From Trueperaceae bacterium (GTDB taxonomy: Bacteria; Deinococcota; Deinococci; Deinococcales; Trueperaceae), in the NCBI GenBank assembly GCA_002707365.1, contig PAMQ01000007.1:114341-178340 (forward strand): DNA of 64,000 nt, in the 5' to 3' direction. Made by a program: the position numbers and the translations under genes. This document shows positions 1-64,000 of this stretch, one piece after another (positions within the stretch are counted from its first letter, which is position 1; the number at the start of each line of letters is the position of its first letter). The notes beneath the pieces were generated by a model. It did not search any database. It was not told the DNA's origin and saw only the letters and a list, made by a program, of their open reading frames with translations.

Positions 1-2895
1 GGATTGTTTACGGCTGCGTATCCTAACGCTGGTCTGCCCAACGCCTTCGGTGGTTACGATGAAACACCTGAACGGATGCTCGAAACAATGCGGGATTATC
101 TTGACCAAGGGTGGGTCAACATCCTAGGTGGTTGTTGCGGCACCACACCCGAACACATCCGCGCTTTTGCTGAAGCAGCCCGAGATTACGATCCTCGAGT
201 ACCACAACAACCAGCCCCTTATTCCCGGTTTAGCGGTCTCGAATCACTTGTAATCCGGCCCGAAACCAATTTTGTCAACGTCGGCGAACGAACGAATGTT
301 ACTGGATCAAGTCGCTTTGCAAAACTCATCCTACAAGGCAATTTTGACAGCGCCCTCGAAGTAGCTAGATCCCAGGTACAAGGAGGAGCCCAGATAATCG
401 ACGTTAATATGGATGAAGGGATGCTTGACTCGAAGGCGGCTATGGTCCACTTTCTTGACCTTGTTGCATCCGAACCCGACATTGCCCGGGTTCCACTAAT
501 GATAGATTCCTCAAAATGGGAAGTAATTGAGGCTGGACTACAACGAGTACAGGGTAAAGCCCTAGTTAATTCTCTTAGTTTAAAAGACGGCGAGACGGAA
601 TTCCGACACAATGCCGTAAAGGCTCGCCAATATGGCGCCTCAATAGTTGTTATGGCTTTCGACGAGCAGGGTCAAGCAGACACGTTTGAACGACGTATTG
701 AAATACTCAAGCGGGCATACACCATTCTTGTACACGAAATAGGTATCCCGGCTAATGAGGTAATACTAGACCCTAACGTCCTTACTGTAGGAACAGGCCT
801 CGAGGAGCACCGACGATACGCCGTTGACTATTTCCAAACCGTATCTTGGATCAAAGAAAACCTACCTGGCGCCCTAGTTTCCGGAGGAATATCCAACGTT
901 AGCTTTGCGTTCAGGGGTAACCAGGCAGTACGAGAAGCGATGCACGCCTCGTTCCTCTATCACGCCCGTCAAGCGGGCCTAGACATGGGCATTGTAAATC
1001 CATCAATGCTTGAGGTATACGAAGAAATTCCCGCTGAACTACTTCAATGCGTTGAAGACGTACTTTTCGACCGAAGAGACGACGCTACCGAGAGATTAGT
1101 AGAGTTCGCCGCCACAGTTGAAAGTGGGGCCCGCCGCAAAGAACAAAACGACGAATGGCGTAAGCAGCCAGTCGACGAACGCCTCAGACATGCCTTGGTA
1201 CGTGGAATAGTTGAACATGTCGATGATGATGCAGAAGAAGCTTATCAAGCTTATAGATCTCCTCTGGCTGTAATCGAAGGACCGCTAATGGACGGCATGA
1301 ATGAGGTTGGGGACCTGTTTCAATCAGGGAAAATGTTCCTTCCGCAGGTAGTAAAGAGTGCACGGGTAATGAAAAAAGCTGTAGCTCGACTGACACCCTA
1401 CCTAGAAGCCGAACGCGCTGCACATCCTGAAAGAGCTAAAAAAGCCCCCACGATACTCCTCGCGACTGTAAAAGGTGACGTTCACGACATAGGCAAAAAC
1501 ATTGTTGGCGTGGTTCTAGCCTGTAATGGTTTCGAAGTAATTGATCTAGGTGTCATGGTACCAGCAGCCAGCATCCTTGAGGCAGCCCAAAGTAAACAAG
1601 TTTCGATAATCGGCCTATCAGGACTAATTACCCCCTCTCTAGATGAAATGGTACATGTCGCAAAAGAATTGACACGCAATGGATTTAACCTCCCGCTACT
1701 CATAGGTGGAGCCACAACCTCGCGCCTGCACACAGCCGTTAAGATAAGCCCGGCCTATGATGGTCCGACAATCCATGTCAATGACGCATCCCGTAGCGTT
1801 CCGGTAGTGTCACGTGTCCTCGGGGATGAAAGTAAGGCTTTCTCGACTGAAGTCGCCACAGAGTACGCCAATTTACGCGAAACGCACTCGAACAGACGCG
1901 CAGAGAGGCAACTGATTCCTCTCGATGAAGCTCGTGCAAACCGGTTCGCTTTTGATCTTAAAGCAGCCGCTATCACAACTCCATCCAAACTAGGAATTGA
2001 AACCCTCGCAAATTACCCGCTCGAAAGGTTAATAGAGAGAATCGACTGGACACCATTTTTCATGACCTGGGAAATGAAGGGAAGATTCCCTAATATACTC
2101 GACCACCATGAATTTGGTACTGAGGCTCGTAAGCTTTACAATGACGCTCTCAGACTTCTTGATCGTATCCTCGCGCAAAACCTTTTGCAGGCTACTGGCA
2201 TTTTTGGACTCTTTCCTGCCAACTCTGATGGTGACGACCTAGTCCTATACCGGGAAGATCAACCGGATGAGGTTCTCACGGTTTTACATACGCTCCGACA
2301 GCAAATGAAGAAGCGAAATGGCCAACCTAATCTGTGTCTGGCTGACTTCGTCGCACCCCGTACCAGCGGAACCCCTGATTACGTAGGGGCTTTTGCCGTT
2401 ACAGCAGGATTCGGTGTGGAAAAGTTAGCAGCTGGCTTCGAAGCCGACCTCGACGATTACTCGAGCATTCTAGTAAAAGCTCTTGCTGATAGACTCGCTG
2501 AAGCCTTTGCTGAGGAACTGCACGAGCGCGTAAGGAAAGAATTCTGGGGCTATGCGTTATCCGAATCTCTTAGTAACGAGGAATTAATCCAGGAGGATTA
2601 TAGAGGTATTAGGCCAGCACCAGGATATCCTGCCTATCCTGACCATACGGAAAAATCTCTCTTGTTTAGCTTACTTGGTGCAGAACGCCAAACAGGGATT
2701 AGCCTTACCGAGAACTTCGCTATGACCCCCGCCGCTTCCGTTAGTGGTCTTTTCCTGGCCCATCCTGAGGCTCATTATTTTGGCGTAGGGCGCCTCCTAC
2801 CAGATCAGGTCAAAGATTATGCCCAACGCAAGGGACTAACCACTACTGAAACTGAACGCTGGCTTGGACCCAATCTTGGCTACACCCCGAAATGA
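1..2895 (+). CDS. metH: Cobalamin-dependent methionine synthase, 5'-truncated
   Basis: Transfers the methyl group of 5-methyltetrahydrofolate to homocysteine through cobalamin. The reading frame is open from base 1, so the gene begins before the window; roughly 280 N-terminal residues of a protein near 1,230 residues are missing. Visible in order: the end of the homocysteine domain with the zinc-binding GGCCGTT motif (about 127-147), the pterin-binding barrel, the B12 cap, the B12-binding motif DVHDIG (1477-1494) and the C-terminal activation domain with the AdoMet-binding RPAPGYP segment (from about 2611). The protein is otherwise full and intact. It converges on the reductase that supplies its folate substrate, and ahcY lies elsewhere in the window, so three methyl-cycle genes are present. 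Identification is secure. Confidence 0.97.
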
Positions 2896-2951
2896 TAAGA
2901 AGAAATGTTTTCAATAGCGCGCCATCCTGATGAACCAAAGGTGCTTTGCCT

Positions 2952-3689
2952 TTATATTATTCCGGCCAGATAGTCAGCCACGTCAATGCCAATAGGCATG
3001 AAGTAAGCGTTCCCATTGCGGGATTGCAACAAACTGAAGGCTTCCCCAGCTAACCGTCTAGACCATTCAAGGTTAGGTCGGAAATCAACAGGGAAAATAG
3101 CTCGATTACGAGCCTGCCAATAACGCATTGATCTTTGTGAAGTTATGGTAGTAAAGCCCCAAAAAATCTGTACACCAGAAAGAAGTTCGGAGTAGATATC
3201 CAAAAGACGAAGATCAAAGAAGGGTTGGGTGAACAGCCCACAAGCTCCTGCCTCAAGCTTCTGGTGAGCGTACTCTATTTCGGCTTGGAATCCCTGCCTA
3301 TACGGATCAAGAGCTCCGTAAATGCGAACTCCTGGTAACTCATCGCGAAATTTTTTAATCACGGTTAGCGTACTCGTGCCATATACCGTCTGTGACATTT
3401 CGGCCGGCATATCGCCAGAAATAACGACAACTTCTGTAACCCCAGTAGCCTGTAACTCATTGGCCATCGCAAGTGGTGCCTCCGGGTTTACATCCATAGC
3501 TCTAATATGAGGAATAACGTGTGGAACATACTTTCTTGCAATCGTACAGGCCTCCCAGCTCCTCATTTCAAAGCGGTGGATATCAGGCACGTTTATGGTG
3601 TCGACGCTGGGAAAGTAATTTTGTACCTGGCCAAGTTGACCTTCAAGATCTATTTTATTTCTAGGCACCAACTCAACAGATACACGCAT
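2952..3689 (-). CDS. metF: Methylenetetrahydrofolate reductase family protein (short form)
   Basis: Probable flavoprotein reducing 5,10-methylene- to 5-methyltetrahydrofolate, the substrate of the convergent metH. At 245 residues it is shorter than the usual 280-300. Family hallmarks remain: Glu6 in VELVP near the N-terminus, the SGDMP loop with Asp93 (RGD in E. coli) and Gln155 in TQPFFD. The missing length seems to be spread over loops and the C-terminus. The ATG at 3689 has no Shine-Dalgarno sequence but sits 7 nt after TAGAAT, which suggests a leaderless mRNA. The short intergenic gap to metH contains a weak AAAGG/CCTTT hairpin that could end both transcripts. Family assignment is good; exact activity is inferred. 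Confidence 0.8.
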   Translation of the reverse strand: MRVSVELVPRNKIDLEGQLGQVQNYFPSVDTINVPDIHRFEMRSWEACTIARKYVPHVIPHIRAMDVNPEAPLAMANELQATGVTEVVVISGDMPAEMSQTVYGTSTLTVIKKFRDELPGVRIYGALDPYRQGFQAEIEYAHQKLEAGACGLFTQPFFDLRLLDIYSELLSGVQIFWGFTTITSQRSMRYWQARNRAIFPVDFRPNLEWSRRLAGEAFSLLQSRNGNAYFMPIGIDVADYLAGII

Positions 3690-3696
3690 ACGTTAG

Positions 3697-3702
3697 ATTC
3701 TA
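3697..3702 (-). promoter_or_regulatory. -10 box of the metF-like gene (leaderless type)
   Basis: On the minus strand TAGAAT is followed by 7 nt and then the ATG at 3689. No ribosome-binding site lies between. A convincing -35 box is not visible. Confidence 0.45.
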
Positions 3703-3727
3703 GCCCACCAATGCAGGGCCAGTTAGT

Positions 3728-4651
3728 CTATTCCTCTAACTCGTTAGGTCCCTCAGCCTCTATAAAGATCCGACGGATGTCAGGATGTGCAACTTTAATA
3801 GCGCGTTCGATCCTTTTAATGGCAGATACGATGTCGATCCGGCCATCATCAGCTACAAATCTAACGCCAAGATTTAACAGTATTTGTCGAGAACTAAAGT
3901 GCATAGTTAACGGGTCATATACTTCCAAGACAGCTTCGTCAGCTTCTGCGATCGCCCGCACACTTTCGATAGTTTCCATATCAGCACTTTCACCGATCAA
4001 AAGAGCTTTGCTTTCAAAAGCAAGAAATGCAGCGACAAGGCAAAGGATAACACCGATTACTATGGAGGCGACTCCGTCTAGAATAGGCATTCCTAATAAT
4101 TGACCTAGAAAAACCCCCAAGAAGGCCACTAACAAGCCCAGCATTGCCGCAGTATCCTCGGCAAGAACCGTGAACACTGCCGGGTTCTTACTCGCCCGCA
4201 GGGCCCGAAAAAAGGGAGTGTCGCCTTCAGCTTTGCGTAACTCCTTATAAGCCAAAATCCAAGCAGCCGATTCAACTACAAACGCAATACTTAAAACAAC
4301 GTAGTTCCAGGTTGGATTATCAATGGTAACCGGGTGCCTTACGTGCTTGATGCCTTCATAAAAAGATAATCCTCCCCCAAAACCAAACAGTATTATGGCA
4401 ACAACAAAACTCCAGAAATACAGTTCTTTCCCATACCCAAAAGGGTGCCTAGCATCCGGAGGTTTGCGACTTCGACGAAGACCAAGTAGAATCAGGGCCT
4501 GATTACTCGTGTCAACAACCGAGTGCACACCCTCAGAAAACATAGCTGAACTACCAGTGACGGCAGATGCCAAAAACTTGGTGATTGCAATTACAAAATT
4601 CGCAACGAGTGCGCTGTATACAGCAACGGGACTTCCAGATTCTGAGGCCAT
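3728..4651 (-). CDS. Cation diffusion facilitator, ZnT9 (SLC30A9)-like
   Basis: Inner-membrane cation transporter of the CDF family with about six membrane segments. The first metal-site helix has SEGVHSVVDTSNQ with His43 and Asp47. The second site is the unusual LAEDTAAMLG (Glu165, Asp166) instead of the common HxxxD. The RHPFGYG loop is also present. HSxxDTxNQ together with LEDTAA is the pattern of the ZnT9 branch rather than of bacterial ZitB or FieF. A cytoplasmic C-terminal domain of about 90 residues follows the last helix. The gene is transcribed toward the metF-like gene. TATTAT lies 9 nt before the ATG, so the leader would be very short. Substrate unknown, possibly Zn or Mn. Confidence 0.88.
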   Translation of the reverse strand: MASESGSPVAVYSALVANFVIAITKFLASAVTGSSAMFSEGVHSVVDTSNQALILLGLRRSRKPPDARHPFGYGKELYFWSFVVAIILFGFGGGLSFYEGIKHVRHPVTIDNPTWNYVVLSIAFVVESAAWILAYKELRKAEGDTPFFRALRASKNPAVFTVLAEDTAAMLGLLVAFLGVFLGQLLGMPILDGVASIVIGVILCLVAAFLAFESKALLIGESADMETIESVRAIAEADEAVLEVYDPLTMHFSSRQILLNLGVRFVADDGRIDIVSAIKRIERAIKVAHPDIRRIFIEAEGPNELEE

Positions 4652-4926
4652 TTACAAACCATAATACCCCTCTTAATAACCTCCTAATGGGAAATAAACG
4701 TCCTAACGGTTTCTGAGGCCCACCTTAGCCACCGCCCTAAGGGTCACAAAGAAATATCTTGTGCTCATTTAGCCTTAAAGAGTGAGGCTCTTAACAATAT
4801 TTCCAAAAGTTAAGCATATTCTTATAGCCCCTTGTTCCGACCTCCCTTCTATTCTCACTTTCTCTTCTAAGCAAGGGCTTGAACCTTCTTTTCCGTTTCG
4901 AGTCCCGTGTGCGATTAGCTAGAATC

Positions 4927-6162
4927 TCAATTTTTATACTGGCCAAATATGAGAGCACAATTCTGACCACCAAAAGCAAACGAGTTGGAAATGGCATACC
5001 TTACCGTTACTTCCCTAGCCTCATTTGGGACCACGTCGAGCCCAATATCTGGATCAGAATTAAGATGATTAATCGTAGGCGGAACAACCTGCGAAGATAT
5101 CGCTTGGATTGCTGCTATGGCCTCAACGGCTCCTGCCGCACCAAGAAGATGCCCGGTCATAGATTTTGTAGAGGAGACAGGGAGCATTTTGGCGTACCTT
5201 CCGAATACAGCCCGAATAGCTTCAGCCTCAGCCCGGTCACCCAAAGGCGTTGAAGTTCCATGGGCGTTGAGGTAACCGATCTCAGACGGTTCTAAACAAG
5301 CCTCTTTTAAAGCAGCTTGCATAGCTAAGGCTGCGCCCCTACCATCGGGACGTGGTTCAGTCATGTGGTAGGCGTCAGCGCTACGCCCAAAACCAATCAG
5401 TTCTCCATGAATGTGCGCTCCTCGGGTTTTGGCATGTTCCAAAGTTTCAAGCAGCACGACTGCCGAACCCTCGCCTAAAACAAAGCCATCTCTGTCTTTA
5501 CTAAATGGTCGACTAGCCCGGATAGGGTCATCGTTACGAGTAGAAAGGGCTCGCATGACGGAAAAGCTTCCTATGCCCATCGGGGTAATTATGGCCTCAG
5601 ACCCACCAGCAACCATTACATCAGCCTCCCCGAATTGAAGCATTCTATAGGCGCTTCCTATAGCTTCTGCACCTGTCGTACAAGCTGTCACTACAGTTGA
5701 ACTGGGACCCATAAACCCAAACCTCATGGCTATTTTGCTCGCGGCCATGTTACTAATCATCATTGGAATGAAGAAAGGACTTATCCTTAACGGATGACGT
5801 TCAGCGGCAACCCTACTCTGGGCTTCCCAAGTTTCCATCCCACCTATCCCGCTACCTACTAACGTGCCTATTCTGGTTCTATCTTCCCTATCTGGGATCA
5901 GTCCACTTTCTTCTATTGCAAGCTCTGCAGCAATAACTGCAAGCTGTGCGTATCGATCCATCCGCCGTTGTTCTTTTGTGTCAAGCCACCGGTCCACTGG
6001 AACGTCTACTTCGGCTGCTATACGTACAGGGTAATCCGAGGCATCAAATCGTCGGATCGGACCTACACCACTATGACCTTTAAGTTGCCCCTCATGAAAA
6101 TCAAGCGTACCAACTCCGATAGGAGTAACAGGGCCCATACCTGTCACAACCACCCGATTCAC
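4927..6162 (-). CDS. fabF: Beta-ketoacyl-ACP synthase II
   Basis: Condensing enzyme of fatty-acid elongation, joining malonyl-ACP to acyl-ACP. The 411-residue thiolase-fold protein carries nucleophile Cys161 in VVTACTTG, His301 in NAHGTSTPLGD and the KSMTGHLLGAAG motif with Lys333 and His338, that is, the full Cys-His-His set. The start is GTG at 6162, giving the canonical N-terminus NRVVVTGMG. There is no acpP or other fab gene next to it, unlike most fab clusters. No strong Shine-Dalgarno sequence precedes the start; a putative promoter lies about 65 nt upstream. Family is secure; FabF rather than FabB follows from overall sequence. Confidence 0.95.
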   Translation of the reverse strand: MNRVVVTGMGPVTPIGVGTLDFHEGQLKGHSGVGPIRRFDASDYPVRIAAEVDVPVDRWLDTKEQRRMDRYAQLAVIAAELAIEESGLIPDREDRTRIGTLVGSGIGGMETWEAQSRVAAERHPLRISPFFIPMMISNMAASKIAMRFGFMGPSSTVVTACTTGAEAIGSAYRMLQFGEADVMVAGGSEAIITPMGIGSFSVMRALSTRNDDPIRASRPFSKDRDGFVLGEGSAVVLLETLEHAKTRGAHIHGELIGFGRSADAYHMTEPRPDGRGAALAMQAALKEACLEPSEIGYLNAHGTSTPLGDRAEAEAIRAVFGRYAKMLPVSSTKSMTGHLLGAAGAVEAIAAIQAISSQVVPPTINHLNSDPDIGLDVVPNEAREVTVRYAISNSFAFGGQNCALIFGQYKN

Positions 6163-6226
6163 AGGTTAGTCTCGATAAGTTCATGCTCTAATCGAATGGC
6201 CTTAAGAGACCTCCGCGCTTCACAGA

Positions 6227-6254
6227 ATAATAACAATCTTGTTCTCGGAAACAA
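6227..6254 (-). promoter_or_regulatory. Putative fabF promoter
   Basis: On the minus strand TTGTTT (6254-6249), a 16-nt spacer and TATTAT (6232-6227) form a sigma-70-like promoter about 65 nt upstream of the fabF GTG. Confidence 0.35.
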
Positions 6255-6429
6255 TTTTGTGAAAGAGCTAATAACGCCTCTTGTTTGGTGTCGCTTGCAA
6301 TCATTTGTATGTATGTTCCAGATACTCATGTTCCGCATTCGACTTGCAATAGTTCGGGTTAACCATCGCTCAAAGTTACACGCTTTATAGACATAGAAAA
6401 TTGACCCGATCTGTAACTCCATAAAGATT

Positions 6430-6654
6430 CTATTCGGCCCTGTCCCGGACTGTCCACCACAATAAACCACCAATTCCTAGTACTAAAAAAGCGACTCTAA
6501 CAGGGCTAGCATTAAAAAATTCAAACTGGAAAACAATCCCTAATAACGCGACAAATAGAAATGACAACCCTATTCCCATAAAAGCTAAGGCTATCCTTCT
6601 GTAAGTCCGTCGAGAATCCTCGTCCATCATCGAACTCATTATAGCCATGTTCAC
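6430..6654 (-). CDS. Small two-helix membrane protein, hypothetical
   Basis: A 74-residue (or 72-residue from the ATG at 6648) protein with a short charged N-terminus rich in Met, Asp and Arg and two hydrophobic helices (about residues 22-44 and 52-67), ending in charged RDRAE. This is the shape of a genuine small inner-membrane protein and not of a shadow frame. No family recognised. It lies upstream of fabF on the same strand but is separated by about 270 nt. The start is uncertain because GTG at 6654 and ATG at 6648 and 6639 are all in frame and none has a strong ribosome-binding site. Confidence 0.55.
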   Translation of the reverse strand: MNMAIMSSMMDEDSRRTYRRIALAFMGIGLSFLFVALLGIVFQFEFFNASPVRVAFLVLGIGGLLWWTVRDRAE

Positions 6655-6898
6655 TTAAATGGCAGCTTTTCTTGTTTACTACGGGTATCCTATTTTAGAT
6701 TAATGAACCCAAACCCACAAATACGACATAAGAACGCTGGCAGCAATCCAGAACATATAGTTAGGCGGAGTAACAAAACAGGTCGCTTTCAAAAAACCCA
6801 AGAGATCTTACCCGATTTTATGGAACGGGCTCAGGTCACAACTGAGGAGTTCGCAATATCCATCTACACTAATTACCGAAGCAAAGACCAGCGCTTGC

Positions 6899-6904
6899 TA
6901 ACAT
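6899..6904 (+). promoter_or_regulatory. -10 box of the plus-strand PhyH gene (leaderless type)
   Basis: TAACAT is followed by exactly 7 nt and the ATG at 6912, with no Shine-Dalgarno sequence between. Confidence 0.4.
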
Positions 6905-6911
6905 AATCGGT

Positions 6912-7796
6912 ATGGATAATATGCCGGGCCTTAAGCCTGACCTCACGCCCGAGGCTCTTACGTTACTTCATGAGCCACCACCAAAAGACATCGACGAATT
7001 CCTGAGTCAACCTTACGTTATTGAGCGGACAAAAATTGATGAGTACGAGGAAAAAGGCTTTGTGAAGCTTGAGAAGGTTATCAGTGGTCGTGCTCTGGAA
7101 TACTACCGGGAACTTATCGGTTTCGCTGTTGGACACGTTTTTAAAGACGACAGTCGACCTCTAAGCGATAAACCTGTCTATGAGAGAAGCTTTTTGCAGG
7201 CTTTTAATCTCTGGTTAGAATACCCAGCCATTAAGCACTTCGTGTTCAGCACCCGCTTTGCTCAATTAGCTCGGGATCTAATGAGAGTTGACGGCGTAAG
7301 GCTTTGGTTCGACCAAGCACTCTACAAGCAGCCAGGAGGTCGTATCACTGATTACCATCAAGATGCTGGCCTATGGCCTGTGCACCCGCCACAAAAGACC
7401 ACAACCATGTGGTTGGCTCTAGTCGATGTTTCACAAGCTAAAGGCTGCATGTCTTTTGCTAAAGGTAGTCACCTGCTCTCTCGAGAGACCGAGTTCATTG
7501 ATATCTTCAATGCCCAAGAAGAGATTGAATTAGGGGACAACATGCAGCAGCTTGACTGGGAATGGGTACCCCTAGCAAGCGGAGATTGTACTTTCCACTC
7601 GGGAGTTACCTACCACCGAGCAGCAGGAAACAGAACGAGCATGATGAGGGAAGCTATGACTATCGTATACATGGTGCATGATGCGATATACGACTTCCCT
7701 GAATCTAATCCCAAGGCTGACAGACACGGGAAAGCTACTACGGGACTAAAACGTGGTGACGTGATTGATAGTCCAATCACGCCACGTCTTTTATGA
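6912..7796 (+). CDS. Phytanoyl-CoA dioxygenase (PhyH) family protein
   Basis: Predicted Fe(II)/2-oxoglutarate-dependent oxygenase that hydroxylates a small organic substrate. The 294-residue cupin fold shows the iron-binding HxD as His149-Gln-Asp151 (YHQDAG), a distal His at 229 or 235 in FHSGVTYH, and Arg242 as the likely 2-oxoglutarate anchor. The N-terminal 40 residues precede the domain and are rich in Pro, Asp and Glu. It is transcribed toward a second PhyH protein on the other strand, and the two are only distantly similar. The substrate cannot be read from sequence; such proteins are numerous in marine heterotrophs. Confidence 0.85.
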   Translation: MDNMPGLKPDLTPEALTLLHEPPPKDIDEFLSQPYVIERTKIDEYEEKGFVKLEKVISGRALEYYRELIGFAVGHVFKDDSRPLSDKPVYERSFLQAFNLWLEYPAIKHFVFSTRFAQLARDLMRVDGVRLWFDQALYKQPGGRITDYHQDAGLWPVHPPQKTTTMWLALVDVSQAKGCMSFAKGSHLLSRETEFIDIFNAQEEIELGDNMQQLDWEWVPLASGDCTFHSGVTYHRAAGNRTSMMREAMTIVYMVHDAIYDFPESNPKADRHGKATTGLKRGDVIDSPITPRLL

Positions 7797-7840
7797 AGAG
7801 CTTTTACCTCTAGGGGGTTTTTCTAAATACACTGTTGTCT

Positions 7841-8647
7841 TTAGCCTTGTGATAGAAGCGCTTCTTCGCCACGCCGCTCCCGATAACCGTGAACCATAAC
7901 ACCTGGCCTCCCGAGGCTCTGCCCTGCTAACTGAGTATTGTGCGGATCACGGTAACCGATCCGGACCATGCGCCTTGGTTGATCAGTAGTATTGATATAC
8001 GATCCGTGAACCGTGTAGTAACAGAAGCAGACTACATCCCCCCGCTTAGCCGGAACAGGTATGGTTTCCTCTAATCTCCATACTTCTGTTGGCAAATGCG
8101 GCTCGCAAGGACCGTCCTCAGTCTCTATAACATGCTTTAAGGCCCCATTTTTGTTTGATCCAGGAAGGAAACGAATCTCACCATTTTCGTGGTTAGTATC
8201 GTCTAAATGCACTAGAACATCAATGAATTTCTCGTTCTCGTGGGCGTAAAAGGGGTGGTCTTGATGCATTGGGAAAGGGTGACCGGTCTGAGGAGGTTTG
8301 ATGTGCATCGTCGAATGATGAAGCTCTACGTTAGGACCAAGCAAACCAGCCATGGCCTCGGTTAGCTTAAGCTTAGTTACCGCTCTTGCCCAGGCTGTAG
8401 AGTAGAAATGAAGATCATGCATAGCAGTCAATTTGGACTTCTTTTCGATCTCAGGATCCATATAGGCCTGGCGCCAAGGACCTGTCCAACCCGGACTCGT
8501 GAATGACCATTCTTCCACCAGGCGATCTAACTCGTGAGACAGCTCCTCTGTCTCTTCAAGACTGAACATTTCGGGAATATGAAGGTAACCATTTTCGTGG
8601 TAAAAAGCGATCTGGTTAGAGCTCAGTATTTTTTTGCTCAGTGTCAT
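7841..8647 (-). CDS. Phytanoyl-CoA dioxygenase (PhyH) family protein
   Basis: Second predicted non-heme iron oxygenase, 268 residues. Iron ligands are His128 and Asp130 (MHQDHPFY) and His214 (TVHGSYIN), with an Arg further downstream in RRMVRIGYRDP suited to bind 2-oxoglutarate. A conserved LPGSNKNG loop precedes the distal His. Translation starts at ATG 8647 with GGAGA about 6 nt upstream, so unlike the facing PhyH gene it has a normal leader. The two genes converge with a 44-nt gap. Role probably catabolic hydroxylation; substrate unknown. Confidence 0.87.
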   Translation of the reverse strand: MTLSKKILSSNQIAFYHENGYLHIPEMFSLEETEELSHELDRLVEEWSFTSPGWTGPWRQAYMDPEIEKKSKLTAMHDLHFYSTAWARAVTKLKLTEAMAGLLGPNVELHHSTMHIKPPQTGHPFPMHQDHPFYAHENEKFIDVLVHLDDTNHENGEIRFLPGSNKNGALKHVIETEDGPCEPHLPTEVWRLEETIPVPAKRGDVVCFCYYTVHGSYINTTDQPRRMVRIGYRDPHNTQLAGQSLGRPGVMVHGYRERRGEEALLSQG

Positions 8648-8684
8648 AATGGATCTCCAAACTAACTATCCACCTTGAAACGCA

Positions 8685-9248
8685 TCAATGATAGCAAAAA
8701 CAATTCGTGGTGTGATCGTTAACTAGCCCATTAGCTTGCATGTAGGCATAAGCAACTTTTGGACCTACAAAGACAAACCCTCTCCGTTTCATATCTTGAC
8801 TTAATTGAAGAGCTACAACAGTATAAGTGGGAACCTCGTCTTGATGTTTCCAGGAATTAACAATCTGTTTACCATCAACGAAACTCCACAAATACTTACT
8901 GAAACTACCAAAATGATTCTGTATAGCCAGAAAAGCTTGGGCATTGGTAACAGCTGCGTTAATCTTTCTTCTATTACGAATTATGCTGGAATCTAACAGA
9001 AGGGTGTCGATCCTGGCTCGGGTATAAGTTGAAACAATTTCTGGATCAAATCCGTCAAAAACCTTACGGAAGTTCTCACGCTTTTTGAGGATTGTCCACC
9101 AACTTAGGCCTGCCTGAAAACACTCAAGAACCAAGAATTCAAACAGGATTAGGTCGTCATGAGTCGGTAAACCCCATTCCTGATCGTGATAGGCAACATA
9201 AAGCGGGTCGTCGATCACCCATGCGCACCGTTGGACCTCAAAATCCAT
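8685..9248 (-). CDS. tag: DNA-3-methyladenine glycosylase I
   Basis: Base-excision repair enzyme removing 3-methyladenine from alkylated DNA. The 187-residue protein has the Tag zinc ligands Cys8, His21 (AYHDQEWG), His179 and Cys183 (NDHTTNCFC), and the helix-hairpin-helix region FQAGLSWWTILKKRENFR. Length matches E. coli Tag. The ATG at 9248 follows a near-consensus promoter by only 6 nt. The gene lies just upstream of a PhyH gene on the same strand with a 37-nt gap, so they may be co-transcribed. Confidence 0.95.
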   Translation of the reverse strand: MDFEVQRCAWVIDDPLYVAYHDQEWGLPTHDDLILFEFLVLECFQAGLSWWTILKKRENFRKVFDGFDPEIVSTYTRARIDTLLLDSSIIRNRRKINAAVTNAQAFLAIQNHFGSFSKYLWSFVDGKQIVNSWKHQDEVPTYTVVALQLSQDMKRRGFVFVGPKVAYAYMQANGLVNDHTTNCFCYH

Positions 9249-9254
9249 GAGACC

Positions 9255-9282
9255 ATTCTAAATGGTAGTTTGACAGTGTAAA
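9255..9282 (-). promoter_or_regulatory. tag promoter, leaderless type
   Basis: On the minus strand: TTTACA (9282-9277), a 16-nt spacer, TAGAAT (9260-9255), then 6 nt to the ATG. The predicted transcription start coincides with the start codon. Confidence 0.6.
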
Positions 9283-9300
9283 CTCCGGATAACTTTAGGA

Positions 9301-10143
9301 TTAATCACTAATTTGCTGGCTAGTAGCTACAGGTGCGTCATCGTAGCTGACCCAATCACTCCAGGAACCAACATAAAGCTTGGCACTTGTGAAACCAACT
9401 TCTTCCAGAGCTAGAATGTTGTGAGTTGCGGTAACCCCCGAACCGCAATACACCACTACCTCGTCAGCTTCTTGGGCAATAGTAAACCGTTGTCTTAGCT
9501 TCTCGGAAGCTAGAAAGCGGCCGGCATGGAGATTATCTTCATACGGTAGATTAATCGCACTAGGTATGTGACCCGCAACTGGATCGATTGGTTCGACCTC
9601 ACCACTGTAACGCTCACCGGCACGAGCATCTATAAGAAGGACTTTCTTATTCTCAATATTCTTGAGAACAAAGTTCCGGTCTACTACCATAGAATGGCGG
9701 GGAGAAGGAACAAAAGTCGAGGTCGGGTAAAGTGGGTGATTTAGAGAGGATGAATATCCGGAGGCTGACCATGCTTTGAATCCTCCGTCGAGGACACGAG
9801 TATTGTTTAAGCCAAGATAGCGCAACATCCACCATAGGCGCCCAGCAAACATGCTGTCACCGTCATCATAAACAACTACCTGGTGATTATTACTAACGCC
9901 ACGCTTTCCAAGTTCCTCTGCAAAAACATTAATATCAGGAAGAGGGTGCCTTCCTCCATGCAAATCAAGAGGTCCAGAAAGGTCCTTATCTAGATCGAAG
10001 AATATTGCTCCTGGAATGTGACCGCTATCATAAACCTGACGTCCCGCATCCAAATTGGTGAGATCAAACCGTGTGTCAGCAATTCTCAAATCAGGAGTAC
10101 CTAACAGGTCATATAAGGATTTAGCAGTGATGAGTTGACTCAT
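9301..10143 (-). CDS. sseA: Thiosulfate/3-mercaptopyruvate sulfurtransferase (SseA-like)
   Basis: Two-domain rhodanese that transfers sulfane sulfur to a thiol or cyanide acceptor. The N-terminal domain (about 1-130) is inactive, with VVVYDDGDSMFAGRLWW at the usual loop. The C-terminal domain carries the catalytic Cys233 in CGSGVTA, the loop type of 3-mercaptopyruvate sulfurtransferases such as E. coli SseA. Length 280 is typical. The ATG at 10143 is preceded by TAAACT at 6 nt. The promoter region is shared, back to back, with the divergent rRNA/tRNA methyltransferase. Mercaptopyruvate preference is inferred from the loop only. Confidence 0.9.
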   Translation of the reverse strand: MSQLITAKSLYDLLGTPDLRIADTRFDLTNLDAGRQVYDSGHIPGAIFFDLDKDLSGPLDLHGGRHPLPDINVFAEELGKRGVSNNHQVVVYDDGDSMFAGRLWWMLRYLGLNNTRVLDGGFKAWSASGYSSSLNHPLYPTSTFVPSPRHSMVVDRNFVLKNIENKKVLLIDARAGERYSGEVEPIDPVAGHIPSAINLPYEDNLHAGRFLASEKLRQRFTIAQEADEVVVYCGSGVTATHNILALEEVGFTSAKLYVGSWSDWVSYDDAPVATSQQISD

Positions 10144-10177
10144 AGCACTAGTTTAGCTTGTGGGCTACAATCCCGAG
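10144..10177. promoter_or_regulatory. Overlapping divergent leaderless promoters
   Basis: Minus strand: TAAACT (10155-10150) then 6 nt to the sseA ATG at 10143. Plus strand: TACAAT (10166-10171) then 6 nt to the methyltransferase ATG at 10178. The two -10 boxes are separated by only 10 bp, so each would lie within the -35/spacer zone of the other. Confidence 0.55.
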
Positions 10178-11002
10178 ATGGGAAAACCACCGGATTTAAT
10201 CGAGAGCGCGAGAAATCCCCGCATAAAAGGAGTTCTTCGGCTCCAAAATAGACGTTTCCGCGACGAGAAGCGTCGCTTCCTCGTAGAAGGAGCACGTGAA
10301 ATATCCAGAGCAGTACAAGCAGGGCATAATCCTATAGAAGTTTTCTTCTGCACTGAGGTGTGTAGCCCAACAACAGAAACCATCGCGATGGAGTTGGCTG
10401 CATCAAACACGAAATGTTTTCGTGTTTCCGAAGAGGCATTCAACAAAATTAGTTTGCGACAAAATCCAGATGGCATCGCTGCTGTAATGGCCTCCTGGAA
10501 CGGCAATCTGGCTGATCTGAATACGATTACTTTGTCGCTCATACTGGTTATCCATGGCCTTGAAAAGCCGGGCAATATTGGGGCCTTGCTACGGACTGCT
10601 GACAGCGTTGGGATCGATGCCGTTATTCTCACAGGTAAAGGAACCGACTTATTCAATCCCAACGTAGTAAGAGCTAGTATGGGAAGCCTCTTCACTACAA
10701 GGGTCATTCAAGAGGATTCCACTAGGGTCCAAGAGTTTTTAGTGCGTCGAGGGATCTCGGTGGTTGCTGCAACTCCAAGCGCTAGCCAACCACACTGGGG
10801 GCCAAGCTTCCTCGAGCCCATGGCACTGGTAGTGGGAAGTGAAGACACGGGCCTTGATAACGCCTGGTTAGAAACCGCAGAGACGTTAATCCAAATACCT
10901 ATGCATGGAACCGCGGACAGTCTGAATGTTGCAACATCTGGGGCAGTAATTCTTTACGAGATCTTACGGCAACGGACAACCCAAAGCGACTCGACGAGAT
11001 AA
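10178..11002 (+). CDS. SpoU (TrmH)-family RNA 2'-O-methyltransferase
   Basis: AdoMet-dependent 2'-O-ribose methyltransferase of rRNA or tRNA with the SPOUT trefoil knot. An N-terminal substrate-binding domain (SARNPRIKGVLRLQ..., RRFLVEGAREI) is followed by the catalytic domain with motif 1 EKPGNIGALLRTADSVG, motif 2 VVGSEDTGL and motif 3 IPMHGTADSLNVATSGAVILYE. I chose ATG 10178 over the in-frame GTG 10160 because TACAAT lies 6 nt before it and because the protein then begins like other family members. It is followed 14 nt later by the VOC gene. Resembles RlmB/TsnR-type enzymes; the target nucleotide cannot be told. Confidence 0.92.
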   Translation: MGKPPDLIESARNPRIKGVLRLQNRRFRDEKRRFLVEGAREISRAVQAGHNPIEVFFCTEVCSPTTETIAMELAASNTKCFRVSEEAFNKISLRQNPDGIAAVMASWNGNLADLNTITLSLILVIHGLEKPGNIGALLRTADSVGIDAVILTGKGTDLFNPNVVRASMGSLFTTRVIQEDSTRVQEFLVRRGISVVAATPSASQPHWGPSFLEPMALVVGSEDTGLDNAWLETAETLIQIPMHGTADSLNVATSGAVILYEILRQRTTQSDSTR

Positions 11003-11016
11003 AGAGGTTATTAGTA

Positions 11017-11394
11017 ATGGCTGAAAAAATTATCAACTTTGATGGTTTCATAGGTTTTTATGGATCTACCAATTTAGAGAAAACTCGGGAATTCTATGAG
11101 GGTTTGCTCCGACTAACTTTGGCCCGTAATCAGAAGAGGTGTTTAATTTATAGAGTTACGGACAAAGCCTTTATTGGTTTTTGTCTGCGAGAGGGTCCTT
11201 TTGTTAACAACGCTTGTTCGATTATTACTTTTGTCACTAAAGACGTAGACACGGTTTACCGGCGCATGTGCAAACACGAAATTCAATGCGAAGGGAAACC
11301 GGTCCTTAATGAGTTTTTTGGAATTTATCACTTCTTTACTGCTGACCCTGATGGAAATAGAGTCGAAGTACAACAGTTCCTTGAACCGCTTTAA
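11017..11394 (+). CDS. VOC (glyoxalase/bleomycin-resistance) family protein
   Basis: A 125-residue single VOC domain with two beta-alpha-beta-beta-beta modules. The N-terminal GFIGFYGSTNLEKTREFYEGLL and the C-terminal FFTADPDGNRVEVQQF are typical; the final Glu in NRVEVQ is the usual metal ligand, whereas the N-terminal metal-ligand His is not evident. It follows the methyltransferase by 14 nt with an AGAGG ribosome-binding site and is probably co-transcribed. Substrate unknown; could be a lyase, dioxygenase-like or binding protein. Confidence 0.8.
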   Translation: MAEKIINFDGFIGFYGSTNLEKTREFYEGLLRLTLARNQKRCLIYRVTDKAFIGFCLREGPFVNNACSIITFVTKDVDTVYRRMCKHEIQCEGKPVLNEFFGIYHFFTADPDGNRVEVQQFLEPL

Positions 11395-11538
11395 ACCGCC
11401 ATAACTTTGGTAACTTCAGTCTTTCTTATGGCTTCCTACAATTCTTTAACCGTCAAACTAATTTAGAGTATCTTCGCCTCGTATAAAAACTATCATTCAA
11501 GAACCAAGCAGTAACAGGTTTCACATCTCCAGACTAGG

Positions 11539-11544
11539 TATATT
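11539..11544 (+). promoter_or_regulatory. -10 box of the DUF454 gene (leaderless type)
   Basis: TATATT followed by 7 nt and the GTG start at 11552; no Shine-Dalgarno sequence intervenes. Confidence 0.5.
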
Positions 11545-11551
11545 ATTTAAC

Positions 11552-12001
11552 GTGAATGAAAATCCAACGAACCTTAAATCTGGGACCTGGACAGACTATA
11601 GTAAAGATCTCCGAGTAACAAAAAATCCAACCCTCCGCGTCGTTTATGCTTCACTTGGGTTCGCGTGTTGTTGTCTGGGCATATTCGGCGTATTTGTACC
11701 TGGCTTGCCCACAACAATTTGGATTCTATTGGCTATATTCTTCTTTGGAAGATCCAGTCCCCGATATTACAACTGGATTATGAATCACCGTTTATTTGGA
11801 CCACTGATTCGGGATTGGAAATCCGGCCTAGGAATCACTCGGCGCGCTAAATTTTTCGCTATATTTTCAATCACGTTTGGTATAACCACGAGCGTCTTAC
11901 TCATATCAAACGGTATAACCCGAATCTTACTTGTATTCATTGGCCTGGCAGTGAGCATATATTTGATTACCAGACCAACAAAACTCGTATCCAAAAACTG
12001 A
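11552..12001 (+). CDS. DUF454 (YbaN-like) inner-membrane protein
   Basis: Small inner-membrane protein of the YbaN family, function unknown. After a 25-residue hydrophilic N-terminus come a hydrophobic hairpin (LGFACCCLGIFGVFVPGLPTTIWILLAIFFF) with the family LPTTPF-like turn, the FGRSSPRYYNWIMNH segment and two further helices (about residues 98-135). At 149 residues it is slightly longer than E. coli YbaN. Translation probably starts at GTG 11552 on a leaderless mRNA. No operon partner: the next gene downstream is on the opposite strand. Confidence 0.85.
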   Translation: MNENPTNLKSGTWTDYSKDLRVTKNPTLRVVYASLGFACCCLGIFGVFVPGLPTTIWILLAIFFFGRSSPRYYNWIMNHRLFGPLIRDWKSGLGITRRAKFFAIFSITFGITTSVLLISNGITRILLVFIGLAVSIYLITRPTKLVSKN

Positions 12002-12206
12002 AGGTAGCTGGCCAACCAGAATATTTTTAAGCCAAAACCTCCAATAGACCAAACTGTTGTTCCCTACCCACTACCAAAACCCCATATTATGCCCCCAATC
12101 GGGGGTACGTACCTGAATCACAGGGCAACATCCACCGCTTACTTTGTCTAGACGACCTAAAGGGAAGATACTGTTAAGAAGCCTAGCAAACTCAGTTCAC
12201 TAAACC

Positions 12207-13391
12207 CTAATGGAGTATCAGTAGTTCCAGGCGTGCTGGAGCGCCACGGTAAATATCTTCCGTAGTTACTACCCCAATGCTAACAGGACCGGTGAGACGA
12301 AGTAGTTGGGTTAGAAATTCTTCTTCCTCCTGCCTGAGATGAATAGGATCAGGAGATACAAGACCGGTGCTTTCTAAGATCTTCTGGGCTTCTAAGAGAA
12401 GTCCTGCCAGGACCTTCCCCACCTCCGCTTGGCTAGTTTTCAATTCACCGCTGCCAAGGTGAATCTGCCTACTAAGTACAAGATGGCCTCTTGGTAGCAA
12501 CTTAGTGTTTGGCAATACCTCAACCGATACGAATATGTCTTCAGACAAAAACTGGTTTTTGGGGGAAATAAACAGGACTAAGTCTACTACTGGTGTTTGC
12601 GTAACGGCTTCTACAAGACGATCAAATTGTTCTGTAAGAAGCTGGACAGCACCCGCTCCTTCTGCAAGGGTCTTCTCGCTTGCATCAAGAACTAATTTAG
12701 ATAACTCATCACGGGCTTCGATCGGAGAAGTTGCCCTTAATAACCCGCTATAGACAAGTTCGTTATCAGCAAACACAATTTGGGTATTGGTAACCTGATC
12801 AAACTGTACCCGAATCCGATCGAGCTCTGCGGCCTGGCCCTCAAGGACAACTTGAAGCTTATCAACCTGTGACTTTAGTCCTCTCACCTGATCATTAGAA
12901 TCTAAGATTTCACTACGAAGCTGGTCATTCACCACCTGCAGGTTGATATTTCGGCTTCCAAGAGTAGCATTCGCATCACCTAGTTGTTGATTACGGAACT
13001 GTAAATCTCGATTTTCAGCCCGAAGGCTTTCAGCTTGAACGCTTAGATTTCCAACCTCACCATCTAGTTCGTTAATTATTCCGCCAAGGGTTCTGATTTC
13101 ACCCTCAAGAGTCAGGCGTTCTGCTCTTAATCGATTTAGTTCCTCACCGACCTGTTGCGCGTTGATAATCGTCTGTGTGGCGCCACGAAAAGCAAGCGAA
13201 AGAACAATAAGGGTAGTCAACGTAATAAGAATTCCTGCAACAACTCCAACTATCTGGCCAGTTCGTCTTGGCCTTATACCAAACAAACTTAAACGACGAC
13301 GTGCTACAAACATGCCAAGGCGATCACCGGCATAGGCAGTAACGCCAGCCAGAAAAATCAATAAAACTATGAGACCCAGTAGACTAATCAC
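12207..13391 (-). CDS. DUF3084 coiled-coil membrane protein, partner of lptB
   Basis: Two N-terminal membrane segments (about ISLLGLIVLLIFLAGVTAYAG and VGVVAGILITLTTLIVLSLAF) enclose a basic loop RRRLSLFGIRPRR. They are followed by a coiled coil of roughly 110 residues rich in Glu, Leu, Arg and Asn and a C-terminal globular domain, the DUF3084 layout. I place the start at GTG 13391, just after the lptB stop and 9 nt downstream of GAGGAA; the open frame reaches 13499 but would then overlap lptB by about 95 nt. Function unknown. The pairing with lptB suggests a part in envelope lipid transport or its regulation. The coiled coil would be exposed on one side of the membrane. Confidence 0.82.
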   Translation of the reverse strand: MISLLGLIVLLIFLAGVTAYAGDRLGMFVARRRLSLFGIRPRRTGQIVGVVAGILITLTTLIVLSLAFRGATQTIINAQQVGEELNRLRAERLTLEGEIRTLGGIINELDGEVGNLSVQAESLRAENRDLQFRNQQLGDANATLGSRNINLQVVNDQLRSEILDSNDQVRGLKSQVDKLQVVLEGQAAELDRIRVQFDQVTNTQIVFADNELVYSGLLRATSPIEARDELSKLVLDASEKTLAEGAGAVQLLTEQFDRLVEAVTQTPVVDLVLFISPKNQFLSEDIFVSVEVLPNTKLLPRGHLVLSRQIHLGSGELKTSQAEVGKVLAGLLLEAQKILESTGLVSPDPIHLRQEEEEFLTQLLRLTGPVSIGVVTTEDIYRGAPARLELLILH

Positions 13392-13404
13392 GAACGTCGC
13401 TTCC

Positions 13405-14181
13405 TCAAACCCGGAATTCGTTGCCCAGGTAAAAGTTGCGCACATCACGATTTTCAGCAAACTCTGCCGGGGACCCTTCGAAACGAACTTTTCCGTCAAA
13501 CATTAAATAAACACGATCTGCTATTGCAAGAGTTTCACGCACACTATGGTCAGTCAGCAAAACACCCAAGCCGCGGCTCTCACGAAGATCGGCAATTAGC
13601 TTTTGTATCTCATGGATAGATTTCGGGTCTACACCCGTAAAGGGCTCGTCTAGCAAAATGAATGTTGGATCAATCGTAAGGCTACGAGCAATCTCCATTC
13701 GTCTTCGCTCACCACCTGATAGGGTGTCAGCTCGCTGACTCTCAAGATGACTAAGGTGAAATTCTTCAAGCAACTTGCTAGCTCGTTCTTGTTGTTCAGT
13801 TTTACTTAGATCTTGGAATTCTAAAATCGCAAGTAGGTTGTCCCGTACACTCATCCTACGAAACGCACTCGGCTCTTGAGCCAGATAGCCAAGGCCGTGA
13901 CGCGCCCGTCTATGCATTGGCCAATTCGTAATATCATGATTGCCAAGAAAAATTGTTCCCGCGTTTGGCTTTACGAAACCAAGCATAGTGTAAAAACTAG
14001 TAGTCTTGCCAGCCCCATTCGGCCCAAGCAAGGCAACGATTTCTCCAGGAAAAAGACTAAAATCTACACCATCTACGACGTTGCGGCTACCATATCGCTT
14101 AACGAGGCCTTGGGCCCTTAAAGCTAAGTCAGATCCGTGATCAACCTCTATATTCCTGTCAGGAACCTGGATAGATCGCAT
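13405..14181 (-). CDS. lptB: LptB-type ABC transporter ATPase
   Basis: Cytoplasmic ATPase that powers LptFG-driven export of lipopolysaccharide or a related envelope lipid. Walker A GPNGAGKT (53-60), Q-loop segment [16 protein letters not shown] (the LptB-specific YLAQEPSxFR pattern), signature LSGGERRR, Walker B with [12 protein letters not shown] (from about 175) and the H-loop TDHSVRETL are all present. Length 258 is normal with an extra 20-residue N-terminus. The downstream partner is a DUF3084 gene, not lptA, lptC or rpoN as in proteobacteria. A promoter TTGCAT-16-TAGCAT ends 8 nt before the ATG. Confidence 0.92.
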
Positions 14182-14189
14182 AACGGCTC

Positions 14190-14217
14190 ATGCTATCACG
14201 GGTTACATGAGATGCAA
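14190..14217 (-). promoter_or_regulatory. lptB promoter, near-leaderless
   Basis: On the minus strand TTGCAT (14217-14212), 16-nt spacer, TAGCAT (14195-14190), then 8 nt to the ATG at 14181. Confidence 0.5.
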
Positions 14218-14267
14218 AAAGGAGGCTTCCTGGATATCACAAAGATCAACTCTCCCCGGTAACCCTC

Positions 14268-15581
14268 TTAGCCTTCCAACGCCAAAAGAAACGGCTCCTC
14301 AATAGCCTCACACACCCACCGAAGAAACCTGGCGGCTGAAGCTCCATCTATAAGGCGGTGATCGTAGGTGAGGGCCATCGGCATAATAAGACGTGGGGAA
14401 AAGTCGTTAGTCTTTATATTGTATACGGGTTCATAAACCCCACGAGAAATACCCAGAATGGCCACATCAGGTGGATTAACAATTGGGGTAAATCCTGTAC
14501 CACCGATCCCACCTAGATTAGAAACAGTAAAATTGCCACCCTGCATTTCTTCCAAAGAAAGTTTACGCGTACGAGCTCTTTCAGCTAATTCACCAAGTTC
14601 TTTAGACAAATCGATCACGTTTTTCGTATCAGCATTTTTAATTATTGGAACAAGAAGCCCATTATCAGTGTCAACGGCTACACCAACATTGACATAGCTC
14701 TTGTAAACCACCTCTTCAGCGCCTATGTCAATGCTGGCGTTGAAATCTGGAAATCTGCAAAGGGCAGAAGCCACGACCTTAATAAGCATAGCCGTAGGCG
14801 TTAGTTTTGTCCCAACCTCTTTTGCCTTAGGTTGATGACTTTTCCTTATAGCTTCAAATTCCGTAATATCCGCCTTATCGAATTGAGTGACCATTGGCAC
14901 TGTTGCCCAAGCTGTAGTCATGGAACGAACAGTAGCCTTCCGAATCCCAGACATCGGCTTCCGTTCAGTTTCGCCCCAGCGCTGAAAATCAGGTAGCTTG
15001 AATGCTGTTGTTGTTGATGTTGGTCCGGCTGTCGATACAGACACTGTCCCAGTTTCTGCAAATCTTCTAACATCAGCAGCGGAAATCCTACCGAGGATTC
15101 CCTTACCATCGACCAAATTAATATCTACACCGATCTCACGGGCTAAACGGCGAACTGAAGGAGCTGCAGGTATGAGTCTTTTGGGATCAGACGACAATTG
15201 TGAAATCGTAAGCTTTACCCCTGAATCATCGTGATGATCTGGAACTTGTGCTGCACTAAGGTCTGATTCAGGTTCTGTTTTTGATTTATCTTTTGCCTCT
15301 ATATGCTCTGACGCTTTATCAGTTATTTCTGGCTTACTTTCAGCCTGATCATTAAGGGTAACAATGATCTGCCCAATTTTGACCTCTTGCCCCACTTCTA
15401 CATGTAAAATCTCGACCACTCCGGTTGCAGTAGCTGGCATTTCCACGACGGCCTTGTCAGTTTCTAGCTCGAGAATTGGCTGATCAACCTCGACACGATC
15501 ACCTAAAGAAACAAGTAAAGTTACGACGGTTCCGCTTTCAATTCCCTCGCCCACTTCGGGGAGTGTAATATCAGTTGTCAC
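14268..15581 (-). CDS. aceF: Dihydrolipoamide acetyltransferase (E2) of pyruvate dehydrogenase
   Basis: Core subunit that passes the acetyl group from E1 to CoA. A single lipoyl domain at the N-terminus carries Lys43 in ETDKAVVEM. A charged linker follows, then a peripheral-subunit-binding domain (about 125-165, SVRRLAREIGVDI...) and the acyltransferase domain ending in YDHRLIDGASAARF with the catalytic His and Asp. GTG 15581 is preferred over the upstream GTG 15614 because AAAGGA lies 8 nt before it and the protein then begins TTDITLPEVGEG. It follows aceE by 42 nt and forms one operon with it. No E3 (lpd) gene is next to it. Confidence 0.93.
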   Translation of the reverse strand: MTTDITLPEVGEGIESGTVVTLLVSLGDRVEVDQPILELETDKAVVEMPATATGVVEILHVEVGQEVKIGQIIVTLNDQAESKPEITDKASEHIEAKDKSKTEPESDLSAAQVPDHHDDSGVKLTISQLSSDPKRLIPAAPSVRRLAREIGVDINLVDGKGILGRISAADVRRFAETGTVSVSTAGPTSTTTAFKLPDFQRWGETERKPMSGIRKATVRSMTTAWATVPMVTQFDKADITEFEAIRKSHQPKAKEVGTKLTPTAMLIKVVASALCRFPDFNASIDIGAEEVVYKSYVNVGVAVDTDNGLLVPIIKNADTKNVIDLSKELGELAERARTRKLSLEEMQGGNFTVSNLGGIGGTGFTPIVNPPDVAILGISRGVYEPVYNIKTNDFSPRLIMPMALTYDHRLIDGASAARFLRWVCEAIEEPFLLALEG

Positions 15582-15623
15582 GCACCAAATCCTTTCGGCC
15601 TTTCCAAATCGCACAACAAGAAG

Positions 15624-18344
15624 TCACGCGCTATAGGGGTTCACTTTACCAGGATCAATCGCTAGGTCTTTGATCGCCTTAGCGACCATCGCCACATCGA
15701 CCATGTCATTGTCCGTTAGAGCTTTCACTGTGGCGAGGACAATGTGCTTCGCATCAACCTCAAAGAAATCTCGCAATTCCTCACGACCTTCACTTCGACC
15801 AAGACCGTCAGTCCCTAATGAAGTAAGGGGAATCGGGAGATGGCGTGCAAGAGAATCCGGCAGGATCTTCATGTAGTCTGAAGCAGCTACCAGAACTCCT
15901 TTCGCTTCTGCTAAAGCCTCAGCCACAAAGGCCTTGCGTGGAGTTTCAGTGGGATTAAGTCGGTTCCAACGTTCTGTTTCCAGAGCGTTTTTATGCAACT
16001 CCTTGTAGCTAGTTACACTCCAAACATCAGCAGCTATATTGTACTGCTCAAGCATTTCTTGCGCTTTAAGCACTTCTTTCATGATGGCGCCCGAACCAAG
16101 TAGCTGGGCTCGCAACTCAAAATCTCTTTCTGAGGCCCGGAATCGATAGATACCCTGTAAAATCCCCAGTTCCAACTCATCGCGTCCTATCGCCTCTGGC
16201 GGAGGTGGTTGCAGATAGTTGTCATTCTCAATAGTAAGGTAATAGAAAAGATCCTCTTGAAGTTCGTACATCCTCCTAAGGCCATCCCTAATGATGACCG
16301 CCATTTCAAATGCAAAGGTTGGGTCATAAGCCATTACATTTGGGTACGCGTATGCGAGTACATGGCTGTGACCATCCTGGTGCTGAAGTCCTTCACCATT
16401 TAAAGTTGTTCGACCTGCAGTTGCGCCAAGCATGAAGCCCTTAGTACGCATGTCGCCTGCTAGCCAAATTAAGTCACCAATACGTTGAAACCCAAACATC
16501 GAATAATAGATGAAAAAGGGAACTGTGCTTACGCCATGTGTGGCGTAAGCAGTACCCGCCGCGATGAATGAAGCCATAGAACCAGCTTCAGTAATACCTT
16601 CCTCTAAGATTTGCCCGTCTTTGGATTCTCTGTAGTACAACAGATTGTCCCGATCTACCGGTTCATATAGTTGACCAACAGAAGAATAAATACCGATCTG
16701 GCGAAAAAGAGCTTCCATGCCGAAAGTACGTGCCTCATCTGGAATAATTGGAACAGCAAGTTTACCCCAAATCGGATCACGTAGTAGTTTTCGGAGAATG
16801 GATACAAACACCATCGTGGTTGAGACTTCACGACCTTCGGTCCCAATCATGAATTCCTCAAATAGTGTCCTGTCAGGCGCCTTAACGGGTTCGATTTCAA
16901 CTGCACGTTGTGGGAGGAATCCTCCCAGTTGTTCGCGTCGTTCAATCAGGTAGCGGTATTCTTCGCTATCCTGATCTGGCCTAAAGAACGGGTACTGACC
17001 AATTTCATCATCAGTGATAGGAATTTTGAAACGATCGCGGAAAGCCCTTAATTCTTCCTCATTTAGTTTTTTCTGTTGATGGGTAACGTTTTTCCCTTCG
17101 GCTGATTCCCCAAGCCCATAGCCTTTGACGGTCCTAGTAAGAATTACGGTTGGTGAACCAGTATGTTCTACTGCCCTTTGGTATGCGGAATACACCTTAA
17201 TTGGGTCATGACCCCCACGATTTAAACGACCAATATCATCATCGTTCCAATCCTCGATTAACTTTTTTAGCTCAGGGGTGTTGAAAAACTTTTCTCGCAA
17301 CTCTGGGGCCCCAAAAGCAGCGTAGCGTTGTGATTCACCATCAACAAGCTGACCAAATCTCTTTACTAGAATCCCATCACGATCCTTAGCTAGTAATTCA
17401 TCCCATTTACTGCCCCAAGGAACTTTAATAACGTTCCAACCAGCACCTCGGAAAATTCCCTCGAGCTCCTGAATTATCTGCCCGTTCCCGTGCACAGGAC
17501 CATCAAGCCTCTGGAGATTGCAGTTAATGACCCATATGAGGTTATCAAGAGCCTCACGAGCAGCGAATTTTATGGCCCCTGTTGTCTCGGGTTCGTCTGT
17601 TTCTCCATCCCCGAGGAAAGCCCACACTTTCCCAGTTCCGCGTTTCTTTAGACTCCGATCTTCTAAATAACGATTAAAACGTGCCTGATAGATCGATAGG
17701 ATCGGTGGCAACCCCATTGAGACAGTTGGAAACTGCCAATAATCCGGCATAAGCCAGGGGTGTGGATAACTCGACAGGCCCGGGTGTTCCTGAAGCTCCC
17801 GCCGAAAATTCCTCAAGTGCTCCTTATCAAGTCGCCGCTCCAGGTAACTACGAGCGTATATACCTGGACTAGCGTGCCCTTGAAAATATACCTGATCCCC
17901 ATCAACTCCTGCTTTAGGCCCACGAAAGAAATGATTAAACCCGATTTCATAAAGCGAAGCAGCAGAAGCAAAGGTTGAAATATGACCACCTAAACCATCC
18001 GAAAACTTATTCGCTCGAACCACCATAGCCATTGCATTCCACCGGATTAACCTCATAATATTTCGTTCAATTCTTAAATCACCTGGATACTCTGGTTCCT
18101 CTTCCGGAGATATCGTATTGATGTAAGGCGTGGTAGCGGAAAACGGTATCTTCACACCAAATTGTTGTGCGCGTTCCCTAAGCCCCTCTAAAAGGTCAAC
18201 TACCCTTTCAACCCCTCCGGAAGCAAGAACGTAGTCAAGCGACTCTAACCACTCACGCATCTCAATACTATTGAGTCGTTCGAGCTCAGAGGGTTCCAAT
18301 TGGGAGCGATCTAGGTTCAGAATTTCGTCTAAGACATCTGTCAT
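15624..18344 (-). CDS. aceE: Pyruvate dehydrogenase E1, homodimeric AceE type
   Basis: Thiamine-diphosphate enzyme decarboxylating pyruvate and acetylating the lipoyl group of E2. About 906 residues, the size of the single-chain AceE form. The ThDP/Mg motif runs from [10 protein letters not shown] to WVINCNLQ. Also typical are [14 protein letters not shown] near the N-terminus and the [16 protein letters not shown] segment in the middle of the protein. ATG 18344 is chosen over the upstream GTG because a strong AGGGGGG ribosome-binding site lies just before it. It is the first gene of the aceE-aceF operon with a leader of about 60 nt behind a possible TACAAT -10 box. Confidence 0.95.
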
Positions 18345-18365
18345 TTGCCCCCCTCTCTTTAACAC

Positions 18366-18749
18366 ACACCCTTGGTACTACGTCCCAAATAAAACTAGCT
18401 TCCTTCAGGCTATTGTACAACTCAATTAACAAACCTATTGGTTGCTAGGACGCGTTAACCAGGAAGTAACCATAAGTGACTTAAAACTGACTCCTGTAAC
18501 TATTCTAAAGAATGCGACTACCGGAAATTAGAGGTTTTTAACCCCAACTGACCGGATACTATCGACTAACTCCAACTCGAAATCAGAGGATCTAAAGTCG
18601 AAGTCTTTACTAACATTAGCTTCCTTAATGAAGAGGTTCCGAGAAAAACCCAACTATGCTAGATAAAGATAACTCAAAATAAATTTTCCTGAGAATATTT
18701 ATCTATCCTTCTACCAATTAGGGTTAGAGGCTCATCCGGTCAACAAAGC
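18366..18749. other. Intergenic region upstream of aceE
   Basis: About 400 nt between aceE and the 3' end of ahcY, AT-rich, with no convincing ORF or RNA gene. On the minus strand TACAAT (18417-18412) may be the -10 box of aceE, but no good -35 box accompanies it. I see no recognisable riboswitch. Confidence 0.4.
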
Positions 18750-20018
18750 TCAGGTCCCTTCTTCCCATGAAGACAAATATTCTTCCTGCTCGGATGTAAG
18801 AATGTCAATAGCAATGCCCATTTCCTCTAGTTTGAACTGAGCAACTCGTCTGTCGATCTCCTTCGGAACCGAATGGACACCTGGTTTAAGTTCACCTGCA
18901 TGCTCCACTATGTGTCGGAGAGATAGAGCTTGATTAGAAAAACTCATGTCCATGACTGCAGCTGGATGCCCCTCTGCAACCGCTAAATTGACAAGACGTC
19001 CTTCGGCGAGTAGTCGCACACGACGCCCATCAGCCAACTCGAACTCCTCAATAAATGGTCGTGGCTTACGTTTCTCGATAGCCATTTCCTCAAGTGCAGG
19101 GATGTTTATTTCAATATTGAAGTGTCCCGCGTTAGCAATCATGCAACCATCCTTCATAACCTCAAAGTGCGAGTCGTCTATAACGTGCTTGTCCCCCGTA
19201 GCAGTAACGATGAAATCTGATATAGGCGCAGCTTCGATCATAGGCATAACTCTGAAACCATCCATGTGGGCCTCCAAGGCTCGCAAGGGATCAACTTCTG
19301 TAACCACAACGTTAGCCCCCATGCCGTCGGCACGACGGGCTACTCCTCTGCTACACCACCCATACCCCACTACAGTAAAAGTCTTACCAGCAAGCAACAC
19401 ATTCGAAGCTCTCATCAGACTATCCAAAACACTTTGTCCGGTACCATAGCGGTTGTCGAAAAGATGTTTAGTCATAGCATCGTTCACAGCTATTACAGGG
19501 AAAGAAAGCGCTCCGGAATCTTCCATAGCGCGAAGTCGTATAACCCCAGTCGTGGTTTCCTCAGTCCCCCCCAACACATCCTTGAGCAACTCTCGGCCAC
19601 CACGGTGAAGTTCAGTAACTAAGTCTGCCCCATCATCCATAGTGATTTGAGGCCCATCCCTTAGAGCTTGATTAATGTGGTCGTAATAAAGCTCTTGGGA
19701 TGCTCCAAAAACGGCAAAAGTAGGTACATCCAAGTGCTCAACTAACGCAGCGACTACATCGTCCTGAGTGCTTAACGGGTTACTCGCACACAGAGAAATT
19801 TGAGCTCCCCCGGCAACAAGCACCCTCATCAAATTCGCGGTTTCAGTCGTGACATGAAGACAAGCGCTAACTTTTACGCCATGGAGAGGCCTATCAGCTT
19901 TAAACCTTTTCTCAATTCGCCGAAGTACAGGCATCTCTTGATAAGCCCAATCGATACGCTTCATACCTTCATCAGCCAAAGAGACGTCGTTCAAGTCCCC
20001 ATTCAATAACTTACCCAT
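18750..20018 (-). CDS. ahcY: S-adenosylhomocysteine hydrolase
   Basis: Reversibly cleaves S-adenosylhomocysteine to adenosine and homocysteine, regenerating the metH substrate. The 422-residue form lacks the roughly 40-residue insertion of eukaryotic and many bacterial enzymes. Seen: the [12 protein letters not shown] substrate loop, [18 protein letters not shown], the NAD-binding [20 protein letters not shown] Rossmann motif and the [10 protein letters not shown] segment. ATG 20018 is preferred to the upstream ATG 20045 because GAGGAGG is 8 nt before it. Transcribed alone from a promoter about 90 nt upstream, divergent to the DUF3179 gene. Confidence 0.96.
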
Positions 20019-20114
20019 TAACCGAGCCTCCTCAAAGATTCTCATAGTAACCCCGCAGGCCGAGGAAAGCCCAGTTTCACTGACCCAAGCCTCTACAGTA
20101 CAATAGGGAACAGT

Positions 20115-20143
20115 AAACTAAAAGACAGCTCCACTGTATGCAA
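20115..20143 (-). promoter_or_regulatory. Putative ahcY promoter
   Basis: On the minus strand TTGCAT (20143-20138), 17-nt spacer, TAGTTT (20120-20115). It predicts a leader of about 90 nt, which contains a small CAGT-GAA-ACTG hairpin before the strong ribosome-binding site. Confidence 0.35.
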
Positions 20144-20196
20144 TATGCAAGGCAATCGATACTTGCCAGAGCGTGCTGTAATCGGAAAGAGGCTTG

Positions 20197-21474
20197 ATGA
20201 ATAGATCATTTAGAGGCGTAATTACGTCACTTGTTATTGGGTCAGTTATATCAGTCTCTGCTCAAAAACAAGAAACCTCGTTCCTTGGCATAGATTTTAG
20301 CACCCATAACATCCCTCTTGAAGAGGTAATCCGTGGGAATCCACAGCCTAATGGGATACCGTCAATAGGCCACGAGGGTGATTGGCTGGATTGGACATCA
20401 CCGACTTCACCACCAGAGTTTATTTCGCAAGAGGAAGCTTCTCTGTGGCTCGACGAACAGGAACCAGTTATCTCAATAATGTTGAACGGTGAAGCTAAAG
20501 CTTACCCGCTCCAAATCCTCACCTATCACGAAATTGTAAACGATTCTATTGGCGGCATACCAATAGCCATTACCTTCTGCCCATTATGCAATAGCGCCAT
20601 CGCATTCGATCGGCGCATACTCCTGACAGAAGAACATCGCACACTACAACTCCAGAATAACGATCAACTCATCTTTTCGGACCTTGATGACACGCTAATT
20701 GAGGCTTATGCCTTTCAGAACAGCCATCTCCCTCAATTCGTAACAGCCCTCGAAGTCACGTTTGGCACTTCAGGCCTGCTATATAACTCCAATCTTTTAA
20801 TGTTCGACTCAAAATCTAGTACACTTTGGTCTCAGATTATGGGAAGAGCGAATATCGGGATATTAACTGATGCCAGACTCTTGAAATATCCGGCTCAGAT
20901 AATTAGCTTCGATGAGTTCCAAACTTCCTATCCAAACGCGTTGGTTCTGTCACGAGAAACAGGTTTTAACCGACCTTATGGCAACAATCCCTATCCAGGT
21001 TACGATCACATCTCTTCGCCAGCCTTCTTATTCAGGGGACCAACTGACAACCGTCTTTTAGCCAAAGAACGCGTTGTAAGCATTGGCCTCAAAGAAGACA
21101 GCGTTGCTTTCCCTTGGAATTTGTTAAGAGAAGTCCATGTCGTCAACCACTACGTGGCTGATACACGGATAACTGTCTTCTGGAAAGATGGTACAACCAG
21201 CGCATTGGACACCACAAAGATTGGTAATGGTAAACCAATTGGTGCAGTTGGCGTTTACAATAGAAATGTCGATGAGACGGTGTTAACTTTTCGGTGGGAT
21301 GGGGCCAACTTTCGCGATATCGAGACCAACTCGAAATGGGCCCTTACAGGTCAAGCTATCGAAGGTGCTCTCCAGGGAAGACAGCTAGAACCAATCAGCC
21401 ACGACAACACCCTCTGGTTTGCTTGGGCAGCGTTCAAACCTGAGACTAGGATCTACCAACTGGACGTCGAATAA
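20197..21474 (+). CDS. DUF3179 domain-containing secreted protein
   Basis: A 425-residue protein with an N-terminal signal peptide (basic NRSFRG, hydrophobic VITSLVIGSVISVSA, cleavage near Ala-Gln). The rest is a DUF3179 domain, recognisable by KAYPLQILTYHEIVND, the cysteine motif FCPLCNSAIAFDR and the later SSTLWSQIMGRA and YPNALVLSRETGF segments. The TFCPLCNSA pair of cysteines may bind metal or a thioether-linked group. Function unknown. Start at ATG 20197 with AAAGAGG 4 nt upstream; a TTG codon directly precedes it. Stands alone between divergent ahcY and a convergent membrane protein. Confidence 0.88.
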   Translation: MNRSFRGVITSLVIGSVISVSAQKQETSFLGIDFSTHNIPLEEVIRGNPQPNGIPSIGHEGDWLDWTSPTSPPEFISQEEASLWLDEQEPVISIMLNGEAKAYPLQILTYHEIVNDSIGGIPIAITFCPLCNSAIAFDRRILLTEEHRTLQLQNNDQLIFSDLDDTLIEAYAFQNSHLPQFVTALEVTFGTSGLLYNSNLLMFDSKSSTLWSQIMGRANIGILTDARLLKYPAQIISFDEFQTSYPNALVLSRETGFNRPYGNNPYPGYDHISSPAFLFRGPTDNRLLAKERVVSIGLKEDSVAFPWNLLREVHVVNHYVADTRITVFWKDGTTSALDTTKIGNGKPIGAVGVYNRNVDETVLTFRWDGANFRDIETNSKWALTGQAIEGALQGRQLEPISHDNTLWFAWAAFKPETRIYQLDVE

Positions 21475-21486
21475 CTCCTTGCAAAC

Positions 21487-22017
21487 CTAAGGGGAATGGT
21501 TAAACACTAATCGACCAAGAAAAACCCCAAGAATCAATAATGGGAGGGTCAACACCAACTCAAGTGGATCCAAGGTAATAGAAGGACTAAGGTTCTTAGC
21601 TACCGTAACTCCAACAGCTAGTAGACCCCCAAATAATATCGAGAGCAAAGCGGCATTATCAATATCGCGACGCTTTAGCCAAAGCAGCATAAAATACCCG
21701 AACAGCAAGAAAAAGGCGGCACCCAGCACGCTGTTTATGGTTGTGGTTGGCTCAGGAGAAGCTACAACAGCCTGCATTATGATGAAAACTACAGTAAGTC
21801 CCATTAAAACACCAGAAAAGCGCCCCGGTAATTTACCTTTCCTCTCAGCCCGAGGTGTTACGAGATCAGACCCTTCCTCCCCCCGCTTACGGCGAGATTT
21901 CTGTCTTCGTTGGCGAATAGAACTCAGTCTCTCTCGCCTGGCCATCCGACGCTTTTCCTTCTCACGATCGGTTTTCTTATCTTGCTTACTCTGGACGCGC
22001 CGAAGCTGCCTATTCAT
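21487..22017 (-). CDS. Hypothetical membrane protein with basic N-terminus
   Basis: The first 65 residues are extremely rich in Arg, Lys, Gln and Glu, followed by four predicted membrane helices (about 70-86, 93-113, 123-140 and 152-170). No family recognised. The strongly basic head would face the cytoplasm and could bind nucleic acid or acidic lipid. It converges on the DUF3179 gene with a 12-nt gap. ATG at 22017; the ribosome-binding site is weak. Confidence 0.7.
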   Translation of the reverse strand: MNRQLRRVQSKQDKKTDREKEKRRMARRERLSSIRQRRQKSRRKRGEEGSDLVTPRAERKGKLPGRFSGVLMGLTVVFIIMQAVVASPEPTTTINSVLGAAFFLLFGYFMLLWLKRRDIDNAALLSILFGGLLAVGVTVAKNLSPSITLDPLELVLTLPLLILGVFLGRLVFNHSP

Positions 22018-22300
22018 GCTGTCAGCATAACAGGTGTAGATGGGATCTAGGAATCGCTCTGGGTCTACTAAGTCTCCGGGGGAAGCTAGGCTTTAATCAT
22101 GACCTGACTGGTAATAAACAATTCGAAAGACAAAAGTGTTAAACCGGTGACTGCGAATACACTGCGACGGCTGAGGTGCCTACTCCCTATTAAATTACAC
22201 AGTAAACCGTTGCCCAGAGCATTTTTGGACTAACGTCGTTTAGCTAAACCCAATTCAAGTGATACGGAGGAGGTTCACAGTGTTTTCTTTCCCGTCTGCG

Positions 22301-22306
22301 TATACT
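22301..22306 (+). promoter_or_regulatory. -10 box of the crtI-like gene (leaderless type)
   Basis: TATACT is followed by 7 nt and the GTG start at 22314. Confidence 0.55.
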
Positions 22307-22313
22307 AATTCAC

Positions 22314-23801
22314 GTGAGTAAAATAATTGTCATTGGAGCTGGATTTGGTGGTTTAGCTACAGCAGTCCGCCTTGCATGCAAAGGCCATCAAATTACCCTT
22401 CTGGAAAAGCGTGAGAAACTAGGTGGTCGAGCTTACGTTTACGAAATGGATGGCTTTAGATTTGATGGCGGGCCCACGATTATCACGGCACCGTGGATGT
22501 TCGACGAACTATTTTTGATGGCAGGTAAGCGTCGAGAAGATTACGTAGAATTCGTAAAATGCGATCCGTTCTATCGTATTTTTGATAGCAATGGACAATC
22601 ATTTGATTATAACGACCGGGAGGAGTTCATTTTATCCGAAATTGACCGTTTCCGGCCTAGTGACAAGAGAGGCTATCAACGGTTTGTAGAGTCTGCCCGC
22701 GCCATCTTTAATAAGGGCTTTGTTGAATTGGCTGATAAACCCTTCTTAACGTTGGGAGATATGCTCCGGGTGGCACCCGACCTGATCCGACTACGTTCCT
22801 ACCTGAGCGTCTACAAGTATGTTTCTCAATTTATCAAACACGACTTTTTACGCCAAGTTTTCTCCTTTCATCCGCTTTTAGTTGGTGGCAATCCATTTGA
22901 TACAACCTCAATTTACGCCATGATCCACTACCTTGAACGTGAATGGGGAGTTTGGTATTCCATGGGAGGAACAGGTGCCCTGGTTGATGCCCTCGCCAAA
23001 CTCCTAGAGGAGCTTGGCGTAAATATCCGACTCCAATCGGAGGTAAAAGACATAATCGTGGACTCAAGTTCACGTAAAGCCAAGGGCGTAAAGCTCACAG
23101 ACGACACGATGATTTCGGCTGATGCTGTGGTATGCAATGCTGACGTGGGCAACACCTATCTTCAAATGATTAAATCCAACCATCGCCGTAAATACACTGA
23201 TCGACGTGTTAAGAGAATGCGCTATTCTATGAGCCTGTTTGTTATTTATTTTGGAACTAAACAACGTTACGCCGAACACGGCCTTAAACACCACAACATT
23301 ATCTTAGGCCCTCGTTACGAGGGCCTCCTGAAAGACATTTTCCACAACAAGGGGAAATTAGCTAGAGATTTCAGTCTCTATCTTCATATGCCTACCTATA
23401 CTGACCCATCCTTGGCACCTGCGGGTCATGAATCATTTTATGTTCTTTCTCCTGTGCCAAATCTTAAAAGCGGTATCAATTGGCATGAAGCAGCAGGCCC
23501 CTACCGGAACGCAATAATGAGTTTCCTTGAAGATAACTATTTACCAGGATTACAAGAAAATCTTGTTGTCGAGCACACTATTGACCCTTTGCATTTTGAA
23601 GATACTCTTAACTCTTACCAAGGTTCAGCCTTTAGTATCGAACCAATTCTTACTCAGTCTGCCTGGTTCCGGCCTCACAATAGAAGCGAAGAACTCGATA
23701 ACTTATACCTTGTTGGAGCCGGAACTCACCCAGGGGCTGGCCTACCAGGCGTGTTGTCGAGCGCCAAGATCGCTAGTGACCTAATAGGCCCTATGTCTTA
23801 A
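22314..23801 (+). CDS. crtI: Phytoene desaturase / CrtI-like FAD oxidoreductase
   Basis: FAD-dependent amine-oxidase-fold enzyme of the CrtI group, introducing double bonds into phytoene or modifying a related C30-C40 isoprenoid. The N-terminal dinucleotide motif [15 protein letters not shown]...[12 protein letters not shown] (about 4-41), the [10 protein letters not shown] segment and the C-terminal [27 protein letters not shown] are diagnostic. Length 495 is standard. No crtB or other carotenoid gene adjoins it, so product and number of desaturations are open; a diapophytoene or ketolase-type relative is possible. GTG 22314 is used, with a -10 box 7 nt before it. Confidence 0.88.
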
Positions 23802-24202
23802 CTTACTTAAGAACCTTACGACGTATCCCAGGGTGCCAGATATTCGTCGATAGGTGATCACCACCACTTATTTTTATCCCCCACCAAAAAGTGTTCCAGT
23901 ATTAAGCTAAAGACTGACCTTAACTCTTAAGCTATTCCCTAGGCTGTCAACAAAATTCTTGTGCTATTTCTAGCAAGTTAACCGATGACTACATTACAAC
24001 CCGTCATAAGGTTAATTAGATGTTAAACCTACCAAAGGACCTAACATAAGAAGTGTCAGCCTTCGTTACGAGAGTTAAAATTCCCCGTATATATTTCTTA
24101 ATCTTTTCAAGGCAACATTGCCCCCCATATCTTCCCAACCCAGATATATACGTAGGCTAGAGGGGGATTGAGCGCAAGGCTTAGGTTACACAATTCCTTG
24201 CT
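23802..24202. other. Intergenic region between convergent genes
   Basis: About 400 nt between the 3' ends of the crtI-like gene and the aminotransferase gene. AT-rich. It contains a small interrupted stem (GCTA-TTTC-TAGC near 23960) but no convincing ORF, tRNA or mobile-element remnant. Confidence 0.4.
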
Positions 24203-25357
24203 CTAGTTAAGAAGCCTGGAAATGCGTTCTAATGCCTCAGTAACATTGTCGAGGCTGGTGGCGTAACTGAACCGAGCATGTCCTGGAGCTAGAAAGTCGG
24301 TACCTGGAACGACCCCAACGTGGGCGTCCTCTAAAAGCCTTAATGCAGCTTTGTTCTCGTTAGGATCAATAACCGTAAGGTCGCTCATCACATAAAATGC
24401 CCCACGGGGATTCGGTGTCTTTAAACCCATTCGGTTCAAACCAGAAACCAGTAAGTTCCTCCGTTCTCTGTAAGCTTCTAACGTCATGTCGATAAAAGCA
24501 CGGGTCTTATCGAACTCGTTGAGGGCAACAGTCACGGCATATTGAGCAATAGAGTTAGCACCACTAGTTGATTGTCCCTGAAGGCGATTCATTGCCTTAA
24601 TCAGATCTATTGGACCAGCTCCATACCCAATACGCCACCCGGTTAAAGCATAGGCCTTACTAGCTCCGTGAATAATTAATGTGCGTTCTCTCGCGTAACT
24701 GGCAGCGGCAGTGAATTTACCGTCGTAAATTAAGTGTTCATAGAGATCATCAGCGAAGAGCCAGAGATCGTGTTCATTTACTAATTCGGCAATAGATATC
24801 ACTACTTCTGGTGGGTAAACAGCGCCAGTAGGGTTGGCAGGTGAGTTAAGAACTATGGCTCTTGTCCGTGCTGTGATGGCTGACCTTATGTCATCTATAT
24901 CTGGGATAAACCCGGTCTCGGGAGGGGCGCTAACAGGTACAGGTACGCCACCTGCAAGCTCGATCTGGGCCGGATATGTAACCCAATACGGGGCAATAAT
25001 AATTACCTCGTCACCAGGGTTTAAAACAGCCATGAACCCGTTATAGAGGATCTGTTTCCCCCCAGTACCTACAATAATTTGTTCTGGGGTGTACTCAAGA
25101 TTATTCTCGCGAGCGAACTTCCCACATACAGCCTCCCGAAGCTCAAACGTGCCCTCAGCAGGCGTGTATTTAGTAAGCCCCTGATCAACGGCGTCCCTTG
25201 CAGCCTCAAGAACGTGATCAGGAGGTTGGAAATCAGGCTCTCCAGCCGTCATAGCAACAACATCTATACCCTGACGTTTCATTTCCTGAGCCCGAGTGTT
25301 AAAAACCACAGTGGACGAAGCTTTCAATTTAGAAATAGCCTGAGAGAACTGGGGCAT
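24203..25357 (-). CDS. Pyridoxal-phosphate aminotransferase class I/II (aspartate-type)
   Basis: Subgroup I-gamma aspartate aminotransferase-like enzyme, 384 residues. PLP-lysine Lys234 in GASKAYALTGWRIG, the NSPANPTGAVY motif with the PLP-binding Asn, the FADDLYEHLIY Asp/Tyr pair and the C-terminal Arg in HARFSYATS are present. KYTPAEGTFELREA is typical of bifunctional aspartate/prephenate aminotransferases of this group. A ribosome-binding site AAAGAGG precedes ATG 25357. Single gene, opposite to the crtI-like gene. Substrate probably Asp or an aromatic amino acid with 2-oxoglutarate. Confidence 0.92.
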   Translation of the reverse strand: MPQFSQAISKLKASSTVVFNTRAQEMKRQGIDVVAMTAGEPDFQPPDHVLEAARDAVDQGLTKYTPAEGTFELREAVCGKFARENNLEYTPEQIIVGTGGKQILYNGFMAVLNPGDEVIIIAPYWVTYPAQIELAGGVPVPVSAPPETGFIPDIDDIRSAITARTRAIVLNSPANPTGAVYPPEVVISIAELVNEHDLWLFADDLYEHLIYDGKFTAAASYARERTLIIHGASKAYALTGWRIGYGAGPIDLIKAMNRLQGQSTSGANSIAQYAVTVALNEFDKTRAFIDMTLEAYRERRNLLVSGLNRMGLKTPNPRGAFYVMSDLTVIDPNENKAALRLLEDAHVGVVPGTDFLAPGHARFSYATSLDNVTEALERISRLLN

Positions 25358-25638
25358 GGTACCTCTTTCTTCTAACGCCGATTAGACGCCTCAATATCGT
25401 ACTTGTTTAGGGCCTACAGTGATACCCCCTTAAGAACGATTACAAAATAGATTGCGTTCTTAAAACCACCTCAAAGGTAATGTCTTCTAATGAAGGGAGG
25501 TTACATGCCTTAGAAAAAGAAACTAGCTTACAACATAAAATGTCAGCTTCAGGAAATCCTATTGAGGTGCACTATCTATCGACACATTAGCTACCGTCTC
25601 CACCGCGTATTCCGAATCTTTGAGGAATATTTTTGGTA

Positions 25639-26046
25639 TTAGAGGTCGAAGAAAATGCTAATCTCGCGTTCAGCTGTCTTGGGAGAATCTGATCCATGCA
25701 CGATGTTTTCGTCGATAGTTGTAGCGTAATCGCCACGAATCGTACCCAGAGCCGCCTCAGAGGGGTTTGTCACGCCCATCATCGTGCGCCATCCATTTAT
25801 CACATCGTCACCCTCGAGCACCATCGCGATGACGGGTCCACTTGTAATGAAATTGACCAAGTTTCCATAGAATGGTTTTCCGGCATGCTCACCATAATGC
25901 TTTTCGGCCAGCTCGTGAGAGATAGTAATTAGTTCCATTGCGGCAAGTCTATAACCTTTCCGCTCTATCCTCTCTACTATCTTGCCTACTAGACCCCTCT
26001 TAACACCGTCAGGTTTCACCATTGCAAATGTCTGTTCAGTAGCCAT
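25639..26046 (-). CDS. ndk: Nucleoside diphosphate kinase
   Basis: Balances nucleoside triphosphate pools by transferring the gamma-phosphate from ATP through a phospho-His. 135 residues from ATG 26046, with the start [16 protein letters not shown], the dimer/hexamer segment [19 protein letters not shown] and the catalytic His in [17 protein letters not shown]. The open frame continues 18 codons upstream, but those codons cover a palindrome and TATTCT, so they are taken as promoter. Monocistronic. Confidence 0.96.
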
Positions 26047-26064
26047 AACTGACGTGAAGAATAA

Positions 26065-26086
26065 CACGAGTTTCGTTATACTCGTG
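26065..26086. promoter_or_regulatory. Palindrome upstream of ndk, operator candidate
   Basis: CACGAGT (26065-26071) and ACTCGTG (26080-26086) form a perfect 7-bp inverted repeat with an 8-nt spacer. On the minus strand it lies immediately upstream of TATTCT, the likely ndk -10 box, so it would cover the -35/spacer zone. Confidence 0.4.
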
Positions 26087-26308
26087 AACTTCATTAACAA
26101 ATGATTATAAGAAAAGCAGTCTCCGCCTATTACGCAAAACCCTTAATCTTCATCTCGAGCTCATATGCAGACCCCAATGCGAAAAAAAGTCGAATTTACC
26201 GTCATAAAATAATTTGAGTCGAACGTAAGTCAAATTGTTTTTTGATTTCTAGTAGAATTTGCAACACGTCTGGAAATTTGAACTAACATTTCAAATTACT
26301 CTCTGCAT

Positions 26309-26314
26309 TATTAT
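26309..26314 (+). promoter_or_regulatory. -10 box of the rhodanese gene (leaderless type)
   Basis: TATTAT followed by 6 nt and ATG 26321; no ribosome-binding site resembling AGGAGG. Confidence 0.45.
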
Positions 26315-26320
26315 GGTGGC

Positions 26321-26653
26321 ATGGATGATTCTCTGGAGATCCCCGCAATAGACGTAAATGAGGCTAAAAGGCGAGCTGCTCAGGGAACTATGTTTCTTGA
26401 TGTACGTGAAGACCATGAATTTGCTCAGGCTAGAATCCCTGGCACCGTATTGATCCCCTTATCAGAGTTTATGGAAAGATACGAAGAATTACCAAAGGAC
26501 CAGCAGATTCTAATCCATTGCCGTAGCGGCCAAAGAAGCAGCGATGCCACGATTTTCCTGAACCAGCGCGGTTACGATGCAATCAACGTAACAGGGGGAA
26601 TGCTTTCTTGGAACGAGGCGGGATTACCTATAGAGCCCGGTGACGATCAGTAA
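26321..26653 (+). CDS. Single-domain rhodanese-like protein
   Basis: A 110-residue cytoplasmic rhodanese domain with DVREDHEFAQARIPGTVLIPLSEF and the active-site loop HCRSGQRSSDA with Cys67. The six-residue loop is of the thiosulfate/persulfide-carrier type. Function probably sulfane-sulfur transfer or persulfide detoxification. It converges on nuoN with a 47-nt gap. Possibly leaderless. Confidence 0.9.
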   Translation: MDDSLEIPAIDVNEAKRRAAQGTMFLDVREDHEFAQARIPGTVLIPLSEFMERYEELPKDQQILIHCRSGQRSSDATIFLNQRGYDAINVTGGMLSWNEAGLPIEPGDDQ

Positions 26654-26700
26654 ACCTTGCCCTTACCGTACCTAATGCGTAACTATGGCATTGAAAATAA

Positions 26701-28164
26701 TCAAAGGCTAGTAACGATCTGGCGTCCAGCGCTTACCAACTGAAGCCACCAATCAGGAAAAATCCCAAGCAAAATCGTACCTAGAGCAGCAATGCCGATG
26801 GCAATATTTGTGGCACGGCTATGGAATTCAGGAACATCTACCTCGGGAGCCCGGAAGTACATGGTGCTAATAACACGGAAGTAATAGACGACCGCTACGA
26901 TGCTGGTAATAACCCCAAGGATAGCAAGCCATAAGTAGCCAGTCTCAATAGCAGCTTGCAGTACTAGAAGCTTGGCCGTAAACCCGGCAAGCGGTGGAAT
27001 GCCAGCGAGCGAAAGCAGAAACAGTGTCAGGGCTAGGGCCATTGTAGGGCGTCGATTACCAAGACCTGCAAGATTCTTAAGGTTGTCGCCTCGATCGTTT
27101 TTATCGGTGATCAAAGTCAATACTGAAAAGGCCCCAATATTCATCAAGGCGTAAGCAGTCAGGTACCAAATCACTGCCCTAATTCCTAGTTCACCCGAAG
27201 CCAACACGGCTAACCCAAGGTAACCCGCATGCGCAACTGCCGAATATGCAAGCATACGTTTAACACCAAGTTGCCCAAGTGCAGCCAAATTTCCGACCAC
27301 TAATGTGAGCGCTACAAGAACAGTAAGCGCAATGGTGATGACTGCCGCAAAATCTGGAAAGAACAAGGTAGTGATCCTTATTAGACTTGCAAATGCTGCA
27401 GCTTTAACAACCACACTCATAAATGCGGTAATCGGGGTTGGTGCGCCAGTATATACGTCTGGCGCCCACTGGTGAAAAGGAACCAATGCAACTTTAAACG
27501 CAAGGCCCCCTAGAATTAAAATACCGCCAATCACAGCTAGGGCTTGGGACCATGCCTCACCACCCATGTTGGAAATAATTCCAGTGTAGTGGAAGGCACC
27601 AGTAGCGCCATAAAGTAACGCAATCCCATAGATAAAGAATGCCGAAGCAAAGGCGCCGAGTAGAAAGTATTTCATACCTGCCTCTTGGGACTCTCTTGAA
27701 CCCTGACGCCACGCCGAAAGAACATATACCGCTAGCGACATAATCTCAAGACCAACTAGAAGAACGATTAAATCAGCGGCAGCAGCCATTACCATTGCAC
27801 CTACCGACGCTAGTAAGATTAATGGGTAATATTCAGGATGATCTAATTCGGCCCGTTCAAGATAATCGTAACTAATTAGAATTGCAAGTGCAGTGCCTAT
27901 TAAAATCACAAAATTAAACCCGGCTGCAGGAAGGTCTGCGAGGTATCGATACCAGAACCCCGCAGTTGGATCTCCAAAACGGGCCTCCTGAAAAAGAAAG
28001 AGGTTTATCACGGCAGCTGTCCCTAGACCCACAAGAGCAAGCAATGCAGAGGTCCGACCTCCCTCTAAAAAAAGCGCAAAGAACAAGCATAATGCGGCCG
28101 TTACAAGAAGAATAAGTGGTGGTAAAAGTGGAGCCCAGCCAATGTCCGGAATGGGAAATTGCAT
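26701..28164 (-). CDS. nuoN: NADH-quinone oxidoreductase subunit N
   Basis: Antiporter-like membrane subunit of complex I, 487 residues with about 14 transmembrane helices. The proton-channel residues sit in MSLAVYVLSAWRQGSRESQEAGMKYFLLGAF and in LVPFHQWAPDVYTGAPTPITAFMSV, the family signature. Last gene of the nuo operon. Its ATG overlaps the nuoM stop by one base (TAATG). Confidence 0.96.
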   Translation of the reverse strand: MQFPIPDIGWAPLLPPLILLVTAALCLFFALFLEGGRTSALLALVGLGTAAVINLFLFQEARFGDPTAGFWYRYLADLPAAGFNFVILIGTALAILISYDYLERAELDHPEYYPLILLASVGAMVMAAAADLIVLLVGLEIMSLAVYVLSAWRQGSRESQEAGMKYFLLGAFASAFFIYGIALLYGATGAFHYTGIISNMGGEAWSQALAVIGGILILGGLAFKVALVPFHQWAPDVYTGAPTPITAFMSVVVKAAAFASLIRITTLFFPDFAAVITIALTVLVALTLVVGNLAALGQLGVKRMLAYSAVAHAGYLGLAVLASGELGIRAVIWYLTAYALMNIGAFSVLTLITDKNDRGDNLKNLAGLGNRRPTMALALTLFLLSLAGIPPLAGFTAKLLVLQAAIETGYLWLAILGVITSIVAVVYYFRVISTMYFRAPEVDVPEFHSRATNIAIGIAALGTILLGIFPDWWLQLVSAGRQIVTSL

Positions 28165-29636
28165 TACCGGTCCCCTCCTACCGCTAAGCCCGAAGGTGAG
28201 GCCTTAACCTGATCAACAATTACTCGGGATTGTGACTCGATTTGCTCGAGTTGCGGGGCCGGAGCAACACCGAGCCATAAGATCCCAGAAAGAATTGGGA
28301 CTAAAACAAATAACTCCATCGGACTTATATCACGTACGGGTTTTCCCTGATTACCCTGGTACAAACGCTGAAAGAGGTTGACACCATAAACTCCGGCCGC
28401 AATGACAGCAAGTACCGCCAAAGCAGCTGCAACTGGATTAGCCTGAAAAGCGCCTACTAGACTCAAGAATTCTCCTGGAAAGTTAGCGAGCCCTGGCACA
28501 CCTATGCTCGCGAAAAGAATAAAGAGTGTAACGGCTGCTAGAGCCGGAGCACTAGCCGCTAGGCCACCATATTTATCGAGCTTGAAACTACCCTGACGCT
28601 CAAACAGCATTCCAGAAATTAAGAAAAGCCCCCCCGTTGTAAACATCTGGGCAGCTAATAAATAGACGGCCCCGTTAAGACCCGCAAGATGAAGACCAAA
28701 CAAGCCCACGCCGACTATGCCCATATGCGATATTGAAGCGAAAGCCAGTAGGCGTTTAAGTTCATTTTGGGCGATGGCAACCATAGCACCGTAGATAGCG
28801 GTAAATGCAGCGAGGATCAGGAGAAAAGGTCCTACCGTGACAGCTGCTGCTGGCAGCAAAGGTAACGCCCAAGCAAAAAATCCGTAACCACCTACTTTGT
28901 ACAGAGTACCTGCGACATCGGCCACTCCGGAAGGGTGATTCTGGGTGTGAAAATCTGCTAACCACGAATGCAACGGCCAAAGGGGCAACTTGACCATGAA
29001 TGCAACAGAGAAGCCCAGGAATAACCATACTTGGGTTTTCAGTGAAAGAGTCGTAGTAGCTACAAGCAAGTCAGCTAATCGGTAACTCTCAGCCCCGGAG
29101 ATTGGTTTAATCGCAAGAACCGTAACAAGCATCAGGAGTGACCCTGCTACGGCATATATGAGATATTTTATAGTCGCTTGACGGCGTCCATTTCTGCCCC
29201 AAATGCCGAGCATAAGTAGGCTCGGGATTAAAGTTGCTTCCCAAAACACATAAAACAGTACTAAATCCTTAGCGAGAAACAATCCATTGAGACCTGCTTG
29301 CATGAACAAGAGCAACGATAAGAACGCTCCGGTTCTCTCTCTAATCCTTAGTCCAGCACATAACACTACAGGAATCATTACCAAAGAAGAAGCTAGCACT
29401 AGAACGCTACCTGCTCCATTAGCGCTCAGGGAAAAATACGCCCCAAAACTAGGAATCCAGGTCCGCTCGACGCTCTCGCTACCGGGTAAAAAGATTGCAA
29501 TAACGAAGGTAAGAATGGTAACCAAAAGAGCAATGGCACGCTGGCTTAGCAAATTTGGGCTTAAAGGAAACTTGAGTGAGCTTAACCCCAATACCAAGCC
29601 TCCCAAGAGAGGAATCATGAGTGCTGCTAGGGTCAC
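28164..29636 (-). CDS. nuoM: NADH-quinone oxidoreductase subunit M
   Basis: Antiporter-like proton-pumping subunit, 490 residues. Characteristic are FYVFWEATLIPSLLMLGIWG with the channel Glu, LPLWPLHSWLADFHTQ and LLAFASISHMG. Starts with GTG 29636, which overlaps the nuoL stop as GTGA and has GGAGG 6 nt upstream. Confidence 0.96.
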   Translation of the reverse strand: MTLAALMIPLLGGLVLGLSSLKFPLSPNLLSQRAIALLVTILTFVIAIFLPGSESVERTWIPSFGAYFSLSANGAGSVLVLASSLVMIPVVLCAGLRIRERTGAFLSLLLFMQAGLNGLFLAKDLVLFYVFWEATLIPSLLMLGIWGRNGRRQATIKYLIYAVAGSLLMLVTVLAIKPISGAESYRLADLLVATTTLSLKTQVWLFLGFSVAFMVKLPLWPLHSWLADFHTQNHPSGVADVAGTLYKVGGYGFFAWALPLLPAAAVTVGPFLLILAAFTAIYGAMVAIAQNELKRLLAFASISHMGIVGVGLFGLHLAGLNGAVYLLAAQMFTTGGLFLISGMLFERQGSFKLDKYGGLAASAPALAAVTLFILFASIGVPGLANFPGEFLSLVGAFQANPVAAALAVLAVIAAGVYGVNLFQRLYQGNQGKPVRDISPMELFVLVPILSGILWLGVAPAPQLEQIESQSRVIVDQVKASPSGLAVGGDR

Positions 29637-31552
29637 AATTTTCCTCCAAATAAAGTAACGAGCACTACCAGTACACTCACACTCAAGAGCATCACAAAAG
29701 CGTAACTGCGGACGAATCCACTCTGCAGGCGCCGTACTACTCGAGAAAGGAGTCCAAAACTACCAATGCTATTAGTAATTACTTGATCTATAAGATCCTT
29801 GTCAATTATCCGTACACCTTCGGCTATAGCTTCAACTGGCCGTACAAAAATAATGCGGTACAAATTATCGAAGCCAAAACCAGTCTGCGACAACCGGTTT
29901 ATGGTTTGATCACGTAGTCGGACAACAGGTCCACCCTTCTTGACTTCATACACCCAGTACGCAACTCCAAGACCAATAGCTGCTGCAACAATCGAAAGCA
30001 CGAGTAAAGCCCACTCAATTTCGATAGCTGGGTGGGCAAATCCTGTTAGGGTTCTTGCTGCTGGTTCAATCCAAGAAGCGAAAAGATTGGGGAAGGCAAA
30101 TGCTGGTAGTCCAACATAGCCAACACCAATACTAAAAATGGATAGGATTATTAGTGGAACTGTCATAACTTGTGGCGATTCATGAATTTTGGCCTTAAGC
30201 TCCTCGGCAATACGTTCCTGACCTACAAAGATTCCGTGATACCACCGGAACATGTAAAAAGCAGTCATTCCTGCTGAAAGCAGCAAAATTGCGTAGATAA
30301 CAACAGCTCCGTTACCTGCAAGCAGATTGCTGTTAAAGGCATGAGCAAGAATCGCATCCTTACTAAAGAATCCAGACAATAACGGAACACCAGCAATTGC
30401 CAACGTAGCAATCAACGAGGTAGTTCCAGTGACACGCATGCGACGCCCCAGTCCCCCCATTCGTCGGATATCCTGTTCACCATCAAGGGCATGTATAACC
30501 GATCCTGCGCCCAAAAACAGCAAGGCTTTGAAAAAAGCGTGGGTAAAGAGGTGAAAAATACCGACCCAGTAGGCACCGGCACCTACAGCTACAAACATAA
30601 AACCTAGTTGGCTGATAGTGGAGTAGGCAAGTATCTTCTTAATATCGGTTTGTGCGAAGGCAGCGAAAGCAGCAATCAGTGCGGTTATAGCCCCCACCCA
30701 AGCTACAATCACTGATACTTCCGGTGCTCCTACGAATAGGGGGGCTGAACGTACTACGAGATATACACCTGCCGTAACCATGGTAGCTGCATGAATCAAA
30801 GCTGACACCGGAGTCGGTCCAGCCATCGCGTCAGGCAACCAAACCTGCAACGGAATCTGGGCAGACTTGCCGCTAGCAGCAACTAGTAACAAAAGACCGA
30901 TCCAAACCAAAGTACCAGATCCAACCACAAGACTAATAGCTGCCTGGTTAATGGTTGCAATATCAAGAGTGCCGAAGGCAGTCACCATGAGAAACATCGC
31001 AAGCAAAAAACCAACGTCACCAATGCGATTTACTATGAAAGCCTTGCGGGCGGCATCAGCATTGAGTCGATCCTGATACCAGAAGCTAATCAAAAGATAC
31101 GAACAAACCCCTACTCCCTCCCATCCAATAAACATCAACAAGAAAGAATCCGCCATAACCAGAACTAGCATTGCTGCCACAAACAGATTAAGACCAGCAA
31201 AATACCGGCTAAGGCCCTTATCAGCCCGCATGTAACCAATAGAATAGACGTGTATTAGTAATCCCACTCCGGTGATTACAAGCATCAACAGTACACTAAG
31301 CCGATCGATCATAAAGCCTAGCGAGAGGTCAAAATTACCCGCTGATAGGTAGGGCCACAATTCAACAACAACGCCACTAGGGTCACGGTTAAACAGTGAG
31401 AAGGCCGCTATCAATGATAGGGCAAAACTCACACCGACAGCTACACTACCAATTACCCCTGGACGGATATTACGTCCAAATAGTCCGTTGGTTAAAGCAC
31501 CTATGAGAGCTATTAACGGCGCTAACGCAGCGATGGATACTGGATCATTCAT
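29633..31552 (-). CDS. nuoL: NADH-quinone oxidoreductase subunit L
   Basis: Largest antiporter-like subunit, 639 residues, including the long amphipathic lateral helix and final anchoring helix at the C-terminus. Motifs: FIGWEGVGVCSYLLISFWY with the channel Glu, VWLPDAMAGPTPVSALIHAATMVTAGVYL and KILAYSTISQLGFM. It follows nuoK by 16 nt. Confidence 0.97.
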   Translation of the reverse strand: MNDPVSIAALAPLIALIGALTNGLFGRNIRPGVIGSVAVGVSFALSLIAAFSLFNRDPSGVVVELWPYLSAGNFDLSLGFMIDRLSVLLMLVITGVGLLIHVYSIGYMRADKGLSRYFAGLNLFVAAMLVLVMADSFLLMFIGWEGVGVCSYLLISFWYQDRLNADAARKAFIVNRIGDVGFLLAMFLMVTAFGTLDIATINQAAISLVVGSGTLVWIGLLLLVAASGKSAQIPLQVWLPDAMAGPTPVSALIHAATMVTAGVYLVVRSAPLFVGAPEVSVIVAWVGAITALIAAFAAFAQTDIKKILAYSTISQLGFMFVAVGAGAYWVGIFHLFTHAFFKALLFLGAGSVIHALDGEQDIRRMGGLGRRMRVTGTTSLIATLAIAGVPLLSGFFSKDAILAHAFNSNLLAGNGAVVIYAILLLSAGMTAFYMFRWYHGIFVGQERIAEELKAKIHESPQVMTVPLIILSIFSIGVGYVGLPAFAFPNLFASWIEPAARTLTGFAHPAIEIEWALLVLSIVAAAIGLGVAYWVYEVKKGGPVVRLRDQTINRLSQTGFGFDNLYRIIFVRPVEAIAEGVRIIDKDLIDQVITNSIGSFGLLSRVVRRLQSGFVRSYAFVMLLSVSVLVVLVTLFGGKL

Positions 31553-31568
31553 AAAACTCTCGCATCAG

Positions 31569-31889
31569 TCACAGCCTAATCTCTGAAAGGGAGTCGACAT
31601 CGGTACTTGCACGATTCCTGAATATCGCCACGAGTATTCCTAAGCCTACCGCTACCTCAGCTGCCGCAATCGCCAAAATTATGAATACTGCACTTTGGCC
31701 GGCAAACGCACCCTGAGCCCCCGCAAGCGTCCATTGTCTAGCAAAGGCAACAAGTGCGAGGTTCGCCGCATTAAGCATGAGTTCAACTGACAAAAAGATA
31801 AGAATTGCGCTCCGCCGTGTCAAAACCCCTATTGCCCCAATAGCGAAGATAGCTGCACTTAGAGCAAGATAGTACTCTGTCGTCACCAT
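31569..31889 (-). CDS. nuoK: NADH-quinone oxidoreductase subunit K
   Basis: Small three-helix membrane subunit, 106 residues, with the conserved membrane Glu in FLSVELMLNAANLALVAF and the second Glu in AAAEVAVGLGILVAIFR. Starts at ATG 31889, 33 nt after nuoJ. Confidence 0.96.
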   Translation of the reverse strand: MVTTEYYLALSAAIFAIGAIGVLTRRSAILIFLSVELMLNAANLALVAFARQWTLAGAQGAFAGQSAVFIILAIAAAEVAVGLGILVAIFRNRASTDVDSLSEIRL

Positions 31890-31922
31890 GCAGCCACAAC
31901 CCCCTTCTCTATAGCCACCGAA

Positions 31923-32486
31923 TCAGGCCACATTGGATTCCTCCTCAATGGATACAGATCCAGACGGCTCAAACTCCGGAGCATCCTCGATAGCACGGCG
32001 TTGTACAAGACCAACTGCACCTATAATCCCAGTGAGCAGGAGTACCCCCACAAGCTGGAAGGGAAGCATAAATTCCGTAAATAACGATTCAGCAATCTCC
32101 CCAGCTCCCCCTCCATTAAGGACCTCATTAACGACAGCTAAATCCAAAAGTGGCATCGAATTACTGAACGCTACGATGGCTATCGTAGCTGCTGCTCCGA
32201 CAGCTGCAAAGTAGGCTAAGGGAGGCATCCATCGCAGGGTTGGTGCAGGCTCGTCTCCCTCAACGTTTAGGAGCATGATCACAAACAGGAAGAGAACCAT
32301 AATGGCTCCGGCATAAACTATGACCTGGACAGCTGCTAAAAAGTGAGCCTGAAGAGTTACGTAAGCTACTGCTAGGGTAAGTAGCGTCCCAACAAGCGAC
32401 AAAGCCGCATGCACCGGTTGCCGAAGGGTTATGACCCCAACAGCACCAATCAGCATTATGGCGGCTAGGATTACAAATGTAACCAT
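31923..32486 (-). CDS. nuoJ: NADH-quinone oxidoreductase subunit J
   Basis: Five-helix membrane subunit, 187 residues. The TLQAHFLAAVQVIVYAGAIMVLFLFVIMLLN stretch contains the conserved pi-bulge region of helix 3. The acidic C-terminal tail (EDAPEFEPSGSVSIEEE) is hydrophilic. Its ATG overlaps the nuoI stop by one base (TGATG). Confidence 0.95.
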   Translation of the reverse strand: MVTFVILAAIMLIGAVGVITLRQPVHAALSLVGTLLTLAVAYVTLQAHFLAAVQVIVYAGAIMVLFLFVIMLLNVEGDEPAPTLRWMPPLAYFAAVGAAATIAIVAFSNSMPLLDLAVVNEVLNGGGAGEIAESLFTEFMLPFQLVGVLLLTGIIGAVGLVQRRAIEDAPEFEPSGSVSIEEESNVA

Positions 32487-33013
32487 CAGTAATCCACACC
32501 CTCCAACTCAGGGCGCGGACCCGATTTAAATCCTACCCGAACATCGCTGTTGCGACGCTCGGCTTCACGGCGTTGCCATTTACTTCCTTGGACGCCCACC
32601 ATCATGTCGTCCTTGCCATATGTGAAATCTTCAGAACGAAAATCAGCTAGTTCAAACTCGTGACCAAGGACTATCGCTCCTGTAGGACAGGCTTCTTCAC
32701 ACATGCCACAGAAAATACATCGCAACATGTTGATCTCGTAAATGCTGGCATAGCGTTCCCCAGCCGAAGTTGGGTCCTCTGGATCATTCTCAGCAGCCTC
32801 AACGTAAATTGCGTAAGCCGGACAGGCAGCAGCACAAAGACTACATCCAATGCATTTTTCTAAACCGGTATCAGGGTGACGAAGTAAATGATGCCTTCCT
32901 CGGAACCGGGGCTTGATGTCTACTAACTCCTCCGGGTAACTGACAGTGGCAGGTCTCTTGAAAAGATGGCCTAGAGTCACTCCCATCCCTTTAGCTATAT
33001 CGAGAACACTCAT
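32486..33013 (-). CDS. nuoI: NADH-quinone oxidoreductase subunit I
   Basis: Peripheral-arm ferredoxin subunit carrying clusters N6a and N6b: [12 protein letters not shown] and [12 protein letters not shown]. 175 residues from ATG 33013, which has GGAGG 7 nt upstream; the in-frame codons further 5' are not used. The C-terminal extension after the second cluster is rich in charged residues. Confidence 0.96.
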
Positions 33014-33064
33014 GTGTGCGCCTCCTGTAGAGAGAAACCTGCTGAGCAATGTTGAGGAGAATAT

Positions 33065-34078
33065 TTAAAGCACAAATGCGATCACCGCCCCAGTGACGAG
33101 CGCTGCACCTAAGGCAATTTCGAAAAGGTAGACCCAACCAAACCTCATCAGCTGGTCGTAACGTAATCTTGGTAATGTTGCCCGCAACCAAATGAAGAGA
33201 AACATAAACAGGGCCATCTTAAGTATCAACCAGATAAACGGCCATTGCGAAATACCTGGTATGAAAAAATCCAGGAACTCTGGTCCCCGCCAACCACCAA
33301 GGAATAATGTGCTCACAACAGCAGATGCAGTCAGCATGTTGACATACTCGGCCATCTGGTAAAGCGCCCACTTGATAGATGAATATTCTGTTAAATAACC
33401 CGCTACTAACTCCTGCTCCGCCTCAGGTAAATCGAATGGCGTACGGTTAACCTCAGCAATTCCGGAAATAAGGAAAGTTACAAAAGCAACGGCGAGGGGA
33501 ACCCATAAAAGCGGATGAACGGACCATACATTAAGGTCAACGATCTCTCGTAGGTTTAGTGTTCCCGCTATCATGAGTACAGTAAGCGCTGAGAATCCCA
33601 AACCGAGCTCATACGATATCAGCTGAGCGCTTGATCGAAGACTACCTAGCAGTGAATATTTACTGTTAGACGCCCACCCACCTAGAAAGATACCGTATAC
33701 CCCAATCGATGTTGCAGCAAAAATGAATAGTAAGCCTATGTCAAGATCTACGATCCATGGATCAAGACCAAATAAACTCCCTGCAGGTCCTGCTGGGATC
33801 GCTCCAAAAGCAGCTAATGCAAAAGTAATCGATACAAAGGGCGCCAAAATATATACGAATCGGTCAGCCGCTGACACGACAATGTCTTCCTTGAAAATAG
33901 ACTTAATAGCATCAGCAATCGGTTGTAGCAAGCCGAAGGGTCCTACTCGATTCGGACCAATACGGTTTTGCATGCGAGCCAAAAGGCGGCGCTCAATAAC
34001 CGTCATATAAGCGAATACACCCAGCAAGATGACGCACATTAATAGAGCCTTAATGAGGGTGGCAAGCAAAGAATCCAT
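33065..34078 (-). CDS. nuoH: NADH-quinone oxidoreductase subunit H
   Basis: Membrane subunit forming the quinone-entry chamber with NuoB and NuoD. 337 residues, about eight helices. Conserved: [37 protein letters not shown], and the acidic loop [34 protein letters not shown]. One-base overlap with the nuoG stop (TGATG). Confidence 0.97.
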
Positions 34079-36522
34079 CAGACTGTTTCCAGTGCTGAAC
34101 GCTCTATCTGAATAGTTCCCAAGTCGACCTGAACTAGGCCTGCTGGTTGATCTGGTAAAGATGGTACATGCATGAACCCCTCTGGAATTAGTTCGCTACT
34201 CTGGATCGTAACAAGACGCCGGAGTTTTCCAACCATTACACTGACAACATCCGAATCGTGTAGGCCCCAAGCATTGGCTTCGGCGGGGTTAATGCGTAAT
34301 AAGACTCCCCCGTTCGAAGCACGGAGGCTTGGATTCTTGTCTAAATATTCGGTGCGAACCATAGCCTTAGTTAGAAAAGCATTACCCTTCTGACCTCGGT
34401 TGACCTTACTACTGTCCTGACGAGACGATTCGGTCCCTGCCTCACCAAGAACACCTTGGTCATTAAGATCATTTAAGTCGACGTCAAATTTCTTCCGGAG
34501 TACCCGGCGGGCACTGCGGGTACTTCTACCTTCAAGGCGCACTCCTGAAGCCTCACCAAAGTGTCTTACAAGTCCAGTGAAATCCTCAGCGTGATTGTTC
34601 TCGATTGGAGCCGACCTAACTGGGAGCAGTCGCCCTTCAAGATTCATAACGGTTCCCTCTTTGCCATAACCAGTACGAGCCGGTAAGACAACGTGGGCCT
34701 TGGTAGCGGTTTCTGTAAGAAATAGATCGTGCACTACGAGTAAATCAAGGTCTTCTAGTTTCGTAGCTACAGCTGGAGCCTGTGCTGGATCGAGACCAGA
34801 AAGAATTAGAGCTTTAGCCCCACCACTGATCATTGCTTCATAGTCGTATTTATCGTGACTTGGAAATAATCCTATCCTTTCGAGTCCAAAGCTGTTGGCC
34901 ATAGGTCCGATTAACATGAGCCGGGCATCAACGGTCTTGGCCAGAGTCTTGGCTGCAGCAACAGCTGCGTCGTTAGCCAGGACTAAACCGCCACAAACTA
35001 TAACCGGCTTCTGAGCCTCGATTAGTTGAGTCACCAATAACTGCATTTCCGACTGATCAAAACCCAAATGATCAGTGTCAGAAGTCAGTGATTCTCCTGC
35101 TGCTACAGCAACTAGGGCTTCCAATAGATCGGCTTCGGAGCCTGGTTGGTAAAGCACGGATTTTCCTGAGTGGCTCATCAAATCTGTAATAAAAGGAGCG
35201 CCCACAGTTAGAATATCTCGTTTTCGAGCCATTCTCTCTTTCAATCTCAAATCAGCAATAGGAACTCCATGTTCCATTAATTCAGGAGGCACAACCCCTT
35301 TGAGAGCATCCTTGATTCTTAAATCTGCAGCAGGAAGCTCTTCAGTAACATCAGCCAAGACAAATATTGCATCAGCCCGAGCAAGATCATCAAACGTAGC
35401 TGGTGTTTCAGGTGGAATCACCGAGGCGTTTGGCCGCGGATAATGGTCAACCTGGCCAGTTTGAAGGTGCTCAGCTAGTGCCAGTACCGCAACACCTTCT
35501 TCTAAAGTAGCGTCTGCCCTGATGGCTAGACCCACCTCCTTACCAGCAAGACCGTTGATCTTGGTAGCAATGAAAGCCATAGCCTCGTCCCATGTAGCCT
35601 GAGTAAGCTCTCCGTCTTTTCTGATCATGGGGCTTTGTATCCGGTCGTCAGCGTTAGCATACTCGTGACCAAACCGAATTCCATCATCAATCCACCGCTT
35701 GTTTATATCTGGGTGTAATCCAGCTTTAATGCGCTCAATGTGCCCGGTGCGGGCATCCACTACAATTGGTGTGCCACTAGAGTCGTCAAGACTCGTCGTA
35801 CGGGTGTGGTGGTATTCCCAGTTGCGACCTCGAAAGCGACTTGTGGTGTCGAGAAGTGCACCTACGGGACAAATATCGGTGATATTGCCCGTAAAATTAG
35901 ACGGTAAATCCTCATCTGCAGTACCAATATACGTGTGGCCACCGCGTTCTATGAAGTCAAGAACCTCATCTCCTGGAACTTCCTCAAAATAACGAACGCA
36001 TCTCTTACAGTGAATGCAGCGTTCTCGGTCGAGCGTAATTAGTTCCGAGAGCGCATGGTGCTTTTCTTGATGACGCTTATCGAAGGGGAATCGACTTAGG
36101 CCAGTGCCGTACTCGTAGGCTCTATCCTGCAATTCACAGGCACCACCTTTGTCACACACGGGACAATCAAGCGGGTGATTAATAAGTGTAAACTCGACCA
36201 TGCTGTTTTGAGCATCTTTAACTTCCTCAGAGAGAGTATCGATTACCATTCCCTCCATCACGGTCGTCGTACAGGTAGCCATCAGATTGGGAAAGTAAAA
36301 GACTTTAGGCTCTCCCGTCTCCTCATCTAGGATCCACTCTCCAGTAGATCGGTCTTGGCGAGGAGCACCGACCTTGGCTAGGCACATTCGACAAGCACCA
36401 ATTGGGGACATGTACGTCTCAGAACAAAAATACGGCACATCATGGCCAGCAGCGAATACAGCATCTATAGCGCTGGTTCCAGGAGCGAGCTCTAACTCCA
36501 CATCGTTAATTCTTACTTTCAT
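34078..36522 (-). CDS. nuoG: NADH-quinone oxidoreductase subunit G
   Basis: Large iron-sulfur subunit of the peripheral arm, 814 residues. The N-terminal ferredoxin domain shows [15 protein letters not shown] and a later Cys for the 2Fe-2S cluster, then [17 protein letters not shown] and [17 protein letters not shown] for the 4Fe-4S clusters, and a molybdopterin-oxidoreductase-like domain without the cofactor. ATG 36522 overlaps the nuoF stop as ATGA and is preferred to the GTG three codons upstream. Confidence 0.96.
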
Positions 36523-37862
36523 TCCTGCCACCAGTCCGACTTCTTGTACATACGTTCTCCATGATCGACTAGGTATTGGTACTCGTGCCTGAAATGTTTA
36601 AAACTAGCTTCAACAGGCATTGCACAAGCGTCTGCTAAGACACAAAAAGCTGTGCCCTGTAACCGCTGTGACATCTCTTCTATTAGAACCAAATCCTCCT
36701 TGGTACCCATGCCAGCCAATAACTTTTGATACATCTTTGGAAGCCAAGTAGCAACGCCCTCGCGGCAGGGAGTGCACTTTCCGCAGGACTCGTGTGCATA
36801 AAAGCGAACCACGTTATACATGGCAGTAACCATGCATTTCTCTTCTGGTATCACAATCACTCCGCCGGTACCTAGCATCGAACCCAAACGAGCGAGGGTA
36901 CCGTATTCCATAGAAGCATCTAAATACTCGTTTTGAAAAGGAAACATTGGGCTTGATGACCCACCTGGAATGAACGCTTTAGCCCGCATTGTTGGGCCTC
37001 CTGCGTGATCAAAAATTAACTCACGAAAAGTTGTTCCCATAGGTAATTCATACACGCCAGGCCGTCGCACCGGACCGCTAATCTGGTATAGCTTCGTACC
37101 TCGGGAATCCTCTGTTCCCATTGAAGCAAACCAGGCTGAACCTTTGGCAATGATATGAACTGCACTGGTAAGTGAGGTGACATTGTTAATGGTTGTTGGT
37201 AACCCATATATTCCTGCCTGCGCGGGGAATGGGGGTTTAAGGCGCGGATTAGCACGCAATCCTTCGAAAGAGTTCATTAGTGCAGTTTCTTCGCCACAAA
37301 TGTAGGCACCTGCACCCCGATGGAGGATTATGTCAAAGTCGAAGTCTGTACCGAACAATCCTGTTCCAAGCAAACCATGATTACGAGCCTGTTGGATTGC
37401 TTCGTACAGTCTCTCATAACCTGTCATGTACTCGCCTCGAACGTAGATCACGCCGCGGGTTGCCTCTATTGCATAACCGGCGATAATCATTCCCTCTATG
37501 AGCTGATGTGGATCGTCTTCTAGGATATACCGGTCTTTAAAAGAGCCGGGCTCTGATTCGTCAGCATTGCAGAGAATGAAACGTTGTCTCCCATCAGGGG
37601 GTGGCATAAAGGACCACTTCACACCTGTGGGGAAACCAGCTCCACCTCTACCTCTGAGACCTGAAGCCTTAACCTCCTCAACCACCTCTGTGGGCGTCAT
37701 GGCAGTTAACGCCTTTCGTGCTGACTCATAACCGTCATGACCAAGATAGTAATCGAGAGTATGAGAATTAGAAACACCCACATGCCGGTACAGTGTCACT
37801 TCGTACCGCGGATCGTGACGACTCGTAATTTGCACAGGAGATTCTTGTGCAGGTTCCGCCAT
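36519..37862 (-). CDS. nuoF: NADH-quinone oxidoreductase subunit F
   Basis: NADH- and FMN-binding subunit, 447 residues. Seen: [14 protein letters not shown] (NADH site), [15 protein letters not shown] (FMN site), [19 protein letters not shown] and the N3 cluster ligands [12 protein letters not shown] plus a Cys in the [13 protein letters not shown] region. ATG directly follows the nuoE stop without a gap. Confidence 0.97.
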
Positions 37863-38453
37863 TTAGTTACCAGCTTCCCTGCTGTCGCTAAAAGGTTTTG
37901 CGGGAGACCCCTCAACGTTATCGCCACCACGTTCACGGGTTGACTCGGGCATTTCGCCCCGACTCAAGGCTTCAAGCAACGTCCTGCACCTAGACCTCGA
38001 AACTCGCTCGTAGTATGTATCGTTAACTTGTAAGACGGGGGCCGTACCGCAAGAACCAAGACATTCAACCTTTTGTAGAGAAAAATGTGAGTCACTATCT
38101 GTTTCTCCATTTACGATACCTAGTTCCTCAGTGATGAAATCGTACATTTCATCCGATCCTGCTAGAGAGCAGGACAGAGTTGAACATATCTGTAAGTGAA
38201 AACGTCCTATCGGTTGTTCGTGATATGTCGAATAGAAGCTCATTACGCCCTTAACCTCGGTAGCGGTCATATCGAGAATCTGAGCAATCTCCTCTATGCG
38301 ATGATCAGATATATGGCGTTCCGCGCGTTGTACTTCCCACAGAAGCGGCATGATAGCGGTACGCCGTCCGTAAGAAGGGTACCTATTAAGGATCTCAAGA
38401 AGTAGATCTTGTTTATCAGCAAAGAATGGCGTGATGACATCCAATTCAATCAT
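37863..38453 (-). CDS. nuoE: NADH-quinone oxidoreductase subunit E
   Basis: Thioredoxin-like 2Fe-2S subunit (cluster N1a), 196 residues. Ligands are in ICSTLSCSL and VECLGSCGTAPVLQVN. A 35-residue hydrophilic C-terminal tail rich in Arg, Glu and Gly is longer than in E. coli. It lies 36 nt after nuoD. Confidence 0.95.
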   Translation of the reverse strand: MIELDVITPFFADKQDLLLEILNRYPSYGRRTAIMPLLWEVQRAERHISDHRIEEIAQILDMTATEVKGVMSFYSTYHEQPIGRFHLQICSTLSCSLAGSDEMYDFITEELGIVNGETDSDSHFSLQKVECLGSCGTAPVLQVNDTYYERVSRSRCRTLLEALSRGEMPESTRERGGDNVEGSPAKPFSDSREAGN

Positions 38454-38489
38454 CTTTGGCGCCCCACTGGGAGTTATACAGGGTATGCC

Positions 38490-39719
38490 TCATTTATCCA
38501 CGTCCCCCATTACCGGATCCATGGTTGCTATATTGACGACCATGTCAGCAAACAGGGCCCCTACGCACGCCGGCTCAAGGCTCTGCAAATTAATAAGGCT
38601 TGGCACTCGTACCTTGACTCGATAAGGCATCGAACCACCATCCGAAACAAGATAGTAACCAAGTTCACCTCGAGCCGATTCTGTAGCAACGTAGACCTCG
38701 CCACGTGGTGGGTGAAAGCCCTCTGTTACTAATTTGAAATGGAAAATTACAGCTTCCATCGAGTTTTCAAGCTCATGTCGAGGTGGAAGGGATATTCGAC
38801 GGTCAGGGTCTTTAATTGGTCCTGGTTCCAGTGCGTCTAATGCCTGTTTTACAATAGCGAGACTCTGTTCCATCTCGAGAAATCGCATCATAAACCGAGC
38901 GTATGCATCCCCCTCTTCGGAGGTGGGGACATCAAACACGTAACTTTCGTAGCCACTATATGGCTGTGCTTTCCGGAAGTCCAGCGAAACCCCGCTAGCC
39001 CGCAAGGATGGTCCCGTAAGGCAATAGTCCAGCGCAAGATCTTGCGAAATAACTCCTACACCCTTTGTACGATTTACAAAGATATCATTCTGTACAAACA
39101 TGGTTGCATATTGTTCCATCATGGTTGGAAATTCTGAAATAAACTCACGAACAGCTGACTCGAACCCTTCTGGCAAGTCAGTTGAAAGGCCACCGACTCG
39201 GAAGTAACCGTAATTCATTCTGACGCCGGATACCAACTCAAAAATGTCTAGGAGCCGTTCTCGTTCTCGCATGGTGTAAAAAAATAGGGTCAAGGCTCCC
39301 ATGTCGAGAATGCCAGTACCTAAAAAGACCAGATGACTAGCTATACGATTAAGCTCGGTGAGTATTACTCGTGCTCGTTGAGCTCTTTCCGGGACCTGAG
39401 CGTCCATCAAGGTCTCGACGGAAAGGACATAAGCAAGGTCATGACCGAACCCGTGGAGATAGTCCATTCGGTTGGAATACGTCACACCCTGTTGGTAGGT
39501 TCGGTTCTCCATAGTTTTCTCGAACCCAGTATGCAAATAACCTATTTGCGGCATTATTCTAGCAATACGCTCGCCATCGAGATCTACTACTAAACGCAAA
39601 ACGCCGTGGGTAGAAGGATGCTGAGGACCTACGTTAATACGCATGTGGCGCGTGTCGAAAGAACCTGTTGTCTCCCGACTAATCTCCCGGACGTCGTAAC
39701 CAGTGTTAGGTATGCTCAC
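38490..39719 (-). CDS. nuoD: NADH-quinone oxidoreductase subunit D
   Basis: 49-kDa-type subunit lining the quinone pocket, separate from NuoC here. 409 residues from GTG 39719, which overlaps the nuoC stop as GTGA with AAAGGA upstream; a longer open frame exists but would overlap nuoC. Conserved: [38 protein letters not shown] and the C-terminal DPVMGDVDK. Confidence 0.96.
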
Positions 39720-40336
39720 TCGGTTTCCTTTTGCGAGGCATCTACACCAGACATATTCCCACTTCGGACGCCCTTTCTCGCTCCGCCTGCCCATCCTGTA
39801 AGTCCGGGGTCACGCCCCATCATTCCTGCACGAAAAGCTGCTGGATCTAGAAATCGCCCTTCGTTAAACAAAGTTGCAGTCTCATCTAACGGAAAATCCT
39901 TCCGATGTGGGTGCCCGTCAAGGTCTTCCGGAGTGATTATCTTTCTAAGGTTTGGGTGGCCTTGAAAAGAAATGCCGAACATGTCAAACACTTCACGCTC
40001 CATGAAGTTGGCTCCTCGCCAGAAACCGGTTAATGTTGGTAGTTCCTCAGTCTCATTGAGATCGACACGGAGAAAGAGCCTTTCTCCCTCAGCGATGGCA
40101 TAGAGGTTGTACGCGACAGTAAACCGGGGGCCCTGATGACCAGGATAGCTTTCGTAATCAATCCCGAAGATATCTGAAAGGTGGTTAAACCCATGATCTC
40201 TAACTACACCTACCGCCTCAAGTATTGTTTTCCTCTCAAAGTTGACAGATACCATTCCCTTGAACTCAGACTTCTTGCCCCCTGCAGCCTCAAGATCTTT
40301 AAGAACCACCTCGAGAAGTCTTGTCTCATCACTCAT
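39716..40336 (-). CDS. nuoC: NADH-quinone oxidoreductase subunit C
   Basis: 30-kDa-type peripheral subunit, 206 residues. The signature [46 protein letters not shown] is fully conserved. ATG 40336 overlaps the nuoB stop as ATGA. Confidence 0.96.
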
Positions 40337-40869
40337 TGTGACCAACCCTCTACCATTGGAAGGGCAATACCTTCTTGGTCAAATACCTGGCCACGTACCT
40401 TCTTTTGCAGCTGCATAACACCGTAAACAAGAGCTTCGGGCCTTGGTGGACATCCTGGAACAAAAATATCAACTGGTACTACCGAATTCACATTCTGAAC
40501 AACAGCGTAATTGTTGAACATGCCTCCGGAGCTAGCACACGCTCCCATCGAAATAACCCATTTGGGGTCGGGCATTTGATCGTAAACTCGTCGCATTACG
40601 GGTGCCATTTTCTTAGAGAGCCTCCCAGCAACGATCATCACATCTGCCTGCCGAGGGCTAGCTCGAAAAACTTCGGAACCAAATCGAGCCAAATCATTAC
40701 GCGAATTTGTTGATTGCATCATCTCAATGGCGCAACAAGCCAGTCCGAATGTTGCTGGCCAAAGGCTATTACTACGGCCCCAAGCAACGAGGCCCTTTAT
40801 TGTCGAGAATAAAATGCCCTCCGCCTCAAGTTCCTGAAAATCTTTCTCAAAAATATCTCGTATCGCCAT
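40333..40869 (-). CDS. nuoB: NADH-quinone oxidoreductase subunit B
   Basis: Carries the terminal cluster N2. Ligands: tandem Cys in [11 protein letters not shown], Cys in [11 protein letters not shown] and Cys in [15 protein letters not shown] 40869 is preferred; a GTG two codons upstream overlaps the nuoA stop as GTGA and may be used instead. 178-180 residues. Confidence 0.96.
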
Positions 40870-40871
40870 AC

Positions 40872-41219
40872 TCACTTCCAGTTCAGTACACCTTTGCGCA
40901 ATATGTAAACGTAACCAATCGCCAGTATGATGACGAAAACGATGGCTTGCGCAAAGAGGAATTCAGGCGCCATTTTGAATTTAACTGCCAACGGATAGAA
41001 GAAAGCCGTCTCAATGTCAAAGATGATGAAAAGCATAGCAACAAGGTAGAAATGTACTGGAAAGCGTTCTCTAGCATTACTTGAAACAGGTACACCGGAT
41101 TCATAGGCATCTAGTTTTACTTGGCCTCCCTTTTTAGGCCCAAGCAAACCACCTACTATGAGTGCCATCACTCCAATAAAACCCGCAACTAGAAATAAAA
41201 GAAATAGTGCTGTATACAA
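40872..41219 (-). CDS. nuoA: NADH-quinone oxidoreductase subunit A
   Basis: Three-helix membrane subunit, 115 residues, first gene of the operon. [21 protein letters not shown] and [27 protein letters not shown] are typical, including the loop Glu and the membrane Glu/Asp. The only suitable start is TTG 41219, with GGGAGA about 12 nt upstream, a poor initiation site for such a highly used operon. Confidence 0.93.
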
Positions 41220-41301
41220 GGACTTTCTTGTCTCCCTTCGGCCGCACCCAAAAGGCTATTGACTCCACCTTGTGCTGCATTTCACAACGTACAACCTACC
41301 T

Positions 41302-41330
41302 ATCGTACCATCGGGCTGCAAAGCACTCAA
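41302..41330 (-). promoter_or_regulatory. Putative nuo operon promoter
   Basis: On the minus strand TTGAGT (41330-41325), 17-nt spacer, TACGAT (41307-41302). It would give a leader of about 75 nt before nuoA. Confidence 0.45.
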
Positions 41331-41410
41331 GTAGGTATCGAAAGACAACAGTACAGTAGGCTTCTAGCTACCGAAAAGCCCTGTGATTACGTAGAGTGCA
41401 AATGATTCCC

Positions 41411-41439
41411 TTGACAGCCTCAGATCTCCTCCATATACT
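41411..41439 (+). promoter_or_regulatory. Consensus promoter of tRNA-Lys/tRNA-Glu
   Basis: Perfect TTGACA (41411-41416), 17-nt spacer and TATACT (41434-41439). The predicted start near 41446 lies about 30 nt before tRNA-Lys. Confidence 0.8.
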
Positions 41440-41475
41440 GACGTGGCTGCGCGGCCATCACGGCCACCGCTGGAA

Positions 41476-41551
41476 GGGTCGTTAGCTCAGTTGGTAGAGC
41501 AGCTGACTTTTAATCAGCGGGTCATAGGTTCGAGTCCTATACGACCCACCA
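41476..41551 (+). tRNA. tRNA-Lys (anticodon TTT)
   Basis: Cloverleaf with acceptor GGGTCGT/ACGACCC, D-loop AGCTCAGTTGGTAGAGC, anticodon stem GCTGA/TCAGC with loop CTTTTAA, T-loop TTCGAGT, discriminator A and encoded CCA (41549-41551). First of two tRNAs in one transcript. Confidence 0.97.
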
Positions 41552-41556
41552 CCCAG

Positions 41557-41631
41557 GGCCCCTTCGACTAGCGGTTAGGTCACCACCCTTTCAAGGTGGC
41601 GGCACGAGTTCGAATCTCGTAGGGGTCACCA
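41557..41631 (+). tRNA. tRNA-Glu (anticodon TTC)
   Basis: Acceptor GGCCCCT/AGGGGTC with one G-U pair, anticodon stem CCACC/GGTGG with loop CTTTCAA, T-loop TTCGAAT, discriminator A and encoded CCA (41629-41631). Only 5 nt after tRNA-Lys. Confidence 0.97.
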
Positions 41632-41634
41632 GAA

Positions 41635-41660
41635 TCGGGAGGAGCAGTTTCTCCTCCCGA
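41635..41660 (+). terminator. Hairpin after tRNA-Glu
   Basis: Perfect 10-bp stem TCGGGAGGAG/CTCCTCCCGA with a 6-nt loop, 3 nt after the tRNA-Glu CCA. There is no T-run behind it, so it may be a processing or pausing structure rather than a classical intrinsic terminator. Confidence 0.6.
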
Positions 41661-41837
41661 CCATCCCAAAAATTGGTTTAAACGCTGAATGACTCTAAAA
41701 CGTTAATTACTTACAAGTTGCCTTTGGGAGTGACTAAAGCCTTCATCTCATGGCCCGGTTACTTTTGGCGATAGAACCTTTTTAGGCCAGAGGGCTGTCA
41801 CATGTTGTGCAGAATGGTTTAAACTCTCTGTTGGTCC

Positions 41838-41913
41838 GGGCGATTAGCTCAGTTGGAAGAGCGTCCGCCTTACAAGCGGAAGGTCGGCGGTTCGAGCCCG
41901 TCATCGCCCACCA
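41838..41913 (+). tRNA. tRNA-Val (anticodon TAC)
   Basis: Acceptor GGGCGAT/ATCGCCC, D-loop AGCTCAGTTGGAAGAGC, anticodon stem TCCGC/GCGGA with loop CTTACAA, T-loop TTCGAGC, discriminator A and encoded CCA (41911-41913). About 200 nt downstream of tRNA-Glu and likely with its own promoter. A CCAGAA-CAT-TTCTGG hairpin begins at the CCA and is followed by a T-rich stretch near 41944. Confidence 0.97.
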
Positions 41914-42040
41914 GAACATTTCTGGCCATCACCGGACGCATTTGATTGTTTTTCTAGACTGCAAAGTATAAGGAACAACATCCGACTTACATCTCTTAGT
42001 CTCAGAACCTTAAGAAACCATTGGACTCCGATAACTTAAC

Positions 42041-42562
42041 TTATATACCTTTGTGTTGGATTAAAGCACCAATAATCGTGTCTACTATGCACTCCGGGCC
42101 GCTGGTAATTAATACTTCTATTGCATCTTTAGGGGGTTCAAGAGTAGCAAATTGACTCCGCAACATGCCCTCTTTCATGTAATGACCCTCACGGGACTGC
42201 ATTCGAGAATAGATCAAATCAAAGTCACCCGCTAAATAAACTAAATGAATACGGTTATCGTTCGCAAGTAGTATTTCTCGATAACTCTTTTTTAGGGCAG
42301 AACAGGCCAATACAGAGGATTGGCCTTCAGCTAACCGTTGTTGTACGAGTTCGCGCAAATTGAACAACCAAGGGTTTCTATCTTCGTCGCTCAGAGCTTT
42401 ACCTGAAGACATCTTGCTGATATTAGTTGCCGGATGGTAGTCATCTGCATCAAGGAAAAGCCAATCTAAACGTTCAGCTAGTAGACCACCAACAACAGTC
42501 TTCCCGGAGCCCGATACGCCCATTAGGACTACAGCTTTGGGATCTTGCCGGTCAAATTTCAT
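42041..42562 (-). CDS. gntK: Gluconokinase
   Basis: Phosphorylates D-gluconate to 6-phosphogluconate. The 173-residue shikimate-kinase-like fold has the P-loop GVSGSGKT (15-22), DADDYHPATNISKMSSGKALSDEDRNPWL, which is the GntK signature, and the ACSALKKSYREIL segment. ATG 42562 overlaps the larA-like stop as ATGA, so translation is coupled. Last gene of the three-gene sugar-acid operon. Confidence 0.94.
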   Translation of the reverse strand: MKFDRQDPKAVVLMGVSGSGKTVVGGLLAERLDWLFLDADDYHPATNISKMSSGKALSDEDRNPWLFNLRELVQQRLAEGQSSVLACSALKKSYREILLANDNRIHLVYLAGDFDLIYSRMQSREGHYMKEGMLRSQFATLEPPKDAIEVLITSGPECIVDTIIGALIQHKGI

Positions 42563-43824
42563 TCAGGCTCAACTCGGTACAAAATTTCGCCCGCTTTTTG
42601 AACAAACAGAATGCCCTCATCTTCTCTGTCTTTCCAGGATTGGGGATCAATAGTGTGTGGATCGATATAGCCTAAACCAAGCCGTTGGCATGTCTCAGCA
42701 TCTAGTTTGCTTGATAAAGTAACCTTTGCCCTTGGGTGTTCAATACCTCCCTCATAACGTCCAGCCCCTCTCACATGAGTGCTGTGCGCAATCACGCCAA
42801 GAGGTACGTCTTTAAAGCGATTCCATTGCGATAGAAAGTAGTCAAGTACGTGGTAACCAATCCTATGTATATAAGCGCCGTGAACACGACTTACTTCCGA
42901 AAGATGGGGAGCAAATATTATCACTTCGCCACCCTCAGCTAAAGCTGGTTCTAACTTGTACATTGCCTTGCCAGCAGTCCATAATTCGTCATACATGGTC
43001 GGGGCCCACGAAAGGATTTTGCGAAAAGGCCGCTTAACCCAACGGATGTGACGCTCAGAAGAAAGCGCAGCTGCTGCTTCCCAAGCCTCGTCCCGATCCC
43101 CAATAAATACTCCCGATAGACTTCCATCCTCGACTACTAGACCACAAAGTGTAATTGGAGTAGGTACGTACTCGGCAGCGGCATTGATCATTGCCCTCAC
43201 TGGGGTCTCAGCGATACCAATTGTGTCAACCACGCCTGCCAGAGCGCCAAGCCAATGGGTTGAGTTAATCATCTCAGGTCCACTTATTCCGGGGAAAAGG
43301 TACTTAACCCCTCCAGAGAAGCCTGCTACTTCGTGGGGAAAAACGGGACCCAGTATCAATATGTGATCGGCTTGGATTGCAAGTTGGTTAATTCGAATTT
43401 CCACGTCACCGGAAAGAGTTGGGTGCCAATAGTTAGATGCGACGCTCTTAATGCGGTCTTGCGTGAGTGTTCCTATAGTTGCGAGTTGATTAGGGTCATC
43501 CCATCGGTGGTTCAGAAGTCCAATATGCCCGTACTGGCCTTTCCGCTCCGACAACTCAAGGCCGAATAGGCGGCAAAGGTCCTGTTCAGTGAGAGGTGGG
43601 TGCGTACCAAGTGCCACCATAAAATCAACCTTCGCAGCCCCTCCAAGAGCGTCAGTTGTTAGACGAAACAACTCAGGTAGGGGTAAAGTACGAGTGTGAT
43701 CTGGGACCAACACCAGAACATGTTTGCCTGTAAAACGTTGGGCTAATCCCTTTTGAAATGTATCGATCAATACTTCTTTAGTAAGGATTTCTCCTCTCGG
43801 AGCTGTGACAGCGGCGTCCATCAT
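42559..43824 (-). CDS. LarA-family nickel-pincer racemase/epimerase
   Basis: LarA enzymes use the nickel-pincer nucleotide cofactor to racemise or epimerise 2-hydroxy acids. The 421-residue protein keeps the key residues: PDHTR (Asp42, Arg45), His75 in ALGTHPP, His164 and Lys174 in HEVAGFSGGVK and His190. The 10- and 16-residue spacing from His164 to Lys174 to His190 equals that of His174, Lys184 and His200 in Lactobacillus LarA. Its neighbours, a mannonate-oxidoreductase-type SDR and gluconokinase, point to a sugar acid such as gluconate/mannonate rather than lactate. Both junctions are 4-nt ATGA overlaps. larB, larC and larE are not in the window. Confidence 0.85.
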   Translation of the reverse strand: MMDAAVTAPRGEILTKEVLIDTFQKGLAQRFTGKHVLVLVPDHTRTLPLPELFRLTTDALGGAAKVDFMVALGTHPPLTEQDLCRLFGLELSERKGQYGHIGLLNHRWDDPNQLATIGTLTQDRIKSVASNYWHPTLSGDVEIRINQLAIQADHILILGPVFPHEVAGFSGGVKYLFPGISGPEMINSTHWLGALAGVVDTIGIAETPVRAMINAAAEYVPTPITLCGLVVEDGSLSGVFIGDRDEAWEAAAALSSERHIRWVKRPFRKILSWAPTMYDELWTAGKAMYKLEPALAEGGEVIIFAPHLSEVSRVHGAYIHRIGYHVLDYFLSQWNRFKDVPLGVIAHSTHVRGAGRYEGGIEHPRAKVTLSSKLDAETCQRLGLGYIDPHTIDPQSWKDREDEGILFVQKAGEILYRVEPE

Positions 43825-44633
43825 ATGCCTCCGAACGCGGAGAACCCTCCATCTACAGGTACAACAACTCCAGTCACAAAACGACTAGCATCTGAGGCTA
43901 ACCAAACTGCTGTACCAATCAACTCTTCAGGTTCTCCAAACCGCCCCATTGGGGTTTGCTTGACTATCTGCGTACCTCTCTCAGTAAGACTACCGTCTGG
44001 GTTTAGGAGCAATCCCCGGTTTTGTTCGCCTACGAAAAATCCTGGGGCAATAGCGTTGACGCGCACCCCTTGCCCATAAGTTTGCGCCATGTGTACTGCA
44101 AGCCAGCGGGTGAGGTTATCAACAGCTCCCTTAGCCGCACTATAACCAAGAACGCGAGTAAGTGGTTTCTGAGCAGCCATTGAAGAAATATTGACAATGC
44201 TCCCATATCCTTCAGACGCAATAACTTCGCCAAACACCTGGATGGGGAGAAGGGTTCCCGTGAGATTGAGTTCGACCACTGAACGGAAAGCGTCATCAGA
44301 AAGGTTGAAAAGCGTGACTTCATCGAAGACAGTGGCTTCGGGTAAATTCCCGCCAGCGGCGTTTATTAGGATGTCTATACGGTTCCAAGCTTTCAAAACC
44401 TGTCCAATAGCTCCCTTTAGTTGTTTCCTGTCAGTTACATCTGCAATAACGGCCATAGCTGCACCGCCTTCCAACCGAATTGCTTCAACTACCTGGCTTG
44501 CTGCCTCAGGACGCCGACTAATAATCACTACCCTTGCTCCGGCGGCGGCTAGACCTCGAGCCATCGCTCCTCCTAACGCACCACTTCCGCCGGTCACTAT
44601 TGCGGTCTTTCCTTCCAGCTGGAACGAAATCAC
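43821..44633 (-). CDS. SDR oxidoreductase, D-mannonate oxidoreductase (UxuB-like SDR) type
   Basis: NAD(P)-dependent short-chain dehydrogenase with TGGSGALGG cofactor motif (about 14-22), NAAGG, Ser in NISSM and catalytic Tyr164/Lys168 in GYSAAKG. The insert APGFFVGEQNRGLLLNPDGSLTERG and the ending VVPVDGGFSAFGGI are characteristic of SDR-type fructuronate reductases/D-mannonate oxidoreductases. GTG 44633 is used because GGGGAG lies 6 nt upstream; the longer frame would translate the ribosome-binding site. First gene of the operon with the LarA homologue and gntK. Gluconate 5-dehydrogenase activity is an alternative. Confidence 0.85.
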   Translation of the reverse strand: MISFQLEGKTAIVTGGSGALGGAMARGLAAAGARVVIISRRPEAASQVVEAIRLEGGAAMAVIADVTDRKQLKGAIGQVLKAWNRIDILINAAGGNLPEATVFDEVTLFNLSDDAFRSVVELNLTGTLLPIQVFGEVIASEGYGSIVNISSMAAQKPLTRVLGYSAAKGAVDNLTRWLAVHMAQTYGQGVRVNAIAPGFFVGEQNRGLLLNPDGSLTERGTQIVKQTPMGRFGEPEELIGTAVWLASDASRFVTGVVVPVDGGFSAFGGI

Positions 44634-44927
44634 ATCAGGCTCCCCTCTCAAAACAAAACCAACTCTAAAGCCTTACACGCCACTACGAGACCTATTTGAT
44701 ACCCTACGGACACTTGTTTATACTTCCCTTAGTCCGTAAGCAAAGTGGAATTTCAGGACTACTTGTTCCGCTCATAATCTTGCAACCTCCAAGCAGCATA
44801 TACCTGACAACATCATTAGTCGGGGTCAGCTTCTGGAATACCCTCAGACACTGACCGGAGCCAACTATGGGCCTCCTTAAGCCTGAATTGTACTAATTCA
44901 ACAAGTCCTTGAGGGCCAGGTGACTGC
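44634..44927. other. Intergenic region between divergent sugar-acid and GH32-like units
   Basis: About 290 nt before the small leaderless ORF. For the minus strand, TTTGCT-16-TATAAA near 44712-44740 could drive the SDR-larA-gntK operon. No repeats or RNA genes seen. Confidence 0.3.
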
Positions 44928-44933
44928 TATACT
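44928..44933 (+). promoter_or_regulatory. Extended -10 promoter upstream of GH32-like gene
   Basis: TGC-TATACT, an extended -10 element, followed by 7 nt and a GTG at 44941. It would start transcription at the small ORF, about 130 nt before the glycosidase gene. Confidence 0.5.
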
Positions 44934-44940
44934 TGCTCCC

Positions 44941-45045
44941 GTGACCGATGGGCACAAAGTAAACCTGGAGAACGAAAGAACTCGGCCCTCTCCATATACA
45001 GAGATGCTCTTCGGTTCACACTGGGTCGCACCCATCTGGCATTAG
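44941..45045 (+). CDS. Possible 34-residue leaderless leader ORF
   Basis: GTG 44941 opens a 34-codon frame ending in TAG at 45045, just before the ribosome-binding site of the GH32-like gene. The peptide is hydrophilic in its first half and ends in FGSHWVAPIWH. Its start has the same 7-nt distance to a TATACT box as other probable leaderless genes here. No family recognised. It may be a real small protein, a regulatory leader peptide or a chance frame at a transcription start. Confidence 0.35.
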   Translation: MTDGHKVNLENERTRPSPYTEMLFGSHWVAPIWH

Positions 45046-45070
45046 ACGACGTTTATTTAGGAGGTAATTC

Positions 45071-46510
45071 GTGGGCATCGTTTACGTTTCTCCCGAGAAA
45101 ATGTGGGATACGTGGATCTACCAGGCCGGAAACGAGTTCCACCTGTTCTTCCTCTCGGAAGGCAACATAGGTAGGGCAGTTTCAGCAGATCTGATCCACT
45201 GGAACCATTTGCCACCTATCAAGAATATGGCCGTCGTCGGGGATTGGGACGAAACAGGGATGAGGATGACCGGTAGCGTAGCCAAGGTCGGTGAATCGTA
45301 TTATCTGTGCTACGGCTCCCGTGGTGAGGGTACTCCAATCGGGTTGATCCGCTCCGAGGATCTCGTGACATGGACGCGAGTGGGAGATCATCCGATTCTG
45401 CCCTCGAAAACACCCTACGACGCTGGCAACTCCTGGCGTGACCTTACGGCATACCTCGACGAAGAAGCCGGGGTCTGGAATGGGTACCTGTATGCGATCC
45501 ATGGAGAAACCGGAAAACCAGCGATCGCCCACATCCGGTCAAAGGATTATTTCACCTGGTCTTATCACGAACCGATCTACATGAGCGAAGAGACCTACAG
45601 TCGGACCAACAACGGATTCGTGGACCTCGAGGTTCCAGACTATTTCGAGATGGAAGGCACTCGCTACATGCTCTTCTCGAGCTGCCAGTCCAGAAAACAC
45701 TCAACCTCGGGCAGAACCGACGCCATGGGCACATGGTACATAAGAGCAGATGTGGGGAACGAATCCTGGGAATTGCCTGCAGCGCCTCTACTTCTGGGCT
45801 CGGGCCAGGGCAGATTCGACAACTACGTAGGTCGCACGGTAATGTTTCGTGGTCAGCGGTTGCTCTACCATCATACCTGGGGTGAAGGCAAAGTCTCCTG
45901 GGCCACACCGAAGCTCATAACCCAAGATGCCAACGACAATCTCGTTCTCCGTTATTGGCCAGACCTTGATCGCTTGATAACAGGTGCCGCCACAGTTAAT
46001 CGGAATTTCTCCGTGCATGCCGCTTCAAATGAGACAGCGTGTGAGCTGATCGACACGACGGTCGAAGACTTTATGCTGACCTGCACTGCCGACGTATCTC
46101 ACGCAAATAGTGCAACATTGCTCTGGCACGTCCAACCTGTTCGCCACTCACATAGAGCGGGAAGCACCATTGTCGCCTCAGGCCTTCACATCGATCCCAA
46201 ACAGAACACCATCTCTTTGATGGAGGTTCGGTACCTTGAACAAAGTATTCGTCGCTTCAATGGTAATACGTACCCGAGATATCTACGCGATAACTATGCC
46301 TTTGGGACGCTCAATTGCGGAAAACTCCAGATCAGAATCATCTCGAGAGCGCATCAAGTGGAAATCTATATCAACGATGTATGGGTGTTCTCGATGGACA
46401 TGTCGGATCTACCCTTATCAGGCCAGTTCGGCATACTCTGTGATTCCGGGCAGACGCATCTTTCTGAAGTAGTAATTTCCGAGCTCGAACCACTGGCGCG
46501 AGAGTATTAG
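45071..46510 (+). CDS. GH32-like beta-propeller glycosidase
   Basis: A 479-residue cytoplasmic protein (no signal peptide) with a five-bladed propeller and a C-terminal beta-sandwich, as in GH32/GH68 fructosidases. Degenerate versions of the three acidic motifs can be aligned: MWDTW...NEFHLFFLS for the NDPNG nucleophile region, SWRDLTAY for RDP and FVDLEVPDYF for ECPD. The later LLYHHTWGEGKVSWATPK also fits. Start GTG 45071 with AGGAGG 6 nt upstream. Composition is more GC-rich than its neighbours and the antisense strand is unusually open, hinting at acquisition by transfer. Substrate probably a fructose- or related furanose-containing sugar. Confidence 0.75.
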   Translation: MGIVYVSPEKMWDTWIYQAGNEFHLFFLSEGNIGRAVSADLIHWNHLPPIKNMAVVGDWDETGMRMTGSVAKVGESYYLCYGSRGEGTPIGLIRSEDLVTWTRVGDHPILPSKTPYDAGNSWRDLTAYLDEEAGVWNGYLYAIHGETGKPAIAHIRSKDYFTWSYHEPIYMSEETYSRTNNGFVDLEVPDYFEMEGTRYMLFSSCQSRKHSTSGRTDAMGTWYIRADVGNESWELPAAPLLLGSGQGRFDNYVGRTVMFRGQRLLYHHTWGEGKVSWATPKLITQDANDNLVLRYWPDLDRLITGAATVNRNFSVHAASNETACELIDTTVEDFMLTCTADVSHANSATLLWHVQPVRHSHRAGSTIVASGLHIDPKQNTISLMEVRYLEQSIRRFNGNTYPRYLRDNYAFGTLNCGKLQIRIISRAHQVEIYINDVWVFSMDMSDLPLSGQFGILCDSGQTHLSEVVISELEPLAREY

Positions 46511-46660
46511 TAGCTAACCGCAATAACTAACCCATAGAATTAATTTATTTAAAGCCTATTAAAGGTACCGGCGTCCTGTGAAGTCATTAAATGTTCACTC
46601 GCAACGCTAGAAGGAAAGGTCTTGGCAGCCACTGAGGGTCCAGCCACTGATCACGGAGGT

Positions 46661-46666
46661 TAATAT
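46661..46666 (+). promoter_or_regulatory. -10 box of the sugar isomerase/epimerase gene (leaderless type)
   Basis: TAATAT followed by 6 nt and ATG 46673. A GGAGG further upstream is 13 nt from the ATG, too far for optimal initiation. Confidence 0.4.
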
Positions 46667-46672
46667 TAACCA

Positions 46673-47578
46673 ATGAATCCCGAAACAGTGTTTGAACTGG
46701 GCATTATTAGTGACGAAATTAGTGACGATGTTGACTGCGCTTGCAATCTAATCCGCGAGTGGGGCTTGAACCACGTTGAACTCCGACGAATGTGGGGCAA
46801 AAACATTCTCGAGTTAAATCCTGAAGAGGTTGAACACGCTGCGGGGATAGTAAAACGACATGGCCTTACGGTCACTGCGGTTGCTTCTCCGATATTTAAG
46901 TCTTCCCGTGATGGCAAAATTAGCAAGGAGGCGCAGGGTGACTTTCTACTAGAAGGGTTCAATAGCTTTGAAGAGCAACTTAATTTAATTCGTAAGGCAT
47001 CTGATATTGCGAAACAGCTCGGCACTAATTTTATTCGGATATTCACTTTTTGGCGCGAACTTTGGAGCACAGCTTTAGTCGATGATGTTAGCGATAAACT
47101 GATCGAAGCAGCTCGGCTAGCACGTGACCTGGACATTGTTCTGTTGGTGGAAAACGAACCTGTATGCATAGTGGGATCAGGCAAGGAACTGGGGCAACTT
47201 TTCCAAGTAATTGACCAGAAAACGGATATCGAAGTTCGGAAGCATATAGCAATGCTCTGGGATCCTGGTAATGCTTCTTACGGTAACAGCGAGACTCCCT
47301 ATCCTGACGGTTACGATTTCCTAGACCCTACCCGTATCAAACACATTCACTTGAAGGATTCGACACTTGACAAAGACGGAAATCGACAATATGTGCCAAT
47401 GGGCCACGGAACCATAGATTACGTTCAACAACTGAGAAATCTCAAGGAAAACGGTTATCAAGGAAGCCTAGTTCTAGAACCCCATTTCCACCCTGAGGGT
47501 CACACTAAAGAGTGGGCAGCGCATGTGTGTGTAGTTGCAGCTAAAGAGGTTCTTCGGCAAGCCCTAGATGATCGGTAG
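46673..47578 (+). CDS. Sugar phosphate isomerase/epimerase (AP-endonuclease-2 fold TIM barrel)
   Basis: A 301-residue TIM-barrel protein of the xylose-isomerase-like superfamily. Likely metal ligands: Glu in LLVENEP, Asp in MLWDPGNASY, His in IKHIHLKDS and Glu in SLVLEPHFHPEG. The pattern resembles tagatose/psicose 3-epimerases and inositol-pathway IolE/IolH-type enzymes; the exact sugar is unknown. Lies between the GH32-like gene (same strand) and a Gfo/Idh/MocA oxidoreductase on the other strand, a common combination in carbohydrate catabolism. Confidence 0.85.
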   Translation: MNPETVFELGIISDEISDDVDCACNLIREWGLNHVELRRMWGKNILELNPEEVEHAAGIVKRHGLTVTAVASPIFKSSRDGKISKEAQGDFLLEGFNSFEEQLNLIRKASDIAKQLGTNFIRIFTFWRELWSTALVDDVSDKLIEAARLARDLDIVLLVENEPVCIVGSGKELGQLFQVIDQKTDIEVRKHIAMLWDPGNASYGNSETPYPDGYDFLDPTRIKHIHLKDSTLDKDGNRQYVPMGHGTIDYVQQLRNLKENGYQGSLVLEPHFHPEGHTKEWAAHVCVVAAKEVLRQALDDR

Positions 47579-47683
47579 GGCTGATCATGGACATTCGAAA
47601 AGTCACTCTGTCTATTAGGTTCCCATAGACGGTTCTATACCCAAAATCCCATTAGGTAATTCGTAAGTCGCACCGTACTCTTC

Positions 47684-48712
47684 TTACAGTAACACTGGAC
47701 TTCCATCACGTACCGATTGATAGATCGCCAGAATTATCTCTACTGATTTCCTAGCCTCAATACCATCGATACTGGGCTTGTCACCAGATTGAATCGCTGC
47801 GATGGTTTCAGAAATCTGACGTTGATGCATTTCAAAACCTATACCCAAGGGATCGGATGATCCGCTGCCAAGGGGTGCCTCTAGAGAAAGCATTTCAAGT
47901 TCTTCGTCTTCGCTAGAATCCTTGAGCTTCCAAGTGACAATCCTTCCTTCCTGAAGCACAATGGTGCCTTCTGTACCGCGTAATTCTACTTTTGCGGGCT
48001 GACCTGGCCAGCAACTCGTAGCTCCCTGGATTACCCCCATCGCACCACTACGGAAGGAGAGGGCTGCTGTCGCAGTGTCCTCGGTCTCCATTCCATGCCT
48101 AGAAGTTTGGGTCAAGCCGAAAACACTTTCAACTGGGCCAGCTAACCATTGCAACATATCTATACTGTGTATCGATTGATTCATTAAAGCTCCACCACCG
48201 TCTAACGCCCAAGTACCGCGCCAACCGACATCGTAATACTCTTGTGAGCGGTACCACTTCACGAATGCATCTGCAAGGACTATTTTCCCGAGCCTACCCT
48301 CAATAATTGCCTCTTTAACCTTTTTAACCCCGATCATAAAGCGACTAGGGAAAAAACAAGTTAAGGTGACCCCAGCTTCCTTAACTGCCGCAATTATAGA
48401 ATCCATGCGATCAGTCGTAATTTCTAGGGGCTTCTCAATCATAAGATGTTTCCCTGCTTTGGCTGCAACCAAAGCAGGCTCCAAATGAGCACCACTTGGA
48501 GTACATATTGAAACGATGTCAACATCCGGGTGACTTACGGCAGACGCCAAATCACGAATCCAGTCAGCCTCGGCAGTAGCGGCTAATGCACGACCATTTT
48601 CCTCACCTCGACCTGTAATTACCACAACCCGGGCCTCAGTAATATGTTTTATGGCTTCAACTTGTACACCTGCAATGTTGCCAGCACCAACGATAGCAAA
48701 TCCTAGAGGCAT
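47684..48712 (-). CDS. Gfo/Idh/MocA family oxidoreductase
   Basis: NAD(P)-dependent sugar or inositol dehydrogenase, 342 residues. Rossmann motif IVGAGNIAGVQ at the N-terminus, CTPSGAH, the EKPLEITTDRMD segment with catalytic Lys and the ALDGGGALMNQSIHSIDMLQWL helix with the active-site His are typical. Ribosome-binding site AAAGGA 4 nt before ATG 48712. It lies 81 nt downstream of an SDR on the same strand and is likely co-transcribed with it. Confidence 0.92.
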   Translation of the reverse strand: MPLGFAIVGAGNIAGVQVEAIKHITEARVVVITGRGEENGRALAATAEADWIRDLASAVSHPDVDIVSICTPSGAHLEPALVAAKAGKHLMIEKPLEITTDRMDSIIAAVKEAGVTLTCFFPSRFMIGVKKVKEAIIEGRLGKIVLADAFVKWYRSQEYYDVGWRGTWALDGGGALMNQSIHSIDMLQWLAGPVESVFGLTQTSRHGMETEDTATAALSFRSGAMGVIQGATSCWPGQPAKVELRGTEGTIVLQEGRIVTWKLKDSSEDEELEMLSLEAPLGSGSSDPLGIGFEMHQRQISETIAAIQSGDKPSIDGIEARKSVEIILAIYQSVRDGSPVLL

Positions 48713-48793
48713 GTAATCCTTTCTTTAACTCTTGATATGACAGCTCGGCTCGTTTTCTGTTTGATCTGTCGAACTTTCCGTAGAAACGATGAT

Positions 48794-49534
48794 TTAACGG
48801 GCTGACCGTTTTTTAGTTGGCCTAAGGTCTACTGTCTCGACGGTTACATTCTGAGGAAGGGTAGCCACTAAAACAACAAGATCAGCGAGATCCTGAGGTT
48901 GAATCATGACTGATCTTGACTCAGCATTAGGAGGTGCCGATCGCCTATCCAGAATTGGGGTGTTACCCTCTCCAGGGTTCAGAACCGTAGCCCGAACATT
49001 TCGGGGGTTACCCTCCTGATTAGTCACAACCGTTAAAGCTTCCATACCACGCTTTGACGAACTATACGCAACGCCACCCAGGAGGCTTGGGTTTGAGGCT
49101 GCCTTAGATGCAATATTAATAATAGTTCCGCACTCTTGTTTCATCATCCCTGGTAAAACTGCTTTCGTTAATATATAAGCGCTAGTGAGGTTTACCTCGA
49201 GAATCATTCGCCAAGCTTGAACGTCGGTATCCGTAATGCTGCGCGTAGTTACGTTGGTTCCTGCATTATTTACCAGCAACGTTACGGTTCCCCAAGCTTC
49301 TTTTACCTCTTCTACGACAGTTAATATTTCTTGTTCAGAACTGATATCAGCAGGACAAACCAGGGCATTACCACCTGCTCCCTCGATCTCAGCTTGCAGG
49401 GCTTCAAGCCGATCTCTCCTCCGGGCAACCAGTCCGACAAGGGCACCCTCGGCTGCCAATGTCTTCGCAATAACCCAACCGAACCCACTACTTGCCCCTG
49501 TCACTATCGTGACTACACCTCGCAACCGATTCAT
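48794..49534 (-). CDS. Short-chain dehydrogenase/reductase
   Basis: Classical SDR of 246 residues with TGASSGFGWVIAKTL, NNAGT, Ser in NIASKAAS and catalytic Tyr/Lys in VAYSSSKRG. The end RPTKKRSAR is basic. A strong TAAGGAG ribosome-binding site lies 5 nt before ATG 49534. It follows the long peptide-catabolic cluster after a 650-nt gap, so it is more likely a separate unit with the Gfo/Idh/MocA gene. Substrate unknown. Confidence 0.9.
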   Translation of the reverse strand: MNRLRGVVTIVTGASSGFGWVIAKTLAAEGALVGLVARRRDRLEALQAEIEGAGGNALVCPADISSEQEILTVVEEVKEAWGTVTLLVNNAGTNVTTRSITDTDVQAWRMILEVNLTSAYILTKAVLPGMMKQECGTIINIASKAASNPSLLGGVAYSSSKRGMEALTVVTNQEGNPRNVRATVLNPGEGNTPILDRRSAPPNAESRSVMIQPQDLADLVVLVATLPQNVTVETVDLRPTKKRSAR

Positions 49535-50186
49535 AGTTACTCCTTACCCTATAACCCTGAAGGCAGTAAAGAATGCTGGTGGCAATCAATTGACAAAGAC
49601 ACCTCAACACCCTTCTGGCTTAACATCATCCTGGCATTAGAAGGCTAAAGAAACATTCTGACCTCGTGAGCTAACGACTCAATCATTCCTTAGGGCCCTA
49701 TAGTGGTCTCTGCTATGTCTGGTGAGCACCCTCCTTTTGATCCCCTACGTCAGCCTCTAAGGCCGTTCGACACTCCCGGTAGGTACCTGCACCAACACCG
49801 ATTGCAATCTGGCTAAGTGGGGCACACATTGACTCACTTGCACCTCCGAGGCTTACTAGTTATAAGCTATGCTATCACCTCGATTCAGTACCCTTAAACT
49901 ACGCCACGGTTTACCTTTACCTCGATTGGGCATCTCCCCTATTTAAACAGTGAGTCAATTGAATCGACCCACAGTTTTATGCCCAAAGTTAAGCAACGTA
50001 ACGAAAGGTCTGTTTTGAGAAAATACTATTGACCAAATCAATTATGCGCTTAAGATAAAGCCAGCAAAACTTTGAAAGAATAGGCGACAAATCCCCAACA
50101 GGACCACTACATACTTGGCTATTAGCTAAGACTACGGAGTTGCTTAATCAATAGCCAAGTATCTTTGAGTTAACCTTCTGCAATAC
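49535..50186. other. 650-nt intergenic region with inverted repeats
   Basis: No convincing gene. It holds a strong hairpin (listed separately, 50111-50162) and a 9-bp inverted repeat TTGACTCAC (49829-49837) / GTGAGTCAA (49950-49958) whose arms are 112 nt apart. No transposase remnant or tRNA seen. It separates the PrpD gene from the SDR/Gfo pair, both minus strand. Confidence 0.45.
50111..50162 (-). terminator. Long hairpin downstream of the PrpD gene
   Basis: ATACTTGGCTATT (50111-50123) and AATAGCCAAGTAT (50150-50162) are perfect 13-bp arms around a 26-nt loop that can add a further TAAG/CTTA pair. It starts 24 nt after the PrpD stop on the minus strand. No T-run follows, so it may end the cluster's transcript with Rho or stabilise its 3' end. 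Confidence 0.5.
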
Positions 50187-51578
50187 TCAGGCGTTCATCC
50201 CAACCGGTAACTTGCTTGCCGTTAACTCCAAAATTGGGCTAACAATCGCTGCTTTTTCTAGATCGGAGCACATTTCGAACAATGCGTTCCCTTGATCGAG
50301 AGGCAAGATATCTTGTGTTAAGGCAGCAAATTTAGTGCGGAGTTCGTCTTCAGTCATTCGGAATTCTGGCTCGCCTTTAGCGAACGGTACGCTACCTTCC
50401 AATTGTCGGCCATTACGAAGGTAGACTTCGACCGAAGCGCCATTACCGTCAGGATATTTACTTTCAATCTCTGGGTGAACCTCAATGTCAACAAGCTGAC
50501 GTAATCGACGTACATCTGGGTCATCCCAGTGAACTAAATCTGCTGGCCACGTACTTCCCCTTGTTAGTGCGACAGCGGTAGCTACCCTTATACTTAAACC
50601 TGCTACCTCACGTGAACCTGGGTTAGGATCAACGCGAAACGAGGGTTGGAGAGCATAACGGTATGTGCGGACCAAAACCCGGTCAATATCGGAAGGATCT
50701 AGCTCTTCTGTCGCAAGGATGTTTTGTACAGCATCCACAGCTTGGTGAGTGTGACGGCATCCACCGTGTGGCTTAAAAGCAGTGGAAACAATAGAAAAGC
50801 TACTGCCAAGATCATCGAATAATTCGGTGCCACTACCATCACCAAATGCCCTTAGGAAACCATATTCCCCATCAATAGCTCCATCGGGTCCAAAGAATCC
50901 AGCTTGTGCGAGTTGGACAGCGAACACGCCATTACGGGCCGCAAAGCCAGATATCAGATCCTTAGTATCACAATTACCAGACTCATATACGTATTGTTCA
51001 GTTCCCGAAGCCATATCGGCTGCTATGCCTACCGCATTAGCAAGGGTTTCTCCCTCCAACCCTGCACACCTACCAGCTGCCAAAGCAGCAGCAATCGGTC
51101 CAAGGGTACCTTTCAAATCAAGGCCACGGCTGCGCTGCTCTTTTCGAACAGCCATTCCGAGTCGAACAGCTAAATCATAGGCCGCAACGATGGCTTCTAT
51201 CACGGTACGACCTGGGGTCCTGTATACTTCAGCTGTAGCTAGAACAGCAGGAATCACTTCAGCAGCTATGTGGCCGGCACCTCGATGGGAATCGTCCATT
51301 CCTAGTACCTTTATCATTGTTCCGTTTGCGAAAGCAGCTCCTTCTGTTGTTGAGCGACTTCCATTACCTAATACCGTGGCTTGGTCACCTGGCATCATAG
51401 CGTTAACGTAAGCGAATGCCTTACGACCACGTTCTGTCTGGTATCCACCTAGTCCAGTGCCAATAGAATCGAATACGAGCCATTTCGCAATGCGAATGGC
51501 TTCCTCACTGATCTCCTCATACCTTAGTCCAAGCGCATAATCGACCAGTCGATGAACTAAAGTTCCGCTTGCCGCCAT
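50187..51578 (-). CDS. MmgE/PrpD family protein
   Basis: A 463-residue two-domain protein of the family that contains 2-methylcitrate dehydratase, cis-aconitate decarboxylase and iminodisuccinate epimerase. Typical: DSIGTGLGGYQTERG, the GMDDSHRGAGHIAAEVIPAVLA segment, STAFKPHGGCRHTHQAVDA and the C-terminal lid KYPDGNGASVEVYLRNG. ATG 51578 is chosen because GGGAGG is 6 nt upstream. It is the last gene of the peptide-catabolic cluster, 42 nt after the DegT gene. With aminotransferases and acylases nearby, an amino-dicarboxylate substrate is plausible, but this is inference. Confidence 0.9.
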   Translation of the reverse strand: MAASGTLVHRLVDYALGLRYEEISEEAIRIAKWLVFDSIGTGLGGYQTERGRKAFAYVNAMMPGDQATVLGNGSRSTTEGAAFANGTMIKVLGMDDSHRGAGHIAAEVIPAVLATAEVYRTPGRTVIEAIVAAYDLAVRLGMAVRKEQRSRGLDLKGTLGPIAAALAAGRCAGLEGETLANAVGIAADMASGTEQYVYESGNCDTKDLISGFAARNGVFAVQLAQAGFFGPDGAIDGEYGFLRAFGDGSGTELFDDLGSSFSIVSTAFKPHGGCRHTHQAVDAVQNILATEELDPSDIDRVLVRTYRYALQPSFRVDPNPGSREVAGLSIRVATAVALTRGSTWPADLVHWDDPDVRRLRQLVDIEVHPEIESKYPDGNGASVEVYLRNGRQLEGSVPFAKGEPEFRMTEDELRTKFAALTQDILPLDQGNALFEMCSDLEKAAIVSPILELTASKLPVGMNA

Positions 51579-51620
51579 GTATTGCCTCCCTATCAACTTG
51601 TTTCTTAAAGTCTACTGCAC

Positions 51621-52787
51621 CTATTGGGCATTGCCGCCTATAAGTGGCCGTAATGCATCTATCGCAAACCTGACATCATCATCAGTCAACTCGACCGTTA
51701 CCGGCAGAGAAAGAAGTTCTCTAGATAACTTTTCCGTTATTGGTAAGGACTGTGACCCCTTTAAGCCTTCATCGTACACGGTGTAATGATGAACAGGAGG
51801 AGTGTAATGTAATACTGCTTCCACTCCAACCCGTCTAAGGGCATCGTGAGTAAACTTTTGATTGGGGACCCTAATCGTGTAAGAACGGAACGTAGGGTTT
51901 GATTCTGAACGGAAATCCGGAAGAATTGCGTTAGTATCAGCAAGACCTTGCTTATATGCCTCCGCAATCTCACGACGCCTCTGAGTCCAACCTGCTAAAT
52001 GCGGTAACTTGATCCGGACAAGAGCAGCCTGCAACGGATCAAGAGGTACATTGTAGCCCTCCTCAAGATAATTCTGGCTACCCGGATCTTCACTTGGAGT
52101 TGGATCATGTCCATATCCAGTTAGTAACTCTAGCCGTTCCGCTATACCCGGATCGTCACAAACTATTATCCCGCCACTACCGACACTTCCCAATGGCTTC
52201 ATCGGGGCAAAGCTAAACACAGCAGCGTCAGCAAAAGCACCTATAGGCCGGTTGTGATCCTCAGCGCCCGTTGCCAGTGCAGCATCTTCTACAATGGCTA
52301 AGCCGTGGCGCTGGGCTACCCCGGAAAGAGCCTTGGCATCAGCTGGGTGTCCGTGAAGGTCGACTGGAAGAATTGCTTTCGTACGATCTGTAATCAGAGG
52401 TTCAACCAAGCTAGGATCTATAGTGTAATCAGCAGCTATAACGTCACACAAAACTGGTACAGCCCCACAGAGAGAAATCGCTCCCGTCGTGGAAATATCG
52501 GAGTTAGCCACGGTAATAACTTCATCTCCCGGACCGACACCACAGGCTCGTAGTGCAATTACCAATCCGATCGTACCTGAGTGGACTGAAATAGCATAAG
52601 CCCGACCCGCAAGCTTTGCAAAAGAACGTTCCAGTTCTAATCGTATATCTCGACCTTCGCCTCCTACCGGACCAAAGAGTAGTGGCTCAAGGGCGGATCG
52701 TATCTCGTCTTGCAAAATTTGATGCGTTTCATGAACACGAGATCGGGGGACCTTAAACCCTGTAGGGTATTTTTCGGTCGGGTGCAT
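51621..52787 (-). CDS. DegT/DnrJ/EryC1/StrS family PLP protein
   Basis: Fold-type I PLP enzyme usually transaminating keto-sugars. PLP-lysine Lys197 in FSFAPMKPLGSVGSGG and the PLP-binding Asp in IVEDAALATGA are present; the Gln normally following this Asp (EDAAQ) is Leu here. Length 388 is normal. AAGGAGGG precedes ATG 52787 by 8 nt. Gene spacing places it in the peptide-catabolic operon rather than in a cell-surface sugar cluster, so its substrate may not be a nucleotide sugar. Confidence 0.9.
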   Translation of the reverse strand: MHPTEKYPTGFKVPRSRVHETHQILQDEIRSALEPLLFGPVGGEGRDIRLELERSFAKLAGRAYAISVHSGTIGLVIALRACGVGPGDEVITVANSDISTTGAISLCGAVPVLCDVIAADYTIDPSLVEPLITDRTKAILPVDLHGHPADAKALSGVAQRHGLAIVEDAALATGAEDHNRPIGAFADAAVFSFAPMKPLGSVGSGGIIVCDDPGIAERLELLTGYGHDPTPSEDPGSQNYLEEGYNVPLDPLQAALVRIKLPHLAGWTQRRREIAEAYKQGLADTNAILPDFRSESNPTFRSYTIRVPNQKFTHDALRRVGVEAVLHYTPPVHHYTVYDEGLKGSQSLPITEKLSRELLSLPVTVELTDDDVRFAIDALRPLIGGNAQ

Positions 52788-52827
52788 ATTTTAGGCCCTC
52801 CTTACCTATGCTAATTATGGAACTAGG

Positions 52828-53982
52828 TTATTTGTCGAGACGAATGTAGTATCTGCTCGCGTTGTGAGGCGAGAGCCTAACCGCACCTTCAGGAGTCACT
52901 AGGAAATTGTCGGATATTAGGAAACCTCGATCGTTTTCCAGAACAGTTCCAGGGTGGAACGACAAGACCATATTACTTTTCAACTCGAAATCGGGTGCCC
53001 CTAGGGAATTAGGCCCATCACTACCATCAAGCCCAGTACTGTGACAATCAGGAGTATGTTTACCTGCAACGGGAAAACCAAGTCCTCGGAGTGTGTCGTC
53101 ATTGGCTGCCGATACATCTGCAAAAGTGTTTCCTGTCCGCGCGGCGGAGGAAGAAGCCTCGACCGCTCTTAAATAACCCTGTAAGAGGCTATCGATTTCG
53201 TCAGGAAGCTCGTTAAAGGAAAACACGGTCGTCATTTCGAGCCAATATCCCCAGGGAGACTCGTACACTATTTCAAAATTGATGATGTCGTCTACGCCCA
53301 TTCTATGGTTCTTGTCGGTAGGAACCGTATAAGGGGTAATGTCTAGAGACAGTTTTGTCCGTCCCCAGAAAGCACCGTGTGACTTCACGTAAGCTTCGGT
53401 TGCAGCGCAAACATCCCAATAGCGCGCACCAACGTATGCAGAATCCCTAAACACATCTAAACAACCATCGAGAATAGCTCCGTTCTGCTGTAAGGCTTCC
53501 AACTCAAATGGCGTCTTAATCTGCCTAATAGTGTTATAGGCGTCAGTAACCTCGACTACCTCGTAACCGTTAAGTGCCGCCATGAACTTGGCGTGCTCAC
53601 CAACGCTCAGTAATTTATTCATATTTACCATCCCGATGCGCCGGCTCTTTTCTGCGTAATTGCGGGCAAGGTTGGTAGTTTCACCGACTATGTCACCTGG
53701 TGAAATCACGCGATCCTTCTGGGTGGTAGTTTCATTTCGACTCCAAACTCCCTGATAACTACTCCACACCAAGAGCCACGGGTCAGGATCTTCAGAACCT
53801 AATACTCCGTACGCTGCGCCACCCCAGAGGTGTACGTTTGTAATGTAACGGAGTGCACCGAGACCGCCAGGGGCCCCACCCCCAACAATAATTATCGCTC
53901 CTAGATCTTTTTCTGCCATCATGGCCTGTATCCTATTGATACGTTGAGAAACGTCGCGTGTTAAAGCATCGTGAGTTAGCAT
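52828..53982 (-). CDS. M24-fold (creatinase/aminopeptidase P-like) hydrolase with altered metal ligands
   Basis: Pita-bread-fold protein of 384 residues with N-terminal creatinase-like domain (about 15-150) and C-terminal M24 domain. The five canonical metal ligands Asp-Asp-His-Glu-Glu read here as Glu237, Glu249, His314, His343 (SFHPG instead of EPG) and Ser357 (ISDN instead of IED). It is therefore unlikely to be a dinuclear metallopeptidase; creatinase itself is a metal-free member of the fold. It may cleave an amide or amidine C-N bond. AAGGG precedes ATG 53982. It follows the two aspartoacylase-family genes in the operon. Confidence 0.85.
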   Translation of the reverse strand: MLTHDALTRDVSQRINRIQAMMAEKDLGAIIIVGGGAPGGLGALRYITNVHLWGGAAYGVLGSEDPDPWLLVWSSYQGVWSRNETTTQKDRVISPGDIVGETTNLARNYAEKSRRIGMVNMNKLLSVGEHAKFMAALNGYEVVEVTDAYNTIRQIKTPFELEALQQNGAILDGCLDVFRDSAYVGARYWDVCAATEAYVKSHGAFWGRTKLSLDITPYTVPTDKNHRMGVDDIINFEIVYESPWGYWLEMTTVFSFNELPDEIDSLLQGYLRAVEASSSAARTGNTFADVSAANDDTLRGLGFPVAGKHTPDCHSTGLDGSDGPNSLGAPDFELKSNMVLSFHPGTVLENDRGFLISDNFLVTPEGAVRLSPHNASRYYIRLDK

Positions 53983-54040
53983 TACTTTTCCCTTCTAGTT
54001 TCAGGTCGAGTGTAAAAGTTGAGGTGCCTCAAGATTGCCC

Positions 54041-55006
54041 CTAAGTTACAGGGTCACCTAGTATCGCTAGAGTGACTCCTTCCGGCAACAACGGCCAGGA
54101 CGCGCCTGCATGCAGCATTACGCCATCCCTAGGAGCCCGGATCTCCTCTAGTGTTTCTCCCGTATAGGGGTGCAGTACGTAACCAATCTGCTCGCCGGCT
54201 GCCACCGATTCACCACGCTTTTCGGAATCCATAAATGTGAACCCGCGCTCGCCGTTAGGTTTAATAAAGGTGTGACCATCTATGATTTTTACAGGCCCTT
54301 CTGACTCGAGTTCTCCTTCAATCATCCCGAGGTGTCGGAGGCCATTTAAGACTGCATTTCGGGTGCGCCTCATGTCGTCATCACGGTAGTCACGTAAACC
54401 TGGTCCACCACCAATCCAGGTAGAACACACTGCCTTACCGTCCTGAGCTGCCTCAAACGAACTAGAAGCATCATCGGGTTGACCTAGAAGCACCTGTGGC
54501 AAACCAAGTGAAATAGCAAGATCGGTGGAAGCTTGTATGGCGCCAGTCCGATAAATCCCGGCATAGCGGAAGTAGCCCCACTGAGCACCAGTTCGTATAT
54601 CGATCACTGCATCAGCTTGGGATATAACTTCGTTGTAATAGCGGTAAATCAACTGCTCACTTACGGTTCCATCAGCGTTACCCCGCCCCAGAGCGTTAAG
54701 ATCCTTATCGTCCCAAATCGCATTGACTTGTTCAAATTCGAAACCAGAGGTGTTGAGTAACGGAACGACGATTAGCGTTCCAGTGATTTTGGCTGGATCC
54801 AGTTCAGCTACCAAACCAGGTAGTGTCAATGATGGCTCGACCTCAAGTCCACTAAGTCCCGCTTGCACCAGTAACACTGGGCCCTCAGACTGACCCTGAA
54901 TTATGTGAATAGGAACATGTACCGGAAACCGCGCGTGAGTCTTTCCAACTTCGAACTTACCGAAAACCTTCTCCCCTGGTTGAGCCTGGATATCCCCAAT
55001 TTTCAT
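54041..55006 (-). CDS. Aspartoacylase/succinylglutamate desuccinylase family, apparent pseudoenzyme
   Basis: A 321-residue paralogue of the upstream neighbour, collinear with it over its whole length. The zinc and catalytic residues of the active copy are replaced: His52 to Ser (GLSGLEVE), His138 to Arg (DIRTGAQ) and catalytic Glu to Trp in STWIGGG; only Glu55 is kept. The fold and C-terminal barrel domain (GEQIGYVLHPYTGETLEEIRAPRDG) remain intact and the frame is open, so it is a maintained protein, perhaps a regulatory or structural partner. ATG 55006 follows a perfect AAGGAGG and the stop of the active gene by one base. Confidence 0.85.
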   Translation of the reverse strand: MKIGDIQAQPGEKVFGKFEVGKTHARFPVHVPIHIIQGQSEGPVLLVQAGLSGLEVEPSLTLPGLVAELDPAKITGTLIVVPLLNTSGFEFEQVNAIWDDKDLNALGRGNADGTVSEQLIYRYYNEVISQADAVIDIRTGAQWGYFRYAGIYRTGAIQASTDLAISLGLPQVLLGQPDDASSSFEAAQDGKAVCSTWIGGGPGLRDYRDDDMRRTRNAVLNGLRHLGMIEGELESEGPVKIIDGHTFIKPNGERGFTFMDSEKRGESVAAGEQIGYVLHPYTGETLEEIRAPRDGVMLHAGASWPLLPEGVTLAILGDPVT

Positions 55007-55007
55007 C

Positions 55008-56057
55008 TTATTCACCTCCTTGTTCGTCGAATGATACGTATACATCCATACTACGTCGATCCTCAACTCGATCTATCTCACCTAATATGCCAATAGAAGT
55101 CGCACCGATAGTGACCCACTCTTGACCACTCGGGATAACTATTGCATCCTCTGTATTGGGAATATTAGCTAGCAACTCGCCAGTATAGGGATCCACCAAA
55201 GTCGCATAAACTTCACCCTCAGAAACATGTTCGCCGAAACGCCGTTGGCGAACAAAAAGACCGTCGACATCAGGCTTCCATAGGACAACGTTGGCGTTAT
55301 AAACAGTGCATTCAGGGGTATCAGCTTCGAGTTCGCCATCAATCATCCTCATGGCTTTCATCGTGTTCCAGATTCCGCGTTCAGCATCAGCTACATTATC
55401 TGCACCGTTCTTAAACCAACCAGTGCCTCCGCCGAATTCCAAAGTGATTTGCAATACACCAGCATTCTCAATGGCATCCTTAGCTAAATTTGCACCAAAC
55501 GTATTTGGTGGAAAAAATGCTGCTTGATCGAGTCCGAATGCAACCACAAGCTTACGGCGTTTAGCCTCCATCGCAGTAAGGTTATTTGGATCTTTTTCAG
55601 CCCCGAAAAGGACATAACGCTCGTACGCGGTACGAGCTCCAGCGTGAAAATCAAGCATTACGTCTGCTTGACGTACAACCTCTTCAAAATAAACGTGAGC
55701 AATCTGGTCAGAAACGCTCCCATCAGATTTGCCCGGGAACAAGCGACTAATATCTTTGTTATCAACGCTTGAGCCTCGCTCGCCAAGCTCAAATCCAACA
55801 CGATTAACTACCGGCACGGCAAGAACGTTACCGCGTATCGACTTAGGATCAAGTTTCTTTATTATATTAAGAATCGCTATTGATCCAATGACTTCGGCAC
55901 CATGAATGGCCCCCTGCACTAATAGTGTGGGACCAGGTTCAGTGCCGGCAAAAAGGTGTACCGGTACGTCAGGTGCAAGACCAGATCGGGACCGTGGACC
56001 TTCCAAATACCCGAAAGTGTGCTCCCCCGGTTGAGCTTCCAAACTACCAACTCTCAT
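55008..56057 (-). CDS. Aspartoacylase/succinylglutamate desuccinylase family deacylase
   Basis: M14-like zinc amidohydrolase of 349 residues. Zinc ligands His52 and Glu55 in GAIHGAEV and His138 in MLDFHAGA; catalytic Glu207 in ITLEFGGG. A C-terminal beta domain (RFGEHVSEGEVYATLVDPYTGELL) follows. Members remove acyl groups from N-acyl amino acids such as acetyl-aspartate, succinyl-glutamate or acetyl-diaminobutyrate. The ribosome-binding site of the next gene is embedded in its last codons. Within this operon it probably deacylates an imported or partly processed substrate. Confidence 0.9.
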   Translation of the reverse strand: MRVGSLEAQPGEHTFGYLEGPRSRSGLAPDVPVHLFAGTEPGPTLLVQGAIHGAEVIGSIAILNIIKKLDPKSIRGNVLAVPVVNRVGFELGERGSSVDNKDISRLFPGKSDGSVSDQIAHVYFEEVVRQADVMLDFHAGARTAYERYVLFGAEKDPNNLTAMEAKRRKLVVAFGLDQAAFFPPNTFGANLAKDAIENAGVLQITLEFGGGTGWFKNGADNVADAERGIWNTMKAMRMIDGELEADTPECTVYNANVVLWKPDVDGLFVRQRRFGEHVSEGEVYATLVDPYTGELLANIPNTEDAIVIPSGQEWVTIGATSIGILGEIDRVEDRRSMDVYVSFDEQGGE

Positions 56058-56105
56058 TTATGTCTCCCCTTTCAGACAACGCTACGACTAAGAGCGTCCT
56101 CAATA

Positions 56106-58157
56106 TCACGATGGCTTAGTTCCTATATGACTCTCGAACCAACTCAAGATCCTGTGTAATCTTTCAACTCTATTTCCAGGCCTCCCGCCTCGGGAAAGCC
56201 CGTGGCTCTCTCCTTCGAACACTACTAGTTCTACCTCACGACCGAGCCAGCGCAGAGCGGCAAACAACTGTTCAGCCTGCTCAAGCGGACAACGATGATC
56301 CTGATCACTATGAATAATGAGCAAAGGAGTATGAATATCACCTACATAAGCAATGGGTGATTGTCGCCAAGATGACTCTAAATTTTCGATGGGGTTAACA
56401 CCAGTTTCTCCTTCTGTGCCCTCAGGACCAATATCAGACGTCCCTAAAAAACTGATCTGATTAGAAATAGACCTCTGAGTCACTGCAGCGGCGAACCTGT
56501 CGGTGTGCCCTACAATCCAGTTCGTCATAAAGCCGCCGCAACTACCGCCGGTCACGCCAAGACGATTTTCATCAACGAACGGTAGTGTCACGAGGTCATT
56601 CACCCCAAGCATAGTCTCGTCGTAATCACGACCACCCTGATCACCTTCACTTGCTCTGGTCCAGGCTTGACCATAACCAGCTGTTGTACCTCGTACATTA
56701 AATGCGTTAACTACAAACCCAGCTTCAGCGAGACATTGAAATTCATGGCTAAAGTCCCAAGAAAACATCGAACAATGCACGTACACGATAGCTGGATACT
56801 GCTTAGACTTATCAAACTTGGTTGGTAACCAAAGCCAACCTTGTATCTGATCCTTATCTAAACCTTCGAAATAACGCTCTTCGGGTAAGACTAATTTCCG
56901 GTCCTGTAACCAGGGATTTAACGCAGTAAGGCGCTTTGTCTCTTCCGAAGTCCATTCAAACAAGTCACCTGGATTTGTTGGATCTGCCCAACCATAGACT
57001 GCCGCATCCCCAGCCCTCGGGCTGTAGTCGAAAACGACTCCTTGGCCAGAAGCAATAGTCTCAAAAGTTCCTGTCGTGTTGATCCGACAAAAGTGGGTAG
57101 CCCCCTCTACGGTCAAAAGAAAATAAATCCAAGGGTCACCCGCAGGCCACTTGACTGTTATGTTGGATAGCGCTACCCGGGTGTCCGATGCAGCGTAGTT
57201 TCCGACCTCCTGGTCTAGAGCACCTAGTTCCACTGCAGTACCATGCTCCACGTCGGCAAGGTGAGGGGTTAGGAATACCCTGCGGTTAGTGGGAGCTGGG
57301 TGATTGTGCCCCGCAAACGCTATGCTACGGTCGTCATCACCCCATGCCGGACTACGACAAGCACCTTGCCAATTAACCAGTAGTCGGACTGGCGATCCTC
57401 CTGGATAATCACAAAGGAAAATTTGTCCCTGGCCAAGCGCTACGTTCTGTTCTCGAGCCGTACCAACAAATGCAAGGCGTTTCCCTGATTCACTCCAACT
57501 TGGCTCAGAGTAGTCACATTCGCTATCGGTGATTTGGGTTAGATTTCCACTAACCCTCTCCATAACCCAGATTTGAGAATAACGGTTGTGTACAAAACCA
57601 ACGCCATCCTGTTTATACCTAAGACGTCGAATTACCTTAATGGTTGGTGCCGGCAATCCAACCTCTATGTTGCGACTAGATTCATCGTGTATTGGTGTCC
57701 AGCGAACTCCAGCTAGGTGAGAGCCGTCATTATCAAACACTAACCCCGTCATAGGCTCCTTACCTACGTCGTGAATCTGCAGTTGGTTTACCTCGCTCGA
57801 CCAGATTTGAACAGAATGGCTATCACCCTTACTCCAGGAGAAGGCTAAACTCTTCCCGTCAGCACTCCAGGTAGGACTTGAAGCTGATCCCGTCCCACTG
57901 GTAATTAGGTTTCCCTCCTGCTGTTTAAGATCCCGCAAGTAGAGGTTTGTCTTATAACCATTTATCTGAAGGTCAATTTCACGAACTGTATAGGCTACAT
58001 AGGTGCCACTTGGATCAAGTGCGACCTCAACAAGCCATTTATACTTTGTTAGATCTTCAGGAATAAGGCCACGCTGGATCTCGAAATTACTCGCGGACCC
58101 AGATCCACTCTCGGCAATGCTTTTGCGTACCTCCGGTGACTGACTTGCCTGGCTCAA
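56106..58157 (-). CDS. S9 family serine peptidase (prolyl-oligopeptidase/acylaminoacyl-peptidase type)
   Basis: A 683-residue protein with an N-terminal beta-propeller (WD40-like TolB repeats such as SPTWSADGKSLAFSW and SEPSWSESGKRLAFVG, about 45-420) and an alpha/beta-hydrolase domain. Catalytic triad: Ser539 in GGSCGGF, Asp620 in HSDQDHRCP and His652 in GESHGLSRGG. No signal peptide, so cytoplasmic. It begins with TTG 58157, overlapping the stop of the Ldh2 gene as TTGA, with GGAG 8 nt before it. Likely hydrolyses short peptides or N-acyl-amino-acid peptides brought in by the transporter. Confidence 0.93.
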   Translation of the reverse strand: MSQASQSPEVRKSIAESGSGSASNFEIQRGLIPEDLTKYKWLVEVALDPSGTYVAYTVREIDLQINGYKTNLYLRDLKQQEGNLITSGTGSASSPTWSADGKSLAFSWSKGDSHSVQIWSSEVNQLQIHDVGKEPMTGLVFDNDGSHLAGVRWTPIHDESSRNIEVGLPAPTIKVIRRLRYKQDGVGFVHNRYSQIWVMERVSGNLTQITDSECDYSEPSWSESGKRLAFVGTAREQNVALGQGQIFLCDYPGGSPVRLLVNWQGACRSPAWGDDDRSIAFAGHNHPAPTNRRVFLTPHLADVEHGTAVELGALDQEVGNYAASDTRVALSNITVKWPAGDPWIYFLLTVEGATHFCRINTTGTFETIASGQGVVFDYSPRAGDAAVYGWADPTNPGDLFEWTSEETKRLTALNPWLQDRKLVLPEERYFEGLDKDQIQGWLWLPTKFDKSKQYPAIVYVHCSMFSWDFSHEFQCLAEAGFVVNAFNVRGTTAGYGQAWTRASEGDQGGRDYDETMLGVNDLVTLPFVDENRLGVTGGSCGGFMTNWIVGHTDRFAAAVTQRSISNQISFLGTSDIGPEGTEGETGVNPIENLESSWRQSPIAYVGDIHTPLLIIHSDQDHRCPLEQAEQLFAALRWLGREVELVVFEGESHGLSRGGRPGNRVERLHRILSWFESHIGTKPS

Positions 58158-59227
58158 CCGAGAGGCTCCAAACCAAGTTCCTGAGCGAGAGGCCGCAAAG
58201 ACTGGAGGGTTTCTTGGGACACAGGAATCCCCTCTTTGCGCCTTTGTTGCATGCGCTCGTCCTCTAGATCACCTGGAAGCAAGACGGGTGAAGAAGGGTC
58301 GATGGGGGGAGCGCTCTTGACCTCCGCAATAAGTTTAGTTAGGCGTGTTTCAAATTGTTCGCTAGTCATGAAAATGGTGGGATCAAACGCCATCATCATG
58401 TGACCAACATCATAGTGATTCTCGTCTTGGAAAACGTCTAACCCGAACTTCGCACCGGTCATCACACCAGTGAACACATCAGTAAAGAAACTCAAACCAT
58501 AACCCTTATACTCACCGATTGGGAGTACCGGCCCGTCCATAGCGGCTGCCGGATCCGTGGTTCTTTCTCCGTCAGGGGTAAGTGCCCACGTGTCGGGCAT
58601 AGCACGACCCTGCTCTAGATACCAACGCATCATTCCCTTGCCTGACATGGTAAGTGCCATATCAAGTAACACGGGTCCACGTTCTTTGCCTGGATAAGGG
58701 ACCGCTAGGCCCCAGGGATTAGTGGCGAGAACAGGCTTTGCTGAACCCCAAGGAGCCATTTCAGCACGAGCATTAGTCATCGACCAACCTATGAGACCCG
58801 CATTAGCTGCCGTCAGGGCATGATATCCAGCAATACCAAAATGGTTACTATTACGCACCCAAACTACCGCTAAACCGGTGGCCTTTGCCTTCTCTGAAGC
58901 GCGAAGCATTGCCCGTTGGGCAGCAACATAACCAAATCCCTTAGCGGCGTCTAAAAGAGCGTAACTAGGTCCATCTCGGTCCCAGGACATTGGGGCGTCT
59001 GCAATAATTCCACCATTACGAATCCTGTTGAAGTAACGGAGGAGCTTCTCTACCCCTTGACCTTGACCTGGGTGGTACCACAAGGATGCCGTAACTACGC
59101 CGTCAGCTACGATTTCTGCTTCTTCTGCTGTGGCCCCAAGCGTTGTAAGAAACGTTTCAATAAAACCCCTTAAGTCCTTTTCGGGGTAGAAAGTCACTGG
59201 TTCTTTGTCAGTTAAGTCGTATGCCAT
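58154..59227 (-). CDS. Ldh2 (malate/L-lactate dehydrogenase-like) family oxidoreductase
   Basis: NAD(P)H-dependent 2-hydroxy- or imino-acid oxidoreductase of the family including ureidoglycolate, sulfolactate and piperideine-2-carboxylate enzymes; 357 residues. VRNSNHFGIAGYHA, WGSAKPVLATNPWGLAVP and GEYKGYGLSFFTDV are conserved. The normally catalytic SHG near the N-terminus is replaced: the segment reads YHPGQGQGV, aligning Gln57 with the catalytic His; His52 is close by. A subfamily with a different mechanism or substrate is likely. GAAGGGA lies 5 nt before ATG 59227. Confidence 0.88.
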   Translation of the reverse strand: MAYDLTDKEPVTFYPEKDLRGFIETFLTTLGATAEEAEIVADGVVTASLWYHPGQGQGVEKLLRYFNRIRNGGIIADAPMSWDRDGPSYALLDAAKGFGYVAAQRAMLRASEKAKATGLAVVWVRNSNHFGIAGYHALTAANAGLIGWSMTNARAEMAPWGSAKPVLATNPWGLAVPYPGKERGPVLLDMALTMSGKGMMRWYLEQGRAMPDTWALTPDGERTTDPAAAMDGPVLPIGEYKGYGLSFFTDVFTGVMTGAKFGLDVFQDENHYDVGHMMMAFDPTIFMTSEQFETRLTKLIAEVKSAPPIDPSSPVLLPGDLEDERMQQRRKEGIPVSQETLQSLRPLAQELGLEPLG

Positions 59228-59259
59228 TTACGTCCCTTCAGCAAACTAATGGTCACGAC

Positions 59260-60420
59260 CTAACCTCCAACGCCTATTACGTCCATCGCCGCCTTCATGC
59301 GGCCAAGACCTTGAATTAGTTGCTCCTCAGGTTGTAAGAAAGTGATACGGAGGAAGTTGTCCATATCTTCAGAAAAAGCTCCACCCGGGTAAGCAAGTAC
59401 ATGTGCTTCGTCAAGAATCCGCTGCGCCAATTCTATGCTCCCCATACCAGTATGTTTAACATCCACAAAGACAAATTGCCCGCCCTGAGGAGTTCCGTAA
59501 GTGAACCCCATATCATCCAGGTAATCAAGGACAATCCGTCGTCGCTGCGAATAAGCTTCACGCATGGCATTAGCCTCGTCTTGAGGACCGGTCAGTGCCG
59601 CTAAAGCAGCATATTGGGAAACAAGAGACGCCGGCCCTGAAACAGCTGCCTTCAAGTCCCGAACGCGAGTCATTAGATCGGCTGGACCAGCAACCCAACC
59701 AGCCCGCCAACCCGTCATAGCATAGGTTTTCGAAAGCGCATTTAGCGTGAGAGTACGCTCTTTCCCTCCTGGCAGAGAAGCTGGGCTCGTATGCACAAAG
59801 TCGTCGTACAGAATCAAATCATAAATGTCGTCTGCAATGATGATTAGATCTTTCTCTTGTGCAATTTGTATTAGTTTTTGCTGATCTTCTCTAGAAATTA
59901 CACTTGCTGCAGGATTATTGGGAGAGACAAGCAGAAGAGCTCGGGTTTCGGGAGTAATTGTTTGTCTCACACGATCAGGATCGACCCGGAAAGCTTCTTC
60001 CGCATAGGTGGGCATACTTACAATCTGACCACGGGCAAAAGTAACAGAGTCCTTATATGTATTGTAGTTAGGTTCGGGTACCAGGAGACTGTCGCCCTCG
60101 CCAATGGCTGCGACAACCATAAGGAATAGTGCCTCCTGGCCTCCATTAGTAAATACGATTTCAGTGTTCGGATCAAAACTGGCTCCGTTGACCCGTTCAA
60201 CCCGTTCAGCAATGGCCTCACGCACGACAAGCAATCCTTCAGCTGGGGAAGGTTCGGTTAGTTTATTCTCCATTGCATCTTTAGCAGCTTTTACAATGTG
60301 CCCAGGGGTATCGAAATCAGGATCGCCCCGGCCCAAGACTATGGCATCGTCGTAACCACGTACTTGCGAAATGAGGTGATAAAGAACCTCAGTGCCTCGC
60401 TTTTTCTTCTGTTCACTCAT
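59260..60420 (-). CDS. PLP aminotransferase class I/II, intact copy
   Basis: A 386-residue aspartate-aminotransferase-fold enzyme with PLP-lysine Lys231 in NALSKTYAMTGWRAGW, SPNNPAASV with the PLP Asn, IADDIYDLILYDD with Asp/Tyr, and a C-terminal Arg in FLRITFLQ. Ribosome-binding site TAGGAG 7 nt before ATG 60420. It lies 73 nt downstream of a degenerate paralogue and upstream of the Ldh2 gene. Together with the reductase it could move an amino group off an imported amino acid and reduce the keto acid. Confidence 0.92.
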   Translation of the reverse strand: MSEQKKKRGTEVLYHLISQVRGYDDAIVLGRGDPDFDTPGHIVKAAKDAMENKLTEPSPAEGLLVVREAIAERVERVNGASFDPNTEIVFTNGGQEALFLMVVAAIGEGDSLLVPEPNYNTYKDSVTFARGQIVSMPTYAEEAFRVDPDRVRQTITPETRALLLVSPNNPAASVISREDQQKLIQIAQEKDLIIIADDIYDLILYDDFVHTSPASLPGGKERTLTLNALSKTYAMTGWRAGWVAGPADLMTRVRDLKAAVSGPASLVSQYAALAALTGPQDEANAMREAYSQRRRIVLDYLDDMGFTYGTPQGGQFVFVDVKHTGMGSIELAQRILDEAHVLAYPGGAFSEDMDNFLRITFLQPEEQLIQGLGRMKAAMDVIGVGG

Positions 60421-60493
60421 AGGATCTCTCCTAAGCCTGGAGTAGTTCGATGTGTTTTCTGTGGATTGGGATATTGCCTCAAAAGATATGTCA

Positions 60494-61555
60494 TTACTTG
60501 ACCCCTTCGGTTATCGAAAGTCGGAGAACATCAGGAGCTCCGAAACCAGCTCCATCTAATGGAGTCAATCCACGATCTCTAAGAGCACTAACAATGGCAT
60601 CCGTTCGGCTTACAGCCACCAGATTGGCTGTATTGCCAACAAGGATTTCAGCTCCAAAAGAGTTCAGCCACTCAAGCATACTTTCCTTATTTTGGCTTAG
60701 GCTTGCTGCAGCCTCACTCCGACGAACTCCGTAGCCGTCACTCGCTCCAAGGGCTGCGTACTGGGTGGCTGTGGAAGTACAGATCGAAATAATCTGTTTC
60801 ATGGCAGTGATTCCCGGTAAATGTTCCTCGTTAGTCGCTATATACCCGATCGAAAGGCCTTCAAGGCCAACTCCAGGAAAAGCTTCACCCAAGAAGGTTA
60901 TCCGCCCCAAACTATTTAAATCGTTATAAATATTAGGGTCTTGGAGCCAACCAGAAAGACCAGTATCAATCATTACTAGAGCACCGTGTTTATCAGCAAG
61001 GTCAGAAATTTGATCGACCTCATTACTGTCATAAACAGCACCAGTTAGGCGCCCTGGCGATTCAAGAAAAATTCTGTTGGCACCCGCAACTAAGGCGCTT
61101 TCGATGGCTTCAATCGTCGGAATTCGACGAAGATCATCTTCTACCTTAATCCACGTGTGTTTAGTGGATCTGATACCCAACGCCTTCCTAACGCCAGGAT
61201 GGACAATCGAAGGCACTGCCAGAACACTAGATTCCTCTGCTAAAACCTGAAGAGCAAGGAAGCGGGCTTCTTGAACCCCAGCAGTTACTAACACTCCTTC
61301 TGGGTTATACCCAGATGGTAGAGCGTCTGCTATGGCTTCACGAAGCGGCATGATTCCTGGAACATCCACGTAATGAGTCTGCCCCTCCTGTAGAGCATTA
61401 TTAGCTGTTGTAATAGCGTGTTCAGACAACTGGGATGTCGGCTGATCTCCTCGCAAATCATCTAGGTTATTGCCGAAAGAAGCCACATCAGATACCCCTA
61501 AAAGTTCGTTAGCCTGATGGGCGGTCATTAATTGGTCTTTTTTACTCTGCTCCAT
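60494..61555 (-). CDS. Aminotransferase-fold protein lacking the PLP lysine
   Basis: A 353-residue protein recognisable as a class I/II aminotransferase (THYVDVPGIMPLREAIADALP, VLVTAGVQEARFLALQVL, FLESPGRLTGAVYD, MIDTGLSGW, VLRLSIT). At the cofactor-lysine position the SxSK motif has become TFLGEAF, with Glu224 replacing Lys, and the Arg in GWRxG is replaced (LEGLSIGY). The NPxNPTG Asn is also lost. It cannot form the normal PLP aldimine. The frame is intact and the Asp of MIDTG is kept, so it may bind a ligand or pair with the adjacent intact copy. ATG 61555 is 3 nt after GGAGG. Confidence 0.8.
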   Translation of the reverse strand: MEQSKKDQLMTAHQANELLGVSDVASFGNNLDDLRGDQPTSQLSEHAITTANNALQEGQTHYVDVPGIMPLREAIADALPSGYNPEGVLVTAGVQEARFLALQVLAEESSVLAVPSIVHPGVRKALGIRSTKHTWIKVEDDLRRIPTIEAIESALVAGANRIFLESPGRLTGAVYDSNEVDQISDLADKHGALVMIDTGLSGWLQDPNIYNDLNSLGRITFLGEAFPGVGLEGLSIGYIATNEEHLPGITAMKQIISICTSTATQYAALGASDGYGVRRSEAAASLSQNKESMLEWLNSFGAEILVGNTANLVAVSRTDAIVSALRDRGLTPLDGAGFGAPDVLRLSITEGVK

Positions 61556-61647
61556 ATTCCTCCAAAAATGTCTCATAGAAATATATTCTCACTATTGCAA
61601 GCCTGATCAATTCTTAATTTAGGTAACCCGCTTTATCCCTCCTACAC

Positions 61648-62577
61648 TTATTGACCCCGCAATCGCGGATCAAGTAGATCGCGAAGCCAATCTCCTAAAA
61701 ACACCACTCCTAATACAGTTATGGTTATAGCTATACCTGGAAATGTTGACATCCACCAGGCACTACCAATGACTTGTCTCCCATCTGACAACATAAGGCC
61801 CCATGTGACAGTAGGCGCCTGAACACCAAGACCCAGAAAACTTAGTGACGCTTCAGCAAGCATGGTAGTGGCAACCATCATGGTTGCTAAGACGATGATG
61901 GATCCAGTCACGTTAGGGAGAATATGCTTAAACATAATCTTGAAACTAGACTGTCCAAGAGCACGGGCTGCCATGACGTAATCAACCTCACGGACCGATA
62001 GTACTTCTGCCCGGGTCACTCGAGCGTAGGTAACCCAGCTAGTCACTCCGAGGATAAAAATAAGAGTCATGAGGCCAGCACCAACCACCCCCGATACGGC
62101 CACCACAAGCACAATGAACGGTATAGCTAAGAAGGCATCAGCGATACGCATCATAAAGTTGTCGATAAGGCCCCCTGAGAATCCAGAAACCAGGCCGTAC
62201 GATACGCCAATCAAGCCGGCTATCACGACTGCAAGAACCCCAACAGTTACAGAAACCCTGGTCCCTGCGATAACTCGGCTCAAAATGTCACGCCCGAGTT
62301 GGTCACTACCTAAATAATAGATTCCAGTTGCGTCCTGGTGTCCTGGCGGCTTGAAACGAGAACGCAAATTGTGCTCTAAGGGGTCATGAGGGGAAATTAG
62401 TGGACCAAACAGGGCAACTAGAACAACGCCAACAACTAATACGGCACCAATAGTACCCACCCGACTACGACGAAGAGAACGAAAAGCATACCAAAATCGG
62501 GTGCGCCTAACGGCAAGTACTTCTCCTGAAGAGACGCTGTCTGCTAATGATGTTTCAGAAGAAATTTGGGAACTCAT
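61648..62577 (-). CDS. ABC transporter permease, DppC/OppC type
   Basis: Inner-membrane permease of a dipeptide/oligopeptide ABC importer. 309 residues with an N-terminal cytoplasmic region, one helix (about 42-62), the typical periplasmic segment LGSDQLGRDILSRVIAGTRVS, and five more helices. The EAA loop reads MAARALGQSSFKIMFKHILPNV. Starts 7 nt after the DppB-type gene. ATPase genes are not in the window. Confidence 0.93.
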   Translation of the reverse strand: MSSQISSETSLADSVSSGEVLAVRRTRFWYAFRSLRRSRVGTIGAVLVVGVVLVALFGPLISPHDPLEHNLRSRFKPPGHQDATGIYYLGSDQLGRDILSRVIAGTRVSVTVGVLAVVIAGLIGVSYGLVSGFSGGLIDNFMMRIADAFLAIPFIVLVVAVSGVVGAGLMTLIFILGVTSWVTYARVTRAEVLSVREVDYVMAARALGQSSFKIMFKHILPNVTGSIIVLATMMVATTMLAEASLSFLGLGVQAPTVTWGLMLSDGRQVIGSAWWMSTFPGIAITITVLGVVFLGDWLRDLLDPRLRGQ

Positions 62578-62584
62578 CTCGGCA

Positions 62585-63514
62585 TCATCCCTGATTTCCT
62601 TGGAGCTCTATTCTAGGATCAATAAAGCTATAAATCACGTCCAAAACTAAATTAATAATAATAAAAGAGAGGGCGAACCAAAAAAGAGCCGCCTGCACTA
62701 CCGTTATGTCTCGCACGCCGATAGACTCAATCATTAGCCGACCAATGCCTGGCCATGAGAAAACAGCCTCCACTACCACCGATCCCCCTAAAAGCCAACC
62801 AAGTTGCAACCCAAGTGCAGTAACAACAGGCAGCAACGAATTTCTTAAAGCGTGCCGAATAATTACAACTCTGCCAGCAAGTCCCTTAGCGTATGCTGTC
62901 CTAACATAGTCCTGACTCAATACCTCGAGCATGGCTGATCGTGTAAGCCGTGAGAGTCTAGCAGCAATACCTGTTCCCAGAGTCAGTGCCGGCATAATAA
63001 TTGCACTAGCTTCAAGAGCCCCAAACGCTGGTAATAAACGGAGATTGACGGAAAAAATAAGTATTAGCATTAACCCCACCCAAAAGTTCGGCATGGCAGT
63101 CCCAAGGGTCGCCCCCATTGTGGCCACAATGTCCAACCAGGTGTTTCTCCTAAGTGCTGAAATAACACCAAGGGGAATCGCAATCAAGATGCCGATGACA
63201 GCTGACACTCCTGCCAAAAGATAGGTGTTTAGAAGCCTTTCGAGGACAAGTTCCATTGCCGGTATGCGAGCTTGCATTGATAACCCAAAATCTCCAGTTA
63301 TCGCTTTTCTAACAAAAACCAAATATTGTTCCACTAAAGGCCTGTCAAATCCCCAGGCGGCACGTAATGCCGCAATCTGATCTTCGCTAAAAGTGGGTGG
63401 CGCCATAACCGAAATTGGGTCGCCCTTAAGGCGAACCATGAAAAAAACTATCAGCGAGACGATAAATATCGTCATTAAAAGCTGACCCAGACGAGAAACA
63501 ATAAAAGTCTGCAA
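62585..63514 (-). CDS. ABC transporter permease, DppB/OppB type
   Basis: Partner permease, 309 residues, six helices. The N-terminal FIVSRLGQLLMTIFIVSLIVFFMVRLKGDP and the EAA loop TAYAKGLAGRVVIIRHALRNSLLP are diagnostic. The only in-frame start is TTG 63514 because a TAG lies six codons upstream; no ribosome-binding site is visible and a strong hairpin sits 25 nt upstream, so initiation is probably weak relative to the binding protein. Confidence 0.92.
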   Translation of the reverse strand: MQTFIVSRLGQLLMTIFIVSLIVFFMVRLKGDPISVMAPPTFSEDQIAALRAAWGFDRPLVEQYLVFVRKAITGDFGLSMQARIPAMELVLERLLNTYLLAGVSAVIGILIAIPLGVISALRRNTWLDIVATMGATLGTAMPNFWVGLMLILIFSVNLRLLPAFGALEASAIIMPALTLGTGIAARLSRLTRSAMLEVLSQDYVRTAYAKGLAGRVVIIRHALRNSLLPVVTALGLQLGWLLGGSVVVEAVFSWPGIGRLMIESIGVRDITVVQAALFWFALSFIIINLVLDVIYSFIDPRIELQGNQG

Positions 63515-63538
63515 CGAATCAGTATTCTGGTGCTAGTG

Positions 63539-63578
63539 CGCGTTGGTAATCAACTCTTGAGAGTTGATTACCAACGCG
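63539..63578 (-). other. 18-bp intercistronic hairpin between binding protein and permease genes
   Basis: A perfect inverted repeat of 18 bp (63539-63556 with 63561-63578) around a 4-nt loop. It lies 16 nt after the binding-protein stop and 24 nt before the permease start. No T-run follows on the minus strand. Such structures protect the 3' end of the binding-protein mRNA and lower permease expression. Confidence 0.75.
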
Positions 63579-63594
63579 GCTCAGCAGCCCGTTC

Positions 63595-64000
63595 TTAATC
63601 TCTTAGTTTGAGATCCCGGAATGTAAACCAACCGTCAGCCCGGGGGGTCCAGTCAAATTCATTATTCATTGCGGTTACGCCAACAACTTCGTAGAGCGGA
63701 ACCGTCACAGCCTGTTCAATGAATATCTCTTGCCAGCGCTCCCATAGTGCGAGGCGCTCGTCTGCGTCAATCGTAGTCAGGATCTGTTTACCTACAGAGT
63801 CCCACTCTTCAACACAAACGTTATAGTTTGCCTGTTGCCATTCGCATGTGTAAAACAAGGGAGTTAGGAACGGCGAGCCACCAAGCGCAACCATGTAGGC
63901 ATCACGGTTATTACCTGGTGATCCCACTTGCTCACGTAGCGCCGAAAGCCCGAGAATATTTAACTCAACCTCGAAACCAACATCCTCAAGCATAGCTTTG
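63595..64000 (-). CDS. Peptide/nickel-type ABC substrate-binding protein (SBP_bac_5), C-terminal part
   Basis: The last 134 or so residues of a family 5 extracellular solute-binding protein; the frame is open at the window edge, so the gene starts beyond 64000. Family features: AMLEDVGFEVEL, LGGSPFLTPLFYTCEWQQANYNVCVEEWD, LWERWQEIFIEQAVTVPLYEVVGVTAMNNEFDWTPRADGWFTFRDLKL. It belongs with the downstream DppB/DppC permeases. First visible gene of the cluster; ligand unknown. Confidence 0.9.
   Translation of the reverse strand, partial: KAMLEDVGFEVELNILGLSALREQVGSPGNNRDAYMVALGGSPFLTPLFYTCEWQQANYNVCVEEWDSVGKQILTTIDADERLALWERWQEIFIEQAVTVPLYEVVGVTAMNNEFDWTPRADGWFTFRDLKLRD

Follow-up and report, generated by a model that had tools for sequence, protein, structure and literature searches.

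A conserved tandem pair of AstE/AspA-family genes in Trueperaceae with a predicted pseudoenzyme as its second member

EutE/DoeB, the N-acetyl-L-2,4-diaminobutyrate deacetylase (PDB 6twl, 6twm), has the fold and catalytic-domain family of the two proteins described here, and no other named profile matches either of them better; it also ranks among their best solved relatives. EutE works beside EutD, a hydrolase of the M24 family, and neither can be dispensed with; this M24 protein and AspA-type deacetylase are interdependent, and no stable complex of the two was seen in vitro (PMC8739950). The cyanophycin dipeptide hydrolase CphZ and the succinylglutamate desuccinylase AstE are zinc amide-bond hydrolases of the same superfamily fold, more distant than EutE from the present proteins (Foldseek E values of about 5e-9 for CphZ and about 3e-7 for AstE). 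In the literature searched an inactive tandem twin was not found for EutE, unlike AspA, and the searches made found no inactive tandem partner of CphZ or AstE. No paper was found that combines 'pseudoenzyme' with 'aspartoacylase' or that concerns AstE in Trueperaceae, and no tandem enzyme/pseudoenzyme partnership within the AstE/AspA family was found in the open literature searched.

The DNA analysed here, referred to as the window, is a stretch of 64,000 nucleotides from a Trueperaceae (Deinococcota) genome. It contains two adjacent family members, here termed AspA and psAspA (Table 1). The earlier note on this DNA had described a collinear pair of genes one base apart, which sequence and translation confirmed (31% protein identity), and had assigned His52, Glu55, His138 and Glu207 to the upstream copy and Ser52, Glu55, Arg138 and a Trp in place of the catalytic Glu to the downstream copy, an assignment that was also borne out. 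The Trp is residue 197 in the numbering of psAspA and aligns with E207 of AspA. A further change, missing from that note, is the replacement of the DxNR-x-FPG family motif by KDLNALGRG in psAspA; the motif is lost from all six copies described below. The description of all key residues as replaced was too strong: it holds for the first His and the catalytic Glu, but Glu55 remains, as does His138 in two of the six psAspA orthologues. The ribosome-binding site of psAspA in the window is strong.

Table 1. Features of the operon, with positions in the window. L034 to L037 are loci in related genomes (see text).
Feature	Position	Strand	Basis
MmgE/PrpD-family gene	50187..51596	-	PF03972/PF19305; kept in L034, L035, L037
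DegT-family aminotransferase	51621..52787	-	PF01041 296.3 bits; kept in L034-L037
M24 (creatinase/prolidase-like) protein, most metal ligands replaced	52828..53982	-	PF00557; prolidase alignment
psAspA, downstream copy, predicted pseudoenzyme	54041..55006	-	321 aa from ATG 55006; PF24827 55.2 bits
psAspA Trp197, codon TGG, replaces catalytic Glu	54416..54418	-	Trp in 6/6
psAspA Arg138, codon CGA, replaces third zinc ligand His	54593..54595	-	Arg 4/6, His 2/6
psAspA Glu55, codon GAG, second zinc ligand position, retained	54842..54844	-	Glu in 6/6
psAspA Ser52, codon AGT, replaces first zinc ligand His	54851..54853	-	Ser in 6/6
AAGGAGGTGA, ribosome-binding site of psAspA, within AspA 3' end	55012..55021	-	sequence
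AspA, upstream copy, intact zinc/catalytic set	55008..56057	-	349 aa; PF24827 85.5 bits; motifs invariant among orthologues
AspA Glu207	55437..55439	-	
AspA His138	55644..55646	-	
AspA Glu55	55893..55895	-	
AspA His52	55902..55904	-	
S9 peptidase	56106..58157	-	PF00326 164.9 bits; same neighbour in L034-L037
Ldh_2 malate/lactate dehydrogenase-type gene	58154..59227	-	PF02615 343 bits; kept in L034, L035
AT1, paired with psAT2; class I aminotransferase, PLP lysine present	59260..60420	-	PF00155 211.3 bits; lysine 5/5
psAT2, class I aminotransferase homologue without PLP lysine	60494..61576	-	PF00155 75.1 bits; lysine absent 5/5
Opp/Dpp-type importer: two permeases and binding-protein end	61648..63999	-	PF00528, OppC_N for 61648-62577; cluster homologues

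Both proteins match the AstE/AspA catalytic domain family PF24827 (cut-off 25 bits) and have its fold. The zinc ligands His-x-x-Glu ... His and the catalytic glutamate are present in AspA, whereas psAspA has Ser52 and Trp197 in all six copies and Arg at position 138 in four of six. From these residues psAspA is best described as a PF24827 homologue by fold that is predicted not to be a catalytic member. The closest solved relatives of both proteins include EutE/DoeB, 3na6 and 3cdx, and comparison of psAspA with 6twm (EutE) and 3cdx using Foldseek gave TM scores of about 0.72-0.76, so that psAspA as modeled retains the family fold. Identity with DoeB/EutE itself was ruled out by score, AspA reaching 113 and psAspA 71.6 bits with the equivalog TIGR02994, for which the cut-off is 402.7 bits. 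The AlphaFold2 models of the two chains had mean pLDDT values of 73.4 and 76.5, with low confidence in much the same active-site loops of both. Because AspA, the active copy, is just as uncertain there as psAspA, model confidence was dropped as a sign of a missing partner. The HxxE motif is retained by nearly all of the approximately 52 other family members recovered, with two clear exceptions. One (L017 1492-2688, genome G148) has SDGNE instead of HGxE and its remaining motifs look intact. The other (L033/L074 7927-9677, genome G146) is the second gene of an unrelated tandem AspA pair, with GLRGDE (His to Arg), possibly an independent case of an altered second copy.

A species scan of GTDB r220, with one genome per species and exact peptide patterns from one protein, gave four loci: L034 (Truepera sp. 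bin119), L035 (Trueperaceae bin86), and L036 and L037 in two MAGs titled Armatimonadetes/Armatimonadota. Each carries AspA and psAspA in the order found in the window. A second, paralogous pair is located on contig C33 of G151, the genome of L036; it was not listed by the exact-peptide scan. Counting the window, the total is six pairs in five genomes; three of these genomes are Trueperaceae and the other two are filed under Armatimonadota. The gene directly after AspA is psAspA in all six pairs, with a gap of -4 to +41 bases, and psAspA is open and full length in all six copies, the proteins being 56-77% identical to that of the window. In a profile search covering some hundreds of genomes the pair was present in 3/111 Deinococcota genomes and in 2/43 genomes of the G151 phylum, and was not found in the 85 genomes searched of one further group or the 4 of another. 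All plasmid homologues were below 60% identity, the best among the matches listed being 32%. The sporadic distribution is suggestive of the complete operon having been passed from lineage to lineage. The earlier note had named absence or decay of the second copy in relatives as evidence against a selected pair; the pair is indeed absent from most of the Deinococcota genomes searched, but it travels with its operon, and none of the genomes searched showed a psAspA that was decayed or stood alone, so that the objection does not apply in the sense intended. One AspA of the same clade, at G151 C33:17081-18064 (region L071, 17081-18106), has no psAspA directly after it, and this contig also bears a complete AspA/psAspA pair. 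This case speaks against the partnership proposed below, in that one or more AspA proteins may do without psAspA.

The history of the pair was investigated with a tree of 65 family members, in which the six psAspA form one clade (100/100), the seven AspA form another (100/100), and the two clades are sisters (100/99), each with a stem of approximately 0.92 changes per site. The simplest account of this topology would be one old duplication with the pair inherited since, the residue loss being placed on the psAspA stem since the outgroups keep the motif. A recent local duplication was ruled out by the 31% identity and the long sister stems. Nei-Gojobori dN/dS values between L034 and L035 were 0.173 for psAspA and 0.111 for AspA. 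Where dS was measurable, values were mostly 0.11-0.31 across both genes, with the other psAspA pairs mostly at 0.15-0.31; the comparison of L036 with L071, both copies from one genome, gave 0.56 for psAspA and 0.53 for AspA. All comparisons with window sequences were unusable due to saturated synonymous sites. The values are well below 1, indicating purifying selection on psAspA close to that on AspA.

The conservation of individual residues in psAspA was also evaluated. Ser52 and Trp197 are fixed, and Glu55 is retained in all copies, so that the expectation of conserved replacements was upheld for two positions and only in part for the third, where L036 and L037 have His and the remaining four copies, from the three Trueperaceae and from the second pair of G151, have Arg. 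Since same-operon orthologues tolerate either Arg or His at position 138, metal binding there is dispensable, and it is unlikely that selection on psAspA acts to preserve a zinc site. The former active-site segments, defined from the family motifs, are invariant in 36/60 columns compared with 83/261 elsewhere (Fisher p 9e-5); in a circular-shift control 8/321 shifts equalled or exceeded this conservation, a moderate significance. Furthermore, 29 sites are constant within the AspA and psAspA clades yet different between them, 11 of which are in the former active-site segments. This pattern in the alignment argues that the old pocket of psAspA is rebuilt and maintained, with no drift.

The operon common to the five genomes contains psAT2, AT1, the dehydrogenase, the S9 peptidase, AspA, psAspA, the Opp/Dpp importer, the DegT-family aminotransferase and the M24 protein, with the MmgE/PrpD-family gene present where the contig reaches and the position of the importer varying between genomes. 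The gene for psAT2 lies directly before that for AT1 in 5/5 genomes, a second tandem pair of the operon. The M24 protein resembles prolidase more closely than it does EutD. Where prolidase has the ligands D, D, E and E it carries E, E, H and S, with the His kept, and it is conserved in the copies of five relatives. Metal-independent members of the M24 family exist, creatinase being one example, and for this reason the protein need not be inactive. A gene in the G151 clusters is predicted from sequence resemblance to be D-aminopeptidase-like. Taken together, the genes suggest an operon that takes up and degrades a peptide-like or N-acylated compound.

Six co-located pairs in two phyla, the old duplication, purifying selection and fixed replacements all uphold the proposal of the earlier note that the genes form a selected enzyme/pseudoenzyme pair. 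The predicted inactive copy is almost certainly used by the cell. On balance, and with modest confidence, we read psAspA from these sequence data as a selected pseudoenzyme kept as the partner of AspA, probably in a heteromer. AspA would be a working zinc amidohydrolase in an operon importing and degrading a peptide-like or N-acylated amino-acid compound, and psAspA an old AspA duplicate, retained as a pseudoenzyme after loss of its zinc site and catalytic glutamate. The two products of the adjacent, probably co-translated genes would pair in a hetero-oligomer in which the rebuilt psAspA active site may bind a ligand or touch AspA in a way that shapes or switches it. What we infer from the gene pair and its setting is the physical complex, the part psAspA plays in regulation or structure, and the substrate; a shared pathway also explains the conserved adjacency. 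A broader version, in which AspA/psAspA and AT1/psAT2 are two obligate enzyme/pseudoenzyme heteromers which together with an M24 protein devoid of the usual metal site possibly form one multi-enzyme assembly for a peptide-like nutrient, is speculative and rather unlikely.

Other roles for psAspA were weighed against the partnership with AspA. The strong conservation of the former active-site segments despite lost catalysis, and the 11 clade-differing constant sites within them, would be expected of a stand-alone binding protein or sensor, with a reshaped pocket that binds a substrate, product or cofactor and no AspA complex; however, psAspA is never apart from AspA in the six cases and no DNA-binding or other signalling domain was matched in a domain search, and we consider this role unlikely. 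The same conserved pocket, together with several polar residues that every psAspA has and AspA lacks, could instead belong to a true enzyme with new chemistry, for which new fixed residues such as Ser52, Arg108, His245 and His279 would form the active site. We know of no member of the AstE/AspA fold that works without zinc, a bulky Trp occupies the catalytic position, and position 138 switches between Arg and His among same-operon orthologues, all of which make new chemistry the more doubtful proposition.

That psAspA still works as a hydrolase, weakly dependent on zinc and with a non-standard site, is very improbable. Glu55 is present in all copies and His138 in 2/6, but 6/6 lack both the first ligand and the catalytic Glu, a single one of the three ligands is left in 4/6, and the DxNR motif is gone too. 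The loss of key residues and the sporadic occurrence of the pair in Deinococcota would also fit a decaying duplicate. That explanation is the most strongly disfavoured, and was rejected on the six intact orthologues and the dN/dS values, with which the fixed replacement residues and the strong ribosome-binding site in the window are in agreement.

It would be unusual for a single conserved bacterial operon to encode two enzyme/pseudoenzyme partnerships. New here is the occurrence of the AT1/psAT2 pair and a ligand-altered M24 protein in the same operon as AspA/psAspA, which itself offers natural multi-species material on why inactive paralogues persist beside enzymes. The results also serve as a warning that the psAspA gene should not be annotated as a deacylase.

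Tandem enzyme/pseudoenzyme partnerships are already known from a few families. The M16B proteins TTHA1264/TTHA1265 and SPH2681/SPH2682 and the mitochondrial MPP alpha/beta are heterodimers in which one of the chains carries the zinc motif (PMC12731061). They resemble AspA/psAspA in that the zinc subunit and its homologue are encoded by genes that are neighbours or form a pair, and the M16B pattern of adjacent homologous genes with the catalytic metal motif in one only, conserved pairwise, was found here for six pairs in five genomes. The fold and family are unrelated, and the heterodimer is known from structures in M16B and is proposed from genes here. In serine palmitoyltransferase, LCB1/LCB2, a lysine-bearing PLP subunit is joined by a homologous subunit without the lysine (PMC3794620). 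Although these belong to another PLP subfamily and their complex has been shown, whereas AT1/psAT2 are known from genes alone, the arrangement resembles that of AT1/psAT2, with one PLP subunit that has the lysine and a homologue without it.
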